Shown: one piece after another, positions 1 to 64,000 of the stretch | Layout of the letters: each line of letters begins with the position of its first letter | Numbering within the stretch: the stretch's first letter is position 1 | NCBI RefSeq assembly: GCF_021611515.1 | Contig: NZ_CP090960.1 | Coordinates: 2,046,001-2,110,000, forward strand | DNA from: Mariluticola halotolerans | GTDB taxonomy: Bacteria; Pseudomonadota; Alphaproteobacteria; Rhizobiales; Devosiaceae | Direction: 5' to 3' | Length of the DNA: 64,000 nucleotides | The notes under the pieces: generated by a model | Database searches by the model: none | Told to the model about the DNA's origin: nothing | The model's input: only the letters and a program-made list of their open reading frames with translations | Position numbers and translations under genes: made by a program

Positions 1-406
1 GCCGCGCTATACGGATATCTATACATACCCCTGGCACCTGAGCCTGATCATCGGGCTGTTCCAGATGCTGGCGCTGATCCCCGGCGTGTCGCGTTCAGGG
101 GCGACAATTGTCGGTTCACTCCTGTTCGGCACCGACAAACGTTCTGCCGCCGAGTTCACTTTTTTCATCGCCCTGCCGATCATGGCGGGCGCATTTGTCT
201 ATGATTTCTACAAGAACAAGGACATGATCCTGAATGGCGGGCTGGGGCTCGATATTCTGATCGGCTTTGTTGCAGCGTTTATTGTAGGCACAATTGTGGT
301 GCGCTACCTGCTCGACTTCGTTTCGCGACACGGGTTCCGGTATTTTGCCTGGTGGCGCATTGCGGTTGGCGGACTGGGATTGATTGTACTTTGGCCAATG
401 GGCTGA
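1..406 (+). CDS. uppP: Undecaprenyl-diphosphatase UppP/BacA, C-terminal part
   Basis: The gene is cut by the left window edge; the reading frame is open from base 2 to TGA at 404-406. UppP is an inner-membrane enzyme that dephosphorylates undecaprenyl diphosphate so the lipid carrier can be reused in peptidoglycan synthesis; overproduction gives bacitracin resistance. The motif PGVSRSGATI, the family's conserved active-site segment, is visible, followed by hydrophobic segments (IALPIMAGAFVY, ILIGFVAAFIVG) and a final helix. About half the usual ~265 residues are present. A strong terminator follows directly. Confidence 0.93.
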   Translation, partial: PRYTDIYTYPWHLSLIIGLFQMLALIPGVSRSGATIVGSLLFGTDKRSAAEFTFFIALPIMAGAFVYDFYKNKDMILNGGLGLDILIGFVAAFIVGTIVVRYLLDFVSRHGFRYFAWWRIAVGGLGLIVLWPMG

Positions 407-411
407 ACTTG

Positions 412-442
412 AAAAACCGGGGCATTGCGACCCCGGTTTTTT
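412..442 (+). terminator. Bidirectional Rho-independent terminator between uppP and the MFS gene
   Basis: An 11-bp perfect stem (412-422 with 431-441, G+C-rich core CCGGGG/CCCCGG) encloses an 8-nt loop. It is flanked by A5 on the left and T6 on the right, so it can stop transcription from both convergent neighbours. Confidence 0.88.
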
Positions 443-451
443 GTTTGCCGC

Positions 452-1987
452 TTATTCCGCAGCGCTTGGTGCCGCGACGGCCTCAACGTGCTCTCGCCCC
501 GGCAGGCGCACGTCGCGCAGCATGAGCGAGAGGATGAGTGAGACCGCGAACAAGCCGGCACCCATATAAAAAATTCTCTCAAAAGCCATGTCGAACAAGC
601 CGACTATTTCGTGCGACAGTTCTGGTGGCAAGGACCATATAGCGTCCGGTGTCAGATCACGCAGGGGCACAGGCAATTGCGCCGCGGTTGCAGCGGGCAA
701 TGAGGCCTGCGCCTGAACCAGCCCGGCAGTGAGCAGCCCGCCATTGGCCGCGAGGCCGAGGGAGGCGCCGATAAGCCGTGAGAGACTTAAGGCGCCCGTG
801 GCTGCCCCAACATCCTGGCGGGGCACTGCATTTTGTACGGCGACCATCAGGGTTTGCATTTGCAGGCCCATGCTGACGGAGAAAAAGAACATGAGGATGC
901 AGATCGCCCAGACCGGTGTGTTCACATCAACCTGAGCAAAACTTAAAAGCACCACAACGCCAAGTGCGGTCGCCACAACGGGGAATATCTTGTAGCGCCC
1001 GGTGCGGGCGACCAGCAGACCGGCCCCGACCGATGCCAATAGCGACCCTACCGATGAGGGCAAGAAAAACAGGCCCGCCAGGGCCGGTGGCAAACCGGTG
1101 ACCGTTTGCAAAAAGAGCGCAAAGTAATTGAGCATGCCAAGCGAGGACATGCCGACCAGAACCGAGATGACCAGCGTCAGCCCGATCGTATGGTTGGTAA
1201 ACAGGAACAGGGGCACCATTGGTTCTGCGGCGCGGCGTTCTGTGAAAATGAAACCAGCCGTTGCAACGACAATCAGTACGGGCAGAATGATTGCGAGCAC
1301 GTCCGAGGTGCCGTTGCCCAGGACCTCCTCGGCCCAGAACACGGTCAGAGTGACTGCTGCCGCGAGTAACATGCCGCCCAGGTAATCGACACTCGGGCGT
1401 TTCGTGTGGGTGATTGCGGGCATGGCGAACAAGAGAACGGCAATCACGGCCACGCCGATGGGCAGGTTGATCAGGAAAATGAATTGCCAGCCCACCGATT
1501 GCGCGATCAGCCCGCCAGCTACAGGACCAACCAGTCCTGCGAGGGTGAAGACGGCGGAGCTGTAGCCCTGATATTTGGCGCGTTCACGCGGCTCGAACAG
1601 ATCGGCGAGAATGCCAAATGCTGATGTCATCAAGCCGCCGCCACCGATCCCCTGCAAGACGCGTGCGGCCACCAGGCTCTCCATCGACCAGGCCAGACCA
1701 CAAGCGAGTGAGCCAAGCGTGAACAAGACGATGGCGGCAATGAAAAGGCGTTTGCGCCCATAAAGGTCGCCGAGCTTTCCATAGAATGGTGTGACGGCGG
1801 CTGTAGCCAGCAAATAGGCAGCACCGACCCAGCCAAAAAGTTCGAGATTGCCGAGATCGGCGGCAATGGTGGGCAAAGCCGTGGCAATGATCTGCATATC
1901 CAGAACGGACATGAAAAGGCCGGCGAGGACAGCGGCATAGATTGTCATTCGACGCCGGTTTGACATCGGCATGGCAGTATCGGTCAT
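452..1987 (-). CDS. MFS multidrug efflux transporter, DHA2 (EmrB/QacA) family
   Basis: A 511-residue inner-membrane proton/drug antiporter, the usual length for 14-helix DHA2 transporters. The N-terminal helix is preceded by SNRRRM. The MFS motif A variant GKLGDLYGRKR sits between helices 2 and 3, and the antiporter motif C region (GPVAGGLIAQ) lies near residue 155. ATG at 1985-1987 is preferred over an in-frame TTG 27 bases upstream. The gene is divergent from a MarR regulator, and its promoter overlaps a palindrome that is the likely repressor site, the classic arrangement of a substrate-induced efflux pump. Substrate unknown; clinical-style drug resistance should not be assumed. Confidence 0.88.
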   Translation of the reverse strand: MTDTAMPMSNRRRMTIYAAVLAGLFMSVLDMQIIATALPTIAADLGNLELFGWVGAAYLLATAAVTPFYGKLGDLYGRKRLFIAAIVLFTLGSLACGLAWSMESLVAARVLQGIGGGGLMTSAFGILADLFEPRERAKYQGYSSAVFTLAGLVGPVAGGLIAQSVGWQFIFLINLPIGVAVIAVLLFAMPAITHTKRPSVDYLGGMLLAAAVTLTVFWAEEVLGNGTSDVLAIILPVLIVVATAGFIFTERRAAEPMVPLFLFTNHTIGLTLVISVLVGMSSLGMLNYFALFLQTVTGLPPALAGLFFLPSSVGSLLASVGAGLLVARTGRYKIFPVVATALGVVVLLSFAQVDVNTPVWAICILMFFFSVSMGLQMQTLMVAVQNAVPRQDVGAATGALSLSRLIGASLGLAANGGLLTAGLVQAQASLPAATAAQLPVPLRDLTPDAIWSLPPELSHEIVGLFDMAFERIFYMGAGLFAVSLILSLMLRDVRLPGREHVEAVAAPSAAE

Positions 1988-2014
1988 GAACAGGTTTCCA
2001 ATTGGGATACGCAA

Positions 2015-2043
2015 ATTATGTAAGGAGGCAATATATATGTCAA
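2015..2043 (-). promoter_or_regulatory. Sigma-70-type promoter of the MFS gene
   Basis: On the minus strand a perfect TTGACA (2038-2043) is separated by 17 bp from CATAAT (2015-2020). This places the start of transcription about 20 bases upstream of the MFS start codon. The -35 box lies inside the inverted repeat at 2028-2057. Confidence 0.7.
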
Positions 2044-2057
2044 TGTCATATATATGC
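2028..2057. promoter_or_regulatory. Candidate MarR operator (imperfect inverted repeat)
   Basis: The left arm GCAATATATATG (2028-2039) and right arm CATATATATGC (2047-2057) form an inverted repeat with one extra base in the left arm and a 7-base spacer. The right arm contains the self-palindrome CATATATATG (2047-2056). The repeat covers the -35 box of the MFS promoter and lies just upstream of marR, which fits repression of both genes by the adjacent MarR protein. Binding is inferred. Confidence 0.55.
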
Positions 2058-2070
2058 TACATGCAAATGA

Positions 2071-2098
2071 TTGACAATTTCACCTATCTGCGTTTAAT
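2071..2098 (+). promoter_or_regulatory. Possible promoter of the marR-type gene
   Basis: A perfect TTGACA (2071-2076) is followed after 16 bp by TTTAAT (2093-2098). If it is used, transcription would begin at or within a few bases of the ATG at 2105. No Shine-Dalgarno sequence precedes that ATG, so the mRNA may be leaderless. Confidence 0.4.
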
Positions 2099-2104
2099 CA
2101 AATC

Positions 2105-2731
2105 ATGATCAAAACCAAGCAAAACGCGCCTGATCCGACCCGTGACAACGCCTCAGCGGGTGCAGAGAAATTGCAGCAATTCGTGGCATACGGCATGTCG
2201 CCCCGCGCGGCAGAGGCCGCGATCAGCCTTGATGAAACCCTGGCAACGATGCGGCGCAGCATTGCCCGGCGGACATTGGTGCAGCAGGCCGTCAACGAGC
2301 TGGGGCTTGATGTCGATGTGGCGCATTTGATGGTCATCCACACAATTTCTGCCGCTGGGTCCGAGGGCGAAGTTACCGTCGGGCTTGTGGCTGAACGGAT
2401 GGATATAGACCCTTCACGCGCCAGCCGGCTGACGGCGGATGTGGTTGAGAAAGGTCTGGCACGGCGGGTCGCCTCGCAGGCCGATGCGCGCCGCATTTGC
2501 CTTGAGCTCACCCCACGCGGCAAAGCCTATCAGGAAGCCGTTTATACCTATAAGGCCATTCTTTTTACAGAAGCGCTGAAAAGCTGGGACGAGGATGAAT
2601 TGGTGGAACTGGCGCGGCTATTCGCCCGCTTCAGCCAATGGGTCGTGGAGGGGGAGCCTACGCCCAAAAAATCCGAGCGTGTCGCGCAGATCAAGGCGCG
2701 ACTGCGGGAGGCCGAGACCCGGCCTGACTAA
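2105..2731 (+). CDS. MarR family transcriptional regulator
   Basis: A 208-residue winged-helix repressor homologue. The central part reads as a MarR fold: helices from about residue 38, the DNA-recognition segment around residues 98-122 (VAERMDIDPSRASRLTADVVEKG begins this region) and the wing containing QADARRICLELT. The ~30-residue N-terminal extension and Lys/Arg-rich tail are poorly conserved in the family. It is divergently transcribed from a drug-efflux MFS gene with palindromic DNA between them, so it probably represses that gene and itself until a ligand binds. An internal start (Met31) cannot be excluded because no ribosome binding site is seen at 2105. Confidence 0.85.
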   Translation: MIKTKQNAPDPTRDNASAGAEKLQQFVAYGMSPRAAEAAISLDETLATMRRSIARRTLVQQAVNELGLDVDVAHLMVIHTISAAGSEGEVTVGLVAERMDIDPSRASRLTADVVEKGLARRVASQADARRICLELTPRGKAYQEAVYTYKAILFTEALKSWDEDELVELARLFARFSQWVVEGEPTPKKSERVAQIKARLREAETRPD

Positions 2732-2779
2732 ACCTTCATACCCACGGGATTGCTGAACCCGGACGGCCAGCCTTTTGCC

Positions 2780-3745
2780 TCAGGCGGCGATATGCTCGAA
2801 CTGGCCGTGCTTGCGGAACCGCCACATATAGGTGGGCAGAATGGCATCCATGGTGGTGGGCGTAATGCCGAAGGCGGCAAAGGTGCGCTTTTGCTTTATC
2901 GCCTCGTCGGAGACAACATTGTCGCGGTCAAGCTGGATGACCTGGTCGACGGTGAGCATTGGCGAGGGCAGCAATTGCAGGAAGGCCGCCTTGAACTTTG
3001 CCAAAGGCATCGGCACCGGAAGCAGAGGGCGTTTGCGGGCGGTTTCATGCAGCACACGCTGCATCAGTTCGCGCATGGTCTCCACGTCCGGGCCACCAAG
3101 TTCATAGATCTTGCCGGTTTTAACCTTGCCTTCGGCGGCAAGGGCAAAAGCTTCAGCCACGTCGCCGACGTAAACCGGCTGGAACTGTGTCTTGCCACCA
3201 ATCAGGGGCAGGACGGGAGAAATACGGGCCAGAAAGCCGAACATGTTGAAAAAGCCATCGCCCTGACCAAAAATGATAGACGGGCGAATAATCACCGCTT
3301 CGGGATAGGCCTTGAGCACTTCGGCCTCACCCAGGGCCTTGGACCGGGCACTGGCGCTTTCAGATTCGGGATCTGCCCCGAGGGCCGACATGTGCACCAA
3401 CGCGCCGGCACCCGCTCGCGCAGCAGCAACAGCAATATTTTTGGCACCCTGTGTGTGAACCGCGCGGAAGCGCTGACGCCCCCCCTCGAACAGGAGGCCG
3501 ACCAGATTGATAACAATATCGGCACCAGCGACGGCGCGTTCAATTGAAGCTATATTCCGGATATTGGCTTGAATCGGCACGATCTGGCCGACGGCACCGA
3601 GCGGTTTGACGTGACCGGCAAGATCGGGACGGCGCACGGCAACGCGGATGCGGTAACCCTTGCGCGCCAGTTCCTGCACCAATTGTGTGCCCACAAAGCC
3701 GGAACCGCCAAAAATGGTGACAATTTTCTCGCGCGTACGTGCCAT
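2780..3745 (-). CDS. Complex I NDUFA9-like NAD(P)-binding epimerase-family protein
   Basis: A 321-residue atypical short-chain dehydrogenase. The N-terminal Rossmann motif is GGSGFVGTQL (residues 14-23), followed by basic residues (VAVRRPDL) that favour NADP. The sequence strongly resembles the family related to mitochondrial complex I subunit NDUFA9, common in alphaproteobacteria, including the segments NLVGLLFEGGRQRF, HMSALGAD and GGPDVETMREL. The canonical YxxxK catalytic pair is not evident, so a structural or NADPH-sensing role is as likely as catalysis. The start has a GGAG ribosome binding site. It stands alone and ends convergent with the marR gene. Confidence 0.82.
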   Translation of the reverse strand: MARTREKIVTIFGGSGFVGTQLVQELARKGYRIRVAVRRPDLAGHVKPLGAVGQIVPIQANIRNIASIERAVAGADIVINLVGLLFEGGRQRFRAVHTQGAKNIAVAAARAGAGALVHMSALGADPESESASARSKALGEAEVLKAYPEAVIIRPSIIFGQGDGFFNMFGFLARISPVLPLIGGKTQFQPVYVGDVAEAFALAAEGKVKTGKIYELGGPDVETMRELMQRVLHETARKRPLLPVPMPLAKFKAAFLQLLPSPMLTVDQVIQLDRDNVVSDEAIKQKRTFAAFGITPTTMDAILPTYMWRFRKHGQFEHIAA

Positions 3746-3928
3746 GAATCTGCTCCAACCAGCCGGGATAACGAGTTTTACCGGTTTCTAACGTGAGACC
3801 TGCCGCCCTGTCGAGTGCCAAAGCCACCCCTTGAGCACAGTAATGCGGTTTGGCAATTGACAAAGCCTCGGACTGGCCCTAGTGAGTGGCCCGCTCGGGT
3901 CGTCAAGGCTCGCGCATTGCCCAAATGG

Positions 3929-4015
3929 GCCCTGGTGGCGGAATTGGTAGACGCGCTAGCTTCAGGTGCTAGTTTCCGTATGGAAGTGGAAGTTCGAGTC
4001 TTCTCCAGGGCACCA
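3929..4015 (+). tRNA. tRNA-Leu (anticodon CAG)
   Basis: An 87-nt class II tRNA. The acceptor stem GCCCTGG (3929-3935) pairs with CCAGGGC (4005-4011), and the 3' ACCA is encoded. The anticodon stem CTAGC/GCTAG encloses loop TTCAGGT with anticodon CAG at 3963-3965. A long variable arm and TTCGAGTC T-loop region are present. No integrase or duplicated 3' end is seen beside it. Confidence 0.97.
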
Positions 4016-4031
4016 TTCTCTTGGTGCTTTT
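4010..4031 (+). terminator. Terminator overlapping the 3' end of tRNA-Leu
   Basis: GCACCA (4010-4015, the tRNA 3' end itself) pairs perfectly with TGGTGC (4022-4027), followed by TTTT. The stem is short, so strength is uncertain. The overlap would couple termination with exposure of the CCA end. Confidence 0.5.
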
Positions 4032-4065
4032 CAGATCAATAAGTTTTTGATCCGCAATGTCGTCA

Positions 4066-4087
4066 CTTGCCCCTTTTAAGGGGCAAG
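4066..4087. repeat. 22-bp near-perfect palindrome downstream of tRNA-Leu
   Basis: CTTGCCCCTT (4066-4075) and AAGGGGCAAG (4078-4087) form a 10-bp stem with a 2-base centre in the 240-base gap between tRNA-Leu and the transglycosylase gene. There is no T-tract, so it is more like a protein-binding palindrome than a terminator. The rest of the gap shows no gene. Confidence 0.45.
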
Positions 4088-4255
4088 GCGGCGGACGATT
4101 GTGTGTTTTCCCAGCGCCCTTTCACTGCAAATTTAAAGCCGACAGCGCAGCGGCGACGTGTGCCCGCGTTAAGCTTGCCGCAATGTTGCCGCTTGCCGGG
4201 CGCAATAGAGGCCTTTAATTGACGCCTGTCCCTTTGATAAAATGTACGAGTATTC

Positions 4256-4864
4256 ATGGCGCATCGTATCGCGATCCCGGCCACCGCGTTTTTTCTGGCA
4301 CTTGCTGTTGCCGGATGCAGCCCCTCTGAGCGGTTTGCCCAGCTGGCCCTGCCGCTGATCCCCGACAATACCGGCATCGAGACGGCTCAAGCTGACGCGG
4401 AAACACCGCAAGACCTCGCAATTGCTGAAGCTGAAGCAGAAGCAGAGGCGGGCACCGAATCTGACGTTTTGTCTTATGCACCAGCCACGCGAAAACCGGA
4501 CAATCCGGGCCGGGCCGCGCTGGACCCGCTGATTGCCAAATATGCAGCGCAATACAATGTGCCGCTGTCGCTGGTGCATCATGTGGTCAATCGCGAGAGC
4601 ACCTATAATCCGGCAGCGCGCAATGGCAAGCACTGGGGCTTGATGCAATTGAACCCGACGACCGCCCGCACCATGGGATATCGCGGTGTGCCCTCAGGGC
4701 TTCTGGATGCGGAAACCAACCTCAAATACGGGGTCAAATATCTTGCCGGCGCGTATATGGTGGCGGATGGTGACGCCGCGCGGGCGGACAGGCTTTATCA
4801 AAGTGGCTATTATTATCATGCCAAGCGCAAAGGGCTTTTGAAGGCTACCGGGTTGCGCCCTTAA
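4256..4864 (+). CDS. Lipoprotein lytic transglycosylase (SLT domain)
   Basis: A 202-residue predicted lipoprotein. Residues 1-20 form a signal peptide ending LAVAG before Cys21, a lipobox. A low-complexity Ala/Glu-rich linker (about 45-66) is followed by the SLT domain from about residue 86. The catalytic Glu is Glu114 in VVNRESTYNP, and the family motif GLMQLNPTTA follows. The enzyme cleaves peptidoglycan glycan strands to 1,6-anhydro products at the outer membrane or periplasm. It is smaller than Slt70 and comparable with single-domain rhizobial transglycosylases. The start is ATG at 4256. Confidence 0.9.
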   Translation: MAHRIAIPATAFFLALAVAGCSPSERFAQLALPLIPDNTGIETAQADAETPQDLAIAEAEAEAEAGTESDVLSYAPATRKPDNPGRAALDPLIAKYAAQYNVPLSLVHHVVNRESTYNPAARNGKHWGLMQLNPTTARTMGYRGVPSGLLDAETNLKYGVKYLAGAYMVADGDAARADRLYQSGYYYHAKRKGLLKATGLRP

Positions 4865-4933
4865 GGCTTGCGCCCTTCCCATCGCCTCACCGCTGTGGCA
4901 TCAACGAAGCACAATGCCAAAACGAGGGGCAAT

Positions 4934-5548
4934 ATGACGATCAGAGTGCACAAGGGCGATTTGCCCGATCTTTCGCGTTATGGACGGGAAGTCGCCATCG
5001 ACACCGAGACGATGGGGCTGATGACCCGTCGTGACCGGCTGTGTGTTGTGCAGCTCTCGCCCGGTGATGGTGATGCCGATGTGGTTCAGATCAGCCTGGA
5101 CCAGACCTCTGCCCCCAATCTTGAGAAATTACTCGGTGATGCCGATGTGACCAAGATTTTCCATTTCGCCCGTTTCGACATGGCGGCTTTGCAAAACCGG
5201 TTCGGCGTTGTGGTTGGCCCGGTTTATTGCACCAAGATCGCCTCGAAGCTGGTGCGCACCTATACGGACCGGCACGGGCTGAAAGACCTGGCGCGTGAAC
5301 TGATCAATGTCGAGGTTTCCAAGCAACAGCAGAGTTCTGACTGGGGCGCGGATACGCTAAGCGATGCCCAGCTTGAATATGCGGCCTCGGATGTTCTTTA
5401 TCTGCACGATCTGAAACGCCATCTCGACCGCATGCTGCGACGGGAAGGCCGAATGGAGATGGCGCAGAGCTGTTTCGATTTCCTCAAGACCCGGGTTGAA
5501 CTTGACCTTGCGGGCTGGCCGGAAACCGACATTTTCGCCCATAGCTGA
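4934..5548 (+). CDS. Ribonuclease D-type 3'-5' exonuclease
   Basis: A 204-residue DEDDy exonuclease. The catalytic residues are visible as Asp23 and Glu25 in AIDTET, the Asp in FHFARFD, and YAASDVLYL carrying the Tyr and last Asp. It is about half the length of E. coli RNase D and lacks the HRDC domains, as is usual for this alphaproteobacterial form; it trims RNA 3' ends. The ATG at 4934 has GAGGGG six bases upstream and is preferred to a longer TTG-started form. It lies seven bases before lptC and may be cotranscribed with the lpt genes. Confidence 0.88.
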   Translation: MTIRVHKGDLPDLSRYGREVAIDTETMGLMTRRDRLCVVQLSPGDGDADVVQISLDQTSAPNLEKLLGDADVTKIFHFARFDMAALQNRFGVVVGPVYCTKIASKLVRTYTDRHGLKDLARELINVEVSKQQQSSDWGADTLSDAQLEYAASDVLYLHDLKRHLDRMLRREGRMEMAQSCFDFLKTRVELDLAGWPETDIFAHS

Positions 5549-5555
5549 CACCCCG

Positions 5556-6197
5556 ATGCACGCCGCCAATGCCAGCGATCTGAACGACAAACGGGCGCAG
5601 ACCTATCGCGGTTTCGCCCGACATAACCGGTTGATCAGCTGGTTGCGCATTGGCGTGCCCTTATTCGGGGCGCTGGTGCTGGCAGCCCTGATGATCGAAA
5701 TTGTCATCGCCAATATAGCGCGGGATTTCGGCATTTCGGGTGTGCGCATAGCCCGGGACGAACTGGTGATCGATACGCCTGAATATTCCGGCGTGATGGC
5801 CAATGGCACGCTTTATACGGTGGTTGCGGAAGCGGCCAGCACCACGATTGGTGACGGGGACCTGCTCAACCTCACAGATCCACTGATCGACCTGACCCGC
5901 ACCGACGGTTATCGCATGCGTGCTGGCGCCAACTCGGCGCGCTTTTCCATTGATCGGCAAACGGTTGAAGTGGATGACGTGCTCAATGTCAGCGACAGCC
6001 AGGACATGCAGGCCAAGCTTTTGAACGCCATAATCGACTGGCGGACCCAGACTTTGGTGGCAAAAGACAATGTTCATGTGGTTTTCGCCGATGGATCGAT
6101 TTTGACCGGGTCATCATTACGCTATGATGCCGGTGCCCAGACCTGGGACTTCGACAATGTAAAGCTCACCCTTGCGGCGGAAGAGACAGAACAATGA
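5556..6197 (+). CDS. lptC: LPS export ABC transporter periplasmic protein LptC
   Basis: A 213-residue bitopic inner-membrane protein. One transmembrane helix (about residues 27-52, containing GALVLAALMIEIVIA) anchors a periplasmic beta-jellyroll (OstA-like) domain. LptC receives lipopolysaccharide extracted by LptBFG and hands it to LptA. The alphaproteobacterial form is longer than the E. coli protein, as seen here. The start is ATG at 5556, just after the RNase D stop; an upstream in-frame start would overlap that gene. The stop overlaps the lptA start (ATGA), so the two are translationally coupled. Confidence 0.85.
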   Translation: MHAANASDLNDKRAQTYRGFARHNRLISWLRIGVPLFGALVLAALMIEIVIANIARDFGISGVRIARDELVIDTPEYSGVMANGTLYTVVAEAASTTIGDGDLLNLTDPLIDLTRTDGYRMRAGANSARFSIDRQTVEVDDVLNVSDSQDMQAKLLNAIIDWRTQTLVAKDNVHVVFADGSILTGSSLRYDAGAQTWDFDNVKLTLAAEETEQ

Positions 6198-6679
6198 AAT
6201 GGCCACTGAAAGCGCTTGCGAACATCCTGCTTATTGCCATGAGCACGATGGGTGCCCTGGCTCAGGATGCGACAGAGATCACGGCGGACAAGTTTGTTGT
6301 CGATGAAGGCAGCAGCCGGGCGACGTTTTCCGGCAATGTGGAAATTCGCCAGCCCGACCTGACGGTATGGGCCAACACGGTCGTGGTGCGATATGGCCCC
6401 GGCGGCCCGTCCGATCTCAGGGATTTTGAAGCTGTGGGCAATGTGCGTATCAAACAACCCGAACAAACCGCGACAGGCGACCGTGGTGTCTATGATCCCA
6501 AGGTGCGCATTCTGACACTGACCGGCAATGTTGTGGTGACCAATGAGAGCGGCACGGTGAGCGGTCCTGAACTGGTGGTGGATATCGCCAAGGGCACATC
6601 GGCGTTTACCGGGGGCAAATCTGGCGGCGGCCGGGTGACGGGCATCTTTACTGCCCCCGAGGGCCCGGCGGGTGAATAA
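6194..6679 (+). CDS. lptA: LPS transport periplasmic bridge protein LptA
   Basis: A 161-residue secreted OstA-fold protein. The signal peptide is residues 1-24 with likely cleavage after GALAQ or just before DATEITA. The beta-strand repeats typical of LptA follow (ITADKFVVDEGSSRATFSGN, then VRIKQPEQTATGDRG). LptA oligomers bridge LptC to LptD across the periplasm and carry lipopolysaccharide. The start overlaps the lptC stop by ATGA, and the end overlaps the lptB start by eight bases. Confidence 0.87.
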   Translation: MKWPLKALANILLIAMSTMGALAQDATEITADKFVVDEGSSRATFSGNVEIRQPDLTVWANTVVVRYGPGGPSDLRDFEAVGNVRIKQPEQTATGDRGVYDPKVRILTLTGNVVVTNESGTVSGPELVVDIAKGTSAFTGGKSGGGRVTGIFTAPEGPAGE

Positions 6680-7415
6680 GCTTCCGGATCAGGATGGATG
6701 GCTGGTTGCGCACGGGCTGGCCAAGAAGTTTGGCAAACGGGTTGTTGTGCGGGATGTGTCGCTGGCGGTCAAACGCGGGGAAGCGGTGGGGCTTTTGGGC
6801 CCCAATGGCGCGGGCAAGACCACCGTTTTCACCATGATCATGGGGCTGGTGAAGCCCGATCAGGGTGACATTCTGGTCGATGGCAGACCGATTACGCATC
6901 TCCCTCTTTATCAGCGCGGGCGGATGGGGATTGGCTATCTGCCACAGGAGCCATCGATTTTTCGGGGCCTTAGTGTCAAAGACAATATTCTGGCGGTGCT
7001 TGAGGGCCACATTAAAGGGCGCGCAGCGCGTGAGAAACGCCTGTCCGCGCTTCTTGACGAGTTCTCCATTTCGCATTTGCGCGATGCCAACGCACTGGCG
7101 CTTTCGGGCGGCGAGCGGCGACGGGTGGAAATCGCGAGGGCGCTGGCGGCAGATCCGGTTTTTATGCTGCTGGACGAACCCTTTGCTGGCGTTGACCCGA
7201 TTGCCGTTGCCGAAATTCAGGGCCTCGTGCGCCAATTGACCGGTCGCGGCATTGGCGTTTTGATCACCGATCATTCGGTGCGCGAGACTTTGGGGCTGGT
7301 GGACCGGGCCTATCTCATCCACGGCGGCGCTGTGATGATACAGGGTACACCTGAGACAATTACCAATGACCCTGACGCCCGCCGGGTTTATCTGGGCGAG
7401 AGTTTTTCGATCTGA
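6672..7415 (+). CDS. lptB: LPS export ABC transporter ATP-binding protein LptB
   Basis: A 247-residue ABC ATPase starting at GTG inside the end of lptA. Walker A is GPNGAGKTT (residues 43-51), the signature is LSGGERRRVEIARAL, Walker B is FMLLDEPFAGVDP and the switch His is in ITDHSV. LptB powers extraction of lipopolysaccharide from the inner membrane with LptF, LptG and LptC. The lptC-lptA-lptB-rpoN order is strongly conserved in proteobacteria. lptF and lptG are not in this window. Confidence 0.95.
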   Translation: MNKLPDQDGWLVAHGLAKKFGKRVVVRDVSLAVKRGEAVGLLGPNGAGKTTVFTMIMGLVKPDQGDILVDGRPITHLPLYQRGRMGIGYLPQEPSIFRGLSVKDNILAVLEGHIKGRAAREKRLSALLDEFSISHLRDANALALSGGERRRVEIARALAADPVFMLLDEPFAGVDPIAVAEIQGLVRQLTGRGIGVLITDHSVRETLGLVDRAYLIHGGAVMIQGTPETITNDPDARRVYLGESFSI

Positions 7416-7446
7416 TTTCGGTCAAATCAATGCATTGGGCAATAAC

Positions 7447-7461
7447 TGGCACAAAACTTGT
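7447..7461 (+). promoter_or_regulatory. Sigma-54-like promoter upstream of rpoN
   Basis: TGGCAC (7447-7452), five bases, then TTGT (7458-7461) matches the -24/-12 consensus TGGCAC-N5-TTGC except for the last base, with the correct GG-N10-G(T) spacing. It lies in the lptB-rpoN gap and points at rpoN. A competing reading is a sigma-70 promoter, TTGGGC (7435-7440) with 18 bp to TGTATA (7459-7464). Confidence 0.45.
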
Positions 7462-7597
7462 ATAGCCCGCCCAAATCATGCATGTTTGTATCAGACAGGG
7501 ATGAAACCCTGATGGTTAGATTTCAGACAGCCTGTGGGCGGGTTTACACCCGCAGATACTGGACTGGCATGAAAAACTGGGGCGGGAGTTCGGCGTT

Positions 7598-9106
7598 ATG
7601 GCATTGATGCCACGGCTCGAAATCAGGCAGGCGCAGAGCCTGACGCTGACGCCCCAGCTTATGCAGTCGATCCGGCTGCTGCAGCTCAGCCATCTTGAAC
7701 TCAATGCCTTTGTGGAAACCGAACTTGAGCGCAACCCACTGCTCGAGCGCGATGAAGTGAGCGACAGTGAACCGCTGACGACACCTGAATATGTGACGGA
7801 AGGCAGCCCGGACCGCGATACGGTTGATCATGGTGAAACCATGGGGTCGGCCAGTTCGATTGCCGAACAATATGACACCGATGTTTCCAATGTGTTTCCC
7901 GAACAGGTGGGGCAGGACAGCGTCGCCCAATCGCTGAACAAACATCGCGAAGGACCGAGCATGATCGGGCTTGGCGAAGCCCCGGACATTGACAGCTATG
8001 TGGCCAGCCAGATCAGCCTCGCCGACCATTTGCGCGAGCAAATCAACCTGATCCTGAAGCAACCTGCGGAACGGCTGATTGCCCAGCACCTGATCGATAA
8101 CCTCAACGAGGCCGGCTACATGATGGCGGCGTGTGACGATATCGCCGCACAGCTGGGCGCAACCGAGAGCGATGTCGAGGCGGTGCTGCAACGGGTGCAG
8201 GGTTGTGACCCCCTTGGTGTGTTCGGACGCAACCTGTCGGAATGTCTTGCGATCCAGTTGCGCGAAAAAGACCGGCTCGATCCGATGATGCAGGCATTGC
8301 TCGATAATCTTGATCTTGTGGCGATGCATGACATGACCGCCCTGACCCGTGCAACTGGCGCAGACCGGGACGACATTGCCGATATGCTGGGGGAATTGCG
8401 CGAGCTTGACCCGAAGCCGGGGCGTGCCTTTGATGGCGGACCTGTGCAGGCAGTGGTGCCGGATGTATTCGTCCGGCGCGGCAATACAGGGCTTTGGGAA
8501 ATTGAACTGAATACCGAGGTACTGCCGCGCGTCCTGGTTAATCGCACCTATTATGCCAGTGTAACGCGCAAGGCGCGCAATCCGGGCGAGAAGACCTTTC
8601 TTACCGATTGCCTGCAGACTGCCAACTGGCTGACCAAAAGCCTCGATCAGCGGGCGCAGACCATTTTGAAGGTCGCCGCCGAGATCGTCCGGCAGCAGGA
8701 TGCTTTCCTGGAACACGGCATTGCGCATTTGAAGCCCATGACCCTGAAAGCCGTGGCCGAAGAGATCGACATGCATGAATCGACGGTGAGCCGGGTCACA
8801 TCCAACAAATACCTTGCGACACCGCGCGGGTTGTTTGAGATGAAATATTTCTTCACCACCGCGCTTGGATCAACAACCGGTGGCGCCGACCATTCGGCAG
8901 AAGCCGTGCGGCACCGTATCCGGCAATTGATCGAGGCGGAAAGTCCCAAGGCTATCCTTTCCGACGACACAATTGCGGAAATGCTGAAGGCCGAGCAGGG
9001 GATCGATGTGGCACGGCGTACGGTTGCCAAATACCGCGAGGGCATGAACATTCCCTCATCGGTTATCCGGCGGCGGCAGAAGAAAGCCATGACGCATATG
9101 GCCTGA
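7598..9106 (+). CDS. rpoN: RNA polymerase sigma-54 factor RpoN
   Basis: A 502-residue sigma-54. The N-terminal activator-interacting region is Gln/Leu rich (SLTLTPQLMQSIRLLQLS), followed by an acidic region, the core-binding domain, the HTH (about residues 385-400, MHESTVSRV) and the C-terminal RpoN box ARRTVAKYRE, which contacts the -24 element. RpoN directs transcription of nitrogen, C4-dicarboxylate and other activator-dependent genes. A GGGAG site precedes ATG 7598. The downstream neighbours hpf and ptsN form the classic rpoN locus. Confidence 0.96.
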   Translation: MALMPRLEIRQAQSLTLTPQLMQSIRLLQLSHLELNAFVETELERNPLLERDEVSDSEPLTTPEYVTEGSPDRDTVDHGETMGSASSIAEQYDTDVSNVFPEQVGQDSVAQSLNKHREGPSMIGLGEAPDIDSYVASQISLADHLREQINLILKQPAERLIAQHLIDNLNEAGYMMAACDDIAAQLGATESDVEAVLQRVQGCDPLGVFGRNLSECLAIQLREKDRLDPMMQALLDNLDLVAMHDMTALTRATGADRDDIADMLGELRELDPKPGRAFDGGPVQAVVPDVFVRRGNTGLWEIELNTEVLPRVLVNRTYYASVTRKARNPGEKTFLTDCLQTANWLTKSLDQRAQTILKVAAEIVRQQDAFLEHGIAHLKPMTLKAVAEEIDMHESTVSRVTSNKYLATPRGLFEMKYFFTTALGSTTGGADHSAEAVRHRIRQLIEAESPKAILSDDTIAEMLKAEQGIDVARRTVAKYREGMNIPSSVIRRRQKKAMTHMA

Positions 9107-9241
9107 GGCAGGCGCGCCTGGCCTGATTTATTGTCAAAATTTGATGCTGACCCCCGATTTGCGGTTTTGTTGCAATTGCGATTGTCAACAGCATCGACTG
9201 CCCGCACAGCAGCTTTCGACCTTGTACTCGCCCCTTTGGGG

Positions 9242-9280
9242 GGGCTAATCTCGGTTTACGGGCGCTTCGGTGATTAGCCC
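9242..9280 (+). promoter_or_regulatory. Stem-loop in the hpf leader
   Basis: GGGCTAATC (9242-9250) and GATTAGCCC (9272-9280) form a perfect 9-bp stem with a 21-base loop in the 212-base rpoN-hpf gap, ending about 38 bases before the hpf ATG. It is preceded by CCCC-TTT-GGGG (9231-9242), so alternative pairings are possible. There is no T-tract, so this looks like a structured leader or operator rather than a terminator. Confidence 0.45.
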
Positions 9281-9318
9281 GAGGCGGTCCGTACTTTGAA
9301 ACAAGTCGAGGGATTGCC

Positions 9319-9909
9319 ATGAATTTGCGTGTCTCAGGAAAAAACATGGACGTTGGTGAGGCCTTGCGCGAGAAGGCGCAGGATCATTTTGACTCCGCTG
9401 TCAGCAAATATTTTGACGGCGGATATGATGGGCATCTCACCCTCGAACCGGAAGGTATCGGATTCCGCGCTGACTGCGTCGTACATCTCGATACCGGCGT
9501 CATTCTGCATGCAAGCGCGTCAGCAGGCGATGCGACTTCCGCATTTGAGACAATGGCCGGGCATATCGAGAAACGATTGCGGCGCTACAAGCGCAAGCTG
9601 AAAAGCCACAGGCGCAAGGCGGATCCCAGTGATATCGCGGCGCAGGCCTATGTTCTGGCCTCCCCGGACAGCCGTGATGAGGTTGAAGAAGATTTCAACC
9701 CCCCGATCATTGCAGAAAGCACTTCAAGCCTCAGGACCATGAGCGTTGGAGAAGCGGTAATGGAGCTGGATTTAACCCAAACAGACGTCCTCGTCTTCCG
9801 CCACGCTGGACATGGCGGCATGAATGTGGTTTATCGCCGGGCCGATGGCAATATTGGCTGGATTGATCCAGCCATGACCACAGATCAGGGTCTCAAAGCT
9901 ACCCCATAA
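9319..9909 (+). CDS. hpf: Long-form ribosome hibernation promoting factor HPF
   Basis: A 196-residue protein with two domains. The N-terminal RaiA/YfiA domain (about 1-105, starting MNLRVSGKNMDVGEAL) binds the decoding centre. A variable linker leads to the C-terminal dimerisation domain (about 138-196, VGEAVMELDLTQTDVLVF and NVVYRRADGNIGWIDP). Long HPF forms 100S ribosome dimers in stationary phase. ATG 9319 follows the GAGGGA site. In rpoN loci the gene is usually followed by ptsN, as here. Confidence 0.93.
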   Translation: MNLRVSGKNMDVGEALREKAQDHFDSAVSKYFDGGYDGHLTLEPEGIGFRADCVVHLDTGVILHASASAGDATSAFETMAGHIEKRLRRYKRKLKSHRRKADPSDIAAQAYVLASPDSRDEVEEDFNPPIIAESTSSLRTMSVGEAVMELDLTQTDVLVFRHAGHGGMNVVYRRADGNIGWIDPAMTTDQGLKATP

Positions 9910-9929
9910 TCAGACTTAAAGGTTCTTTC

Positions 9930-10397
9930 ATGGAACTCGCCGACATCCTCGCTAAGGGGTCAGTGATTGCTTGTGCAAAGGTTGCAAGTAAACGCCAACT
10001 TCTCCAGCTCCTGGCCGACAAAGCCGTTGATCTGGTGGGCGTGGAATCACATCAGATTTTTGAAACACTGGTGTCGCGTGAGCAATTGGGGTCGACCGGC
10101 CTTGGCAATGGCATTGCCATTCCGCATGGCAAACTCGAGGGCATTGCCGGCGTTACCGCCGTCTTTGCCCGGCTCGATCAACCCATCGATTTCGATTCGG
10201 TGGATGATCAGCCGGTCGATCTGGTAATCATGCTGCTGGCCCCTGCCGGGTCAGGCGCTGATCATTTGAAGGCCTTGGCCCGCGTTGCGCGCCTGATGCG
10301 CACTGACAACGTGACCGAGCAATTGCGCAATACGCGCGATACCGGCAAGCTTTACGAAATTTTGACGGCCCCGATCGAGGCAACAAACGCCGCCTGA
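9930..10397 (+). CDS. ptsN: PTS IIA-like nitrogen-regulatory protein PtsN (EIIA-Ntr)
   Basis: A 155-residue PTS EIIA type-2 domain. The phosphorylated residue is His66 in GIAIPHGK. EIIA-Ntr receives phosphate from the PTS-Ntr chain (EI-Ntr, NPr) and controls potassium transport, carbon/nitrogen balance and other targets instead of importing sugar. AAAGG precedes ATG 9930, 20 bases after hpf. The HPr-like partner is probably the ptsH product near 39.2 kb. Confidence 0.94.
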   Translation: MELADILAKGSVIACAKVASKRQLLQLLADKAVDLVGVESHQIFETLVSREQLGSTGLGNGIAIPHGKLEGIAGVTAVFARLDQPIDFDSVDDQPVDLVIMLLAPAGSGADHLKALARVARLMRTDNVTEQLRNTRDTGKLYEILTAPIEATNAA

Positions 10398-10405
10398 GGC
10401 GTGAA

Positions 10406-10431
10406 GGGCGGCAGCTGATGCAAAGCCGCCC
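10406..10431. terminator. Weak hairpin between convergent ptsN and DUF1150 genes
   Basis: GGGCGGC (10406-10412) pairs with GCCGCCC (10425-10431) around a 12-base loop. No T-tract follows on either strand, so termination is plausible only from its position between convergent genes. Confidence 0.4.
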
Positions 10432-10438
10432 AACCAAA

Positions 10439-10738
10439 CTAGTGCCGCTGCACCAGCGTGACGCTGTGGTCTTCGAGCCAGTCAGAAATAGCCTCGTCAT
10501 TATCGGTGACAAGGACAGGCGCACCATCGGCGGCCACAACCATTTGTAGCATGGCATCGTCTGGGGCGACGTTTGCCTGCGGCACAAAGCGGGCAAGATC
10601 GGAAACCGAGATCGGGCGCGCAAAGACGATGGTTTCTGCGCCCAGGGCTGCAAATTCTTCATCGCTCATCAGCCGCAAGGTATCGGCCATCGCGTGCAGC
10701 GGGAAATTTTCGGTTTTGAAACCTGACTTATCGTACAT
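10439..10738 (-). CDS. DUF1150 family protein
   Basis: A 99-residue acidic cytoplasmic protein of the DUF1150 family, which is confined to alphaproteobacteria and usually sits beside a small heat-shock protein gene, as here. Recognisable parts are LMSDEEFAALGAETIVFARP and LVTDNDEAISDWL. No catalytic motif is visible and the function is unknown. The start lies nine bases after the hsp20 stop, with the GGAG site overlapping that gap, so the two are cotranscribed and probably part of the same heat-induced unit. Confidence 0.82.
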   Translation of the reverse strand: MYDKSGFKTENFPLHAMADTLRLMSDEEFAALGAETIVFARPISVSDLARFVPQANVAPDDAMLQMVVAADGAPVLVTDNDEAISDWLEDHSVTLVQRH

Positions 10739-10747
10739 TCCGGGCTC

Positions 10748-11170
10748 CTATTCCTTTACTTCTATATCGATGCGCCGGGCGGTTTTTTCAACTCTGGGTC
10801 GCACAGCCGTGATTTCAAGCAAACCGTCCCTGAGGAGCGCGCCATCAATCCGCATGCCTTCGGCCAGCAGGAATGTGCGCTGAAACTGACGGGTGGCGAT
10901 ACCACGATGCAGATATTGCCGTTCCGTCTCCTCGGCCTGACGGCCGCGCACGGTGAGCTGATTGTCCTCGGCGAAAATTTCAAGTTCCGCGCGGCTGAAG
11001 CCAGCGACAGCAATCGAGATGAGGAAGCGTTCATCGCCATCCCCCTCAATCTGGCGCTCGATATTATAAGGCGGGTAACCCTCTGCGGCCTTGGCCAGGC
11101 GGTCAAAGCGCTCTTCAAAAAGATCAAAGCCCAGAAGAAACGGGGCGGAAAAAAGCGATACACGCGACAT
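10748..11170 (-). CDS. Hsp20 family small heat-shock protein
   Basis: A 140-residue IbpA-like chaperone. The alpha-crystallin domain runs from about residue 33 (YNIERQIEGDGDERFLISIAVAGF) to about 128. The conserved hydrophobic motifs of bacterial class A Hsp20s (GIATRQFQRTF, LLRDGLLEI) are present. Small Hsps hold unfolding proteins for later refolding. ATG at 11168-11170 with AAGGAC upstream is preferred over a 17-residue longer form. A strong RpoH-type promoter lies 60-95 bases upstream; no convincing ROSE thermometer was seen in the short leader. Confidence 0.92.
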   Translation of the reverse strand: MSRVSLFSAPFLLGFDLFEERFDRLAKAAEGYPPYNIERQIEGDGDERFLISIAVAGFSRAELEIFAEDNQLTVRGRQAEETERQYLHRGIATRQFQRTFLLAEGMRIDGALLRDGLLEITAVRPRVEKTARRIDIEVKE

Positions 11171-11236
11171 ACAGTTTCGTCCTTGCAGCAAGCGACTTCG
11201 CGCCGGCCCAACAATAGGCACCGGCTAGCAAAAGTG

Positions 11237-11265
11237 ATATGGGGACAAATATACAGCGCTTCAAG
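11237..11265 (-). promoter_or_regulatory. RpoH (sigma-32) type heat-shock promoter of hsp20
   Basis: On the minus strand CTTGAA (11260-11265) is followed after 15 bp by CCCCATAT (11237-11244). Both elements and the spacing match the sigma-32 consensus (CTTGAA and CCCCATnT, 12-16 bp apart). Transcription would start near 11230, about 60 bases before the hsp20 ATG. Confidence 0.75.
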
Positions 11266-11288
11266 TGGGGACAAAGGATCCGCACCTC

Positions 11289-12146
11289 GTGAGAGATACC
11301 ATCTCAATTGTCATGCCGGCCTATCGGGCGGAAGCCACCATTGTCCGGGCGGTCGCAAGCGCTTTGGCCCAGAGCCACCCGCACTGGGAATTACTGATCA
11401 TTTCGGACGACCAGACCGATTACAAGGCCGTGCTGGCCCATGCCGGGATTGCCGATCAACGGCTTCGATTTTTGACGACCGGGGCAATTGGCAGCGGCTC
11501 TTCTGCGGCGCGGAATGTTGCTCTGGATGTTGCCACAACCCCGTATGTCGCCATCCTTGACGCCGACGACGTTCTGCACCCGGAAAAACTGGAACGCGCT
11601 CTGGCAGTGTTGCCGGAATATGGCATTGTTTCAACCGCGTTGCAGGTGATGGGCGCCGACATGTCCCCTTTGCGTCAGGTCGGGGCAGGACCAGATTGCA
11701 TACTTGATGCGGGCAGCTACAAATTTACCAATTTTTCGATGGATTCGATGCTGGTTTATGACCGTGAAAAGGCGGACCCACGTTTTGACGTCGAGCTGAT
11801 GCGCCTGACAGACATCGATTTTCTGCTCAAATTGTTTGCGGTCAACCCACAGTGTTTCCATTTGGGCGCCCCGCTGCATCAATATGTGAAAGAACCCCAA
11901 TCGGTTTCCAACAGACCGGGCGCCAGCGCCCGTTTGATCACGGCCAAGGCGCAATTGCTGCAGCGTTTGCGCAATGGGCATTACCCACTGGCTGACCCCG
12001 GCGGGTTGGGTGGCATGATCCGGTTCTGGGAGATATCCCAGCGCGCAGAAGAAGCCTACGCATCGCGATTGGCTGCCAATCCGGGCTTGCTGTTTGAAGA
12101 TCACCTCGAACCGCGGCTCAAGGCGGCATCCACTTCCGATGCATAA
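11289..12146 (+). CDS. Glycosyltransferase family 2 protein
   Basis: A 285-residue GT-A fold transferase. The N-terminus ISIVMPAYRAEATI is the nucleotide-sugar binding start of GT2, and the metal-binding motif is LDADD (with DDVLHPEKLE after it). It has no membrane segments, so it likely acts in the cytoplasm on a surface glycan precursor; donor and acceptor are unknown. GTG at 11289 is chosen because an earlier GTG at 11265 would lie inside the hsp20 promoter; AAAGGA precedes it. Its last 46 bases overlap the antiparallel ribokinase gene. Confidence 0.8.
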   Translation: MRDTISIVMPAYRAEATIVRAVASALAQSHPHWELLIISDDQTDYKAVLAHAGIADQRLRFLTTGAIGSGSSAARNVALDVATTPYVAILDADDVLHPEKLERALAVLPEYGIVSTALQVMGADMSPLRQVGAGPDCILDAGSYKFTNFSMDSMLVYDREKADPRFDVELMRLTDIDFLLKLFAVNPQCFHLGAPLHQYVKEPQSVSNRPGASARLITAKAQLLQRLRNGHYPLADPGGLGGMIRFWEISQRAEEAYASRLAANPGLLFEDHLEPRLKAASTSDA

Positions 12147-13015
12147 GGAATGGCGGGCTGCGCGCCTGGCTTGAGGCATGCCAGGGCACCAGCCATAGCC
12201 GCTCTTTCTAGCGCGGTTTGCAGATTGTCTCCGGCGCCCAGCGCGGCCGCCAGATAGCCACAAAAGGTATCCCCTGCCCCAACCGTATCCACCGGTGTGA
12301 TCTTGGGGGCCTCGGCAAGCAGAAGCTCGCCCGATTTTGTCGCCGCCACGGCGCCATCGCCGCCGAGGGTTACAATGATGGTCTGGGATTTTGCTTTGGC
12401 CAGGCTGATAACAGCGTCAGTCAGCGCCTTACCTGCGACCTCGCGGCCGATGAGCAGCGCAAATTCGGTTTCGTTGGCAACGACAATATCTGCCTTTTCA
12501 GACAAGCTGGCGCTGTCTTTTGTGAATGGTGCGGTATTAAAGACTGACGTGACACCCGCCGCGCGGGCTGCATCGAGCGCTGCGGCATTGGTGGCGGCTG
12601 GAATTTCCTGCTGCAAAACAATGACGTCGCCCTTTTGCAGTGCTGCAACCGCTGTCCGCGCCATGGTTTCGTCGACCAGCGCATTGGCGCCGGGCACTAC
12701 AACGATCATGTTCTCACCATCACCACCAACCAGGATCACGGCTATGCCGCTGGCGCCGGTCAGTTTGCGTACGCCGCTCAGGTCCGCGCCATCACGGGTC
12801 AATTCGGCCAAAGCGCCCGCCGCAAAAGCATCATCACCCACTGCGCCAACCATACGCATTGGTGCACCGGCCCGCAGCACGGCGACAGCCTGATTGGCCC
12901 CTTTGCCTCCCGCTGCGGTGGCAAAATCGCTCCCGCCAACCGTTTCTCCCGGCGCGGGCAGGCGCGATGCATTGGCAGTGAGATCGAGATTGATCGAGCC
13001 TATAACTGTGATCAT
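12101..13015 (-). CDS. rbsK: Ribokinase, PfkB carbohydrate kinase family
   Basis: A 304-residue sugar kinase. The N-terminal motif GGKGANQAVA and the C-terminal PfkB signature with catalytic Asp (DTVGAGDTFCGYLAAAL) are intact. Ribokinase phosphorylates D-ribose at O5 with ATP. Start ITVIGSINLDL is typical of RbsK. ATG overlaps the stop of the upstream DUF1697 gene. No ribose transporter lies nearby, so substrate assignment rests on sequence character alone; other PfkB substrates are possible. Confidence 0.85.
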   Translation of the reverse strand: MITVIGSINLDLTANASRLPAPGETVGGSDFATAAGGKGANQAVAVLRAGAPMRMVGAVGDDAFAAGALAELTRDGADLSGVRKLTGASGIAVILVGGDGENMIVVVPGANALVDETMARTAVAALQKGDVIVLQQEIPAATNAAALDAARAAGVTSVFNTAPFTKDSASLSEKADIVVANETEFALLIGREVAGKALTDAVISLAKAKSQTIIVTLGGDGAVAATKSGELLLAEAPKITPVDTVGAGDTFCGYLAAALGAGDNLQTALERAAMAGALACLKPGAQPAIPYASEVDAALSRGSR

Positions 13016-13551
13016 GTGGTTTTTTCTTCCCGGTCGATAAGGCGCAGAACCGTGTTCCAGTTCCGATTAGTGATATAGCGGCCAAATGGCTTGGCGATCA
13101 TATCGAGCCCGGGGCCAAAACGACCATTGGGCAGGCGATAAGCTATGGCGTATATCTCATAATCATCAAGGCGGGTCACCTCGAAATCCCCCGCCACGCC
13201 ATGGGGGTGTGGCAAGAATTTCCCTAAAGGGTCACCGAGTATGAAAACGTAGAATTTTATATCAGTGTCAGGCTTACGCCCGCCAAAGGGATCACTCTGC
13301 ACCATTGCGCGCAGGTCTTTTAGCGAACGCAGCATAATTTCGGCCTTGAAGCCGAAATCCGTTTCGATCTGATTTTCAAGACGGGAGACAGTTTGAGGGC
13401 TTTTCTCGCCATCGAAAACGACGTTGCCGCTGGCCAGGAAGGTTTCGGCACCTGGAAAACCGGCCCTGGCAAAGCTTTGGCACAAATCCTGTTTGGTCAT
13501 GGTGCGCTTGCCGATATTGACGCCCCGCAGAAAGGCGAACAGACGGGTCAT
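13012..13551 (-). CDS. DUF1697 family protein
   Basis: A 179-residue protein of the DUF1697 family. The opening FAFLRGVNIGKRTMTKQDL and the segment FLASGNVVF are the family's most conserved parts, as is the ending NRNWNTVLRL. The family is widespread and uncharacterised. The stop overlaps the ribokinase start (ATGA), so the two genes are translationally coupled although no functional link is known. Confidence 0.85.
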   Translation of the reverse strand: MTRLFAFLRGVNIGKRTMTKQDLCQSFARAGFPGAETFLASGNVVFDGEKSPQTVSRLENQIETDFGFKAEIMLRSLKDLRAMVQSDPFGGRKPDTDIKFYVFILGDPLGKFLPHPHGVAGDFEVTRLDDYEIYAIAYRLPNGRFGPGLDMIAKPFGRYITNRNWNTVLRLIDREEKTT

Positions 13552-13702
13552 TTTTTTCTGCCTCCCTCTATCACATCCGCTGGCGTGGTCGCGTCTGCGG
13601 CTTTTTTTTTAAAACCCAGTCTGCACGCGAGCATTGGCGATGCAAGCGCAAGCGGCTAGCGTCGTCGCCAGCAGACCTTGTTGATAATTTTCAGGAAGGT
13701 AG

Positions 13703-13781
<79 letters not shown>

Positions 13782-13858
13782 ATATTTTTGGGTCGTATGC
13801 GTCCGGGAAAACCTCCCCGAACGCCGCGCAAACTAGTCAAGGTCCCAGCTCTGCGCAA

Positions 13859-13890
13859 GCCCCTATTTCATGCAAATTTCACATAGGGGC
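13859..13890. repeat. Hairpin between the FYDLN gene and tRNA-Ala
   Basis: GCCCCTAT (13859-13866) and ATAGGGGC (13883-13890) form a perfect 8-bp stem with a 16-base loop. It lies 22 bases after the stop of the minus-strand FYDLN gene and before the tRNA. Without a T-tract it may be an RNA 3'-end structure or processing site. Confidence 0.4.
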
Positions 13891-13911
13891 CAGATTGTTG
13901 AAAAGCGATGC

Positions 13912-14310
13912 CTAGGTCTCTTCGTTATCGGTAGAAACGTCGAAGTCCAGATCGTCGTCATCGTCGTCATCGTCTTCCAGAAACGCGTCGTCGTCACCGC
14001 CGAGTTCATCATCGACTTCCACATCTTCCACATCAGGGATGACATCGTCGTCGTCATCATCATCATCGTCATCATTGCTCTCGGCATCGTTGAGCGAAAT
14101 GACTTCCGCACCAGCAGCGACAGCTGCGGTATCGGTCTCGACAACTTCTTCGACTTCTTTTTTCTCTTCTGTCACCGGCAACGGTTTGGCCATTTCGACC
14201 AAGAATTGCTTACCGCAATTCGGGCAGAGAATGGGGTCGCGGTTGAGATCGTAGAATTTGGTGCCACAGTGCAGGCACTGGCGCTTTGTACCACGGTCGA
14301 GACTGGCCAC
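13912..14310 (-). CDS. TIGR02300 family (FYDLN acid) zinc-ribbon protein
   Basis: A 132-residue protein of the TIGR02300 FYDLN-acid family. The N-terminal zinc ribbon has Cys12-x2-Cys15 and Cys29-x2-Cys32 around the name-giving FYDLN motif. Everything after residue ~70 is extremely acidic, with runs of 10 and 8 aspartates encoded by GAT/GAC repeats. The family is alphaproteobacterial, function unknown; a zinc ribbon plus acidic tail suggests contact with nucleic acid or basic proteins. The start is GTG with AAGGA upstream. It usually lies divergent from aroA, as here. Confidence 0.88.
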   Translation of the reverse strand: MASLDRGTKRQCLHCGTKFYDLNRDPILCPNCGKQFLVEMAKPLPVTEEKKEVEEVVETDTAAVAAGAEVISLNDAESNDDDDDDDDDDVIPDVEDVEVDDELGGDDDAFLEDDDDDDDDLDFDVSTDNEET

Positions 14311-14459
14311 TCTTCATTCCTTTTATGCGTTATTCCGGTAGGCGGCTGCCTTGTTCAGCGCCGCAAGAAATTTCGGTTAGAGGAGAAAGCGGCCCCATGT
14401 CAAACCCAAAATGTCAAAAACCCAAACCAGTTCCCGGGCGCATGGCTGAAGAAAGCTAG

Positions 14460-16513
<2,054 letters not shown>

Positions 16514-16738
16514 GGGCGACCTTTCTCAAATTCATTCCTTGCGGTCATAGGACCCTGAACGACAATGTTTCCGGACCACACCCCGGGCGATGGATGCAGG
16601 CGGAAAAATAGACAGACCATATTCTGGCTTACAAACCCACACGCCGGGTCGTTTTGGCATTTGCCGAACGGGACGGGGTTTGGCGGCATTGCATGGTTTT
16701 TTCAATCTCAAACAGCCGGCGTGACAGATGGAGCTTTA

Positions 16739-18439
16739 ATGGCACAGCCAGAAATGACGATGGAAGATTTTGAATCCCTGTTGATGGATTCGTTTGTTGA
16801 CAACGAGCCGCTTGAAGGCGCCGTGGTCAAAGGCCGGGTGATGGCAATCGAGAATGATCTCGCCATCATCGATGTGGGACTGAAGACTGAAGGCCGGGTC
16901 CCGTTGAAAGAATTCGGTGCTGCCGGACGTGATGGCACCATCAAAGTGGGTTCCGAGGTCGAGGTCTATGTCGACCGCGTCGAGAATTCCATGGGTGAAG
17001 CCGTTCTCAGCCGCGAGAAAGCTCGCCGCGAAGAGAGCTGGGTGCGCCTTGAAGTGCTGCACGAGAAGAACGAGCGCGTTGAAGGCACGATCTTCAACCA
17101 GGTCAAGGGCGGCTTTACGGTTGATCTTGACGGCGCGATCGCCTTCCTGCCGCGTTCGCAGGTTGATATCCGCCCGATCCGCGACATCGGCCCGTTGATG
17201 AATGTGCCGCAGCCGTTCCAGATCCTCAAGATGGACAAGCGCCGGGGCAATATCGTTGTTTCGCGTCGTGCCATCCTCGAAGAGAGCCGGGCCGAGCAGC
17301 GTTCTGAAATCGTTCAGCAGCTTGAAGAAGGCCAGGTTGTCGACGGCGTGGTCAAGAACATCACCGATTACGGTGCGTTTGTGGATCTCGGCGGCATTGA
17401 CGGCCTGTTGCATGTCACCGACATCGCATGGCGTCGTGTGAACCACCCGACCGAAGTGCTCACCATTGGTGAGACCATCAAGGTGCAGATCATCCGCATC
17501 AACCACGAGAGCCATCGTATCTCGCTCGGCATGAAGCAGCTTCAGGCCGATCCCTGGGATGGCATCGATGCGAAATATCCGGTCAATGCGCGCTTTACCG
17601 GCCGTGTTACCAATATCACTGACTATGGTGCATTCGTTGAACTTGAGCCGGGCATTGAAGGCCTGATCCACGTCTCTGAAATGAGCTGGACCAAGAAGAA
17701 CGTGCATCCGGGCAAGATCGTTTCGACTTCGCAGGAAGTTGACGTGATGGTGCTCGAAGTTGATCCCGAGAAGCGTCGTATCTCGCTTGGCCTCAAGCAG
17801 ACCTTGTCGAACCCTTGGGAAAACTTCTCCGAACAGTTCCCGATCGGTGCTGTCATCGAAGGCGAAGTCAAGAACAAGACCGAATTCGGCCTGTTCATTG
17901 GCCTCGAAGGCGATGTGGATGGCATGGTCCATCTCTCCGATCTCGACTGGCAGCGTCAGGGTGAAGAAGCCCTTGAGGACTACAACCGTGGCGATATCGT
18001 CAAGGCGAAGGTTCTCGATGTTGACGTCGACAAGGAACGCATCTCGCTTGGTATCAAGCAGCTTGCTTCTGATGCCGCGGCAGACAATGCCGATGCCGGT
18101 GGCCTGCGCAAGGGTGCGATTGTCACCTGCACCGTGACGGCCATCAATGATGGCGGCGTTGAAGTGCAGATCGGCGAGACGGAAGTCACAGCGTTCATTC
18201 GCCGTGCCGACCTTAGCCGTGACCGTGCCGATCAGCGGCCTGAGCGTTTTGCCAAGGGCGACAAGCTTGATGCCCGCATCACGCAGTTCGACCGCAAGAC
18301 TGGCCGCATCACCCTCTCCATCAAGGCGCTGGAAATCGCCGAGGAGAAGGAAGCCGTGGCACAGTACGGTTCCTCGGATTCGGGCGCTTCGCTCGGCGAC
18401 ATCCTTGGTGCCGCTTTGAAGGATCGCGACGACCAGTAG
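16739..18439 (+). CDS. rpsA: 30S ribosomal protein S1
   Basis: A 566-residue protein with six S1 RNA-binding domains starting near residues 26, 111, 196, 281, 369 and 458. Domains 3 and 4 are the best conserved ([40 protein letters not shown]). S1 unwinds and delivers mRNA to the 30S subunit. ATG 16739 follows GGAG at the right distance and is preferred over an upstream in-frame start that would add 58 unconserved residues. A strong terminator follows. The 225-base gap after cmk probably carries its own promoter. Confidence 0.96.
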
Positions 18440-18466
18440 GTTTTTCGCAACCTTTGAGAAAAAATC

Positions 18467-18500
18467 AGGCCCGCATTCGCAAGAATGCGGGCCTTTTTTT
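18467..18500 (+). terminator. Rho-independent terminator of rpsA
   Basis: AGGCCCGCATTC (18467-18478) pairs perfectly with GAATGCGGGCCT (18483-18494) around GCAA, a stable tetraloop, followed by an uninterrupted T run to 18500. Confidence 0.95.
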
Positions 18501-18527
18501 AGAGGCCATCTTTTGAGGGAAGCTGAA

Positions 18528-19034
18528 TTGTCCGCCAATGCGACTGCCACTTGGCGCCCGATGCTCGCCGCCGATATGAGCGAGGTCATCGCCATCGCTG
18601 AAATCGTACATCCCGACTATCCGGAAGATGACGCTGTGCTGGCCGAACGCCTGATGCTTTATGCGCCGGGCTGCTTTGTTCTTTCGCAACGCGGCCAGAT
18701 TGCCGGATATCTCCTCAGCCATCCATGGATCTACGGTAACCTGCCAAAACTCAACACCCTGCTGCAGGCATTGCCGCAAGACGCCGACACATACTATCTG
18801 CACGATATTGCGCTATTGCCCGATGCACAGGGACAAGGCGCGGCAAGCGCCATCACCACACGATTGGCCATCCATGCCGGGGCTGCGGGCTTTGCCCATA
18901 TCAGCCTTTGCGCGGTCAATGGATCAGCACGGTTCTGGCAGGCCCAAGGCTTTGCGAGAGCAGAGGTGCCGGGCGTTGACGCCCATTTGGCAAGCTATGG
19001 GGCAGATGCGGTATTCATGGCGCGGGCGCTGTAG
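18528..19034 (+). CDS. GNAT family N-acetyltransferase
   Basis: A 168-residue GCN5-type acetyltransferase. The acetyl-CoA binding region is YYLHDIALLPDAQGQGAASAITTRL, where the usual (R/Q)xxGxG/A loop appears as QGQGAA. Later strands are AHISLCAVNGSARFWQAQGF. Substrate unknown. TTG at 18528 is chosen because GAGGGA lies seven bases before it; a TTG at 18513 would begin too close to the terminator. Single gene between the rpsA terminator and sppA. Confidence 0.8.
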   Translation: MSANATATWRPMLAADMSEVIAIAEIVHPDYPEDDAVLAERLMLYAPGCFVLSQRGQIAGYLLSHPWIYGNLPKLNTLLQALPQDADTYYLHDIALLPDAQGQGAASAITTRLAIHAGAAGFAHISLCAVNGSARFWQAQGFARAEVPGVDAHLASYGADAVFMARAL

Positions 19035-19090
19035 AGAAAAGGCTAACCTTGTTTTTGAGCCGGTTCCAGCTTAATCCCTAGGGCCACTTA

Positions 19091-20059
19091 ATGCATTTCG
19101 CGGATGTCAGCATGTCACTTTCCGAGGATCCCGTACACGTAATACCGGCGACGACCCAGTTGCGGCGGTCACGGTCGCGCTGGCGCATTATCGCCTTTGT
19201 GGCGCTGGCGATTGCCGTTTTGGCGCTGGTCGGCCGGTTTGCGCTCAGCGCTTATGACGGCGACACAGCACAGATTGCCCGGGTGCGGATCGAGGGCGCT
19301 ATTACGACCGATGCAGCGCGATTGCATGTGCTCAACAAGCTGGCTAAGAGCGAGAAGGTCAAAGCGGTTATTATCAGCATCAACAGCCCCGGCGGCACCA
19401 CAGCGGGCGGCGAAGAGCTTTATGAGGCGATCAGCAGGTTGCGTGAGGAAAAGCCGGTTGTGGCCGTCATTGAGGAGCTGGGGGCGTCTGCCGCCTATAT
19501 GACGGCGATCAGCACGGACCGGATTTTTGCGCGCCGCCTCTCCATTGTGGGATCAATCGGCGTTTTGATGCAGCACGTGAATGCGGGCAAATTGCTGGAT
19601 ACGATCGGCATTTCAATGGACAAGGTGCAAACCGGCCCTTTGAAAGCGGAGCCGGACATCAGCGATCCGCTGGTTGGGGAAGTGCGCGAAAGCCTGCAAG
19701 CCCTGGTGGATGACAGTTTTGAATGGTTTGTGGACATTGTTGCGGAACGACGCGACATGCCCCGCCCGGCCGCACTGGCGCTGGCTGACGGCCGTATCGT
19801 GACAGGACGAATGGGGCTTGAAAACGGCTTGATTGACGCGATTGGCGGCGAAGCGGAGGCCATTGCCTGGCTGGAAAGCGAAAAAGACATCGCCCCTGAT
19901 CTTGCCATTGTGACGCAATTTCCACCGGCGCTGACCGAATTTGAACGCATAACACACTATTTTGGCTCTCAAATTCGTGCGATGGTGGGTTTGGGGCCCG
20001 AGAACGGCATGACGCTTGACGGGCTGGTTTCGCTTTGGCAGGTTGCGCCATCCAAATGA
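19091..20059 (+). CDS. sppA: Signal peptide peptidase SppA (36K type)
   Basis: A 322-residue membrane-anchored serine protease of family S49. One transmembrane helix (about residues 33-55) anchors a periplasmic catalytic domain. The catalytic dyad is visible as nucleophile Ser133 in LGASAAYM and general base Lys185 in GPLKAEPD. It degrades cleaved signal peptides. ATG 19091 is used; an in-frame ATG at 19112 is an alternative. It immediately precedes ihfB, a pairing conserved across alpha- and gammaproteobacteria. Confidence 0.92.
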
Positions 20060-20105
20060 AAGCCTGTCGAAATTCAGATGCCAAGCAGAACGGTCGGGGG
20101 CAACG

Positions 20106-20384
20106 ATGATTAAGTCGGAATTGATCCAAAAACTCGCGGAAGAAAATCCGCATCTGTTTCAGCGTGACCTCGAGAATATCGTCAATGCCATCCTTGATGG
20201 GGTTGGGGATGCGATGGCGCGCGGCGACCGGGTGGAATTGCGCGGCTTTGGTGCTTTTTCGGTCAAGAACCGCCCGGCCCGTATCGGCCGCAACCCGCGC
20301 ACCGGCGAGCAGGTTAGCGTTGGTGAGAAATATGTACCGCAGTTCAAGGCGGGCAAGGAAATTCGCGAGCGACTGAACAAGTAG
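20106..20384 (+). CDS. ihfB: Integration host factor subunit beta
   Basis: A 92-residue DNA-bending protein. It starts [10 protein letters not shown], contains the HU/IHF signature around [21 protein letters not shown] (residues 47-67) with the intercalating Pro in NPRTG, and ends RERLNK. It pairs with IhfA to bend DNA sharply at specific sites, including sigma-54 promoters such as those served by RpoN. The ATG at 20106 is preferred over an upstream start that would run into sppA. Confidence 0.96.
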
Positions 20385-20416
20385 CTCGCCATCCAGAACC
20401 CTGGGGCACCTGATAT

Positions 20417-20779
20417 ATGATCAAACGCATTGTGGGCTGGTTTGTTCTTGTGCCCTTGTGTGCGATTCTGATCGTTTTCGCACTGGCCAACCGTCATGCC
20501 GTGCCGGTGCGGTTTGACCCGGTTTCACCGGGCAGCCCGCTGATTGCGGATGTGAACACCCCTCTTTTCATTGTTATTTATGGCATGCTGATCCTTGGTG
20601 TGCTGCTGGGCGGGTTTGCCGCCTGGCTGGCGCAGGGGCGTGTGCGGCGCGAGCGCCGCCGCTTCAAGCGCGAGAATGACCGACTGACCCGCGAACTGGC
20701 CGAAGCCCGCCGGGCACCGCGACAGAATGCAACGGACCGGGCGCTGCTCGGCCCAGATGATTTACTGGAAGACGAATAG
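20417..20779 (+). CDS. LapA-domain (DUF1049) membrane protein
   Basis: A 120-residue inner-membrane protein with two predicted helices (about 6-26 and 49-71) and a basic, coiled C-terminal tail (RVRRERRRFKRENDRLTREL). The pattern FALANRHAVPVRFDP is typical of the LapA domain. In E. coli the relative LapA partners with LapB in controlling LPS synthesis; a similar envelope role is possible here but unproven. It follows ihfB by 32 bases and precedes trpF by 19, so it is probably in the same transcript. Confidence 0.8.
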   Translation: MIKRIVGWFVLVPLCAILIVFALANRHAVPVRFDPVSPGSPLIADVNTPLFIVIYGMLILGVLLGGFAAWLAQGRVRRERRRFKRENDRLTRELAEARRAPRQNATDRALLGPDDLLEDE

Positions 20780-20798
20780 GACCTACGGACCCAAGTCC

Positions 20799-21455
20799 AT
20801 GCCTTACAATCCCATCATTAAGATCTGTGGCATCAAGACCAGCGACATGTTGAATGTCGCCATTGATGCTGGTGCCGACATTGTCGGTTTTGTGCATTTT
20901 CCCAAAAGCCCGCGCCATATCTCAATAGACGAGATCGGTGTGCTGATATCGGAAGCCCGCGGCCGGGTAGAGACAGCGGTGTTGACGGTTAACCCGGACA
21001 ATTCGCTGATCGCGGAAATTGCCATGTTTGACCCGGAATGGCTGCAATTGCACGGTACGGAAAATGTCGGCCGGGTGGAATCCATCCGTGCCGAAGGCGG
21101 TGTGCCGGTGATCAAGGCGCTGCCGATTGGCGCGGCGGAAGATGTGGCGACCGTTGCGCAATATGAAAGTGTTGCCGACCGGATTCTGCTTGATGCCAAG
21201 CCGCCAATGAATGCCTCACGGCCAGGCGGGCTTGGGATTACATTTGACTGGGCGCTTTTAAACTCGCTTGACCCGTCATTGCCATTTATGCTTTCGGGAG
21301 GCCTGACGCCGGAAAATGTGGCGGATGCCGTGACCAAGGTGAAGCCCTTCGGGATTGACGTTTCGTCCGGTGTCGAGCACGCCAAGGGCGAAAAGGATGC
21401 GGGAAAGATCCAAAGCTTCATCGCCAACGTAAGAACGGCAGCAGCCAAAGTTTGA
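20799..21455 (+). CDS. trpF: Phosphoribosylanthranilate isomerase
   Basis: A 218-residue TIM-barrel enzyme that isomerises phosphoribosylanthranilate in tryptophan synthesis. The catalytic Cys10 lies in IIKICGIK and the catalytic Asp in LLDAKPP; the phosphate-binding loops read SGGLTPENV and GIDVSSGVE. ATG 20799 is used; a longer upstream form would overlap lapA. It begins the trpF-trpB-trpA run; trpC, trpD and trpE are elsewhere. Confidence 0.94.
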   Translation: MPYNPIIKICGIKTSDMLNVAIDAGADIVGFVHFPKSPRHISIDEIGVLISEARGRVETAVLTVNPDNSLIAEIAMFDPEWLQLHGTENVGRVESIRAEGGVPVIKALPIGAAEDVATVAQYESVADRILLDAKPPMNASRPGGLGITFDWALLNSLDPSLPFMLSGGLTPENVADAVTKVKPFGIDVSSGVEHAKGEKDAGKIQSFIANVRTAAAKV

Positions 21456-21474
21456 ACCAGAAGGATAAGCCGAC

Positions 21475-22695
21475 GTGACTATGACCGGAGCCAATTCATT
21501 GCGTAACGGACCGGACGAGCACGGCAAGTTCGGGATTTTCGGCGGACGTTTCGTCGCCGAAACGCTGATGCCGCTTATTCTGGATCTGGAAAAAGCCTAT
21601 CGCGACGCCAAGAACGACCCCGCTTATGCCGCCGAGATCGAGGATTTGCACACCCATTATGTGGGTCGGCCCTCGCCGCTTTATCATGCCGAGCAGATGA
21701 GCGCGGAACTGGGCGGCGCGCAGATTTATTTCAAACGCGAAGACCTCAACCATACCGGCAGCCACAAGATCAATAATTGCCTTGGGCAAATCCTTTTGGC
21801 TAAGCGCATGGGCAAGACACGGATTATTGCAGAGACGGGTGCGGGCCAGCATGGCGTCGCCGCTGCAACGGTTTGCGCGCGCTTTGGCTTGCCCTGTACT
21901 GTCTTTATGGGCGCGACCGATGTGGAACGGCAGATGCCGAATGTGCTGCGCATGAAAATGCTCGGCGCTGAAGTACGCGCGGTGACAGCGGGCGCGGGCA
22001 CGCTGAAAGACGCAATGAACGAGGCCCTGCGTGACTGGGTTACCAATGTCGACAATACCTATTATCTGATCGGCACCGCTGCCGGGCCCCACCCCTATCC
22101 GGAAATGGTGCGGGATTTCCAGGCGGTGATCGGCACGGAATTGCGTGAGCAGATCGTCAAACAGACAGGCCGCCTGCCGGATGCGCTGGTGGCTTGCATC
22201 GGCGGTGGCTCCAATGCAATCGGCACATTCCACCCCTTCCTTGATGACCCGGATGTCAAAATCTATGGCGCGGAAGCGGGCGGGCACGGGATTGACACCG
22301 AGAATGGACACGCCGCCTCGATGACCGGCGGACGCCCCGGCGTTTTGCATGGCAACCGTACCTATCTGCTGCAGGACAATGACGGGCAGATTCTGGAAGG
22401 CCATTCGATTTCGGCCGGCCTTGATTATCCCGGCGTCGGACCTGAACATTCGTTTCTGCGCGATAGCGGGCGGGTGAACTATGTGCCCATTACCGACAAT
22501 GAAGCTTTGGAAGCGTTTCAGGCCTGCACAAGGCTTGAGGGGATTATTCCGGCGCTGGAGAGCGCCCACGGGCTGGCACAGGTGATGAAGCTGGCACCGA
22601 AAATGGGCAAGGACGAAACCATCGTGCTGTGTCTTTCGGGGCGCGGCGACAAGGATGTGGAATCGGTAGGGCGGCATCTGGGTCTGGATCTCTAG
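21475..22695 (+). CDS. trpB: Tryptophan synthase beta chain
   Basis: A 406-residue PLP enzyme that condenses indole with serine. The PLP-binding Lys98 is in HTGSHKINN, with the phosphate-binding GGGSNAIG and the substrate loop ETGAGQHG. The start is GTG at 21475 with AAGGA nine bases before; an ATG two codons later is also possible. It forms the alpha2-beta2 complex with TrpA encoded 84 bases downstream. Confidence 0.97.
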
Positions 22696-22779
22696 CCGCC
22701 TGATGTTGACAGCGGCGCTCCCCTCCCCCTACATCCTCGCCGAAGATAACCGGCCTGCTCTCAAAGGATTTTTGCCGAC

Positions 22780-23607
22780 ATGAGTACAACCCGTATCGAT
22801 GCGCGCTTTGCTGAATGCGCCGCTTTGGGCCGGCCGGCACTGGTGACCTTTGTCACGGCCGGAGACCCGGACCTAGCGACCGGCCAGGCCATTCTGGACG
22901 GGCTGCCGGCAGCAGGTGCCGACCTGATCGAACTGGGCATGCCGTTCTCCGACCCGATGGCCGATGGCCCGGCGATCCAGATGGCAGGCCATCGCGCCCT
23001 CGCTGCCGGCCAGACGCTGAATAACACCCTTGAAATGGTCAAAGCCTTCCGGGCCAAGGACGACAAAACCCCGATCATTTTGATGGGCTATTACAATCCC
23101 ATCTATATCTTTGGCCCCGAGGCCTTTGTGAGCGCAGCCAAGAGCGCCGGCGTTGACGGGTTGATCATTGTCGACCTGCCCGCCGAAGAAGATGATGAAC
23201 TCTGCCTGCCCGCCTTGGCCGCCGGGTTGAACTTCATTCGCCTGACGACACCAACCACCGATGACAAACGTTTGCCGACCGTTTTGAAGAACAGTTCCGG
23301 CTTTGTCTATTATGTGTCGATGAACGGCATTACGGGCGGTGCGATCAAAAGCCGCGCCGCGGTAGGCGATGCCGTCAAGCGGATCAAATCGCATACCGAC
23401 CTGCCGGTAGCCGTGGGTTTTGGTATCAAGACCGCTGAAGATGCTGCCGAAATTGGCCGGGATGCGGATGGCGTTGTGGTGGGCACCGCATTGATCAATG
23501 CGATCGCGGAAACGCTTGAGAATGACAAGGCCACCGCTGGAACCGTGGAAGCGGTGCATGCGCTGGTCAGATCGCTCGCAGATGGTGTCAAACGCGCCAG
23601 AAGCTGA
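22780..23607 (+). CDS. trpA: Tryptophan synthase alpha chain
   Basis: A 275-residue TIM-barrel lyase releasing indole from indole-3-glycerol phosphate. The catalytic pair Glu51 and Asp62 is intact in [14 protein letters not shown]. The phosphate-binding [10 protein letters not shown] is present. The 84-base spacer after trpB is longer than in tightly coupled operons and holds AAAGGA before the ATG. Confidence 0.96.
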
Positions 23608-23697
23608 TATAATTCACTTTAATGACTATATAGAACCCAGCATACCGTGCCCCCGGGCGCGGGTAACACAGGTTCAACAGGTAGGCTTTAGCGGCTC

Positions 23698-24666
23698 ATG
23701 AACTGGATCAACAACGTCGTCCGTCCGAAAATCCGTTCTTTCCTTAACAAAAGGGAAGTGCAGGAGAATATGTGGGTGAAATGCCCGGAATCCGGCGAGA
23801 TGGTATTTTACCGCGATCTCGAGGCCAATCAGTGGGTCGTGCCCAATTCCGGCTATCACATGAAGATCAAGGCGCGGGACCGGCTGGCGAATTTCTTCGA
23901 CGAAGGTGCCTATAGCGAACTTGAACTGCCGCATGTTGCGCAGGATCCGCTCAAGTTCCGCGATACCAAGCGTTATACCGACCGGCTCAAGGAATACCGG
24001 ACGCGTACCGGCAATGAGGATTCGGTTATTGCAGCGAGCGGCACCCTGCTTGGCAACAAGGTTACGGTTGCGGTGCAGGATTTTGATTTCATGGGCGGAT
24101 CGCTCGGCATGGCTGCCGGTTCGGCCATTGTGGCCGGGCTTGAAGCGGCTGTGCGCGACAAGACACCCTTCGTGATGTTTGCCGCCTCTGGTGGCGCACG
24201 GATGCAGGAAGGCATTCTCTCCCTGATGCAGTTGCCACGCACAACGATTGGCGTGCAGCGCCTGCGTGAGGCGGGCCTGCCCTATATCGTTGTTTTGACC
24301 AATCCCACGACCGGGGGCGTCACCGCCTCCTATGCGATGCTGGGTGATGTGCATATTGCCGAGCCGGGCGCGCAGATCGGCTTTGCCGGGGCACGCGTGA
24401 TCGAGCAGACCATTCGCGAAAAACTGCCCAAGGGCTTCCAGCGTTCCGAATATCTTTTGGAGCATGGCATGGTGGATATGGTTGTGCACCGGCATAACCT
24501 GCGGCCGACCATCGGCTCGCTGATTGGCATGTTCATGAAGGCACCCGCACCTGCCGGCACCGATATCGTGGTGGCCAACAATAATGTGTCCTTACGCGAT
24601 GTGGTTGTTGCGGCGGAAGGTGATGATGATCTGGTCACCGCGCCAGAGGCCGCGCACGCCGAGTAA
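23698..24666 (+). CDS. accD: Acetyl-CoA carboxylase carboxyltransferase subunit beta
   Basis: A 322-residue subunit that with AccA transfers carboxyl from biotin to acetyl-CoA, the first step of fatty acid synthesis. The crotonase-like core is intact ([36 protein letters not shown]). The N-terminal zinc ribbon is degenerate: of the four cysteines only Cys29 remains; positions 32, 48 and 51 are Ser, Val and Ser. This loss is familiar from rhizobial AccD proteins, so it is lineage-typical, not damage. The trpA-accD-folC order is conserved. Confidence 0.95.
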
Positions 24667-24684
24667 AAGCAGGACGCAAGCGAA

Positions 24685-25983
24685 TTGAGCCGCACCGACG
24701 CAATCCTGCAGCGGCTCTTGTCGCTGCACCCGAACAAGCTGATCGATCTAAGCCTTGTGCGCATAAAGCGCCTCTTGGCCGATCTGGGGCATCCCGAACA
24801 AAAGCTGCCACCGGTAATCCATGTGGCCGGCACCAATGGCAAGGGCTCGACCATTGCTTATATGCGCGCCTTTCTGGAGGCGGCGGGCCAGCGGGTACAT
24901 GTTTATAACTCACCCCATCTGGTGCATTTCCGTGAACGGATAAGGCTTGCGGGAACGCTGGTCAGCAACAAGCAGCTCAATGCGGCGCTGGAGCATTGTG
25001 AGCGGGTCAATGCGGGCAAGCCCATCACCTATTTTGAAATAACGACCGCTGCGGCCATCTATCTCTATGCACAAGTGCCTGCCGATTACCTGCTGCTGGA
25101 AGTGGGATTGGGCGGGCGGTTTGACGCGACCAATGTCATTGATCATCCGCTCGGCACGGTGATCACCCCGGTCTCAATTGATCACGTGGAATTTCTCGGC
25201 GACAGCCTTGCGGGCATTGCGCGTGAGAAGGCCGGTATTCTCAAGCGTGGGGCATCGGCGGTTGTTGCCCGACAAGCCGAAGAAGGCCGCGCCGCTATTG
25301 ACGAAGAGGCGCAAAAGCTGGGCGTAACGCCCTATCATGCAGGTCAGGATTTTGACGGTTACCAGCAGAACGGGCGGCTGGTCTACCACGACGAGGATGG
25401 GTTGCTCGACCTGCCAAAGCCGAAGCTTTTAGGGCCATTCCAGTTTGACAATGCGGCGCTGGCCATTGCCGCTATGCGGCATTTCAAGCTGCCGGTCACG
25501 CCCGCGCAGATTGCCGAGGGGCTGGGCGCGGTTTATTGGCCCGCACGCATGATGCCGCTGAAAGCCGGCGCCTTGCGGGACTTATTGCCCGAAGGCCATG
25601 AACTCTGGCTTGATGGCGGACACAATGCCGCCGGGGGCGGGGTGGTGGCGGAAGCCATGCGGCAGATGCAGCGCCAAAGCGCCAAGCCGCTGGTGCTGAT
25701 CATGGGTACATTTGCCAACAAGGACGCCAAGGGTTTTCTCAGCCATTTCGGCGACATGCCGCACAGCGTGTTGACGGTGCGTATTCCGGGTGAACGCGCC
25801 TCCTGGACCGCGCGGCAACTGGCTGACCTTGCCAAAGCGCAAGGGCTTGATGCGCGCCCTATGCGCTCGGTCAAAAGCGCTTTGGCGGAAGCTGCGAAAA
25901 TTGCGGATGCGCGCGTGGTGATTTGCGGTGGGCTTTATCTGGCCGGGCATGTGCTGGCGCAGAACAAGACACCTGTGCATTAG
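24685..25983 (+). CDS. folC: Bifunctional folylpolyglutamate/dihydrofolate synthase
   Basis: A 432-residue Mur-ligase-fold ATPase that adds glutamate to dihydropteroate and folates. The P-loop is GTNGKGST, followed by SPHLVHFRERI and the conserved ITPVSIDHVEFLG. DGGHNAAG marks the C-terminal domain. Start is TTG at 24685, 18 bases after accD. Confidence 0.93.
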   Translation: MSRTDAILQRLLSLHPNKLIDLSLVRIKRLLADLGHPEQKLPPVIHVAGTNGKGSTIAYMRAFLEAAGQRVHVYNSPHLVHFRERIRLAGTLVSNKQLNAALEHCERVNAGKPITYFEITTAAAIYLYAQVPADYLLLEVGLGGRFDATNVIDHPLGTVITPVSIDHVEFLGDSLAGIAREKAGILKRGASAVVARQAEEGRAAIDEEAQKLGVTPYHAGQDFDGYQQNGRLVYHDEDGLLDLPKPKLLGPFQFDNAALAIAAMRHFKLPVTPAQIAEGLGAVYWPARMMPLKAGALRDLLPEGHELWLDGGHNAAGGGVVAEAMRQMQRQSAKPLVLIMGTFANKDAKGFLSHFGDMPHSVLTVRIPGERASWTARQLADLAKAQGLDARPMRSVKSALAEAAKIADARVVICGGLYLAGHVLAQNKTPVH

Positions 25984-26011
25984 AGCCGTTCAGATTTTGA
26001 TGGAAGCCCTT

Positions 26012-26109
26012 CGTCGTCGCCAGGGGCACAGCGCCGTGGCGATCCAGAGCCACAAGTTCCGGTGTTCGTCGCTCTGGATTGCCGCGCGCCTTTGGCGCTC
26101 GCAATGACG
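26012..26109. repeat. REPIN-like double hairpin, class D, isolated copy
   Basis: About 98 bp between folC and trxA. The left arm (CGTCGTCGCCAG...GATCCAGAG, 26012-26049) and right arm (CTCTGGATTGCC...CGCAATGACG, 26072-26109) are inverted copies, each itself a hairpin. The right arm matches the half-elements at 46015-46053 and 46400-46438, linking this locus to the array 20 kb away. Confidence 0.7.
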
Positions 26110-26145
26110 GGTCGGTATTTCAAGGCCTTAATGTTGCAGATGCAT

Positions 26146-26177
26146 AAAGGCCCCAAAGCTTGTGCGTTGGGGCCTTT
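26146..26177. terminator. Terminator between convergent folC and trxA
   Basis: AAAGGCCCCAA (26146-26156) and TTGGGGCCTTT (26167-26177) form a perfect 11-bp stem with a 10-base loop. A/T residues flank both sides, so it can serve both genes. Confidence 0.8.
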
Positions 26178-26203
26178 AAAATTTCAATTGCCGCTCTGAG
26201 CTA

Positions 26204-26527
26204 TCAGGCCGCGTGACCTTCCAGCCATTTGCTGAGGCCTGCCTTGGGGGTACCGGCACCAACCTTCATGTCCGCAGCTTCACCATCCTTGAACAGGATC
26301 ATGGTCGGGATGGAGCGCACACCATATTGGGCGGTGATATTGGGGTTCTCATCAACGTTGAGTTTGACGATCTTGACCTTGCCAGCCAATTCGCCCGACA
26401 ATTCCTCCAGTACCGGCGCGATAGCCTTACATGGCCCGCACCATTCGGCCCAAAAGTCGACCAGAACCGGCTCGCTGGAATTGAGCACTTCTTGCTGAAA
26501 ATCTGCGTCTGTGACCTGTGTGGTCAT
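26204..26527 (-). CDS. trxA: Thioredoxin
   Basis: A 107-residue thioredoxin with active site WCGPC (Cys30, Cys33) and the cis-Pro loop SIPTM. It reduces protein disulfides in the cytoplasm using thioredoxin reductase. ATG 26527 is chosen over a start 36 bases upstream because the family begins here. It lies downstream of addA in the same direction, an arrangement conserved in rhizobia, with a 72-base gap that may hold its own promoter. Confidence 0.95.
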
Positions 26528-26599
26528 GGCGTTTCTGCCTTTCGATGAAATAATCTGTTGCACTCAAGCTAGGTAGAGTCGGGCCTTAGTTCAAGTCTG

Positions 26600-29500
26600 T
26601 CACACAAGGGTGAAGCTTGCGGTTGCGTCTTCGAGCAGATTGGCGGGTATTGGCATCAGGGTTTCCGTTGCCGTCCAGAAAATAGCTGCATCGATTCTAC
26701 GCGGCGCGAAAAGTTTTTTCCCAACCAGCGTATAGAGCCCCAATTGGGTGATGTAGCCGGGGGCAATGTCTTCAGGTCGCTCAGCCGGGACCGCATCCGA
26801 CTTGAAGTCAACTGCAAGAACATGGGTATCGGTGACTACGAGACGATCAATGCGCCCGGCAATGCGTTTGGGTGCCCCCGCTTTTTCGGCCGCTGCCAAA
26901 AACGGCACTTCGGCACGGCTTTGCGGGCCGAATAGTTGCGTATTTTGCGGATTGTCGAGAATCGACAGGGCCTTTTGCGTCAGGGCGATGTGATGTTGCG
27001 GATATTCGGGCAGAAGCACGTCGAGCGCGCGCGCAGCGACCTGTTCGCGCATGGCCGGATCCAGCCTACTGAGGTGCTGCAACAGGGCGTGAAGCGCAAT
27101 GCCCTGTTTGCGGGCCCGTTCTGCGTCGACAACCGCCTCGGCAGCCGTCCCGAAAATCGCCTCATCGCTATCGTCGGCGGTGGAGGGGTGGATGATTTCG
27201 GGCACAACTGGCAGCGGCAATAGCGGAACCTGATAGGCCGTGCGGGCACTGACGGCCGGGGTCGCCTTCTCGACAACGGGCGCGGGTGCGGGGCAATTTG
27301 CCGGGAAGATCAGGCCGGGTTCGTCGCTTAATGGGGTCGGACAGGGCGCGCTTTCGGGCGCCAGGGCTGCCGCCATGGCATCATACCATGTGCCCTCAAG
27401 CTTGCCCTCTTTGGTCAACATGCCGGTGACATAGAGTTCATCTTCCGCACGGGTCATGCCAACATAGAGTTTGCGCCAGTATTCGGCGCGCTGATTGGCT
27501 TCATCGGCATCCCTGAAGGTCAGGGTTTCGGCGACATGGTCTTTCTTCGACGACGCATGGATCAAGAGCGGGCCGGGGGCGTCGGGGACAAGATAGACCG
27601 GCTTGCCGAGCTTTTGCACATTGGGGCCGGTGGCCGCATCGGCGAGAATGACAATCGGCGCTTCAAGCCCCTTGGCGCCATGGACGGTCATCACCCGGAC
27701 GCCACTGCCTTTTTCAGCCAGTTCACGCTTGATGGAGATATCGCTTTTGCGCATGGCCGCGAGAAAGCCCTGCAGGGAGGGCTGCGGCGCCCGCTCATGA
27801 GCCAAAGCCAGATCGAGAAACTCGGCCAGCACATCGTCCACTTCCTCGCCCAGTCGGGCGTGGAAGCGCTTGAGGCCCTGATCGGCGTAGAGCACTTCGG
27901 CAAAAAACTCGAAAGGCCGTTCGAAATCGAGCCGTCCGCGCCAGCGCTGCAACCGTTCGGCGGCATCCCGCGCTTCAGGGAAGTCAGCATTGAGCAAGGC
28001 GCGCCAAAGGCTGATTTTTTTCGGACGCCCCGCAGCAAGGACATAAAGGTCATCCTCCGAAATATTGAACAGGGGGGACCGCAGCACCGCGGCAAGGTTG
28101 AGATCGTCGGCCGGGTTCAACAGGATATCGGCCAGTGCCAGAAGGTCGAGCACGGCGATATGGTTTGAAACCGGGAGCCGGTCGGATCCCGGACTGGGGA
28201 TTTGTGCGCGTTTAAGAGCGCGGATGATTTCCTGAAACAATGCGCCGCGCGACTGCACCAGAATGAGGACATCATCGGGGCTGACGGCGCGCTTACGCTG
28301 GGCGAGCGGGCGGGCGGTGCTGGTCCATTCGGTGATTGCCGAGGCAATGCGCTCGGCAACGATGCGGGCGGCATTGCGCAGCTCGAGAAAATCCTTGTCG
28401 ACCGGCCAGCGGTCAGTTGGCAAATCGATATTTTCCTGCCGTACCGGCGGCCAGAGGGTCACCGTGCCGCCCTTGTCGGTGCGGGCGCTCTCATGACCAT
28501 CGAGCGGGCCCTCAGCCAAGAGGGCGGCGGCTATTTCGGGTGTCGCACAGACCTTGTCGACGGCATCGAGCACACCGGGCAAGGTACGGAAGCTGGCCTT
28601 GAGACGGACGTCATTCCAGACCAGATCGACGCCACGGGCGCGCGCGCCCAGCTCCCGGCCGGTCTCACTGAACAATCTGGGATCTGCGCCCTGAAAGGAG
28701 TAGATCGACTGTTTCTTGTCGCCCACGGCGAACAGGGTGCGCGGATATTGCACGGCTCCGGCACCATGAAAAAATTCGTCGGAGAGAGCACGGACCACGG
28801 CCCATTGCTCGGGATTGGTATCCTGGCTTTCATCGACCAGAATATGGGTGATATTGGCGTCGAGCTTGTAGCGTACCCAGTCGCGGGCGCCGCTGTCATT
28901 GAGCAGCGTGCCCATGCGCTCGATCAGGTCATTAAAATCGAGCAGGGCACGGGCGCGTTTTTGCGCCTTGTAGCGATCGAAAATACTGCCGAGCACATCA
29001 ATCAGCGCTTCCGAACGCGCAACCAGGCGCGCGGCTCTCATCCGGTCGACCAGCCCGGCCAGCCGCTCTGCTTCGGCGCGAATGCGCTCGCCAATGCCGC
29101 CTGCGGCCTGCATGAAATCCTTTTTCGGGAAACTGCCCTTCGGCACCAGCCCATCGGCGGTGAGAAAGGCTTTAAGGATCAGGTCCGGATCGGGATTGCG
29201 GCTATCGATACGGGCCAGCTTGTCTTCGAAACGGGATTTCGCCGGGTCCGGCTGACAGACGGCAAATACGTCCGGGTAATGGGCAGGCGGCAGAATGGCC
29301 CCGCTGACGATCTCGGCGCGGATGGTCTCCATGGTTTCGCCCTGCCGGTGCCCGACAAGATGGCGCAAATGCTGCTTGGCCGCTGCCCGGTCAGCAAGGA
29401 TCGGGGTCAGGTCACTACCGGCACCAATGGCATTGGCCACGGCACTTTCGATCTGGCTGTCACTCATCAGGTTGAAAAGGGTGGCAACGGCCGGGGCTGC

Positions 29501-30034
29501 CGGGCCGCGTCCCTCGAGCCCTTCGGCCATAACCTTATCGCGGGCGGCACGGATCAGTTCAGCCTGCTCACCTTCTTCAATGACGGCAAAGCCAAACGGC
29601 ACCTGCGCTTCAAGCGGGAAGCGATGCAAGACGCTTTCACAAAAGGCGTGGATGGTGTTGATCTTCAAGCCACCTGGGGTTTCGAGTGCGTGACCGAAAA
29701 GGGTGCGGGCCCGCAGCAGCATATCCGCATCGGGCTGCCGTTCATCGATGGCGACGAGAGCCTTGACCAGTTCTGGCTCTTCCATCACCGCCCATTCGCC
29801 GAGACGCAGCGACACACGGCGGCGCATTTCGGCGGCAGCGGCCTTGGTATAGGTCAGGCAGAGCAGGTTCTCGGGCGCAACGCCTGAGAGCAGCAAGCGC
29901 AATACCCGCTCGGTCAGCACATGGGTTTTGCCCGAGCCGGCATTGGCCTCAACCCAGGCGGAGGCCGAGGGATCACCGGCGCGGCGCTGGCTGGCGACAA
30001 TATCGGGTGTGGGGCGGGCGGCGCGTTCGTTCAT
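26600..30034 (-). CDS. addA: Double-strand break repair helicase-nuclease AddA
   Basis: A 1144-residue UvrD-family helicase with a C-terminal RecB-type nuclease. Walker A is ANAGSGKTH (Lys36). Helicase motifs include LLCLTYTKAAAAEM, ILVDESQDTNPEQW, VGDKKQSIYSFQGADP and VMTVHGAKGLEAP. The nuclease motif is VLAVDFKSDAVP near residue 1090. With AddB it resects double-strand ends for RecA-dependent repair, the alphaproteobacterial counterpart of RecBCD. Its ATG overlaps the addB stop. Confidence 0.94.
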   Translation of the reverse strand: MNERAARPTPDIVASQRRAGDPSASAWVEANAGSGKTHVLTERVLRLLLSGVAPENLLCLTYTKAAAAEMRRRVSLRLGEWAVMEEPELVKALVAIDERQPDADMLLRARTLFGHALETPGGLKINTIHAFCESVLHRFPLEAQVPFGFAVIEEGEQAELIRAARDKVMAEGLEGRGPAAPAVATLFNLMSDSQIESAVANAIGAGSDLTPILADRAAAKQHLRHLVGHRQGETMETIRAEIVSGAILPPAHYPDVFAVCQPDPAKSRFEDKLARIDSRNPDPDLILKAFLTADGLVPKGSFPKKDFMQAAGGIGERIRAEAERLAGLVDRMRAARLVARSEALIDVLGSIFDRYKAQKRARALLDFNDLIERMGTLLNDSGARDWVRYKLDANITHILVDESQDTNPEQWAVVRALSDEFFHGAGAVQYPRTLFAVGDKKQSIYSFQGADPRLFSETGRELGARARGVDLVWNDVRLKASFRTLPGVLDAVDKVCATPEIAAALLAEGPLDGHESARTDKGGTVTLWPPVRQENIDLPTDRWPVDKDFLELRNAARIVAERIASAITEWTSTARPLAQRKRAVSPDDVLILVQSRGALFQEIIRALKRAQIPSPGSDRLPVSNHIAVLDLLALADILLNPADDLNLAAVLRSPLFNISEDDLYVLAAGRPKKISLWRALLNADFPEARDAAERLQRWRGRLDFERPFEFFAEVLYADQGLKRFHARLGEEVDDVLAEFLDLALAHERAPQPSLQGFLAAMRKSDISIKRELAEKGSGVRVMTVHGAKGLEAPIVILADAATGPNVQKLGKPVYLVPDAPGPLLIHASSKKDHVAETLTFRDADEANQRAEYWRKLYVGMTRAEDELYVTGMLTKEGKLEGTWYDAMAAALAPESAPCPTPLSDEPGLIFPANCPAPAPVVEKATPAVSARTAYQVPLLPLPVVPEIIHPSTADDSDEAIFGTAAEAVVDAERARKQGIALHALLQHLSRLDPAMREQVAARALDVLLPEYPQHHIALTQKALSILDNPQNTQLFGPQSRAEVPFLAAAEKAGAPKRIAGRIDRLVVTDTHVLAVDFKSDAVPAERPEDIAPGYITQLGLYTLVGKKLFAPRRIDAAIFWTATETLMPIPANLLEDATASFTLV

Positions 30035-33000
30035 TCGCCCTCCTCCCCGTCGGCCAGCGTCCATTCGCCTGTGCGGGCCAGATGATCGTAAGCACCGGTA
30101 TGGCGCTGTTTGGGATTGGGGAAAATCCGCGCGGCCATCGGATGCGTGTCGCTGAGCAGGTAAGCTTCAACCTGCAAGGCCAACCGCCGCACCACTTCGT
30201 CGGTGGCCGAACCGATATCGCGCTCTTTGGCGGTGACAAAACCGCGCGGCACGAATGCCTCCGGCCCTGCGCCGATCTTTATATACGTGAGGGCGCTGGC
30301 ATTGGCCGGACTGACGCCCTCGAACGCGCCCTCCCCGGCCATTGCCGCTTCAAGCAGCAATTGCGGGGCGGTGAAATCGCGCATCGCACCGGCATCGGGC
30401 ACGGCTCCGGTCTTGAAATCGATAATCTCGAGACTGCCATCGGCCAATTGGTCAATCCGGTCGGCCCGGCCGCGCAGGGTAAAAATCTCGCCGGCAACCT
30501 GGAATTGCCACTCGCCCTTCAATTCGGCATGGCGGCGGGCGACGGCTGGGGCCCGGTCGCGCTCAAAGCTCAAGAAACCTTCGGCAGCGGGGCGGAAACG
30601 CTCGCGCCAGAGGGTGCGTCGCTCAGGCAGGGATTCCAGCGCTGCCAGATGTTCATCGGCCAGCGCCATCAGGATATCGAGGGCATCCGGCGCGGCGACA
30701 TCATGGCCGCGTTCGACAAAATCGCCGAAGATCGCATGGATCAGGGTGCCGCGTTCACGGGCGTCCGGATCGTCGCCAAGCGGATCGAGCTGGCGCAGCT
30801 TGAGGACATATTTCGCATAGAGATCGTAAGGGGAGCGCACCAGGGTTTCGATCTCTGTGATCGACAGGCTCCTCGGGCGGGTGGCGGCGGGGGGCGCTGG
30901 GGCCGGACGGGACGATGGCTTTGGCTCGCCGGTAAAGTCGAGGTCGCGCGCCCGCTCAACCCAGACTTGTCCTTTTGCCGCCAGTGCGCCAGCCGCATCT
31001 AAACCTATAAACGCTTCGAAGCGCTGCAACAGGCGCGAGGCGACGGCCGGCGAGGTGCCGACACGCTCGGCGCGGGTGATCAGCACATTGGCATTGCCGA
31101 GCGCCATCTCGAAATCCAGCGCCGCCTGGCCCTGACGCCGTTCGGGTGGCTCCAGCCCGGCGGCAATACGCATGGCGCGGCTGAGCCATGGCCCGGGATC
31201 GGCCGGTTCCGGCCAGACCCCCTCGCTCAGGCCCGCCAGAATAATCAGATCAGGGTTTTGCAAACGGGCCTCGAGTTGGCCCCAAATAGCGATGTCCGGC
31301 CGCGCCGCGCGGGGCGCGCGGACGCTGGCACTTGCCATCAACCCCTCAAGGGCGAGCTCAATGCCATGGGCGGAAAGGCGCGGCCCGCGGCCGGTCTCCG
31401 CTTTCAGCGCATCGAGCCAGTCGCCAAACTGGCGTTGTTCAGGCCAGAGTTCGCCATTGCTGTCGTCGGCAAGAGCGGTGATCGCTTTCATGCTGTCGCC
31501 GAGCGCCTGCGAGAAATCGGCCACGCTGAAAAACCCGGCTTCGAAGAGATTGCATAGCGGCTGAAACGCCCGCTCAAGAGCCTCAAGCAGCGCTGTCACG
31601 CGCAAGCCATCAGCGGCGGTGAGTTCGAGCGGCACGTGATCGATTTGCCTGGCAAGATTGGCTTCAAGCCGGGCACGTAATCCGGCAATGCCGGGCGCGG
31701 GACGCTGGCCGCGCAACAACGCTGCTTCCAGCATATCGGCAACCGTGACCAGTTCGGCACGTTTCAACCCAAGGCCTGTGCGCTTGTTGCGCAGCAAGGC
31801 CATAAGATCGACAGGCGCGAACTGATTGGCCGTCAGCGCCAGGGCCTGCCGGGCAAGACGGCCAATGCGGCTGTGAAACAGTGGCGTGCCGGCGCTGTCA
31901 TCGACTTCGATTTCAAAACGTCCCAGTTCGGCAGCGATGCGGCGCGCCAGATTGCGGTCAGGCGAAATAATGCCGACCGCTTGATGCCGGGCCAATGCAT
32001 CATGCGCCGCCAGCGCAATGGCGCGGGCCTGTTCCTCATCAGTCCGGGCGATTGCAATCGATATGCCTTCGAGCGCTGCGGGCAATGCCGAGGCCAATGC
32101 CGCACGCTGGGCTGCCCAGTCTTTGGTGAAATCGGCCAGAGCCAGAGACTGGCGCACAAGCGTGGTGCGCGCGGCAGGCTGGGATGCCAGTTCCTCAACA
32201 TATTGCGGGCTGGTGCCGAGACGCTTTAAAAGCTGTGCCAGACCATATTGCGGGTGACCGTGGGGGGCGCGCGCGGGATCGATCAGCGCGGCAAAGGCTT
32301 CTCCCTCAAGGGTTGTGTCCAGACCGGGCAGAACCAGCACACCGCGCTCAAGGCGGGATATGGCCTTGAGCAGTTCGGCTGTGGCCGGCACCGAGCCAGT
32401 GGACCCGGCGGCAATTACCGGGCGGTCGCCGAAAATCACCGGCGCGGCACCCGCCTGACGGGCCAGTTCGATATTCCGTCTTGAAGCGCTGTCAATGCCG
32501 CCGAGATCCTCGCGAATGGCGGGCCAGACCTCAAGCGCCAATTGCAGGAATTCCAGTGTCGCCTGCCAGTTGGCGGCCAGGTTTTCGGGCGCGATGTGAC
32601 GCAGATCAGCGGGACTGACATTTTCGATATGGCAATCATCGATCAGCTCGGCGAGCGAATCGGCGAGGTCGAGAATTTCACCGGCGCTGGGCGGCGTTGA
32701 AAAGCCGGAGAGGCCGGGAATTTCACCCTGCTTTTTTACCCAGGCCTCGACCAGTTGCGCGAGGGTGAGCTTGCGGCGCAGGGACGTGATTGCTTTGGGG
32801 ATCGGCGGGGCTTCGAAGGGTGGGAGAAAGGGTTCTTCTTCCTCGGGCGCACCGCCAAAGGTGCGAATATCGGGCAGAAGCGCTGCTCCCCCCAGACGTT
32901 CGGCAAAGGCTTCCGCCAACACCAGCCGGGCGCGGCGGGTGGGCAGGATGATGGTCACATCGCTCAAGCCGAACGGGGTTGAGGCGTCCCATCCGCCCAG

Positions 33001-33084
33001 CAGTGTACCATCGCACACCCGTTCCACAAGTGTTTTGAGAAATGGGGCATGCGGGGCAATGGAGAACAGGTTCTGCCGGCTCAT
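30031..33084 (-). CDS. addB: Double-strand break repair protein AddB (alphaproteobacterial type)
   Basis: A 1017-residue partner of AddA. The N-terminal half has a degenerate helicase fold without a Walker A motif. The C-terminal RecB-like nuclease has LEIIDFKTGAVP near residue 875. The four cysteines that hold an iron-sulfur cluster around the nuclease in Bacillus AddB are not seen; the equivalent region reads VRSPYDLYAKY and the tail has no cysteine. Start overlaps the upstream gene's stop, and the stop overlaps addA (ATGA both times), so the three are translationally coupled. Confidence 0.92.
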   Translation of the reverse strand: MSRQNLFSIAPHAPFLKTLVERVCDGTLLGGWDASTPFGLSDVTIILPTRRARLVLAEAFAERLGGAALLPDIRTFGGAPEEEEPFLPPFEAPPIPKAITSLRRKLTLAQLVEAWVKKQGEIPGLSGFSTPPSAGEILDLADSLAELIDDCHIENVSPADLRHIAPENLAANWQATLEFLQLALEVWPAIREDLGGIDSASRRNIELARQAGAAPVIFGDRPVIAAGSTGSVPATAELLKAISRLERGVLVLPGLDTTLEGEAFAALIDPARAPHGHPQYGLAQLLKRLGTSPQYVEELASQPAARTTLVRQSLALADFTKDWAAQRAALASALPAALEGISIAIARTDEEQARAIALAAHDALARHQAVGIISPDRNLARRIAAELGRFEIEVDDSAGTPLFHSRIGRLARQALALTANQFAPVDLMALLRNKRTGLGLKRAELVTVADMLEAALLRGQRPAPGIAGLRARLEANLARQIDHVPLELTAADGLRVTALLEALERAFQPLCNLFEAGFFSVADFSQALGDSMKAITALADDSNGELWPEQRQFGDWLDALKAETGRGPRLSAHGIELALEGLMASASVRAPRAARPDIAIWGQLEARLQNPDLIILAGLSEGVWPEPADPGPWLSRAMRIAAGLEPPERRQGQAALDFEMALGNANVLITRAERVGTSPAVASRLLQRFEAFIGLDAAGALAAKGQVWVERARDLDFTGEPKPSSRPAPAPPAATRPRSLSITEIETLVRSPYDLYAKYVLKLRQLDPLGDDPDARERGTLIHAIFGDFVERGHDVAAPDALDILMALADEHLAALESLPERRTLWRERFRPAAEGFLSFERDRAPAVARRHAELKGEWQFQVAGEIFTLRGRADRIDQLADGSLEIIDFKTGAVPDAGAMRDFTAPQLLLEAAMAGEGAFEGVSPANASALTYIKIGAGPEAFVPRGFVTAKERDIGSATDEVVRRLALQVEAYLLSDTHPMAARIFPNPKQRHTGAYDHLARTGEWTLADGEEGE

Positions 33085-33806
33085 TTGTGCCGGTCCCGCA
33101 ACATGGTGTCGATTTCGTCCAGGGCTTCAGGATCGCCTGCATGCAACCAGGGGGCATTAAGCAGAACACCGTGCAGACGACCCAGATCACCAGCTTTATA
33201 GAACAGATCAACCAGAGAGAACGGCCCATCAGGCGTGTCGGCGAACAGGCTGCGCCGGATCAGCGCCACACCGGTGTAGATGACGGGCATGCCGCGATCA
33301 TTGGTGATCTTTTTGTCGGGAGCCAGACAAAAGTCGTGACTGCGGCGAAAGCCGAGCGCACGGGCCGGATGGGCGCAGAGCAAGACAATATCGCTCTCTT
33401 TTGAGAATTGCTGTTGCAAACGCGCAAGCGGCTTGTCGTCGCCCGTGGGCCAGAAAGCGTCGGCATTGGCAATCAGCACCGGATCGCTGTCGAGCAGCGC
33501 GAGCGCCTTTTTGACGCCACCGCCCGTGTCGAGTGGTTGGTCAGGCTCTTCGGAAAGCTGGAATTCGGCGAGCGGAAAGCGGCGCTGGAGTTCAGCAACA
33601 TGCGCTGCAATCTGATCGGCATGGTAGTGGGCGTTGACGGCGAAGCGGTTGCAGCCCTCGGCCATGCAATTTGAGATGACATGATCGATCAACGGACGCC
33701 GCCCGGCTTCCAGCAAGGGTTTAGGCGTGGTCTCGGTCAATGGCAGCATGCGCCGGCCAAAGCCGGCAGCCAAAACGACTACATCTGGATTCTTTGTCTC
33801 GCTCAT
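33081..33806 (-). CDS. murU: MurU-like nucleotidyltransferase
   Basis: A 241-residue sugar-phosphate nucleotidyltransferase. The N-terminal signature is LAAGFGRRMLPLTETTPKPLL (start of the family), with TGGGVKKAL and a metal-binding Asp in LIANADAFWP. The family includes MurU, which converts MurNAc-1-phosphate to UDP-MurNAc in peptidoglycan recycling, and mannose-1-phosphate guanylyltransferases. The usual neighbour kinase AmgK, normally encoded between tsaE and this gene, is absent here: only 41 bases separate it from tsaE. Confidence 0.82.
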   Translation of the reverse strand: MSETKNPDVVVLAAGFGRRMLPLTETTPKPLLEAGRRPLIDHVISNCMAEGCNRFAVNAHYHADQIAAHVAELQRRFPLAEFQLSEEPDQPLDTGGGVKKALALLDSDPVLIANADAFWPTGDDKPLARLQQQFSKESDIVLLCAHPARALGFRRSHDFCLAPDKKITNDRGMPVIYTGVALIRRSLFADTPDGPFSLVDLFYKAGDLGRLHGVLLNAPWLHAGDPEALDEIDTMLRDRHK

Positions 33807-33847
33807 TGCGGAAGATGAAAGCCCGAGGGACAGGTCAAAGTCCAGCC

Positions 33848-34339
33848 CTAGTTGGCGCTTGAGGTGGGTAATCCCGCCTTGTCGGCCTGTGCCGCCAGCT
33901 GGCGCGCAGTGCCGGTAATCGTGATTGCGGCAATGCGGCCATCGCTGTTGGGGCCCAAAGCCAGATTGATGACGATTGCCGCCTTGTCATTCAGCTCGGG
34001 CGCACGCTCGGGCCATTCGACCAGAACAATGGCATCGGTGTCATCAAGAATACCAAGTTCATCGATCTCCCGCGCATCGGCCAGCCGGTAGAGATCGGCA
34101 TGCAGAATGGCCTGTTGCCCGGCCTCGTAAGGTTGCACAAGGGCAAAGCTTGGCGAGGGTACGTCGAGCGCGGGGTCCCCCGTCAGGGCGCGGATGGTGG
34201 CGCGGGCCAGGGCAGTTTTACCCGCCCCCAGCTCTCCGTTGAGCAACACGATATCGCCCGGGCGCAGGTTATCGGCCAGAAGCGCGCCGAGCCTTGCAGT
34301 GTCCGCGTCATTGGAGAGAAACAGGGAGAGATATTCCAT
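33848..34339 (-). CDS. tsaE: tRNA threonylcarbamoyladenosine biosynthesis ATPase TsaE
   Basis: A 163-residue P-loop ATPase with Walker A GELGAGKT (35-42) and the family motif SPSFALVQPYE. TsaE helps TsaB and TsaD place the t6A modification at A37 of ANN-decoding tRNAs. Strand HADLYRLAD and LVEWPERAPE are conserved. ATG 34339 is chosen; it lies ten bases after the divL-like stop, so both are in one transcript. Confidence 0.93.
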   Translation of the reverse strand: MEYLSLFLSNDADTARLGALLADNLRPGDIVLLNGELGAGKTALARATIRALTGDPALDVPSPSFALVQPYEAGQQAILHADLYRLADAREIDELGILDDTDAIVLVEWPERAPELNDKAAIVINLALGPNSDGRIAAITITGTARQLAAQADKAGLPTSSAN

Positions 34340-34349
34340 GGCGCCTGAC

Positions 34350-36818
34350 CTATTCAGCAGCGCTGACAGCTTCGGCGGGGTTGGCAGGGATGGAGACAAT
34401 CACCCGGGTGCCGCGCGGTTCACGCCGCTCCAGCGCAATGGTGCCGCCATGCAGGCTGACAAAGGTTTTGACAATCGCCAGCCCGAGGCCCGCACCGCGC
34501 TGACGCCCTTCAGCGGAACGCCCTTCAAAGCGCTGGAACATGGCAGCTTTCAACTCGTCGGAAATCCCCACGCCTTCGTCCTCAATGGTGAAGACAATGC
34601 GCCCGGCTCTGTCGGAAACACTCAAACGCACTTCGGCACCGGGTGCGGAATAACGGGCAGCATTGGACAAGAGGTTATAGAGGACCTGAACGATGCGGGT
34701 GCCATCGGCAACAAATTCGGGCAGATCATCCGCGATATCGATAATCAGATTGGGCGGGGTTTCGCTGCCCGCGGCCGTCAGCGTGCCGGCGAGCCCGGCG
34801 CGGGCCCGGTCGACAAGGGTCTGGATATCCTGCCGTTCGAGCCGCAATTCGGCGACACCGGCGTCTGCCGTGGCCAGATCGAGAATATTGTCGATCAGGA
34901 TGCCAAGGGTCTGGGACGAGGCGCGGATATAATCGGTATAGGCGCGCTGCTTGTCGTTAAGTTCACCGACTGTGCCTGAGGCCAGGAGGTCAGCAAAGCC
35001 GATGATATTGGTCAGCGGCGAACGCAATTCGTAGGAAACGTTCTGCACGAAGGCGTCTTTCAGCCGGTCAGCGGTGACCAGGGCGTCATTGCGCTCCTTG
35101 AGCACACGCTGGTAATTGGCGCTTTCGGTGACATCGACAAAGGTCATCATGGTCTGCCCGTCGGGCAGCCGGGTTGCGGCATAATCGATCATGCGCCCAT
35201 CGGCCCGGGTGACCCGGCCGGAGCGGTCGGTGCGGGCGGGATTGAGATCGATGATATTCTGCTTGAGATCCGCCCAGATGGTTGCGCCATCCTCGGGCAT
35301 GGCGCGCGCGCAGGCCTCGGCGATTTGATCGATATGCGGATGCCGGCCCAGTTCGTTCATGGGCAGCTTCCACAGCGACGAAAGCCGGGGATTGTGCAGG
35401 GTCAGGCGGCCATTGGTGCCAAACACCGCGACACCTTCGCTGAGCGCGCCAAGGGTTTCGCTTTGCACATGGATGAGTGCGTTATAGCGGCTCTCGAGCG
35501 CCAGTTGCTCGGTGATATTTTCAAAAATGTAGATGACGCCGTCATTGGTGGGGACCGAAACGGCATTGAGGGTACGCCCGTCGGGCAGATACCACGGCTC
35601 TTCACGCGGGGCGGTGAGATTATAGGACTTGAGATGCCGTGCACGCCATGCCCGATAATCGGCTTCGCTGGGCAATTGCCCCTGGGTACGCAAACGGTCG
35701 AGAATGGCGGATTCGTCAACGCCGGATTTGAGCCATTTGGGATCGAGTTCCCAGAACGCACAATAGGCCTTGTTGAAATGGCGCAGCTTCCGGCCCTTGT
35801 CGAAAATCGCGATCGGGGTGGCGATGGCATCGATAATACCGGCGCTGCTGCCAAACTCCGCTTCAACGGGCGGGCTGGTTTCCTGCACGTCCTGGCGGGC
35901 CCGCAACAGGCCTGCTGTGCCATTTTCAACCGAGAATAGCACCAGATCATAAGTGCCGAGCGCGGGCAGGACATTGGCGAGATCGAGCACACCGGGGGTG
36001 GCGGCGAATTCGCGCTGCTGCATATCTATTTCGGCAGCGGTGAACAGTTCGGGCACATCGCCTGCCCGGCTTTTATGCCCCAGACTTTCGGCCAGTTTCC
36101 AATAGGCTGCATTGGCATGGACAAGCTCGCCGCGCGGGCTGCGCACCCAGGCAGGGCTGGGCAGCAGGTCGAGAATGGTTTCGGTATCCAGCACATCGCG
36201 CGGCGGGATTGCATCGGTCAGCTGAAGACTTTTTTCCGGCTGGGCGGTGGCCGGACGCACCCGCAGGATGGCGGCGCCGCCCAGTACACGACCGGAAATG
36301 CGCACCAGCCGTCCCGACAGGGCCACTGCGCTCAGATCAAAGCTGCGCGCGGCCGTTTTGAGACTGGAGAGATGGCGGGTCAATTCTGCGCCGTCGCTGG
36401 GTGTCAGCCATTTGCGGAAATCGGCGACAGCTTCATTGTCCTGGGCGCGCGGCAGGACAATATCGGGCTGGCCGTAAATGGCGGGAGCGGTATTGGCGTC
36501 ACGCCAGATCAGGGTCAGCTCGTTCAGACCATCGAGAATAGCTGTCGACAAATCCAACTCAGCGCGCATTTCGGCCATTTGCTGATAGGCCTGATCGACC
36601 GCCTCATCACTGTAGCGCCGGGAGCGGCGCACCATATAGCTGGCCAGCAGGCCGAAACCCAACGCTCCGATGGCGATGGCGACCGGTGCCGCATCGGTTA
36701 TGCCCGCTGATGATATCGGCGCTGAAAGCGCAGGCGTGGCTGCGAGAATGGCCAGGGGTGCTGCCTGAATCATTACGAATCCCCGACGATTCCGGAATCT
36801 TTCCGGTCGCATGCCCAT
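34350..36818 (-). CDS. divL: DivL-like atypical sensor kinase (Tyr at the phospho-acceptor site)
   Basis: An 822-residue membrane protein. A hydrophobic N-terminus (about 16-35 and 45-63) is followed by a long array of PAS-like domains and a histidine kinase core. In the H-box, where ordinary kinases have His, this one has Tyr596 (VSYELRSPL). The ATPase domain is well preserved (LLSNAARYS, DEGVGI, GAGLGLAIV). This Tyr substitution and domain plan define DivL, the Caulobacter cell-fate regulator that binds DivK and controls CckA and thereby CtrA. Its position beside tsaE is also shared. It probably signals by binding rather than by normal phosphotransfer. Confidence 0.87.
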   Translation of the reverse strand: MGMRPERFRNRRGFVMIQAAPLAILAATPALSAPISSAGITDAAPVAIAIGALGFGLLASYMVRRSRRYSDEAVDQAYQQMAEMRAELDLSTAILDGLNELTLIWRDANTAPAIYGQPDIVLPRAQDNEAVADFRKWLTPSDGAELTRHLSSLKTAARSFDLSAVALSGRLVRISGRVLGGAAILRVRPATAQPEKSLQLTDAIPPRDVLDTETILDLLPSPAWVRSPRGELVHANAAYWKLAESLGHKSRAGDVPELFTAAEIDMQQREFAATPGVLDLANVLPALGTYDLVLFSVENGTAGLLRARQDVQETSPPVEAEFGSSAGIIDAIATPIAIFDKGRKLRHFNKAYCAFWELDPKWLKSGVDESAILDRLRTQGQLPSEADYRAWRARHLKSYNLTAPREEPWYLPDGRTLNAVSVPTNDGVIYIFENITEQLALESRYNALIHVQSETLGALSEGVAVFGTNGRLTLHNPRLSSLWKLPMNELGRHPHIDQIAEACARAMPEDGATIWADLKQNIIDLNPARTDRSGRVTRADGRMIDYAATRLPDGQTMMTFVDVTESANYQRVLKERNDALVTADRLKDAFVQNVSYELRSPLTNIIGFADLLASGTVGELNDKQRAYTDYIRASSQTLGILIDNILDLATADAGVAELRLERQDIQTLVDRARAGLAGTLTAAGSETPPNLIIDIADDLPEFVADGTRIVQVLYNLLSNAARYSAPGAEVRLSVSDRAGRIVFTIEDEGVGISDELKAAMFQRFEGRSAEGRQRGAGLGLAIVKTFVSLHGGTIALERREPRGTRVIVSIPANPAEAVSAAE

Positions 36819-37162
36819 GTCTCTTTCTTAAATGCCGCCGCATGGGTGCCCACAGGAGGGACACCCGAATCACTTACAAGATAGCGGGCAGTGGAATCCG
36901 GCGACAAGGGGCAATTTGTCAGGCTGTGGATGTATCGCCTGAGGGTGTGCCTTGACAGGCACATGCAGGGCGAGCGGCGTTGAATCGCTTTCGACATATT
37001 CTGTCAGTCTGCAAGACGACCGCTGCATTAAAAAATCCGCGCCTTTGGCGGGCGCGGATTTCAACAAGTTCATCTCTGGGCAGGTGAAGACCCGAGATGT
37101 ATTTGCTCATTCGAATATAGCGCAACTGCCCGGAGACAATGGCGATATCTCGAAGGGCTAAA
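36819..37162. other. Intergenic region between divL-like gene and ahcY
   Basis: 344 bases without a gene. It contains the ahcY terminator (37030-37061), a small hairpin GTGCC-TTGACA-GGCAC (36947-36962), another GGGTG...CACCC (36844-36866), and three GAATC sites (36867, 36894, 36982), which are CcrM methylation targets in alphaproteobacteria. The left part should hold the divL-like promoter, but no convincing -35/-10 pair was identified. Confidence 0.6.
37030..37061 (-). terminator. Rho-independent terminator of the chvI-to-ahcY strand
   Basis: AAATCCGCGCC (37033-37043) pairs perfectly with GGCGCGGATTT (37051-37061). Read on the minus strand the stem is followed by T6 (complement of 37030-37035). 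It lies about 100 bases after the ahcY stop. Confidence 0.88.
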
Positions 37163-38566
<1,404 letters not shown>

Positions 38567-38636
38567 TGCCGGTCTCCGGTATCCGTTTCATTCGCTGGCG
38601 CGACTTATACGCGGGCCGGGCGCAGCATTCAACAAT

Positions 38637-38658
38637 GATATAAAGAAATGTTTATATC
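38637..38658 (-). promoter_or_regulatory. Candidate operator upstream of ahcY (SahR-like)
   Basis: GATATAAA (38637-38644) and TTTATATC (38651-38658) form a perfect 8-bp inverted repeat around GAAATG, giving an ATATAAA-N6-TTTATAT site. It overlaps the stop of the upstream DUF2937 gene. AT-rich palindromes of this look are reported upstream of SAM-cycle genes in alphaproteobacteria and assigned to ArsR-family SahR; the assignment here is from memory and unverified. Confidence 0.5.
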
Positions 38659-39158
38659 CGTCGACCCCATGTCCGGCGTTGCCGCCGGCGGCGGAAAGGC
38701 AGGGTCAGGAGGCTGACAAGGCTGTAGCCGCCCAGAATGCCTATGCCAGAAAGCGCAATACCCTCGGGGGTGACGGGAACGGCGGGTTCATAGTTTTCCC
38801 AGGCGCGGGCGGCAATCTGGGCATCGTAGAATTCGGCCATGCCTGAGAGTTTTTCAATCGGTCCGGCGTTCTGCACCCGGACCAGGTGCTGGCTCAGGCG
38901 TTCATAGCGCGCAATGGTTGCCTCCATATCGGCGCCGCGCCCGACAATGAAGGTGTCGGTATTGGCCTCATAGCGATCGAGCGCCTGTTCCCTGTCGAGA
39001 CCTTCGCGGGCGGCATCAGCATCAAAATCCGTGACGATGATCCGCAGTTCATCAACGGCACCGCCCAGACGCTGCTCATATTGCTGGGAGAATTCGGGAA
39101 ACTGGGAAAGCGTCAGCCCAAGCCCCACGCCGCCAATTACACCGAGTGTCCGCCGCAT
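38652..39158 (-). CDS. DUF2937 family membrane protein
   Basis: A 168-residue protein starting MRRTLGVIGGVGLGLTLSQFPEFSQQYEQRL, whose first part is the hallmark of DUF2937. It has an N-terminal hydrophobic segment, a helical probably periplasmic middle (about 25-125) and a C-terminal transmembrane segment (about 133-152), ending in a strongly basic tail (FRRRRQRR). Function unknown; it resides in the HPr-EIIA-HprK-ChvGI run, so an envelope or PTS connection is conceivable. It starts 14 bases after the HPr gene. Confidence 0.8.
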   Translation of the reverse strand: MRRTLGVIGGVGLGLTLSQFPEFSQQYEQRLGGAVDELRIIVTDFDADAAREGLDREQALDRYEANTDTFIVGRGADMEATIARYERLSQHLVRVQNAGPIEKLSGMAEFYDAQIAARAWENYEPAVPVTPEGIALSGIGILGGYSLVSLLTLPFRRRRQRRTWGRRI

Positions 39159-39172
39159 GAGCCGCCCCTCTC

Positions 39173-39496
39173 TCAGATAACGGGCTCCGGCCCGGCGCTG
39201 TCGCTGTCTTCATCAAAACCGTTATTGACGAGTTCGACAATCGCGTCGAGCGCCTCGCGGGCCTGACGGCCCTTGGATTGCACAAGAATGGTGGAACCGG
39301 GGCCTGCTGCCAGCATCATCAAGCCCATAATCGAGGTGCCGCCAACCGTGACATCTTCCCGGGTGACGGAAATATCGGCATCAAAACATTCTGCCGTGCG
39401 CACAAAGCGGGCCGAGGCGCGCGCGTGCAGGCCGCGTCTGTTGCAGATCGTGAGGCGTTGGCAAAGGGCGCGGCCGGTGTTTGCGGTTTGTGGCAT
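39173..39496 (-). CDS. ptsH: Phosphocarrier protein HPr (NPr-type)
   Basis: A 107-residue HPr, longer than the 85-90 of enteric HPr because of an extra N-terminal segment and acidic tail. The phosphorylation sites are His24 in RGLHARAS and Ser55 in GGTSIMGLMML. It relays phosphate from enzyme I to EIIA proteins; Ser55 is the target of HprK, encoded close by. With no sugar EIIBC in sight, it likely serves a purely regulatory PTS and could also feed PtsN. Confidence 0.93.
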   Translation of the reverse strand: MPQTANTGRALCQRLTICNRRGLHARASARFVRTAECFDADISVTREDVTVGGTSIMGLMMLAAGPGSTILVQSKGRQAREALDAIVELVNNGFDEDSDSAGPEPVI

Positions 39497-39565
39497 CAGG
39501 ACCGATCTTGGCGTTCAAATTCACAGATGGTGTAAATGGTGTGCGCCTCCGGCCCAAACAAGATG

Positions 39566-39964
39566 TCAGCCGCCCAGAACGTCATTGGCGACATTGATGT
39601 ATTTGCGCCCGGCATCCTGGGCGTCGCGTACCGCATCACGCAGGCTCATTTCGCCGCGCACCCGGGCCAGCTTGACCAGCATGGGCAGGTTGACCCCGGC
39701 GATCACCTCGACCTCACGCTTTTGCATGACGGAAATGGCGAGGTTGGAGGGCGTGCCGCCAAACATGTCGGTGAGAATGACAACGCCCTTGCCGTCATCC
39801 ACCGCCTCGACCGCCTTGATGATGTCGTTGCGGCGCTCTTCCATGTCATCGTCCGGGCCGATGGCCACGGTTTTGCACTGTTCCTGGGGGCCGACCACAT
39901 GTTCAAGCGCGGCCCTGAATTCATCGGCCAGCCGTCCATGCGTTACCAACACCATACCAATCAT
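39566..39964 (-). CDS. PTS EIIA component, mannose type
   Basis: A 132-residue EIIA-Man fold protein with the phosphorylated His9 in VLVTHG and the conserved TDMFGGTPSN loop. No EIIB, EIIC or EIID gene accompanies it, the usual situation in alphaproteobacteria, so it is expected to sense PTS phosphorylation state rather than import sugar. It lies between hprK and the HPr gene. Confidence 0.92.
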   Translation of the reverse strand: MIGMVLVTHGRLADEFRAALEHVVGPQEQCKTVAIGPDDDMEERRNDIIKAVEAVDDGKGVVILTDMFGGTPSNLAISVMQKREVEVIAGVNLPMLVKLARVRGEMSLRDAVRDAQDAGRKYINVANDVLGG

Positions 39965-40035
39965 GCAAAACTCCAGAGTTGAGATCTATCCCCATTTTCA
40001 GGGCGCATTGAGTCTCATCCGAGGCCGGGCAAGAT

Positions 40036-40521
40036 TCAAGCGGTTTTTTTGACGCGCCTGGTTTTGAGCGGCGGCAGGGCGCTGATCGCCTCGTGCACGA
40101 GCAATTGCTGATGGGCGGAATCGATAACGCTGCGGTTGGGGATCGGACAACGGGGCAAGGTTACACCCTCGACCTCGGTGACCAGGGCATCCTCCTCGAC
40201 AAGGCGTATCAGCTTGTTGACGATATCAACCACCAGATGGACCGGCGCGGATTCCACGTGCGGCCGTTTGATGATTCCGCGACCACGCAATTCGATCAAT
40301 CCGCCAATGGATGGCGGGGCGTGCATGATAAGCGCGCCGTTCTCGACCGTCAGGTCGATCCGGTCATCGGCGACCAGCACCGCTTTTTGCCCCCGCAGCG
40401 CTGCCGCGTTCAAAAGCTCAAGCGTCAGCAGGGATTTGCCGGCACCCGAGGGGCCGCGCAGCAGAATGCCGCGACCATCAATGACCAGGCCTGTACTATG
40501 GATATTGGCGGAGTCGCTCAT
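40036..40521 (-). CDS. hprK: HPr kinase/phosphorylase, short alphaproteobacterial form
   Basis: A 161-residue protein equal to the C-terminal catalytic half of Gram-positive HprK (~310 residues); the N-terminal domain is missing, as usual in alphaproteobacteria. Walker A is GPSGAGKS (23-30). VADDRIDL holds the catalytic region. It phosphorylates and dephosphorylates HPr at Ser. The start is ten bases from the chvG stop; the ChvG-HprK linkage is conserved and ties PTS state to envelope/acid signalling. Confidence 0.93.
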   Translation of the reverse strand: MSDSANIHSTGLVIDGRGILLRGPSGAGKSLLTLELLNAAALRGQKAVLVADDRIDLTVENGALIMHAPPSIGGLIELRGRGIIKRPHVESAPVHLVVDIVNKLIRLVEEDALVTEVEGVTLPRCPIPNRSVIDSAHQQLLVHEAISALPPLKTRRVKKTA

Positions 40522-40531
40522 GTGCCGCTCC

Positions 40532-42316
40532 TCACTTTTTCGACCTGGGCAATGTCACCTTAAAGGTCGCTCCAGCAGCATCGGTGCGATTTACGCCCGA
40601 TATGGTTCCTTTGTGAGCTTCGATGATTTGCCGGGAGATGGAAAGCCCCAATCCCGAATGGTCCCCGAAATGTTCGGCTTCGGGCCTGTCGGTATAAAAG
40701 CGCTGGAAAATCCGCTCGGGATCGCCCTGAATACCCGGCCCCTCATCGCAAACCTCAACAATGACATTGTCGGCATCTGCTTCAATACGCACCTCCACCT
40801 TGCCGCCATCGGGCGAGAAGGAGACAGCGTTATCGATCAGGTTATTGAAGACCTGCGCCAGGCGGCTGTCATGACCGAGCACAAGCGGCTTGTAGCGGTC
40901 CGACGTGACCGTGACATTTATGGTGATGCCACGGGTTGCCGCCAGGTCCTCCTGGATCGAGGCCATGGCCTCGGAGAGATTTTGCACATCGACGATTTCG
41001 GCGCTTTCGCGCGCCAGCTCCGCATCAAGACGCGAGGCATTGGAGATATCGGAGATCAGCCGGTCGAGACGGCGCACGTCATGCTGGATGATAGCGGTCA
41101 GCCGGTCGCGGTCTTCCTTGCGCTTGACCAGAGGCAGGGTTTCCACCGCGCTTCTGAGTGAGGTCAGCGGATTTTTCAGTTCATGGGCCACGTCTGCTGC
41201 GAAACGCTCGATCGCCTCAATCCGGTTATAGAGCGCATTGGTCATGGCGCGCAGGGCCCCGGAGAGGTGGCCGATTTCATCGGTACGGTCGGTGAAATCA
41301 GGAATTTCGGCGCGGTGGGTCATGGAGGCCTGCACCCGTTCGGCCGCCGCCGAGAGACGCCGCATCGGCCCCGCAATGGTGCCCGCCAGGAAAAACGACA
41401 GGATGGATGTGGAGATGGCGGCAATGAGCGCGATGCGCAGAATGCCCAGCCGCTCGGTTGCAATAATCGTATCGATCTCGCCCGGCTGGGTGGACAGCAA
41501 CAAGGCACCGACAATGGCGCGCGAGCGCTGGACGGGCACGGCAACGGAGACGACCAACTGGCCCTGCTGATCGACGCGCACAATATCCGCCGGCGCGCCG
41601 GTGAGAGCAATATTGACCTCGGGATAGCGCTTGCCCTCGCTGGCATCATATTCCTGATAGAGCGAGAACTGGCTGCCCGGCACCCATGTCATGGCCGCGT
41701 TCCACCAGTCGGTGAGAAAGAACCCCGACCCCTTTTCGGTGACCTGTGTGGGCAACAGAACCTGACCGCGCGCGTAGATATTGGCGCTGTCAAGGATCAG
41801 CAGCCCATCCTTGTCGTAGATGCGGGCGCGGGTATGGGTGGGGGTGACCAGTTCGCCCAGAAGCGGGGCGACCCGTTCCGGGCTGATGGGAAATTCGAGG
41901 GTCGGATCAAAAAAGCTCAGCGGCGAAATCGCATTGCCGGGCAGCACTTCGAGCAGGCGATCGGGATTGACCGAGATCACATCGCTGTCGACCGTGGCCG
42001 AGGCGGCGATGGCGGCGGAAATGATCTGGCCCTGAATGCGCAAGGATTGCACCCGCGCCTCAATCAGCCCGGCACGCCACTGGTTGAGATAGAGAATGCC
42101 CGCGACAAGGGCTGCAAGCGCGGCGAGATTGAGAAAGACAATGCGCCGGGTGAGATTGGAGAAGATGGTGACGCCGAGAAAGCGGCGGATGGCGGCAACG
42201 AGCGCGCGCAGCCGCGCCCACAGGCCAAAGCGGGCCCGCTTTTTGGTGCCGTTCACCTGCCCGACCTGAGCCGGGGATTTTTTCGCTGTCTCAAGCTCAT
42301 CACTTGCGATTGCCAA
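40532..42316 (-). CDS. chvG: Sensor histidine kinase ChvG/ExoS
   Basis: A 594-residue inner-membrane kinase. Transmembrane helices at about 60-80 and 285-310 flank a periplasmic sensor domain of about 200 residues, then HAMP, the DHp domain with His378 (VAHELKNPLTSL) and the ATPase domain (NNLIDNAVSFS, CDEGPGI, GLGLSIS). ChvG with ChvI controls exopolysaccharide, acid response and host interaction in rhizobia, repressed by periplasmic ExoR. The start is TTG at 42316, six bases after chvI. Confidence 0.93.
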   Translation of the reverse strand: MAIASDELETAKKSPAQVGQVNGTKKRARFGLWARLRALVAAIRRFLGVTIFSNLTRRIVFLNLAALAALVAGILYLNQWRAGLIEARVQSLRIQGQIISAAIAASATVDSDVISVNPDRLLEVLPGNAISPLSFFDPTLEFPISPERVAPLLGELVTPTHTRARIYDKDGLLILDSANIYARGQVLLPTQVTEKGSGFFLTDWWNAAMTWVPGSQFSLYQEYDASEGKRYPEVNIALTGAPADIVRVDQQGQLVVSVAVPVQRSRAIVGALLLSTQPGEIDTIIATERLGILRIALIAAISTSILSFFLAGTIAGPMRRLSAAAERVQASMTHRAEIPDFTDRTDEIGHLSGALRAMTNALYNRIEAIERFAADVAHELKNPLTSLRSAVETLPLVKRKEDRDRLTAIIQHDVRRLDRLISDISNASRLDAELARESAEIVDVQNLSEAMASIQEDLAATRGITINVTVTSDRYKPLVLGHDSRLAQVFNNLIDNAVSFSPDGGKVEVRIEADADNVIVEVCDEGPGIQGDPERIFQRFYTDRPEAEHFGDHSGLGLSISRQIIEAHKGTISGVNRTDAAGATFKVTLPRSKK

Positions 42317-42322
42317 CTGCGC

Positions 42323-43036
42323 CTATTGCTCCTTGAAGCGATAGCCGACGCCATAGAGGGTTTCGATCATCTCGAAGTCGTCGTCGGTTACCTTGAACTT
42401 CTTTCTCAGACGCTTGATGTGGCTATCGATGGTGCGATCGTCAACATATACCTGATCATCATAGGCCGCATCCATGAGCGCATTGCGGCTTTTGACAACG
42501 CCGGGGCGCATGGCCAGCGACTGCAGGATGAGGAATTCGGTGACCGTCAGGGTGACCTTCTGGCCCTTCCATGTGCAGGTGTGGCGTTCCTCATCCATGA
42601 CCAGCGCACCGCGCTCGATCACCGATTTGGGGGCGCTCACTTCGCCATTGGCGGCAGGGGCGCCCGGCTCGCGCGGGGCGGCGCGGCGCAGGATAGCGCG
42701 GACACGCTCGACCAGCAGGCGCTGGGAGAACGGCTTGGTGATGAAATCGTCGGCGCCCATTTTGAGGCCGAACAATTCGTCGATCTCTTCATCCTTGGAG
42801 GTGAGGAAGATCACCGGGACATCGGATTTCTGGCGCAGGCGGCGCAGCAGCTCCATGCCATCCATGCGCGGCATCTTGATATCGAGAATGGCCAGATCCG
42901 GCTTGTCCGTTGTCAGGCCCTCAAGGCCGGAGGCTCCATCGGTATAGGTCGCCACGGTATAGCCCTCGGCTTCGAGGGTCATGGAAACCGACGTCAGGAT
43001 ATTGCGATCATCGTCTACCAGAGCGATCTTGGGCAT
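42323..43036 (-). CDS. chvI: Two-component response regulator ChvI
   Basis: A 237-residue OmpR/PhoB-type regulator. The receiver starts [17 protein letters not shown]; acidic pocket Asp8-10, phospho-acceptor Asp52 in AILDIKMP and the switch Lys in FITKPFS. The C-terminal winged helix includes [20 protein letters not shown] 43036 with AAGGGG upstream is chosen over a GTG six bases earlier. It heads the run chvI-chvG-hprK-EIIA-HPr-DUF2937-ahcY. Confidence 0.94.
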
Positions 43037-43203
43037 AGGCACCCCTTTTGGTTTGGCGGAACGCGTGGCGGGAAATTATCCCCTGCACACAAATGAATAG
43101 CCGCTTTGGCACCCACAAATACGCGCATTTTAAGGCAAGGCCAAGCCGTAGCCGGTTCGGGAGCGCAGATGGACAAATTGTAATGTGGCGGGAAGGCGCT
43201 GGT

Positions 43204-43929
43204 TCAGGAAGGGGAATAAAAGATGTGGCTGCCGATCTGGGAGACCTGACGGAAGCTTTGGGCCCAATGGGGCGACACATTGCGTGTGTGATAGTAAAGC
43301 ACGTTTGCCGGGACCGCATCGGGGCGCTGCCCGGCCTGGAACTGCTTGAAGGCGGCCAGTGCGATGACATTGGCCCGCACCCAGCTTTCGCGCACGATGC
43401 GATTGCCATTGCCACCCATATCGGAACGCCCGTCGCAGGCGAAGGAGAACTGGCATCGGAATTTGGGGCCATTGGCGTTCTGGAAGACCACGCCGCAAAT
43501 GCTGGACGGATAGCGCTTGGAGACAACCCGGTTCAAAATGACATTGGCCACGGCCCACTGGCCTTTTTCCGGCTCGCCGCGGGCCTCATGGTAAATCGCC
43601 TGGGCGAGGCAAAGGCGTTCCTTTTGGGCATCGGCCACCCGCTTGGCGGTGGGCACGAATTTGGTGGCCGCATAGGCGCTGAGCATTTCCGGATTAACGG
43701 TGGGGGCTTGCGGGGCGAGCCATTGCTCGGGCTTGAAGGTGATGTCCTGCTGCAATCTGGCAGCTGTCTGATGGGCGACATAGGAAGAGAGGAGTTCGGG
43801 CGTCAGCGTTGCGACCTGCTGCGCGGAGGCGGTGGCAACCATCGTGACGAAAGCCAGAACCAGAGCGCCAAGGCGCGCGGTTTTGCCCAAAAAGACCTGC
43901 CATGCAATGGCCTGCTGACCCAGCGCCAT
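43204..43929 (-). CDS. SleB-type cell wall hydrolase (Hydrolase_2)
   Basis: A 241-residue exported protein. Residues 1-36 form a signal peptide with cleavage near TASAQQ. The C-terminal domain (about 105-240) is the SleB/CwlJ hydrolase fold, a peptidoglycan amidase or transglycosylase family: LAQAIYHEARGEPEKGQWAVANV contains the catalytic Glu, and YYHTRNVSPHWA the later motif. In non-spore formers it remodels peptidoglycan. It stands alone upstream of chvI, where many rhizobia have pckA divergent instead. Confidence 0.87.
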   Translation of the reverse strand: MALGQQAIAWQVFLGKTARLGALVLAFVTMVATASAQQVATLTPELLSSYVAHQTAARLQQDITFKPEQWLAPQAPTVNPEMLSAYAATKFVPTAKRVADAQKERLCLAQAIYHEARGEPEKGQWAVANVILNRVVSKRYPSSICGVVFQNANGPKFRCQFSFACDGRSDMGGNGNRIVRESWVRANVIALAAFKQFQAGQRPDAVPANVLYYHTRNVSPHWAQSFRQVSQIGSHIFYSPS

Positions 43930-44241
43930 ACGCCCTCATCATCATTTTCCTACAATCAAGCGCTTTGAATGCAACAAAAAGCTTGTTGTAAGTTTTTATA
44001 ATTACGTCGCTTTTTAGCGAACCGGCTTTTGCCCATCCCCCGTGCTCCAACATTCCCGGGGGAACACGACAGCGAAGCCGACCGCACCATAACCGAACCC
44101 ACCCAGTTTAGGGAACCAAAAATTTACTTGCGGTTAACCACGCCTTTTAGCGTGTGGTTAACCATAATTGCGGCAGCAAGGCGGCGCTGTGCCCCGCGTC
44201 CGGCGCGCGGACTCAAGGGTCTGTCGTCAGTGGCGTGGATG
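43930..44241. other. Intergenic region with three hairpins
   Basis: 312 bases without a gene between the HAD and sleB-type genes, both on the minus strand. It is AT-rich near 43970-44010. Hairpins: CAACAA/TTGTTG (43972-43988), TCCCCCG/CGGGGGA (44036-44063) and GGTTAACCAC/GTGGTTAACC (44132-44163). The last has T5 about 11 bases beyond it on the minus strand and may weakly terminate the HAD transcript. Confidence 0.55.
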
Positions 44242-44913
44242 TCAGGCGGGCGTGGTGCCGAAGGCGGCTTCGCGCACATGGTGCAGCGAGGGCAGAACGG
44301 CGTGGCACAGTGCGGTGATCTCGTCATTGGGTGCCAGCAGATCGGGCACCATGATTGGCATCATGCCTGCGCCATGGGCGGAGCGGATGCCGTTATGGCT
44401 GTCCTCGAGCGCAATGCATTGCGCGGGGTCGATGCCCAGACGGGCGGCGGCGGTAAGAAACGGCTCGGGATGCGGTTTGCCATTCTGCACATCATTGCGG
44501 GTGACGACCGCATGGAATTTATCAAAAATGCCGGCGCGTTTCAGCCGGTCGGGCGCGATCGGGCTTGCGGTTGAGGTGGCAACGGCGGCGGGAATATTGC
44601 GGGCGTTCAGCTCAAACAGCAATTCACGCACGCCGGCCTTGAGCGGCACATCATCGGCGGTCAGCGCCTGCATGGTCTTGGCGGTATATTGGTTATAGAG
44701 CGCCAAGGGGAAATCAGCCCCAAAAAACTCGATCAGCATGCGCGCACTCGCATCGGCCGGCGCGCCGATTTGTGCATTGTGCAGGTCTTCGTTCATTTCG
44801 AAACCGAGATCGGTGCAGGCCTGGTGCATGGCCTGTTTGTAAAGGGGTTCCGTATCAAGCAGAACGCCATCCATATCAAAGACGATGGCGGAGAAAGGAC
44901 CGAGGGCTGACAA
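44242..44913 (-). CDS. HAD-IA family hydrolase (beta-phosphoglucomutase/phosphatase-like)
   Basis: A 223-residue HAD hydrolase. Motif I is VFDMDGVLLD with nucleophile Asp13 and Asp15; motif II is ATSTAS; motif III Lys in GKPHPEPF; motif IV EDSHNGIRSA. The alpha-helical cap between motifs I and II places it in subfamily IA with small-molecule phosphatases or beta-phosphoglucomutase. Substrate unknown. TTG 44913 is preferred because AAGGAG lies six bases upstream; a longer start would extend across that site. Confidence 0.85.
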   Translation of the reverse strand: MSALGPFSAIVFDMDGVLLDTEPLYKQAMHQACTDLGFEMNEDLHNAQIGAPADASARMLIEFFGADFPLALYNQYTAKTMQALTADDVPLKAGVRELLFELNARNIPAAVATSTASPIAPDRLKRAGIFDKFHAVVTRNDVQNGKPHPEPFLTAAARLGIDPAQCIALEDSHNGIRSAHGAGMMPIMVPDLLAPNDEITALCHAVLPSLHHVREAAFGTTPA

Positions 44914-45001
44914 GGGAGGCTCCTTAAGACTAGGCGGCCCGTTTAGCAGGCCGGGCACGGCATGGGAAGGGGCGCAGCCTGAAACCGGCCACCCCCCACC
45001 G

Positions 45002-45110
45002 CGTCATTCCCGCGCAGGCGGGAATCCAGTGGGGTGGTTCGGCGGTGGCGAAGGGGTTTTATGCGGGCAGGACTGCCCGCTGCTGGCTTCCCGTTTTCAC
45101 GGGAATGACG
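45002..45110. repeat. REPIN-like element, class A, copy 1
   Basis: A 109-bp element with ends CGTCATTCCCG and CGGGAATGACG. Left arm hairpin ATTCCCGC/GCGGGAAT, right arm hairpin ATTCCCGT/ACGGGAAT, and a third internal hairpin GCGGGCA/TGCCCGC. The arms are inverted copies of each other joined by CCAG/CTGG borders. Confidence 0.8.
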
Positions 45111-45144
45111 ATGAGGGTGAGGTGGTCTTTCTCCGCCCTCACAT

Positions 45145-45289
45145 CGTCATACTCGGGCTTGACCCGAGTACCCATGCAATGGTGCAGCGCGATTAGGCAG
45201 GCGTGTGGTGTGTAAAGGTTGTGGTTGTCCTGCCCTCAACCGAGGTGGAGAGCGGGTCATGGGCCCTCGGGTCAAGCCCGGGGGTGACG
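45145..45289. repeat. REPIN-like element, class BC, copy 1
   Basis: A 145-bp element starting CGTCATACTCGGG and ending GGGGGTGACG. The left hairpin is ACTCGGG/CCCGAGT and the right is CCTCGGG/CCCGGGG. The arms are inverted relatives and carry CCCATG / CATGGG at their inner borders. Confidence 0.78.
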
Positions 45290-45318
45290 AGTGGGGGTGG
45301 GGCGACTTGCACTTTCTT

Positions 45319-45341
45319 CATCCTGAGCCTGTCGAAGGATG
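45319..45341. repeat. CATCCTTCGACAGG-type palindromic repeat, single copy
   Basis: CATCCTGAGCCTGTCGAAGGATG (23 bases) can fold as CATCCT/AGGATG. The sequence motif of CAGGCTCAGGATG next to TCGAAGGATG is a familiar dispersed repeat of alphaproteobacterial genomes. It appears once here, 29 bases after BC copy 1. Confidence 0.55.
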
Positions 45342-45421
45342 GGCGGCAGGTGCGGTGTTCAAATCCAACCACGCAGCCGAAGGCCCCGCCGGGGCAAATC
45401 CGGCGGTTGGAAACGGCGCTT

Positions 45422-45484
45422 GCATGAGACGGTCGATGTCCCGCCTGATTGTTATTGTTATATGAGACACAGACCGTCTCATGC
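45422..45484. repeat. Unique inverted repeat with 13-bp perfect arms
   Basis: GCATGAGACGGTC (45422-45434) and GACCGTCTCATGC (45472-45484) are perfect inverted copies. Allowing two mismatches the arms extend to 19 bp. The 37-base spacer is AT-rich (TTGTTATTGTTATATGAGAC). It is unrelated to the A/BC/D classes and could be a small transposable-element remnant or a regulatory RNA hairpin. Confidence 0.6.
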
Positions 45485-45840
45485 GATCGGGGTTTTTGGC
45501 GTATCCTGCGCAACCTGGGGAGCTGACCCTTTTATCCCCCACCTACGCATGCCGGCTGTTTCGACCCCTTGAACGCCGCCTTGGCTGAGCAAAAAGTCCC
45601 GGCAATACCACGAAGCGAAAAACAGAACTCCGTGTACGATTATTTACGGCTAGCCTCGGTGATACCGGCCAGTCGACGCAGCTTGGCCTGGAACAGGGCG
45701 ACCCCTGTTCCACCCGACCCCGCCCCACTCAATGCTCGTGTGCACCTAAGCGCCATGTGGTTTGGTGGAGAAAGGATAACCGGGGTTGGCGGAGCGTCGA
45801 TAAGTTTTCTTTGGGGGCTGCATTTTTCCACCCCCCGCAT

Positions 45841-45982
45841 CGTCATACTCGGGCGTGACCCGAGTATCCATGAGATGGTGCCGCGTGATCGTTGGGCGGA
45901 TGGTGCAGGGGCGGTTTTGCCCCGCCCTCTGTTCGGTGTCGATGGTGGGTCATGGGCCCTCGGGTCAGGCCCGAGGGTGACG
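45841..45982. repeat. REPIN-like element, class BC, copy 2
   Basis: A 142-bp element, ends CGTCATACTCGGG and CGAGGGTGACG. The interior differs from copies 1 and 3 and contains its own hairpin AGGGGCGG...CCGCCCT. Copies 2 and 3 begin near-identical ~386-bp units. Confidence 0.78.
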
Positions 45983-46014
45983 AATGGGGACAAGGCCGCG
46001 TGATCGCGCACCCC

Positions 46015-46053
46015 GCTCTGGATTGCCGCGCGGCTGCGCCGCTCGCAATGACG
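46015..46053. repeat. REP-like half-element, class D, copy 2
   Basis: 39 bp (CTCTGGATTGCC...CGCAATGACG) forming a single hairpin; it equals the right arm of the full class D element at 26012-26109. The left arm is missing. Confidence 0.72.
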
Positions 46054-46085
46054 GGGGAGAGTTTTGGAACCTGCAACACCCACAA

Positions 46086-46193
46086 CGTCATTCCCGCGCA
46101 GGCGGGAATCCAGTGCGCCGTGTCGATGGCGCGAAAGAAGCCTTGTGCGGGCAGGACTGCCCGCGCTGGATTCCCGTTTTCACGGGAATGACG
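46086..46193. repeat. REPIN-like element, class A, copy 2
   Basis: A 108-bp full-length copy with the same three hairpins as copy 1. It is followed after a short spacer ending CCCTCACAT by BC copy 3, exactly as A copy 1 is followed by BC copy 1. Confidence 0.8.
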
Positions 46194-46227
46194 AGGGGGG
46201 TGGCTGATGATTTCCCCACCCTCACAT

Positions 46228-46367
46228 CGTCATACTCGGGCTTGACCCGAGTACCCATGCGATGCCGCAAGGGGATAGTCGGGCGTGAGGTTCGGGGTGG
46301 TTTTATCCCGCCCTCTGCCGGTGTGGAGAGTGGGTCATGGGCCCTCGGGTCAAGCCCGAGGGTGACG
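46228..46367. repeat. REPIN-like element, class BC, copy 3
   Basis: A 140-bp element. Its right arm and the following ~60 bases are almost identical to those of BC copy 2 (45945-46027 against 46330-46412). Confidence 0.78.
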
Positions 46368-46399
46368 AATGGGGACAAGGCCGCGTGATCGCGCACCCC

Positions 46400-46438
46400 G
46401 CTCTGGATTGCCACGCGGCGTGGCCGCTCGCAATGACG
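46400..46438. repeat. REP-like half-element, class D, copy 3
   Basis: 39 bp, a second isolated right arm of class D. Its stem differs from copy 2 at several paired positions (GCCACGCGGCG...), with changes that keep much of the pairing. Confidence 0.7.
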
Positions 46439-46470
46439 GGGGAGAGTTTTGGAACCTGCAACACCCACAA

Positions 46471-46558
46471 CGTCATTCCCGCGTAGGCGGGAATCCAGTG
46501 GGGTGGTTCAACGGTGGTGAAGAGGTTTTTGCGGGCAGGACTGCCCGCGCTGGATTCC
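46471..46558. repeat. REPIN-like element, class A, copy 3, truncated
   Basis: It matches copies 1 and 2 from CGTCATTCCCG up to CTGGATTCC and then stops: the last ~20 bases (right hairpin and ATGACG end) are replaced by unrelated AT-richer DNA. This marks the left edge of the islet that holds the split gene. Confidence 0.75.
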
Positions 46559-46679
46559 TCATGAAGTCGGAATAACGTTGAGGATCTGTAAAGTTGAACT
46601 GCAGGTCGATTTTTATTGGGCCAGAGCAAAACCGTAATTAAAGTCAGGCCGATAAATACTTCTGCAGGGGGAGATTCGA

Positions 46680-47105
46680 TTGACCGACTTTTTTGAGAAT
46701 TTAAGCAATGAACTTTCTAGGGTGCAACAATCAATTGAGACGTTGAACAAGTCTCAAAATGCGGCTTTTGACCCAACCAAATTCAGTTTTCAATATGACG
46801 CGAGACCATCTGAAAGTGTTAGAAGTCTGAACGAAGTGCAAGCTTCGATAAGCGTTATTTTCGAAGAGACCCAGAAATTTATCGGCAATAATCACTTCGA
46901 GTTGCTGCCAATATCATCTCTTACGAGCATGATCACATTCGTTGGTGAAGTCTCAGACGAGATCTCTTCTATGACAAAATTATTTGATCAGATCAATGAT
47001 GAGGAAGGTCTAGCAAAATATGATTCAGCAACCTTCATAGCCACAACCTCTACGGGAACTTCGATAAATTTTGCCCCCCGCTCACAACCCTCTCAACTTC
47101 ATTAG
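46680..47105 (+). CDS. Uncharacterised protein, N-terminal part of a split gene
   Basis: A 141-residue reading frame starting at TTG 46680 behind GGGGGAG. The protein is helical and hydrophilic (ENLSNELSRVQQSIETLNKSQ, then EVSDEISSMTKLFDQIN). No known domain recognised. The frame ends shortly after a C6 run at 47074-47079. Reading one extra C there continues without a stop into the frame that starts at 47114, giving the smooth joint APPLTTLSTSLDKLLKS, so the two are most likely one gene of about 490 codons. G+C is about 40-48% by eye, well below the neighbours. Either a frameshift mutation, a sequence error, or a programmed -1 shift. Confidence 0.6.
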   Translation: MTDFFENLSNELSRVQQSIETLNKSQNAAFDPTKFSFQYDARPSESVRSLNEVQASISVIFEETQKFIGNNHFELLPISSLTSMITFVGEVSDEISSMTKLFDQINDEEGLAKYDSATFIATTSTGTSINFAPRSQPSQLH

Positions 47106-47113
47106 ACAAGCTA

Positions 47114-48163
47114 TTGAAGTCCACATTGATGTTGGCACCTTTGACCAAGTCGCGGGGTGGCATGTCATTTGTAGCGGCTACAAATCAACTCGGTCAATTA
47201 TTCGATCGGATTGAAAATGAGCTTAAACGCGTGAAATCCGCTCGTTCAGAATACTCCGGTGCCACAGATGAACTCAAGAAATCTGGCGAAGTGGTCGCGG
47301 AGTTACTTGAAAAAATACAGACGGCGAATCAGTCGAGTCAATCAGCCAAACTACAAATCGACAGCGTCGTCTCTGAGCTCACGGCCTTACAGACACAAGG
47401 GCAAACTATTCATGCGAGCATCGAGGAAGTGGCATCAACGGCACGTAAACTTCATGCGTCCGTTGAAGAGTATCAAAAAAAATTCGACGAATTTGATGGG
47501 GCATTAAACACAAGACAAGAAAAAATTGCCTCAGGCGAAATTGAAATTGTCTCGCTTCATAGCCGGTTGGTCGAGACTGAGAAGGAAATTGAAGACATAA
47601 AAAAGCGATCAATCGATATGCTTGACGGAGCTACGATTGCGGGATTGGCAGGGGTATATAAAACCAAAGAGAACCAAACCAACAAGCGTCTCGGCTTGGC
47701 GGCCGTCGGCTTTTGGTTATCTATCTTTTTGCTGTTCTTATCTGCTGTTCCATTGATTGGATATGCCCTTTCCCCCTTCGCTGTATTTTTGAATGCAGAA
47801 TGGAAAGACGTGGTCGATCAGATTCGCGGCCCGGTCGTTACCAGTGACTGGCAGTATATAAGCCAAGTGTTCTCAAGGCTCGTTATTTTGCTACCCGCTG
47901 CATGGCTAGTTCGTATTACTACGGGAAGATACAATAGTCTGTTCAGGTTGCGAGAGCAGTATGGGCACAAATATGCCATTGCCTCTTCTGTGGAAGGGTT
48001 TAAACGACAAGCTCCAGATTTCCAAAGTGAGGTTGTTGCTTCAACATTTGAAGAACTCATGTATAATTCTATTGAACACCTACAGCCTGAGAAGAACGAG
48101 TCCAAGCCGCCAAACCGGATACTGAACTTCCTTTTGAACAAGCTCCGGGGGGCAGAAGATTAA
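47114..48163 (+). CDS. Uncharacterised coiled-coil membrane protein, C-terminal part of a split gene
   Basis: A 349-residue frame; its TTG start is only where the frame opens, and ATG at 47129 is an alternative if translated alone. Long coiled-coil segments (about 20-165, e.g. ENELKRVKSARSEY, ELLEKIQTANQSS, ETEKEIEDIKKR) lead to a short hinge (ATIAGLAGVYKTKENQ), two transmembrane segments (about 195-220 and 255-275) and a cytoplasmic tail with YGHKYAIASSVEGFKRQA. The plan of long coil, two membrane helices and soluble tail resembles membrane effectors of some defence systems, but no family was recognised. Its low G+C suggests transfer. It ends six bases from the convergent polA stop. Confidence 0.62.
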   Translation: MKSTLMLAPLTKSRGGMSFVAATNQLGQLFDRIENELKRVKSARSEYSGATDELKKSGEVVAELLEKIQTANQSSQSAKLQIDSVVSELTALQTQGQTIHASIEEVASTARKLHASVEEYQKKFDEFDGALNTRQEKIASGEIEIVSLHSRLVETEKEIEDIKKRSIDMLDGATIAGLAGVYKTKENQTNKRLGLAAVGFWLSIFLLFLSAVPLIGYALSPFAVFLNAEWKDVVDQIRGPVVTSDWQYISQVFSRLVILLPAAWLVRITTGRYNSLFRLREQYGHKYAIASSVEGFKRQAPDFQSEVVASTFEELMYNSIEHLQPEKNESKPPNRILNFLLNKLRGAED

Positions 48164-48169
48164 GTCCCT

Positions 48170-51061
48170 CTAATGCGCCTCATCCCAATTCCCCGCCGCC
48201 TTCGCGTCCACCTGTAGCGGCACGCTCAGTTTCAGCGCGGGTTCGGGCGCTTTTTCCATGATGCTGGCGATGGCCGCAATTGCCTTCTCCTCCGTCCCCT
48301 CAGGCACCTCGAAAATCAATTCGTCATGCACCTGCAGCAGCATGTCGGCGGGGATTTTCTGGGCCGCCAAGGCTGGTTCCATCTGGATCATGGCCCGCCG
48401 GATGATGTCGGCGGCGCTGCCCTGGATGGGGGCGTTGATGGAGGCGCGTTCGACGAAACTGCGCTCGGACGGGTTTTTGGAATTGGCGTTGGGGAACGGG
48501 ATTTTGCGGCCGAAAATCGTCGTCACATAGCCCTCGCGTTTCACCGCTTCCTTTTGCGCTTCCATATAATCCTTGATGCCGGGGAAGCGTTCGAAATAGG
48601 CCTTGATATAGTCGGATGCCTCGCCGCGCGGAATGCCGAGCTGGTTGGCCAGCCCGAAGGCGGAAATGCCGTAGATGATGCCGAAATTGATCGCTTTCGC
48701 CCGCCGGCGAATCATCGGGTCCATGCCCTCGATGGGCACGTGAAACATTTCGCTGGCCGTCATGGCGTGAATATCGAGCCCGTTGGCAAAGGCATCCTTG
48801 AGGGCGGCGATGTCGGCGATATGGGCGAGGACGCGCAATTCGATCTGCGAGTAATCGGCGGAAATCAGCGTCATGCCGGGCGCAGCAACGAAGGCGGTGC
48901 GGATTTTGCGGCCATCCTCGGTGCGCACGGGAATGTTTTGCAGGTTCGGATCGGTTGAGGACAGACGCCCGGTGGCAACCGCCGCCTGATGATAGGAGGT
49001 ATGGACCCGGTTGGTGCGCGGATTGATGTAATTGGGCAGCGCATCGGAATAGGTGGATTTGAGCTTGGTGACACCGCGCCAGTCGAGAATGACCTGGGCC
49101 AAAGGCTCGCCCTTGGCGGCGAGATCGTCGAGCACGCTGACCCCGGTGGCCCATTGGCCGGACTTGGTTTTGGTGCCGCCCTCGAGCCCCATTTTGCCGA
49201 AAAGAATTTCGCCCAATTGTTTGGGGGAGCCCAGATTGAACGGTTCGCCGACCATTTCCTGCGCTTCTGCCTCGAGCGCTGCGGCGCGCTGGGCGAAATC
49301 GCCGGACAAACGCGAGAGGATTTGCCGGTCAACGGAAATGCCGCGCGCCTCCATGCGGGCGAGCACCGGGGCCAGCGGGCGGTCTAGGGTTTCATAAACC
49401 GTGGTGGCGCGTTCGGCGACCAGACGGGGTTTTAGAACATGCCAGAGGCGCAGGGTGATATCGGCGTCCTCGGCAGCGTATTTTGTCGCCTCCTCGATGC
49501 TGATCTGGTCGAAGGTTTTCTGGTTCTTGCCGGTGCCGGCCAGATCCTTGAAAGCGATCGGGGTGTGGCCGAGCCATTCCTCGGCAAGCGCATCCATGCC
49601 ATTGCCGCGCGCGCCATCGACCGCATAGGAAATCAGCATAGTATCGTCGAACGGCGTCAGGTTGATGCCATAGCGCGCGAGCAGGCCCATATCGTATTTG
49701 GCATTTTGCAGGATTTTGAGGATGGCAGGATCCTCGAAAACGGGTTTCAGCGCCGCGATGACCTCGGCGGTATCGAGCTGGCCCTCAACCTTGCCGCCGC
49801 CGAACATGTCATCGTCGCCATCAGTATGCAGCAGCGGGATATAGGCGCCATTGCCCGGCTCGGTTGAGAGGCAAATGCCGACCAGATCGGCCTGCTGATT
49901 ATCGAGCCCGGTTGTTTCGGTATCGACGGCGACATGACCCTTGTCGATGATCATGGCGATCCAGCGATTGAGCGCCTCGATATCGCGGATGCATTCATAC
50001 GCCGCATGATCGACGGGAATGGCGGCGATTTTGGCAGCGATTTTGGCGGCATGGGCTGCGGGCCCCTCGCCTGAGGCGCTGGCGACACCGTGATCGGCAA
50101 CCGGGTCTGATGCATGCCCCTCGTCTTCTCCGGCGGCGATTTCGCGGGCATGGGCGCGCAATTCGGGATCAGGCTCGAAGGCGTCGGGATCTGTATCGAG
50201 CAGGCCGGCGACACGGCGAAGGAAGGTGTTGAATTCCATCGCCTTGAGAAAGGGCACGAGAGCTGCGGGCGCCATGGGCTGGCGGACCAGATCATCGAGC
50301 GGATGGAGAACAGGCACATCGCGCTTGAGGGTGACAAGGCGGTGGGAAATGCGGGCCTGTTCGGCAAATTCGATGAGGTTTTCGCGGCGCTTGTTCTGTT
50401 TGATCTCAGAGGCATTGGCGAGCAGGTTTTCGAGATCGCCATAGGTATTGATCAGCTCGGCGGCGGTCTTGATGCCGATGCCGGGGACACCGGGAACATT
50501 GTCGACCGAATCACCGGCGAGGGATTGCACCTCGACCACTTTTTCCGGGCCAACGCCGAATTTTTCGGCGACTTCATCGGGGCCGATCCAGCGGTTTTTC
50601 AGCGTGTCGAGCAGGCAGACCTTGTCGTTTACCAGCTGCATCAAATCCTTGTCGGTGGAGACAATGGTAACGCGGCCGCCGGCGGCCACGGCCTGCTCGG
50701 TATAAGTGGCGATCAGATCGTCGGCCTCAAAGCCTTCCTGCTCGATGCCGAGAATGGAAAAGGCCTTGGCCGCGACCCGGGTGAGGCCGAACTGGGGCAC
50801 CAGATCCTCGGGCGCGGGCGGGCGGTGGCCCTTGTATTCGGGGAAGAAATCATTGCGGAAGCTCTTGCCGGAATGATCGAAAATCACCGCCATATGGGTG
50901 GGCGCGTCATCGCCCTTCAAATCCTCGGTCAGTTTGAACAGCATGGTGCAGAACCCAGAGACCGCGCCGACCGGCAGCCCGTCGGACTTGCGCGTCAAAG
51001 GCGGCAGGGCGTGATAGGCGCGGAAAATGAAAGTCGATCCATCGACGAGCAGCAAATGCAT
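48170..51061 (-). CDS. polA: DNA polymerase I
   Basis: A 963-residue three-domain enzyme. The 5'-3' exonuclease occupies about 1-295 (LLVDGSTFIFRAYHAL, FEADDLIATY, AGDSVDNVPGVPGIG), the 3'-5' proofreading domain starts near 360 with the DxE motif VAVDTETTGLD intact, and the polymerase domain has ISADYSQIELRVLAHI (motif A), RRRAKAINFGIIYG (motif B) and LLQVHDELIFEVP (motif C). It fills repair gaps and removes Okazaki primers. ATG 51061 is preferred over a start ten codons upstream. Convergent with the AT-rich islet gene. Confidence 0.97.
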   Translation of the reverse strand: MHLLLVDGSTFIFRAYHALPPLTRKSDGLPVGAVSGFCTMLFKLTEDLKGDDAPTHMAVIFDHSGKSFRNDFFPEYKGHRPPAPEDLVPQFGLTRVAAKAFSILGIEQEGFEADDLIATYTEQAVAAGGRVTIVSTDKDLMQLVNDKVCLLDTLKNRWIGPDEVAEKFGVGPEKVVEVQSLAGDSVDNVPGVPGIGIKTAAELINTYGDLENLLANASEIKQNKRRENLIEFAEQARISHRLVTLKRDVPVLHPLDDLVRQPMAPAALVPFLKAMEFNTFLRRVAGLLDTDPDAFEPDPELRAHAREIAAGEDEGHASDPVADHGVASASGEGPAAHAAKIAAKIAAIPVDHAAYECIRDIEALNRWIAMIIDKGHVAVDTETTGLDNQQADLVGICLSTEPGNGAYIPLLHTDGDDDMFGGGKVEGQLDTAEVIAALKPVFEDPAILKILQNAKYDMGLLARYGINLTPFDDTMLISYAVDGARGNGMDALAEEWLGHTPIAFKDLAGTGKNQKTFDQISIEEATKYAAEDADITLRLWHVLKPRLVAERATTVYETLDRPLAPVLARMEARGISVDRQILSRLSGDFAQRAAALEAEAQEMVGEPFNLGSPKQLGEILFGKMGLEGGTKTKSGQWATGVSVLDDLAAKGEPLAQVILDWRGVTKLKSTYSDALPNYINPRTNRVHTSYHQAAVATGRLSSTDPNLQNIPVRTEDGRKIRTAFVAAPGMTLISADYSQIELRVLAHIADIAALKDAFANGLDIHAMTASEMFHVPIEGMDPMIRRRAKAINFGIIYGISAFGLANQLGIPRGEASDYIKAYFERFPGIKDYMEAQKEAVKREGYVTTIFGRKIPFPNANSKNPSERSFVERASINAPIQGSAADIIRRAMIQMEPALAAQKIPADMLLQVHDELIFEVPEGTEEKAIAAIASIMEKAPEPALKLSVPLQVDAKAAGNWDEAH

Positions 51062-51267
51062 GGGGAACCCGGGTCCTTCGGCGTTGATCACTATTTCATA
51101 CGGGGGCGGCCCGGTTTTTTCAAACCCGGCGGCACGCAGTGTACTGCAAGCGCTGGCGCGAGGAAATCAAAGAGCGGGGCGGGAGGATCATTTAGCGTGG
51201 ACAGCGCGCGGCATTAACCGCTGTTTATTTCTTCTTTTGCTAACATACTCCGAACGGAGGGACGTCC

Positions 51268-52887
51268 ATGCACATCTATTCGCGGCTGTTTGCGTTCAGC
51301 CGCTACCAGCGCAGCCTGCTGGCAGTAACATTTATCGTCATATTTCTTGTGGCGATGATGGGTGTCATGGCCATCGGTTATCTCAATATACGCAGCGAAT
51401 TGCGTGGGCAGATTTTCACTGAAATCGGCAATTTCGACCAGCTCGAGCAAAATCTGGATGCGACGTTCAGTGTGCTGGAAGCCAATCGAACGCTGGAACC
51501 GTGTTCGCCGGAATTCTTGAGCTGGCTGCGCCGGATCGCGTTTTTCCCCGATGGGGTGCATGAGCTGATCTATGCCGAGAACGACCGGATTCTTTGTTCC
51601 GTGACCGGCGGCGTCATGGAGACGCCCATTCTTTTGGGGCCACCGGACATTGCAGATGCGGATTCGCGGACACGCATCTGGCTGGACCGGGATCTGGGCC
51701 TGATCGGGTTTCCCGGCCTTACCGGCTCGTTTCAACAGCGGGGCAATTACATTCTGGTTGTGCCCACACCCGAGACCATGTTCACGCCGCCTGAGTGGAT
51801 CGGCTACCAACTGGTGGCCATCGGCGAGAACGGCAAATGGTGGCACCGGGATGGCAAGAAGGACGCCTATCAACGTTATCTGGACGGTGGTGCGCAGACA
51901 TTTTCCCTTAAACATCGCGCGTTCTTCAATGTCGTTTGCGACACGTCGCAAACGCTTTGCCTTGTCACCGATACGCCCCTGACAAGCGCGCTGGCCGGCC
52001 GGCTGCCGATTCTCGCCCTGGCGCTGGTTCTGGCGCTGATGGTGGCAGGTGTATTAACTTTTGCGCTCAAGCGCCGTCTTGAGGTGTTCTGGTCATTTTC
52101 ATCGCGTTTGCGGCACCAGCTAGCCGCCGACGCTGTGATGTGTCTTTATCAGCCGATCCTGTCGCTACGTACGAATACGATTTCGGGGGTGGAAGTGCTG
52201 GCCCGCTGGCGCGATGTCGACGGGACCATGGTATTCCCCGACAGGTTTCTGCCGGTTATCGAGGAACACGGGCTGACCCGGCCCTTCACCGAGGCGGTTG
52301 TGCAGCGGGCCTTTGCAGACCTGTCCGCCCTGCCTTGCGGGCCGGCACGGATGCGGGTGAATTTCAATATTTTCCCCCGCGATTTCGAAGCGGGATGGCT
52401 GGAACTCGTTCTGCATGAATTTCTGGCCGTGCCAGAGCGGTTCGAGGTGGTGGTTGAGCTTGTCGAGACGGAGGAAATCGGCGTTGCGGCGACCCGCGAG
52501 GTGATCGCTCAATTGCGCAATCTCGGCATCAAGACATTTATCGATGATTTCGGCGTGGGTTATTCCAGCATTAATTATCTGGCCGGACTTGCCGCCGACG
52601 GGGTGAAAATTGACCGCTCCTTTGCCATGGCGCCAACCGATTCGCTGATGGACAATATGCTGACCAGCGCCATTGAGATGATCCACAAGACCGGCCAGGA
52701 AATGGTGGTTGAGGGCATTGAAACCGCCGGGCGGCTGGCTGAGCTGCGCGACAACCACATGGTTGACCATATCCAAGGCTATCATTTCTGCCGCCCGCTG
52801 GAACTGAAGGCGCTGGCCGCCTTCATGACCGGCTATAACGATGCGGCGCCCGCCGTGCCGGCCCGCCACATCGCTGCCCTTATCTAG
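51268..52887 (+). CDS. CSS-motif EAL-domain cyclic-di-GMP phosphodiesterase
   Basis: A 539-residue membrane protein. Two transmembrane helices (about 15-37 and 248-268) enclose a periplasmic CSS-motif sensor with cysteines in EPCSPEF and RILCSVTG, a redox-sensing domain in E. coli relatives. The EAL domain starts near 285; the signature reads EVLAR with Glu309, and the metal and catalytic residues are present (NFNIF, ELVETEE, IDDFGVGYSS, VKIDRSF, VEGIET). There is no GGDEF domain, so it should hydrolyse c-di-GMP. ATG 51268 follows GGAGGG. Confidence 0.9.
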   Translation: MHIYSRLFAFSRYQRSLLAVTFIVIFLVAMMGVMAIGYLNIRSELRGQIFTEIGNFDQLEQNLDATFSVLEANRTLEPCSPEFLSWLRRIAFFPDGVHELIYAENDRILCSVTGGVMETPILLGPPDIADADSRTRIWLDRDLGLIGFPGLTGSFQQRGNYILVVPTPETMFTPPEWIGYQLVAIGENGKWWHRDGKKDAYQRYLDGGAQTFSLKHRAFFNVVCDTSQTLCLVTDTPLTSALAGRLPILALALVLALMVAGVLTFALKRRLEVFWSFSSRLRHQLAADAVMCLYQPILSLRTNTISGVEVLARWRDVDGTMVFPDRFLPVIEEHGLTRPFTEAVVQRAFADLSALPCGPARMRVNFNIFPRDFEAGWLELVLHEFLAVPERFEVVVELVETEEIGVAATREVIAQLRNLGIKTFIDDFGVGYSSINYLAGLAADGVKIDRSFAMAPTDSLMDNMLTSAIEMIHKTGQEMVVEGIETAGRLAELRDNHMVDHIQGYHFCRPLELKALAAFMTGYNDAAPAVPARHIAALI

Positions 52888-52890
52888 CGC

Positions 52891-54369
52891 CTAGTCGCCA
52901 ATGCCGCCCATGCAGATATATTTCATCTCCAGATAATCATCGGCACCATATTTGGACCCCTCGCGGCCAAAGCCTGACTGTTTGACGCCGCCAAAGGGGG
53001 CGATTTCGGTGGAGATCAGGCCGGTATTGACCCCGACAATGCCATATTCGAGCGCTTCGGCGACCGTCCAGACCCGGGAGAGGTCGCGGGCGTAGAAATA
53101 GGCGGCGAGGCCGAAAATGGTGTCATTGGCCATCTCAATGACTTCCCCGACAGTATCAAAGGCAAATAACGGGGCGAGCGGGCCGAAGGTTTCCTCTTTG
53201 GCGACCTGCATTTTCTGGGTGACGCCGGTGAGGACCGTGGGCTGGAAAAAGGTACCCCCCTTGTCGTCGCGGCTGCCGCCCTCGATGATTTTGGCCCCGC
53301 TTGCTGTGGCGTTTTTAATGTGCTCCTCAACTTTTTCAACGGCGGCTTCATCGATCAGCGGCCCGACTTTGACCCCATCGGCAAAGCCATCACCCACGGA
53401 CAGACCGGCGACGGCCTTGGCCAGTTTTTCGGCAAAGGCATCATAAATGCTGGAATGAATATATAGCCGGTTGGAGCAGACGCAGGTCTGGCCGGCATTG
53501 CGGAATTTCGACTGTATCGCGCCTTCAACGGCCGCATCGATATCGGCATCCCCGAACACGATGAAGGGGGCATTGCCGCCCAGTTCCAAGCTGAGCTTTT
53601 TAATTTGAGGGGCGCATTGGGCCATCAGCTTGCGTCCGACCTCGGTCGAGCCGGTAAAGCTGAGCTTGCGCATTTTTTCGTTCTCGCAGAATTCAGCGCC
53701 AATATCGGCGCTGGAATTGGAGGTAACGACACTGAACAGACCCTTGGGGATGCCCGCCTGTTCGGCAAGAACCGCCAGTGCCAGCGCTGACAAGGGGGTC
53801 TGCTTGGCGGGCTTGGAGACGAAGGCACAGCCGACAGCGAGCGCCGGGGCAAGCTTGCGGGCAATCATGGCGTTGGGGAAATTCCACGGTGTAATGGCCC
53901 CAACGACGCCGACCGGCTGTTTGATGACGACGATGCGTTTATCGGTGGCGTGGCCCGGGATGACATCACCGTAGATACGGCGGGCCTCTTCGGCAAACCA
54001 CTGGATATAACCGGCACCGTAAAGCACTTCGCCACGCGCCTCGGCCAGCGGCTTGCCCATTTCGGCAGTGAGGATGGCTGCGAGATCATCCTGATTGGAG
54101 ACCATCAGATCATGCAAACGGCGCATGATCCGGCTGCGCTCCTCGGCGGTGCGGGCGGCCCATTGCTTTTGGGCGAGATAAGCGGCGTCAATGGCGCGGG
54201 CCGCTTCGGCACGGCCCATGTCGGGAATGGTCGAAATGGTCTCGCCGGTCGAGGGATTGGTGACGGGAATGGATTTGCCATTGTCCGCATCAACCCACTC
54301 ACCCGCGATGAATGCTTTGGCGGCCAGAAGGTCGGGATTGGCGAGGCGAGCTTTAAGGCTATCGGTCAA
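52891..54369 (-). CDS. gabD: NAD(P)-dependent succinate-semialdehyde dehydrogenase
   Basis: A 492-residue aldehyde dehydrogenase. Nucleophile Cys296 in NAGQTCVCSNR is followed by Cys298, the second cysteine of the redox switch typical of GabD; the general base Glu is in LELGGNAP. The N-terminal ITPWNFPNAM and the C-terminal GGVKQSGFGREGS fit SSADH/glutarate-semialdehyde dehydrogenases. It oxidises succinate semialdehyde to succinate at the end of GABA catabolism. Start is TTG 54369 with AAGGA upstream. It ends three bases from the convergent EAL gene. Confidence 0.9.
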   Translation of the reverse strand: MTDSLKARLANPDLLAAKAFIAGEWVDADNGKSIPVTNPSTGETISTIPDMGRAEAARAIDAAYLAQKQWAARTAEERSRIMRRLHDLMVSNQDDLAAILTAEMGKPLAEARGEVLYGAGYIQWFAEEARRIYGDVIPGHATDKRIVVIKQPVGVVGAITPWNFPNAMIARKLAPALAVGCAFVSKPAKQTPLSALALAVLAEQAGIPKGLFSVVTSNSSADIGAEFCENEKMRKLSFTGSTEVGRKLMAQCAPQIKKLSLELGGNAPFIVFGDADIDAAVEGAIQSKFRNAGQTCVCSNRLYIHSSIYDAFAEKLAKAVAGLSVGDGFADGVKVGPLIDEAAVEKVEEHIKNATASGAKIIEGGSRDDKGGTFFQPTVLTGVTQKMQVAKEETFGPLAPLFAFDTVGEVIEMANDTIFGLAAYFYARDLSRVWTVAEALEYGIVGVNTGLISTEIAPFGGVKQSGFGREGSKYGADDYLEMKYICMGGIGD

Positions 54370-54449
54370 TTGATCATCCTTTCGAGACGCATCTGGCGCC
54401 TGTTTTTATTGTGTGCCGGCTATCAGAACAAATCCAGCGCGATCATATT

Positions 54450-54473
54450 GGTTCCGAAATCTCTTCGGGAACC
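54450..54473. repeat. Hairpin in the gabD-GST divergent gap
   Basis: GGTTCCGAA (54450-54458) pairs with TTCGGGAACC (54464-54473) with one bulged base. It lies in the 176-base divergent region and could be an operator or RNA structure. Confidence 0.35.
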
Positions 54474-54545
54474 GGCGCACCCGGATTGCCAGAAGGCTCG
54501 CCAAAGCGCTAAGCCTTGGCATCAGGATATTGCGGGGAGCCCGAC

Positions 54546-55136
54546 ATGAAACTCTATTATTCCGACGCATCGCCCTATGCGCGCAAGGTGCGGGTTGTAG
54601 CGGCTGAGCTGGGCGTGACCCTTGAATTACTGCCGGCCGATACGCTGGCCCATGAAAGTGATTATGGCCTTATCAACCCGGTGCATCGCATTCCTGCGCT
54701 GGTGCTGGAGGATGGGCAGGTGCTGATCAACAGCCCGGTGATTTCGGAATATCTCGATGTGCATTTTGGCCCGAAACTTTTGCCTCCTGCCGGGGCCGCG
54801 CGCTGGGAAGTGCTGCAATTGCAATCGCTGGGGGACGGACTGATGGATGCGGCGGTGCCGCGCCGCCATGAAAATGCCCGCCCGGCCGAGCAGCAGTCAC
54901 CAGACCGGCTTTGGCGTTACAAGCGCTCGATGGACCAAACGATGGATTATCTGGAGCAGAACATTGCCCGGCTGGCAGGGATCAATCTGGGCACGATCGC
55001 CATTGCGGCAGGGCTTGGCTATACCAGCTTCCGGCATGCGGGCGATGATTGGGAAGCCCACCGCCCCAAGCTTGCGGCATGGTATGCCGAATTTGCCGCG
55101 CGCGCCTCAATGCTGGCAACGCCGCATCCGGGATAG
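54546..55136 (+). CDS. Glutathione S-transferase family protein
   Basis: A 196-residue GST. The thioredoxin-like N-terminal domain has the glutathione-site segments SDASPYARKVR and NPVHRIPALVLEDG with LINSPVISEYLD (cis-Pro and SNAIL-like region). The C-terminal domain is helical. Specific substrate unknown; the form resembles the common rhizobial short GST. ATG 54546 is chosen; a longer start would add unconserved residues. Confidence 0.88.
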   Translation: MKLYYSDASPYARKVRVVAAELGVTLELLPADTLAHESDYGLINPVHRIPALVLEDGQVLINSPVISEYLDVHFGPKLLPPAGAARWEVLQLQSLGDGLMDAAVPRRHENARPAEQQSPDRLWRYKRSMDQTMDYLEQNIARLAGINLGTIAIAAGLGYTSFRHAGDDWEAHRPKLAAWYAEFAARASMLATPHPG

Positions 55137-55169
55137 GCATTATCCGTGGCCATGTGGATGGCCGAAAAC

Positions 55170-55730
55170 CTAGACCTCATAGCCGGTCAATTTGGCCAGG
55201 AGTCCCGCGATATTGCGCACGTCGAACTTGCCTAGAAGCCGGGCGCGGTGTTCCTCGACCGTGCGGGGGGAAATATCGAGCTGACGCCCGATTTCCTTGC
55301 TGGTCAGGCCGCGGGCGAGGCATTGCACGATCTGGCGTTCGCGCAGGGTCAGTGAAATCGAGGCGCGGGTTGCCGAGATATCGGCAAAACTCAAAATCGC
55401 GCGCTTGAGCGGTTCTTCGGGGAAAAATGTGTGTGCACGGAAGCGACACCAGAACAAGGTGCCGTCGCGGCGCGGCATCAGCCGCTCATCGGAATATTTG
55501 CCAGAGGTCTTGAGCGCTTCAAACCCGACCTCGCGAATGGCCTCGAACTCCCGGTGCGAGGCGTAAAGCATGCGGAAAGACTGGCCGATCAGTTCTTCCG
55601 CCCCATAGCCGAACATGTCGGCAAAGGTTGCGTTGCAGGTGCGAATGACCCGTTCCTCGGTCAACACAATGCCGACGGGGGCATGCTCGAAGGCCAGCGC
55701 CGAAAAGTCATCGACGGCCAGATTTTGCAT
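55170..55730 (-). CDS. PAS domain LuxR-type transcriptional regulator
   Basis: A 186-residue regulator. The PAS domain (about 14-110, APVGIVLTEERVIRTCNATFADMFGYGAEELIGQ onwards) probably binds a ligand or cofactor. The C-terminal LuxR/FixJ helix-turn-helix (about 122-180) reads LTLRERQIVQCLARGLTSKEIG and SPRTVEEHRARLLGKF. There is no receiver domain. ATG 55730 is chosen. It is divergent, with a 101-base gap, from the M20/ABC transporter cluster and is the natural candidate for controlling it. Confidence 0.88.
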   Translation of the reverse strand: MQNLAVDDFSALAFEHAPVGIVLTEERVIRTCNATFADMFGYGAEELIGQSFRMLYASHREFEAIREVGFEALKTSGKYSDERLMPRRDGTLFWCRFRAHTFFPEEPLKRAILSFADISATRASISLTLRERQIVQCLARGLTSKEIGRQLDISPRTVEEHRARLLGKFDVRNIAGLLAKLTGYEV

Positions 55731-55831
55731 GGTGGTTTCCCGTATTTTTACTGGATTGCGATTTTGCGCCCGTGAGCGCGACACTGCAAGTCTTGCCGTA
55801 ATTGGCCCCAAAGGCCGGAGAGAATATCTAT

Positions 55832-57124
55832 ATGCTTCACACTGAAGAGGACAAGGTTCGCCTTTACCAGCGGATCGAGGATGCGCGGGACGCACTTATT
55901 GCCCTGACCCAGGACCTGATCCGCATTCCAACAATGAACCCGCCCGGTGAAGCCTATCTGGAAATCTGCGAATATCTGCAAAAGCGACTTTTGGGCCGGG
56001 GGTTTGACGTGGAACTGGTGCGGGCGACAGGTGCCCCCGGGGACAGCGACAAATATCCGCGCTGGAATGTGATTGCGCGTAAGGAAGGCAAGCGGCCCGG
56101 CGATTGCGTGCATTTCAATTCCCACACTGATGTGGTGGAGGTGGGCCGCGGCTGGACGTTTGACCCGTTTGGCGGCGAAGTGTCCGACGGCAAGATTTAT
56201 GGCCGGGGGGCCTGCGACATGAAGGGGGGCCTGGCCGCCTCGATCATTGCGGCGGAAGTCTTTATCGACACCTTTCCCGATTTTGCCGGGGCGATTGAAA
56301 TTTCCGGCACGGCGGATGAGGAATCCGGCGGCTATGGCGGTGTTGCCTATCTGGCCGAGCACGGGTTTTTCACCCCCGAACGGGTGCAGCACGTGATTAT
56401 TCCCGAGCCCTTGAACAAGGACCGGGTTTGCCTTGGCCATCGCGGGGTGTGGTGGGCCGAGATCGAGACCAAGGGGCATATTGCCCATGGCTCGATGCCG
56501 TTTCTGGGTGATTGTGCCGTCCGGCATATGGGCGCGGTGGTGGCGGAAATGGAACAATCATTGTTCCCGGCGCTGGCGCAAAAGCGCACCGACATGCCGG
56601 TTGTGCCCGAAGGCGCGCGGCAATCGACAATGAATATCAATTCGCTGCATGGCGGGCTGGCGGAACCGGAGGAGGGTTTTACCGGCTTTCCCTCGGCCGT
56701 TGTGCCCGACAGCGCGCGCATGGTGATCGACCGGCGTTATCTGATCGAGGAGAATGCCGAAGAGGTGCGCGGGGAAATCGTCAGCCTTTTGGAAAAGGTG
56801 AAAGCCGAGCGGCCGAAATTTGAATATGAATTGCATGAAATGTGGCAGGTCAGCCCCACAATGACAGCGCGGGATGCGCCGATTGTGACCTCGGTGGCGC
56901 GTTCAATCGAGACCGTGTTGGCGAAAACGCCTGATTATGTGGTGTCGCCGGGCACTTATGACCAGAAACATATCGACCGGATCGGGCGGATGCATAATTG
57001 CATCGCCTATGGCCCGGGTATTCTTGATCTGGCGCATCAACCTGATGAATATATTGGAATCGATGATATGATGGACAGCGTCAAGGTGATGGCCTTGACG
57101 CTCAAAGAGCTGTTAACTGCCTGA
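55832..57124 (+). CDS. M20 family metallohydrolase (ArgE/DapE type)
   Basis: A 430-residue amidohydrolase of the acetylornithine deacetylase / succinyl-diaminopimelate desuccinylase family. The metal ligands appear in FNSHTDVV, GRGACDMKGG and SGTADEESGG, with the later DARMVIDRRYL type dimerisation region and a C-terminal His in GILDLAHQPDEY. Its place before a peptide/opine-type ABC transporter suggests it splits an imported N-acyl or peptide-like compound rather than serving arginine or lysine synthesis. ATG 55832 follows GGAGA. Confidence 0.87.
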   Translation: MLHTEEDKVRLYQRIEDARDALIALTQDLIRIPTMNPPGEAYLEICEYLQKRLLGRGFDVELVRATGAPGDSDKYPRWNVIARKEGKRPGDCVHFNSHTDVVEVGRGWTFDPFGGEVSDGKIYGRGACDMKGGLAASIIAAEVFIDTFPDFAGAIEISGTADEESGGYGGVAYLAEHGFFTPERVQHVIIPEPLNKDRVCLGHRGVWWAEIETKGHIAHGSMPFLGDCAVRHMGAVVAEMEQSLFPALAQKRTDMPVVPEGARQSTMNINSLHGGLAEPEEGFTGFPSAVVPDSARMVIDRRYLIEENAEEVRGEIVSLLEKVKAERPKFEYELHEMWQVSPTMTARDAPIVTSVARSIETVLAKTPDYVVSPGTYDQKHIDRIGRMHNCIAYGPGILDLAHQPDEYIGIDDMMDSVKVMALTLKELLTA

Positions 57125-57167
57125 CAAGGTGGTGAAAACAGCCGCTTAAAACTCGGAAGGACGACAC

Positions 57168-58655
57168 ATGCGAATACCCTTCAAGAGCCTGGCACTGGCC
57201 GGCGCGCTTGCTTTGACGACCGCCTTGAGCCCTGCTTATGCCGCGCGCACCGACATCAATGTCGGCATGGTCCTCGAGCCGCCCAATCTCGACCCCACCG
57301 GTGGTGCAGCTGCCGCGATTGATGAAGTGGTTTATGCCAATATTTTTGAAGGCCTGACCCGGTTTGATTCAACCGGCGCGGTACAGCCCAATCTGGCGAC
57401 CAGCTGGGATATTTCCGAGGACGGATTGACCTATACATTCCACCTGGCAACCGGCGTGACCTTTCATGACGGCACCGGTTTTGACGCCGAGGATGTGAAA
57501 TTCTCGCTCGACCGGGCGCGCGCGGAAGATTCAACCAATGCGCAAAAGGCCTTGTTTGCCGATATCGCCTCGGTCGAGGTTGTTGATCAGGCCACGGTTG
57601 TTGTGACCCTGTCCAAGCCGAATGGCAGCTTTTTGTTCAACATGGCCTGGGGTGATGCGGTGATTGTGGCGCCGGAAAGCGCCGAGACCAACGCGACCAA
57701 CCCTGTGGGCACCGGCCCGTTCACCTTTGTGAACTGGGCGCAGGGCGACCATGTGGAGATTGCCAAGAACCCTGATTACTGGGGTACGCCGGTCAAGCTC
57801 GACAAGGCGGTCTTCAAGTTTATCGCCGACCCCACCGCCGCCTTTGCCGCGATGATGGCGGGCGATGTGGACACATTCCCGAACTTTCCCGCCCCCGAAA
57901 CCCTCGCCCAACTGGGCGCTGATCCGCGCTTCAAGGTGATTGTGGGTTCGACCGAGGGCGAGACCATCATGTCGATGAACAATGGCAAGGCCCCGTTCGA
58001 CGATGTGAAGGTGCGTGAAGCCGTCTCCCATGCGATCAACCGCCAGGAAATCATCGATGGCGCGATGTTTGGCTATGGCACCCCAATCGGCACATTCTTT
58101 GCGCCGCACAATCCCGCCTATGTCGATCTGACAGAGACCTCGAACTATGACCCGGAAAAAGCCAAGGCGCTTCTGGCGGAGGCTGGCTATGCCGACGGGT
58201 TCAAGACAACCCTGAAGCTGCCCCCCCCCAGCTATGCCCGCCGTGGTGGCGAGATCATCGCCTCGCAATTGCGCGCTGTCGGCATTGAAGCCGAAATCAT
58301 CAATATGGAATGGGCGCAATGGCTCGAAGGTCCGTTCAAGGCACGTGACTACGACCTGACAATCGTCTCGCATACCGAGCCGATGGATATCGGCATCTAT
58401 GGTCGTGACGACTATTATTTCGATTACCATGATGATGGTTTCAAGCAGATCATGGCTGATCTGAACAATACCACGGACCCGGCCAAGCGCACGGAACTGA
58501 TGCAGGCCGCGCAAAAGAAAGTCTCGGGCGACTTTGTCAGCGTCTTCCTGTTCCAGCTCGCCAAGACCGGTGTCGCCAATGCCAAGATTAAAGGCCTGTG
58601 GGAGAATTCCCCCACCCAGGCCAATGATCTGACCGGCGTTTACTGGGTAGATTAA
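57168..58655 (+). CDS. ABC transporter substrate-binding protein, family 5 (peptide/opine/nickel)
   Basis: A 495-residue periplasmic receptor. The signal peptide is residues 1-25 (SPAYA before ARTDIN). The SBP_bac_5 domain includes PPNLDPTGGAAAAIDEVVYANIFEGL, where the first 20 residues contain the family motif, and GTGPFTFVNW, REAVSHAINRQEI. It delivers a peptide, opine or similar solute to the permease below. It is followed by a hairpin that may keep its mRNA more abundant than the permease genes. Confidence 0.9.
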   Translation: MRIPFKSLALAGALALTTALSPAYAARTDINVGMVLEPPNLDPTGGAAAAIDEVVYANIFEGLTRFDSTGAVQPNLATSWDISEDGLTYTFHLATGVTFHDGTGFDAEDVKFSLDRARAEDSTNAQKALFADIASVEVVDQATVVVTLSKPNGSFLFNMAWGDAVIVAPESAETNATNPVGTGPFTFVNWAQGDHVEIAKNPDYWGTPVKLDKAVFKFIADPTAAFAAMMAGDVDTFPNFPAPETLAQLGADPRFKVIVGSTEGETIMSMNNGKAPFDDVKVREAVSHAINRQEIIDGAMFGYGTPIGTFFAPHNPAYVDLTETSNYDPEKAKALLAEAGYADGFKTTLKLPPPSYARRGGEIIASQLRAVGIEAEIINMEWAQWLEGPFKARDYDLTIVSHTEPMDIGIYGRDDYYFDYHDDGFKQIMADLNNTTDPAKRTELMQAAQKKVSGDFVSVFLFQLAKTGVANAKIKGLWENSPTQANDLTGVYWVD

Positions 58656-58664
58656 GCTATTTGC

Positions 58665-58690
58665 GGGCGGGTCGCTTTCGCGGTCCGCCC
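58665..58690 (+). promoter_or_regulatory. Hairpin between the binding-protein and permease genes
   Basis: GGGCGG (58665-58670) pairs with CCGCCC (58685-58690) in the 52-base gap. Such hairpins often stabilise the upstream binding-protein mRNA and attenuate the downstream genes. No strong T-tract follows. Confidence 0.5.
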
Positions 58691-58707
58691 CAACCTTTTC
58701 AGGCCCG

Positions 58708-59658
58708 ATGCTCGCATATTCACTCAATCGTCTGCTATCGCTGTCGCTAAGCCTTGTGGCGGCGAGCATCGTGATTTTTCTGCTGCTTGAAGTTGTCCCC
58801 GGTGATCCGGCCGCCTTCATGCTGGGGCTCAATGCCGCCCCCGATACGGTGGCGGCCCTGCGCGAGCAGATGGGGCTGGATGCCCCCTTGATCCAGCGCT
58901 ATTTCGGCTGGGCGCTGGGGCTGCTGCATGGCGATTTCGGCATCAGCTATACCTATAAGGTGCCGGTGAGCGAACTGATTGCCGACCGGGTGATGGTGTC
59001 GCTGCCGCTGGCGATTTTTGCGCTGGGACTTTCCACCCTGATTGCCTTTCCCGTTGGCATTATTGCCGCCTCGCGGCGCAATTCGGCGACGGATGTCTCC
59101 ATCATGGGCGTGACGCAATTGGGGGTGGCTATTCCCAATTTCTGGTTTGCCATGCTGCTGGTCCTCGCGTTTTCCATAACCTTGCGCTGGTTTTCCGCCG
59201 GCGGTTTTCCCGGCTGGGACGCGGGCCTGTTTGAAGGGCTGAAGGCACTCACCCTGCCCGCCATCGCGCTGGCGCTGCCGCAGGCCTCTATCCTTGCGCG
59301 GGTGATGCGCTCATCGCTGCTCGATACGCTTTCGGAAGATTATATCCGCACCGCGCGCGCCAAGGGGCTGACCCGGCAACAGGCGCTGTGGCGGCATGCG
59401 CTGCGCAATGCGCTGATCCCGGTCCTGACGATTATCGGACTGCAATTCTCGTTTCTTCTCGCCGGGGCGATCATTATCGAAAACGTGTTCTTTCTGCCCG
59501 GGCTCGGGCGGCTGGTGTTTCAGGGCATTACCCAGCGCGACCTGATCGTTGTTAAAAGCGTCGTTATGCTGCTGGTGTTTGCGGTGATCAGCGTCACGTT
59601 TATTGTCGACATGGCCTATGCGCTGGCTGATCCGCGCCTGCGGAGGCAGAGCCGATGA
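58708..59658 (+). CDS. ABC transporter permease, DppB type
   Basis: A 316-residue inner-membrane permease with about six transmembrane helices (9-31, 100-124, 134-158, 170-195, 240-262, 282-304). The EAA loop reads DYIRTARAKGLTRQQALWRHALRNAL, beginning with the conserved contact to the ATPase. The family pairs with DppC-type permeases. Its stop overlaps the next start (ATGA). Confidence 0.92.
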   Translation: MLAYSLNRLLSLSLSLVAASIVIFLLLEVVPGDPAAFMLGLNAAPDTVAALREQMGLDAPLIQRYFGWALGLLHGDFGISYTYKVPVSELIADRVMVSLPLAIFALGLSTLIAFPVGIIAASRRNSATDVSIMGVTQLGVAIPNFWFAMLLVLAFSITLRWFSAGGFPGWDAGLFEGLKALTLPAIALALPQASILARVMRSSLLDTLSEDYIRTARAKGLTRQQALWRHALRNALIPVLTIIGLQFSFLLAGAIIIENVFFLPGLGRLVFQGITQRDLIVVKSVVMLLVFAVISVTFIVDMAYALADPRLRRQSR

Positions 59659-60527
59659 GTGATGTGACCATCATGGGCCCGAAGCCGGACAGCTTGTTGC
59701 GGGCCGCCTTGCAATCGCGCAGCCTGACGCTCGGGACGGCGATTACGCTGGTCTTTGTGATCGCGGCGCTGATCTCGTTTGTCTGGACGCCCTATGACGT
59801 GACCCAGCTCGATATCGCGGGCAAGCTGAAGGGCCTCTCCGCAACCCATTGGCTGGGGACGGACCATTTCGGGCGCGATATTTTTTCGATGATCATGGTG
59901 GGGGCCCGCACCTCGATTGCGGTTGCGGTTGTCGCCGTCGGGATTGGTGTGGCGCTCGGGGTGCCGCTGGGGCTTTGGGCTGCTGCCAAACGCGGCACGC
60001 TGATGGACGAGATCATCATGCGCGGCAATGATCTGGTATTTGCCTTTCCCGCGCTGTTGATCGCCATTCTGATTACCGCCGTATTCGGCCCGGGCGCGAT
60101 CAATGCGATTGTCGCCATCGGCATTTTCAATATTCCGGTATTTGCGCGGCTGGCGCGCGGGGCGGCCTTGAGCCTCTGGACCCGCGATTTCGTGATGGCA
60201 GCGCGGGTTTCGGGCAAGGGCGCGGTGCGCATTTCAGCGGAACATATCCTGCCCAATATCACCAATCTTTTGATCGTGCAGGGCACGATCCAGTTCTCGC
60301 TCGGCATTCTGGCCGAGGCGGCGCTGTCCTATGTGGGGCTGGGTGCGCAACCGCCGCTGCCGAGCTGGGGGCGGATGCTGGCGGATGCGCAGACCATGAT
60401 CAGCTTTGCGCCCCATATGGCGCTGGTGCCCGGGCTGGCGATTGTTTTGACCGTCCTGGGGCTGAACCTGATGGGTGACGGCTTGCGCGATCTGTTTGAT
60501 CCCAAATTACGGCGGGCCCGCACATGA
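59655..60527 (+). CDS. ABC transporter permease, DppC type
   Basis: A 290-residue permease with an N-terminal helix (about 30-48) and five more. The N-terminal HWLGTDHFGRDIFS and the EAA loop DFVMAARVSGKGAVRISAEHILPN are typical of DppC/OppC. It overlaps both neighbours by ATGA, so the three genes are translationally coupled. Confidence 0.92.
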   Translation: MSDVTIMGPKPDSLLRAALQSRSLTLGTAITLVFVIAALISFVWTPYDVTQLDIAGKLKGLSATHWLGTDHFGRDIFSMIMVGARTSIAVAVVAVGIGVALGVPLGLWAAAKRGTLMDEIIMRGNDLVFAFPALLIAILITAVFGPGAINAIVAIGIFNIPVFARLARGAALSLWTRDFVMAARVSGKGAVRISAEHILPNITNLLIVQGTIQFSLGILAEAALSYVGLGAQPPLPSWGRMLADAQTMISFAPHMALVPGLAIVLTVLGLNLMGDGLRDLFDPKLRRART

Positions 60528-62164
60528 GCCTGCTGACCATTGAAAATCTCTGCCTGTCGATTGGCGGCTTTTCCATCCTCAAGGATATCGATCTTGCCGT
60601 CGATAAAGGGGAAATTCTCGGCGTGATCGGGGAGAGCGGCTCGGGCAAATCGATGACCGCGCTCGCCACCATGCAGCTTTTGCCCGCAGGGTCGGAAACC
60701 GGCGGCAGTATCAAGCTCGACGGGGTGGAATTGCTCGGCAAGTCCGAGGCCGAAATGTGCGCCATTCGCGGCAAAGACATTGGCATGATCTTTCAGGAGC
60801 CGATGACCGCGCTCAACCCGGTCAAGACCATTGGCGACCAGGTGGCCGAGACGGTGCTCGTGCATGGGCATAAAAGCCGGGAAGAGGCTCTGGCGATTGC
60901 CCGTGAAACCCTGAACCGGGTGGAACTGCCCGAAGACAAGTTTCCAATGGACCGCTATCCGCATGAACTCTCGGGCGGCCAGCGCCAGCGGGTGGTGATT
61001 GCCATGGCGATTGCCCTGCGCCCCCGATTGCTGATTGCCGATGAACCGACCACGGCGCTGGATGTGACGACCCAGGCGCAGATCCTGACCCTACTGAAAA
61101 AGCTGGTTGAGGAAGACCGGATGGGGCTGATCCTGATCACCCATGATCTGGCGGTCGTCGCGGGGATTGCCGACCATATTGCCATCATGAGTGCCGGCGA
61201 TGTGGTGGAGGCGGGGGAAACGCTGCACCTGTTCAAACATATGCAGCATCCCTATTCCAAGGCGCTTTATGCCGCCTCCAGCCATCAGCCGGAGCGGACC
61301 CCGCCCGTGCCCGATGACAAGGCAGTACCGGTGCTCGAGGTCAGTGAGGTTGTGCGCGATTATAAATTGCCGCGCCGCTCGCTGTTCAAGGCACCGGGGG
61401 TTTTTCGCGCCGTCAACAAGGTGAGCTTTGCCATCAGGCGCGGCGAGAATGTGGGGCTGGTTGGGGAAAGCGGTTGCGGGAAATCGACGCTCAGCCGCGC
61501 CATCATGGCACTGGAGCCGACCCAGGCCGGTGCCATCCGCATTGACGGGGAACCGGTGACCACGGAGCGCGGCGCGAGCCTGATTGCCCGGCGCAAGATG
61601 CAGGTGGTATTTCAGGACCCCTATGGCTCGTTCAATCCGCGCCACCGGGTCGACCGGCTGGTGACCGAACCGTTTCATCTGCTGGGTGCCGACGCACCGC
61701 AGGGCAAGGAACGGGACAAAAGGATTGCCGAGGCGCTCGAAAATGTGGGGCTTGCGGCCAGTGACGCGGAAAAATACATCCACGAATTTTCCGGCGGGCA
61801 GCGCCAGCGCATTGCCATTGCCCGGGCGCTGATTATTCATCCCTCGCTGATCGTGCTCGATGAGGCGGTCTCGGCGCTTGATGTATCGATCAGGGCGCAA
61901 ATTCTTGACCTGCTGGCCGATCTTTCCGACCGCTTGCACCTCTCCTATCTGTTCATTTCGCATGATCTCTCGGTGGTACGGGCGATTACCGACCGGGTGA
62001 TGGTGATGAAGGCCGGGCAGATCGTTGAGAGTGGCGAGACCGAAGAAGTGTTCCGCAACCCCACCCATCCCTATACCCGCGAGCTTTTGGCCGCGGCACC
62101 CAATCTGGAACAGGCGCTGAAAACGCGCAGTGACGCGGGCCTTGGTGCCAGCACAACAACATAG
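60524..62164 (+). CDS. Fused double ATP-binding protein of peptide-type ABC transporter (DppD-DppF)
   Basis: A 546-residue protein with two complete ATPase domains. The first has Walker [10 protein letters not shown], signature LSGGQRQRV and Walker [13 protein letters not shown] (about residues 1-260). The second has [18 protein letters not shown] and [12 protein letters not shown] (about 275-540). In most Opp/Dpp systems these are two genes; here they are one chain, a known variant (as in GsiA/YejF). In the second Walker B the usual Pro of DEP is Ala (DEA), also common in DppF relatives. Confidence 0.93.
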
Positions 62165-62176
62165 AAGATTTATACA

Positions 62177-63625
62177 ATGACCGAGATCTGGTTCGACCCC
62201 ACAAAATGTTTCATCGGTGGCCAATGGGTGGCGCCCGCCAAGGGGCAAACCCTCACCCTCGAGAACCCCTCTGACGGCACGCCAATCTGTGAGATTGCGC
62301 GCGGGACCGCTGAGGACATTGATGCAGCCGTCGCGGCAGCACGCACAGCGCTTAAAGGGGAATGGGGCAAGCTGCCGGCTCTGGAACGCGGCCGCATTCT
62401 GACCCGAATCGGGCAGAAGGTGCTGGAGCGCGTGGATGAGCTGGCCGCACTTGAGGCGCGCGATGTGGGCAAGCCGCTGAAACAGGCGCGGGCCGATGCG
62501 GTGGCGCTGGCGCGCTATATGGAATTTTACGGCGGGGCCGCCGACAAGATCCATGGCGAGACCATTCCCTATCTCGATGGCTATACGGTTTATAGCCTGC
62601 GCGAACCGCATGGGGTGACCGGGCATATCGTGCCGTGGAATTATCCGATGCAGATCATTGGCCGTTCGGTGGGTGCCGCCCTGACCATGGGCAATGCTGC
62701 CGTATTAAAGCCGGCGGAAGAAGCCTGCCTGACCGCCCTCGCCTTTGCCGCGATTGCCGAAGAGGCGGGCCTGCCCAAGGGTGCGCTCAATGTGGTGCCG
62801 GGCCTCGGCGAAGAAGCGGGGGCCGCATTGTCCGGACATGCGGGCATCAACCATATCTCGTTTACCGGCTCGGTTGGGGTGGGCAGCATGATCCAGGCGG
62901 CGGCGGCGAAAAACGTGGTGCCGGTGACGCTGGAACTGGGGGGCAAGTCGCCGCAACTGGTGTTTGCCGATGCCGATCTCGACAAGGCGCTGCCCTTCCT
63001 CGTCAATGCGGGCATTCAGAACGCGGGCCAGACCTGTTCGGCGGCGTCGCGCATTCTGGTGCAGCGGGAAATTTATGACGAAGTGGTGGCGCGGATGGCG
63101 GAACGCTATCGCGCCTTGAAGGTGGGCCCGGCTGTGGCCGACCTTGATGTCGGACCGCTGATTTCGGCGCGGCAAAAAGAAATTGTCACCGGATTTCTCG
63201 ACCTGATCGGCGACGGGCGCATTGTGGCGCAGGCCGAGATCGTCGGGGATGCGCCGGCAGGCGGGCATTATGTGGCCCCAACCCTTGTGGCTGATGTGAC
63301 CCCCGACCATCGCCTGGCGCAGGAAGAGATTTTCGGGCCCGTGCAGGTGGTCATTCCCTTTGATACCGAAGAGGACGCCATAGCCATTGCCAATGGCACT
63401 GATTTTGGCCTTGTCGCCGGGATCTGGACGAATGATGGCGGCCGGCAGATGCGGCTGGCCCGCGCCATCAGTTCGGGGCAGGTATTCATCAATAATTACG
63501 GGGCCGGGGGCGGTGTGGAATTGCCGTTTGGCGGCACCGGCAAATCCGGGCATGGCCGCGAAAAGGGCTTTGAAGCGCTTTACGGCTTTTCCGTTTTAAA
63601 GACAGTGGCGGCGCATCATGGCTGA
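62177..63625 (+). CDS. Aldehyde dehydrogenase family protein
   Basis: A 482-residue NAD(P)-dependent dehydrogenase. The nucleophile is Cys287 in NAGQTCSAASR, the general base Glu in LELGGKSP and the cofactor loop FTGSVGVGS. HIVPWNYPMQ and GGTGKSGHGREKG are typical of betaine/gamma-aminobutyraldehyde-like dehydrogenases. It follows the transporter by 12 bases, so it probably oxidises an aldehyde made from the imported compound. Unlike the gabD-like protein it has a single active-site cysteine. Confidence 0.9.
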   Translation: MTEIWFDPTKCFIGGQWVAPAKGQTLTLENPSDGTPICEIARGTAEDIDAAVAAARTALKGEWGKLPALERGRILTRIGQKVLERVDELAALEARDVGKPLKQARADAVALARYMEFYGGAADKIHGETIPYLDGYTVYSLREPHGVTGHIVPWNYPMQIIGRSVGAALTMGNAAVLKPAEEACLTALAFAAIAEEAGLPKGALNVVPGLGEEAGAALSGHAGINHISFTGSVGVGSMIQAAAAKNVVPVTLELGGKSPQLVFADADLDKALPFLVNAGIQNAGQTCSAASRILVQREIYDEVVARMAERYRALKVGPAVADLDVGPLISARQKEIVTGFLDLIGDGRIVAQAEIVGDAPAGGHYVAPTLVADVTPDHRLAQEEIFGPVQVVIPFDTEEDAIAIANGTDFGLVAGIWTNDGGRQMRLARAISSGQVFINNYGAGGGVELPFGGTGKSGHGREKGFEALYGFSVLKTVAAHHG

Positions 63626-63664
63626 CGCTTGCGCCCCTCAACAATTGATCATGAGGATGAAATA

Positions 63665-64000
63665 ATGCGGCTTGAAGGTAAGAGCGCCATTGTAACCGGC
63701 GGGGCGTCGGGCTTTGGCGCGGGGATTGTGCGCAAGTTCGCCGCCGAAGGCGCGCGGGTGATGATTGCCGATATCAATATCGAGGGCGCAAAGGCTTTGG
63801 CCGCCGAACTGGGCAATGGCGCTTTGGCGCAGCAGGTTGACGTCTCGCGCGACGAGAGCGTTTCGCGGCTGGCAGCAGCGGCGATCATGGCATTCGGCAA
63901 GCTCGATATTCTGGTCAATAATGCCGGGGTTTCGCACCAGCCGGCAGCGCTGGATGATATTTCGGAAGCCGATTTTGACCGGGTGTTTCTGGTCAATATG
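63665..64000 (+). CDS. Short-chain dehydrogenase/reductase, N-terminal part
   Basis: The gene is cut by the right window edge after 112 codons. The Rossmann motif TGGASGFGAG (residues 11-20), the acidic residue in IADIN (after strand 2, favouring NAD) and LVNNAGVS are intact; the YxxxK site lies outside the window. ATG 63665 follows a GAGG site, 39 bases after the aldehyde dehydrogenase, so it belongs to the same operon. Confidence 0.9.
   Translation, partial: MRLEGKSAIVTGGASGFGAGIVRKFAAEGARVMIADINIEGAKALAAELGNGALAQQVDVSRDESVSRLAAAAIMAFGKLDILVNNAGVSHQPAALDDISEADFDRVFLVNM

What the first reader, a model, noticed from the sequence alone, without database searches (positions are those of the whole stretch)
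45002..46558. Array of REPIN-like double hairpins of three sequence classes with shared ends
Classes A, BC and D have different stems (ATTCCCG, ACTCGGG, ATTGCCGCGC) but the same plan: CGTCAT end, hairpin, CCAG- or CCATG-like inner border, spacer, mirror-image arm, ATGACG end. This is the layout of REPINs mobilised by RAYT transposases in gammaproteobacteria. Three unlike stems sharing terminal CGTCA suggests one mobilising enzyme recognising the ends, or parallel families. No RAYT gene is in the window.
Basis: partly seen in the sequence, partly recalled or inferred. Interest (0 to 1): 0.55.

Follow-up and report, generated by a model that had tools for sequence, protein, structure and literature searches.

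The report
Palindrome array around unknown RNA gene
The array is a cluster of a known kind of bacterial palindromic repeat, but it is built around a copy of a many-copy element that looks like an undescribed gene for a structured RNA.

Summary
Observation confirmed: the window's nine strict CGTC-tagged hairpins all lie at 45002-46497, and classes A, BC and D recur genome-wide (72, 30, 39 arms; reversed-pattern controls 0). Class A is a CGTC-1 REP (PMC3733652; dRS3 in Neisseria), of a superfamily without a dedicated transposase; BC and D resemble it less exactly. The RAYT reading is not supported: the genome has no Y1 transposase, nor has any of the 12 family genomes (of 61) with 10 or more A arms. 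It has a covarying fold (54 pairs, 30 with double changes) and a promoter-like box pair at fixed spacing (50 of 57 copies). Seven loci scanned gave no Rfam match, and no linked protein was found. I read it as a noncoding-RNA gene family of Devosiaceae around which CGTC REPs have gathered in this genome. Transcription, function and mobiliser are not shown.

The parts
45002..45110 (+). Class A element 1 (CGTC-1 REP pair: two 28-bp arms, about 53-bp spacer)
45145..45289 (+). Class BC element 1 (arms 45145-45176 and 45258-45289)
45318..45341 (+). Class E palindrome (CATCCTGAGCCTGTCGAAGGATG type, no CGTC tag), single here, often in inverted pairs about 50 nt apart elsewhere in the genome
45422..45812 (-). 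Core: divergent copy of a multi-copy structured-RNA-like element; RNA strand is minus, 5' end near 45765 (inferred), terminal palindromic hairpin about 45424-45486
45773..45803 (-). Promoter-like box pair TTATC-N20-TATCCT of the core (45803-45799 and 45778-45773)
   Evidence: the same pair in 50 of 57 other copies, spacing 20 in 49 of those 50
45488..45715 (-). Covariance-model match of the core (37.9 bits), with its own fully paired GGAACAGGGGTCGCCCTGTTCC hairpin
45841..45982 (+). Class BC element 2 (arms 45841-45872 and 45951-45982)
46018..46053 (+). Class D arm 1 (tag ATGACG at the right end, unpaired)
46086..46193 (+). Class A element 2
46228..46367 (+). Class BC element 3
46403..46438 (+). 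Class D arm 2 (unpaired)
46471..46558 (+). Class A element 3, right arm truncated at the border of an AT-rich stretch
45934..46523 (+). 385-bp tandem duplication (copies 45934-46138 and 46319-46523, 90%)

Best explanation
The array is one of 14 composite mosaics in this chromosome. Its hairpin pairs are CGTC-tagged REP dimers and kin (known superfamily; no resident RAYT). They have accumulated around, and been duplicated together with, copies of a dispersed element that looks like a noncoding-RNA gene (the core). Shown: the composite organisation, the covarying fold, the promoter-like boxes, the copy numbers, the absence of a Y1 match. Inferred: the core is transcribed from its own promoter as a structured RNA of about 300-350 nt; core copies were dispersed by an unidentified transposition-like process; the arrays then grew by insertion of REP dimers beside the core, exchange of REP classes at the same junction, tandem duplication and recombination between arrays. 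A-element arms keep perfect stems but avoid identical partners, which fits selection against long perfect palindromes.
For: REP classes. A arms have tag CGTC, 8-bp stem, 4-nt loop and CCA tail, as in CGTC-1 of PMC3733652. No Y1. Core: 13 copies at 92-99% identity to a consensus, all 13 loci with CGTC hairpins; the junction next to the core carries class A in 7 of 13 and class BC in 6 of 13. Within 1 kb of a core lie 35 of 72 A, 20 of 30 BC and 14 of 39 D arms, against about 0.8% expected. Fold: 54 pairs, 30 with changes on both sides; 95.8% of cells paired against 79.0% in shuffles; covariation score 0.460 against 0.168 (0 of 500 shuffles) and at most 0.125 in slid controls; an invariant GAAA loop on swapped stems. 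Box pair TTATC-N20-TATNNT in 50 of 57 copies, 0 of 2850 shuffled upstream stretches, and present in the window copy. The window copy, not used for the model, matches it and folds with z -3.3. Same-stem A dimers 2 of 32, expected 8.8, P 0.002.
Against: No expression data. In one search one measure, further pair types, does not beat the shuffles (59 against 60.3; 368 of 500 as high), and the structure tested was derived from the same alignment of related copies. Model E-values are rough: a coding stretch at 41372-41299 scores 29.2 bits in the same scan, and the genome-wide model search did not list the window copy, so that copy rests also on BLAST, the box pair and its position. TTATC is not a textbook -35 box. 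Covariation alone cannot tell RNA from single-stranded DNA. Part of the REP clustering reflects duplication of whole composites, so arm counts are not independent events. Stop-free runs of 84-116 aa exist around the core; indels between copies argue against coding but do not exclude a short ORF. PMC3733652 says homodimers predominate in CGTC-1, the opposite of what I see here, though it names two species with only heterodimers. Class BC has an extra unpaired A after the tag and a CCCA tail, so it is not an exact fit to the published families as far as I could read them.
Confidence: 0.75

Rival explanations
1. RAYT-mobilised REPINs, with the RAYT lost from this genome.
For: REPIN-like layout: paired inverted arms, outward tags, genome-wide. 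Loss of RAYT genes by deletion is described for E. coli strains (PMC3733652 passage).
Against: No Y1 in any of the 12 family genomes (of 61) with 10 or more A arms; Y1 loci of relatives are not bordered by such arms, one 4-mismatch hit apart; the tag is CGTC, not GTAG; no two of 32 A elements are identical, so no sign of a recent burst.
Confidence: 0.07
2. The core is not an RNA gene but a single-stranded-DNA-structured non-autonomous transposon whose covarying hairpins are recognised by a transposase in DNA form.
For: Dispersed copies with unrelated flanks; in G015 the core lies between divergent genes in 0 of 27 cases (1 of 27 at a lower gene threshold), against 7 of 37 other neighbouring pairs, and between codirectional genes it shows no strand preference there (10 same, 8 opposite).
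Against: A multibranched fold with an invariant GAAA loop and an upstream box pair at fixed spacing is what RNA genes look like. In G000 and G004 the strands lean one way (6 same, 1 opposite; 4 same, 2 opposite). No linked protein noticed, no Y1 in the core-bearing genomes; IS110 and RVT presence does not track the core.
Confidence: 0.2
3. The arrays are BIME- or NIME-like recombination debris in which the core is only an old, inert repeat.
For: Tandem duplication, class swapping and nested insertions. PMC3733652 notes that Neisseria CGTC-1 elements sit in mosaics with other repeats, and PMC3898611 describes such arrays.
Against: Compensatory changes across three genera indicate that the fold is or was maintained; at 27 G015 loci the core stands without any CGTC hairpin.
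Confidence: 0.15

Closest known systems
CGTC-tagged REP superfamily (Di Nocera et al. 2013, PMC3733652)
   Same: Class A: CGTC/TGTC tag, 8-bp stem starting with A/T pairs, 4-nt loop, CCA tail, inverted dimers, no transposase, typical of alphaproteobacteria.
   Different: The paper says homodimers predominate in CGTC-1 and that grouped elements are rare outside Neisseria and Wolbachia; here 30 of 32 A dimers are unlike and elements are grouped. A tie to a structured-RNA element is not among the associations its section 7 lists. Devosia is not mentioned in its main text. BC has an extra unpaired A and a CCCA tail; D has a long bulged stem; E has no tag.
Neisserial dRS3 / NIME arrays (PMC3898611)
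   Same: dRS3 is ATTCCC(N8)GGGAAT; 38 of 64 A arms fit it exactly. Intergenic arrays of 200-2700 bp with several repeat families.
   Different: No RNA-like core in the passages I read; the role of dRS3 as a phage integration site was not tested here.
REPIN/RAYT systems (Bertels and Rainey 2011, PMC3116915)
   Same: Inverted doublets as the repeated unit; ordered tandem clusters.
   Different: No RAYT in the genome; the tag differs.
HEARO and other mobile structured RNAs (recalled, from no call)
   Same: Multi-copy structured RNA dispersed between genes.
   Different: No Rfam match above a gathering score at the seven core loci scanned; no associated ORF noticed.

Membership tests
CGTC-tagged REP superfamily (class A) | Unpaired CGTC (or TGTC/CCTC) tag, 8-9 bp stem starting with A/T pairs, 4-5 nt loop, CCA tail | tested here: met
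   60 of 64 A arms have a perfect 8-bp stem
CGTC-tagged REP superfamily (classes BC, D) | Same | tested here: inconclusive
   BC: tag and 5-nt loop, but an extra unpaired A after the tag, a CCCA tail, and a second arm whose stem does not start with A/T pairs. D: tag and CCAG end, long bulged stem. The paper's Figure 2 could not be seen.
CGTC-tagged REP superfamily | Inverted dimers; no RAYT flanked by the repeat | tested here: met
   58 of 72 A arms with a neighbour at 60-100 nt, 30 of 30 BC arms paired; no Y1. D mostly single.
REPIN/RAYT | Inverted REP doublets genome-wide | tested here: met
REPIN/RAYT | Cognate RAYT (Y1, PF01797) in the genome, flanked by the REP | tested here: not met
   none in the genome, 5 of 14 control genomes ring; relatives' Y1 loci not bordered by these arms
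REPIN/RAYT | GTAG tag of RAYT-associated REPs | tested here: not met
   Arm sequences; GTAG as the usual tag from PMC3733652
Neisserial dRS3 / NIME | ATTCCC(N8)GGGAAT repeats in intergenic mosaics | tested here: met
   38 of 64 A arms by the consensus in PMC3898611; 22 are ATCCCC arms and 4 are odd. A resemblance in sequence and plan, not a claim of neisserial origin.
Neisserial dRS3 / NIME | Target of a filamentous-phage recombinase | not tested
   -
Known Rfam RNA family | Match above the gathering score at the core | tested here: not met
   window: two tRNAs only; 7 core loci, E up to 1 and up to 5: only matches below gathering scores
New noncoding-RNA gene family | Conserved fold with compensatory changes beyond controls | tested here: met
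   on 25 of 39 distinct hairpin-ended copies; four of five measures beat all 500 shuffles, further pair types does not
New noncoding-RNA gene family | Transcript | not testable with these tools
   Only promoter-like boxes

The most novel reading that the evidence does not exclude
A SINE-like element in bacteria: an independently promoted, multibranched structured RNA gene in 13-27 dispersed copies per genome (three genomes counted, one in each of three Devosiaceae genera), with no protein partner in sight. It spreads by an unknown mechanism and serves as the seed around which CGTC REP mosaics grow, which would explain why these REPs cluster without any transposase of their own.
Probability: 0.3. 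Interest if true: 0.8.

Novelty: new variant of a known kind. Interest (0 to 1): 0.55.

Why it matters
How CGTC REPs spread without a dedicated transposase is an open question stated in print (PMC3733652). The family data here argue against a resident Y1 enzyme and show an avoidance of identical arms that can be tested. Separately, a covarying RNA-like family with promoter-like boxes, in 13-27 copies per genome and without an Rfam match, is a clean target for RNA-seq, probing and knock-out in a marine type strain (Cucumibacter marinus DSM 18995).

Tried and rejected
RAYT: not supported. Retroposition by a resident reverse transcriptase: RVT_1 is present in G000, G004, G045, G049, G055 and G058 but absent in G015 (27 core copies) and G028, so it does not track the core. 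IS110 transposase: absent in G000, G004, G015, G028 and G045, present in G049, G055 and G058. A linked ORF: 1,914 stop-free stretches of 90 aa or more from 95 loci (mostly 1.5-kb flanks) were clustered; I looked only at the longest member of the 14 largest groups, which are repeat translations, groups chained by them, or neighbouring genes, and saw no transposase. Plasmids, phages (blastn, one copy as query) and viral contigs (one exact pattern): no match. Target-site duplications: none visible by eye; no same-genus genome was seen, so no empty-site test. Coding by the core: not supported (indels between copies), though stop-free runs of 84-116 aa exist. Literature: searches listed nothing on the core by title or abstract, and 14, 62 and 72 returned no papers (open-access library only). 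Papers: PMC3733652 outline with abstract, sections 6 and 7, passages; PMC3898611, PMC3116915 and PMC12306157 passages; all others as search listings.

Rows dropped. Alignment A1 holds 25 of 39 distinct hairpin-ended copies; the 14 left out are 8 near-identical G000 copies and 6 from other genomes, two of them with long inserts. Before that the script set aside L108, L130, L135 and L139 (no end found), and L101 did not fit its pattern. A2 holds 22 of 36. The 32 A elements come from 45 stretches around 30 of 72 A, 30 of 30 BC and 30 of 39 D hits, and the script accepted only lengths of 90-125 bp. Gene orientations by a home-made codon score: G015 10 convergent, 16 codirectional, 1 divergent, or 9, 18, 0 at a stricter threshold, against 3, 27, 7 for other neighbouring pairs; G000 4, 7, 2 (others 5, 30, 8); G004 4, 6, 3 and 4 unresolved of 17 (others 3, 8, 5). 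The avoidance of divergent gaps is thus seen in G015 only, and the window array itself lies between a minus-strand gene and a plus-strand ORF.

After the first check of this report I corrected: the homo/heterodimer statement of PMC3733652, the fit of class BC, the D pairing denominator, the strand counts in G000 and G004, the failed shuffle measure and the list of dropped rows.

Full report
What is there. The window is G000:C1:2046001-2110000 of a 3.45-Mb, two-contig genome. Its family is Devosiaceae by inference: G004, of the same family, has the contig lengths of Cucumibacter marinus DSM 18995, which NCBI places in Devosiaceae together with Pelagibacterium. The described array is real. A strict hairpin scan finds nine CGTC-tagged hairpins in the 64 kb, all between 45002 and 46497, none in five shuffled copies. 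Genome-wide there are 72 class A arms, 30 class BC left arms and 39 class D arms at up to 3 mismatches, with 0 matches for the reversed patterns.

Paired organisation. 58 of 72 A arms have another A arm 60-100 nt away. In the stretches fetched (around 30 of 72 A, 30 of 30 BC and 30 of 39 D hits) I extracted 32 whole A elements of 105-111 bp, 22 of them exactly 109 bp; the script accepted 90-125 bp. 60 of 64 arms have a perfect 8-bp stem of one of three kinds that differ by compensatory changes, and only 2 of 32 elements carry the same stem twice, against 8.8 expected when arms are shuffled within sides (P 0.002) or 9.8 when pooled (P 0.0009). Copies are related, so these P values are indicative. 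No two of the 32 are identical (mean identity 81%). All 30 BC arms have an inverted partner (my reading). Of the 39 D arms 35 lie in fetched DNA, and 8 of these 35 are in tag-outward pairs (my reading).

What the hairpins are. Class A fits CGTC-1 of the CGTC-tagged REP superfamily of PMC3733652 (abstract, sections 6 and 7 and passages read): CGTC/TGTC tag, 8-bp stem, 4-nt loop, CCA tail, inverted dimers, mostly alphaproteobacterial, apparently no dedicated transposase. Class BC shares tag and 5-nt loop but has an extra unpaired A and a CCCA tail; D has the tag and a long bulged stem; E lacks the tag. The paper equates Neisseria CGTC-1 with dRS3, and PMC3898611 (passages) gives dRS3 as ATTCCC(N8)GGGAAT; 38 of 64 A arms fit exactly. 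It notes that Neisseria CGTC-1 elements sit in mosaics with other repeats. It also says that homodimers predominate in CGTC-1 (with two species having only heterodimers) and that grouped elements are otherwise rare; on both counts this genome departs from the usual. This part is a new member of a known kind.

The RAYT test. The genome has no PF01797 match. In the 61 family genomes (G000-G060), Y1 is found in two (G012 with 5 A arms, G018 with none), while 12 genomes have 10 or more A arms and none of those has Y1; G007 and G008 among the 12 are only 71% and 60% complete. Over all 101 genomes, Y1 is in 3 of 18 with 10 or more A arms and in 8 of 83 with fewer. Thirteen Y1 loci of relatives are not bordered by A, BC, D or E hairpins; one (L174, G018) carries an A-like hit with 4 mismatches and five carry a bare CGTCATNC octamer.

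The core. Between the window's first and second BC pairs lies 45422-45812. In 13 other places of the chromosome a conserved 349-bp sequence sits in the same kind of position, beside a CGTC REP pair, 92-99% identical to a consensus. The window copy matches only at its two ends by BLAST (79% over 90 nt, 89% over 36 nt). All 13 core loci carry CGTC hairpins (71 in 91 kb). Twelve of 17 clusters of four or more arms contain a core, and 35 of 72 A, 20 of 30 BC and 14 of 39 D arms lie within 1 kb of one of the 14 cores, where 0.8% would be expected. Next to the core stands class A in 7 of 13 and class BC in 6 of 13 copies, which points to exchange at a shared junction. Composites share up to 1.4 kb, so part of this clustering is block duplication.

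The core is a family. BLAST found it in 9 of 101 genomes: G000, G004, G015, G045, G049, G055, G058, and weak single hits in G012 and G040 (only the best candidates of each genome were scored). An exact 33-nt pattern over named genomes gave 11 stretches: nine in Cucumibacter marinus, one in a Pelagibacterium MAG, one in a Rhizobiales MAG (records very near the window's genome may be left out there). On 25 of 39 distinct copies RNAalifold gives 54 pairs, 30 with double changes. 95.8% of cells pair against 79.0% in shuffles and the covariation score is 0.460 against 0.168, with slid controls at 0.125 or less; the count of further pair types does not beat the shuffles (59 against 60.3), and the structure comes from the same alignment. 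One hairpin keeps a GAAA loop while its stem changes completely between copies. A model built from 22 copies finds 13 copies in G000, 19 in G004 (two of them weak, 41 bits) and 27 in G015, and none in the other 37 of 40 genomes (first-look candidates were capped). With stricter filters it rings in 3 of 297 genomes of the order, G000, G015 and G028, all of the window's family. The window copy, not in the model, matches at 37.9 bits over 45715-45488 with its own paired stems; a coding stretch at 41372-41299 reached 29.2 bits in the same scan, and the genome-wide search did not list the window copy, so this score alone would not settle it. The window copy folds better than shuffles (z -3.3), as does the consensus on the same strand (z -3.8; the other strand z -1.8).

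Promoter-like boxes. Upstream of the fold, 50 of 57 copies (G015 21 of 27, G004 16 of 17, G000 13 of 13) carry TTATC and a TATNNT hexamer, 20 nt apart in 49 and 21 in one; 2,850 shuffled upstream stretches give 0. Base shuffling is a lenient control, because the copies are related. The window copy has TTATC at 45803-45799 and TATCCT at 45778-45773. That this is a promoter is inference.

How it may work. At its 27 G015 loci the core stands without any CGTC hairpin and lies between divergent genes in 0 or 1 of 27 cases, against 7 of 37 other neighbouring pairs; in G000 (2 of 13) and G004 (3 of 17, 4 unresolved) this avoidance is not seen. So the core can live without the REPs, and in the window's lineage the REPs have gathered around it. 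No linked protein was noticed, and Y1, RVT_1 and IS110 presence does not track it. No Rfam match at seven core loci or in the window; no match in plasmids, phages or viral contigs. What moves the core, what moves the REPs, and what the RNA does remain open; my best reading is an RNA gene dispersed by an unidentified enzyme.

Verdict. The array is confirmed; its repeats are of a known kind; the RAYT mechanism is not supported; the structured-RNA core is the part worth pursuing.

Noticed in passing
46560-48165: AT-rich stretch (GC 43-46% from 46500 to 48000 against about 60% around) with two ORFs (141 aa without a Pfam match; 349 aa with only coiled-coil matches below cut-off), starting about where the third A element is truncated; perhaps inserted DNA, next to polA.
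   Followed up: partly
L290, L295, L300 (own genome near 2932400, 2495800 and 37680): An insert of about 200 bp with paired CCCTCCCC/GGGGAGGG hairpins between the core and D in 3 of 10 near-identical composites aligned; another untagged REPIN-like pair and a filled/empty site comparison.
   Followed up: partly
G015 loci L263-L266, L270, L272: The core falls into several length subtypes within one genome; in these six loci the usual TTATC box is replaced by a different 5' segment.
   Followed up: no
G010, G054 and G004 hits: The same A arms are paired at genome-specific spacings (about 58, 51 and 111 nt start to start), so arms are conserved across genera while spacers are not.
   Followed up: no
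L066 2682-3034: Match below gathering score (58.6 bits, gathering 78) to the cspA thermoregulator, away from the core.
   Followed up: no
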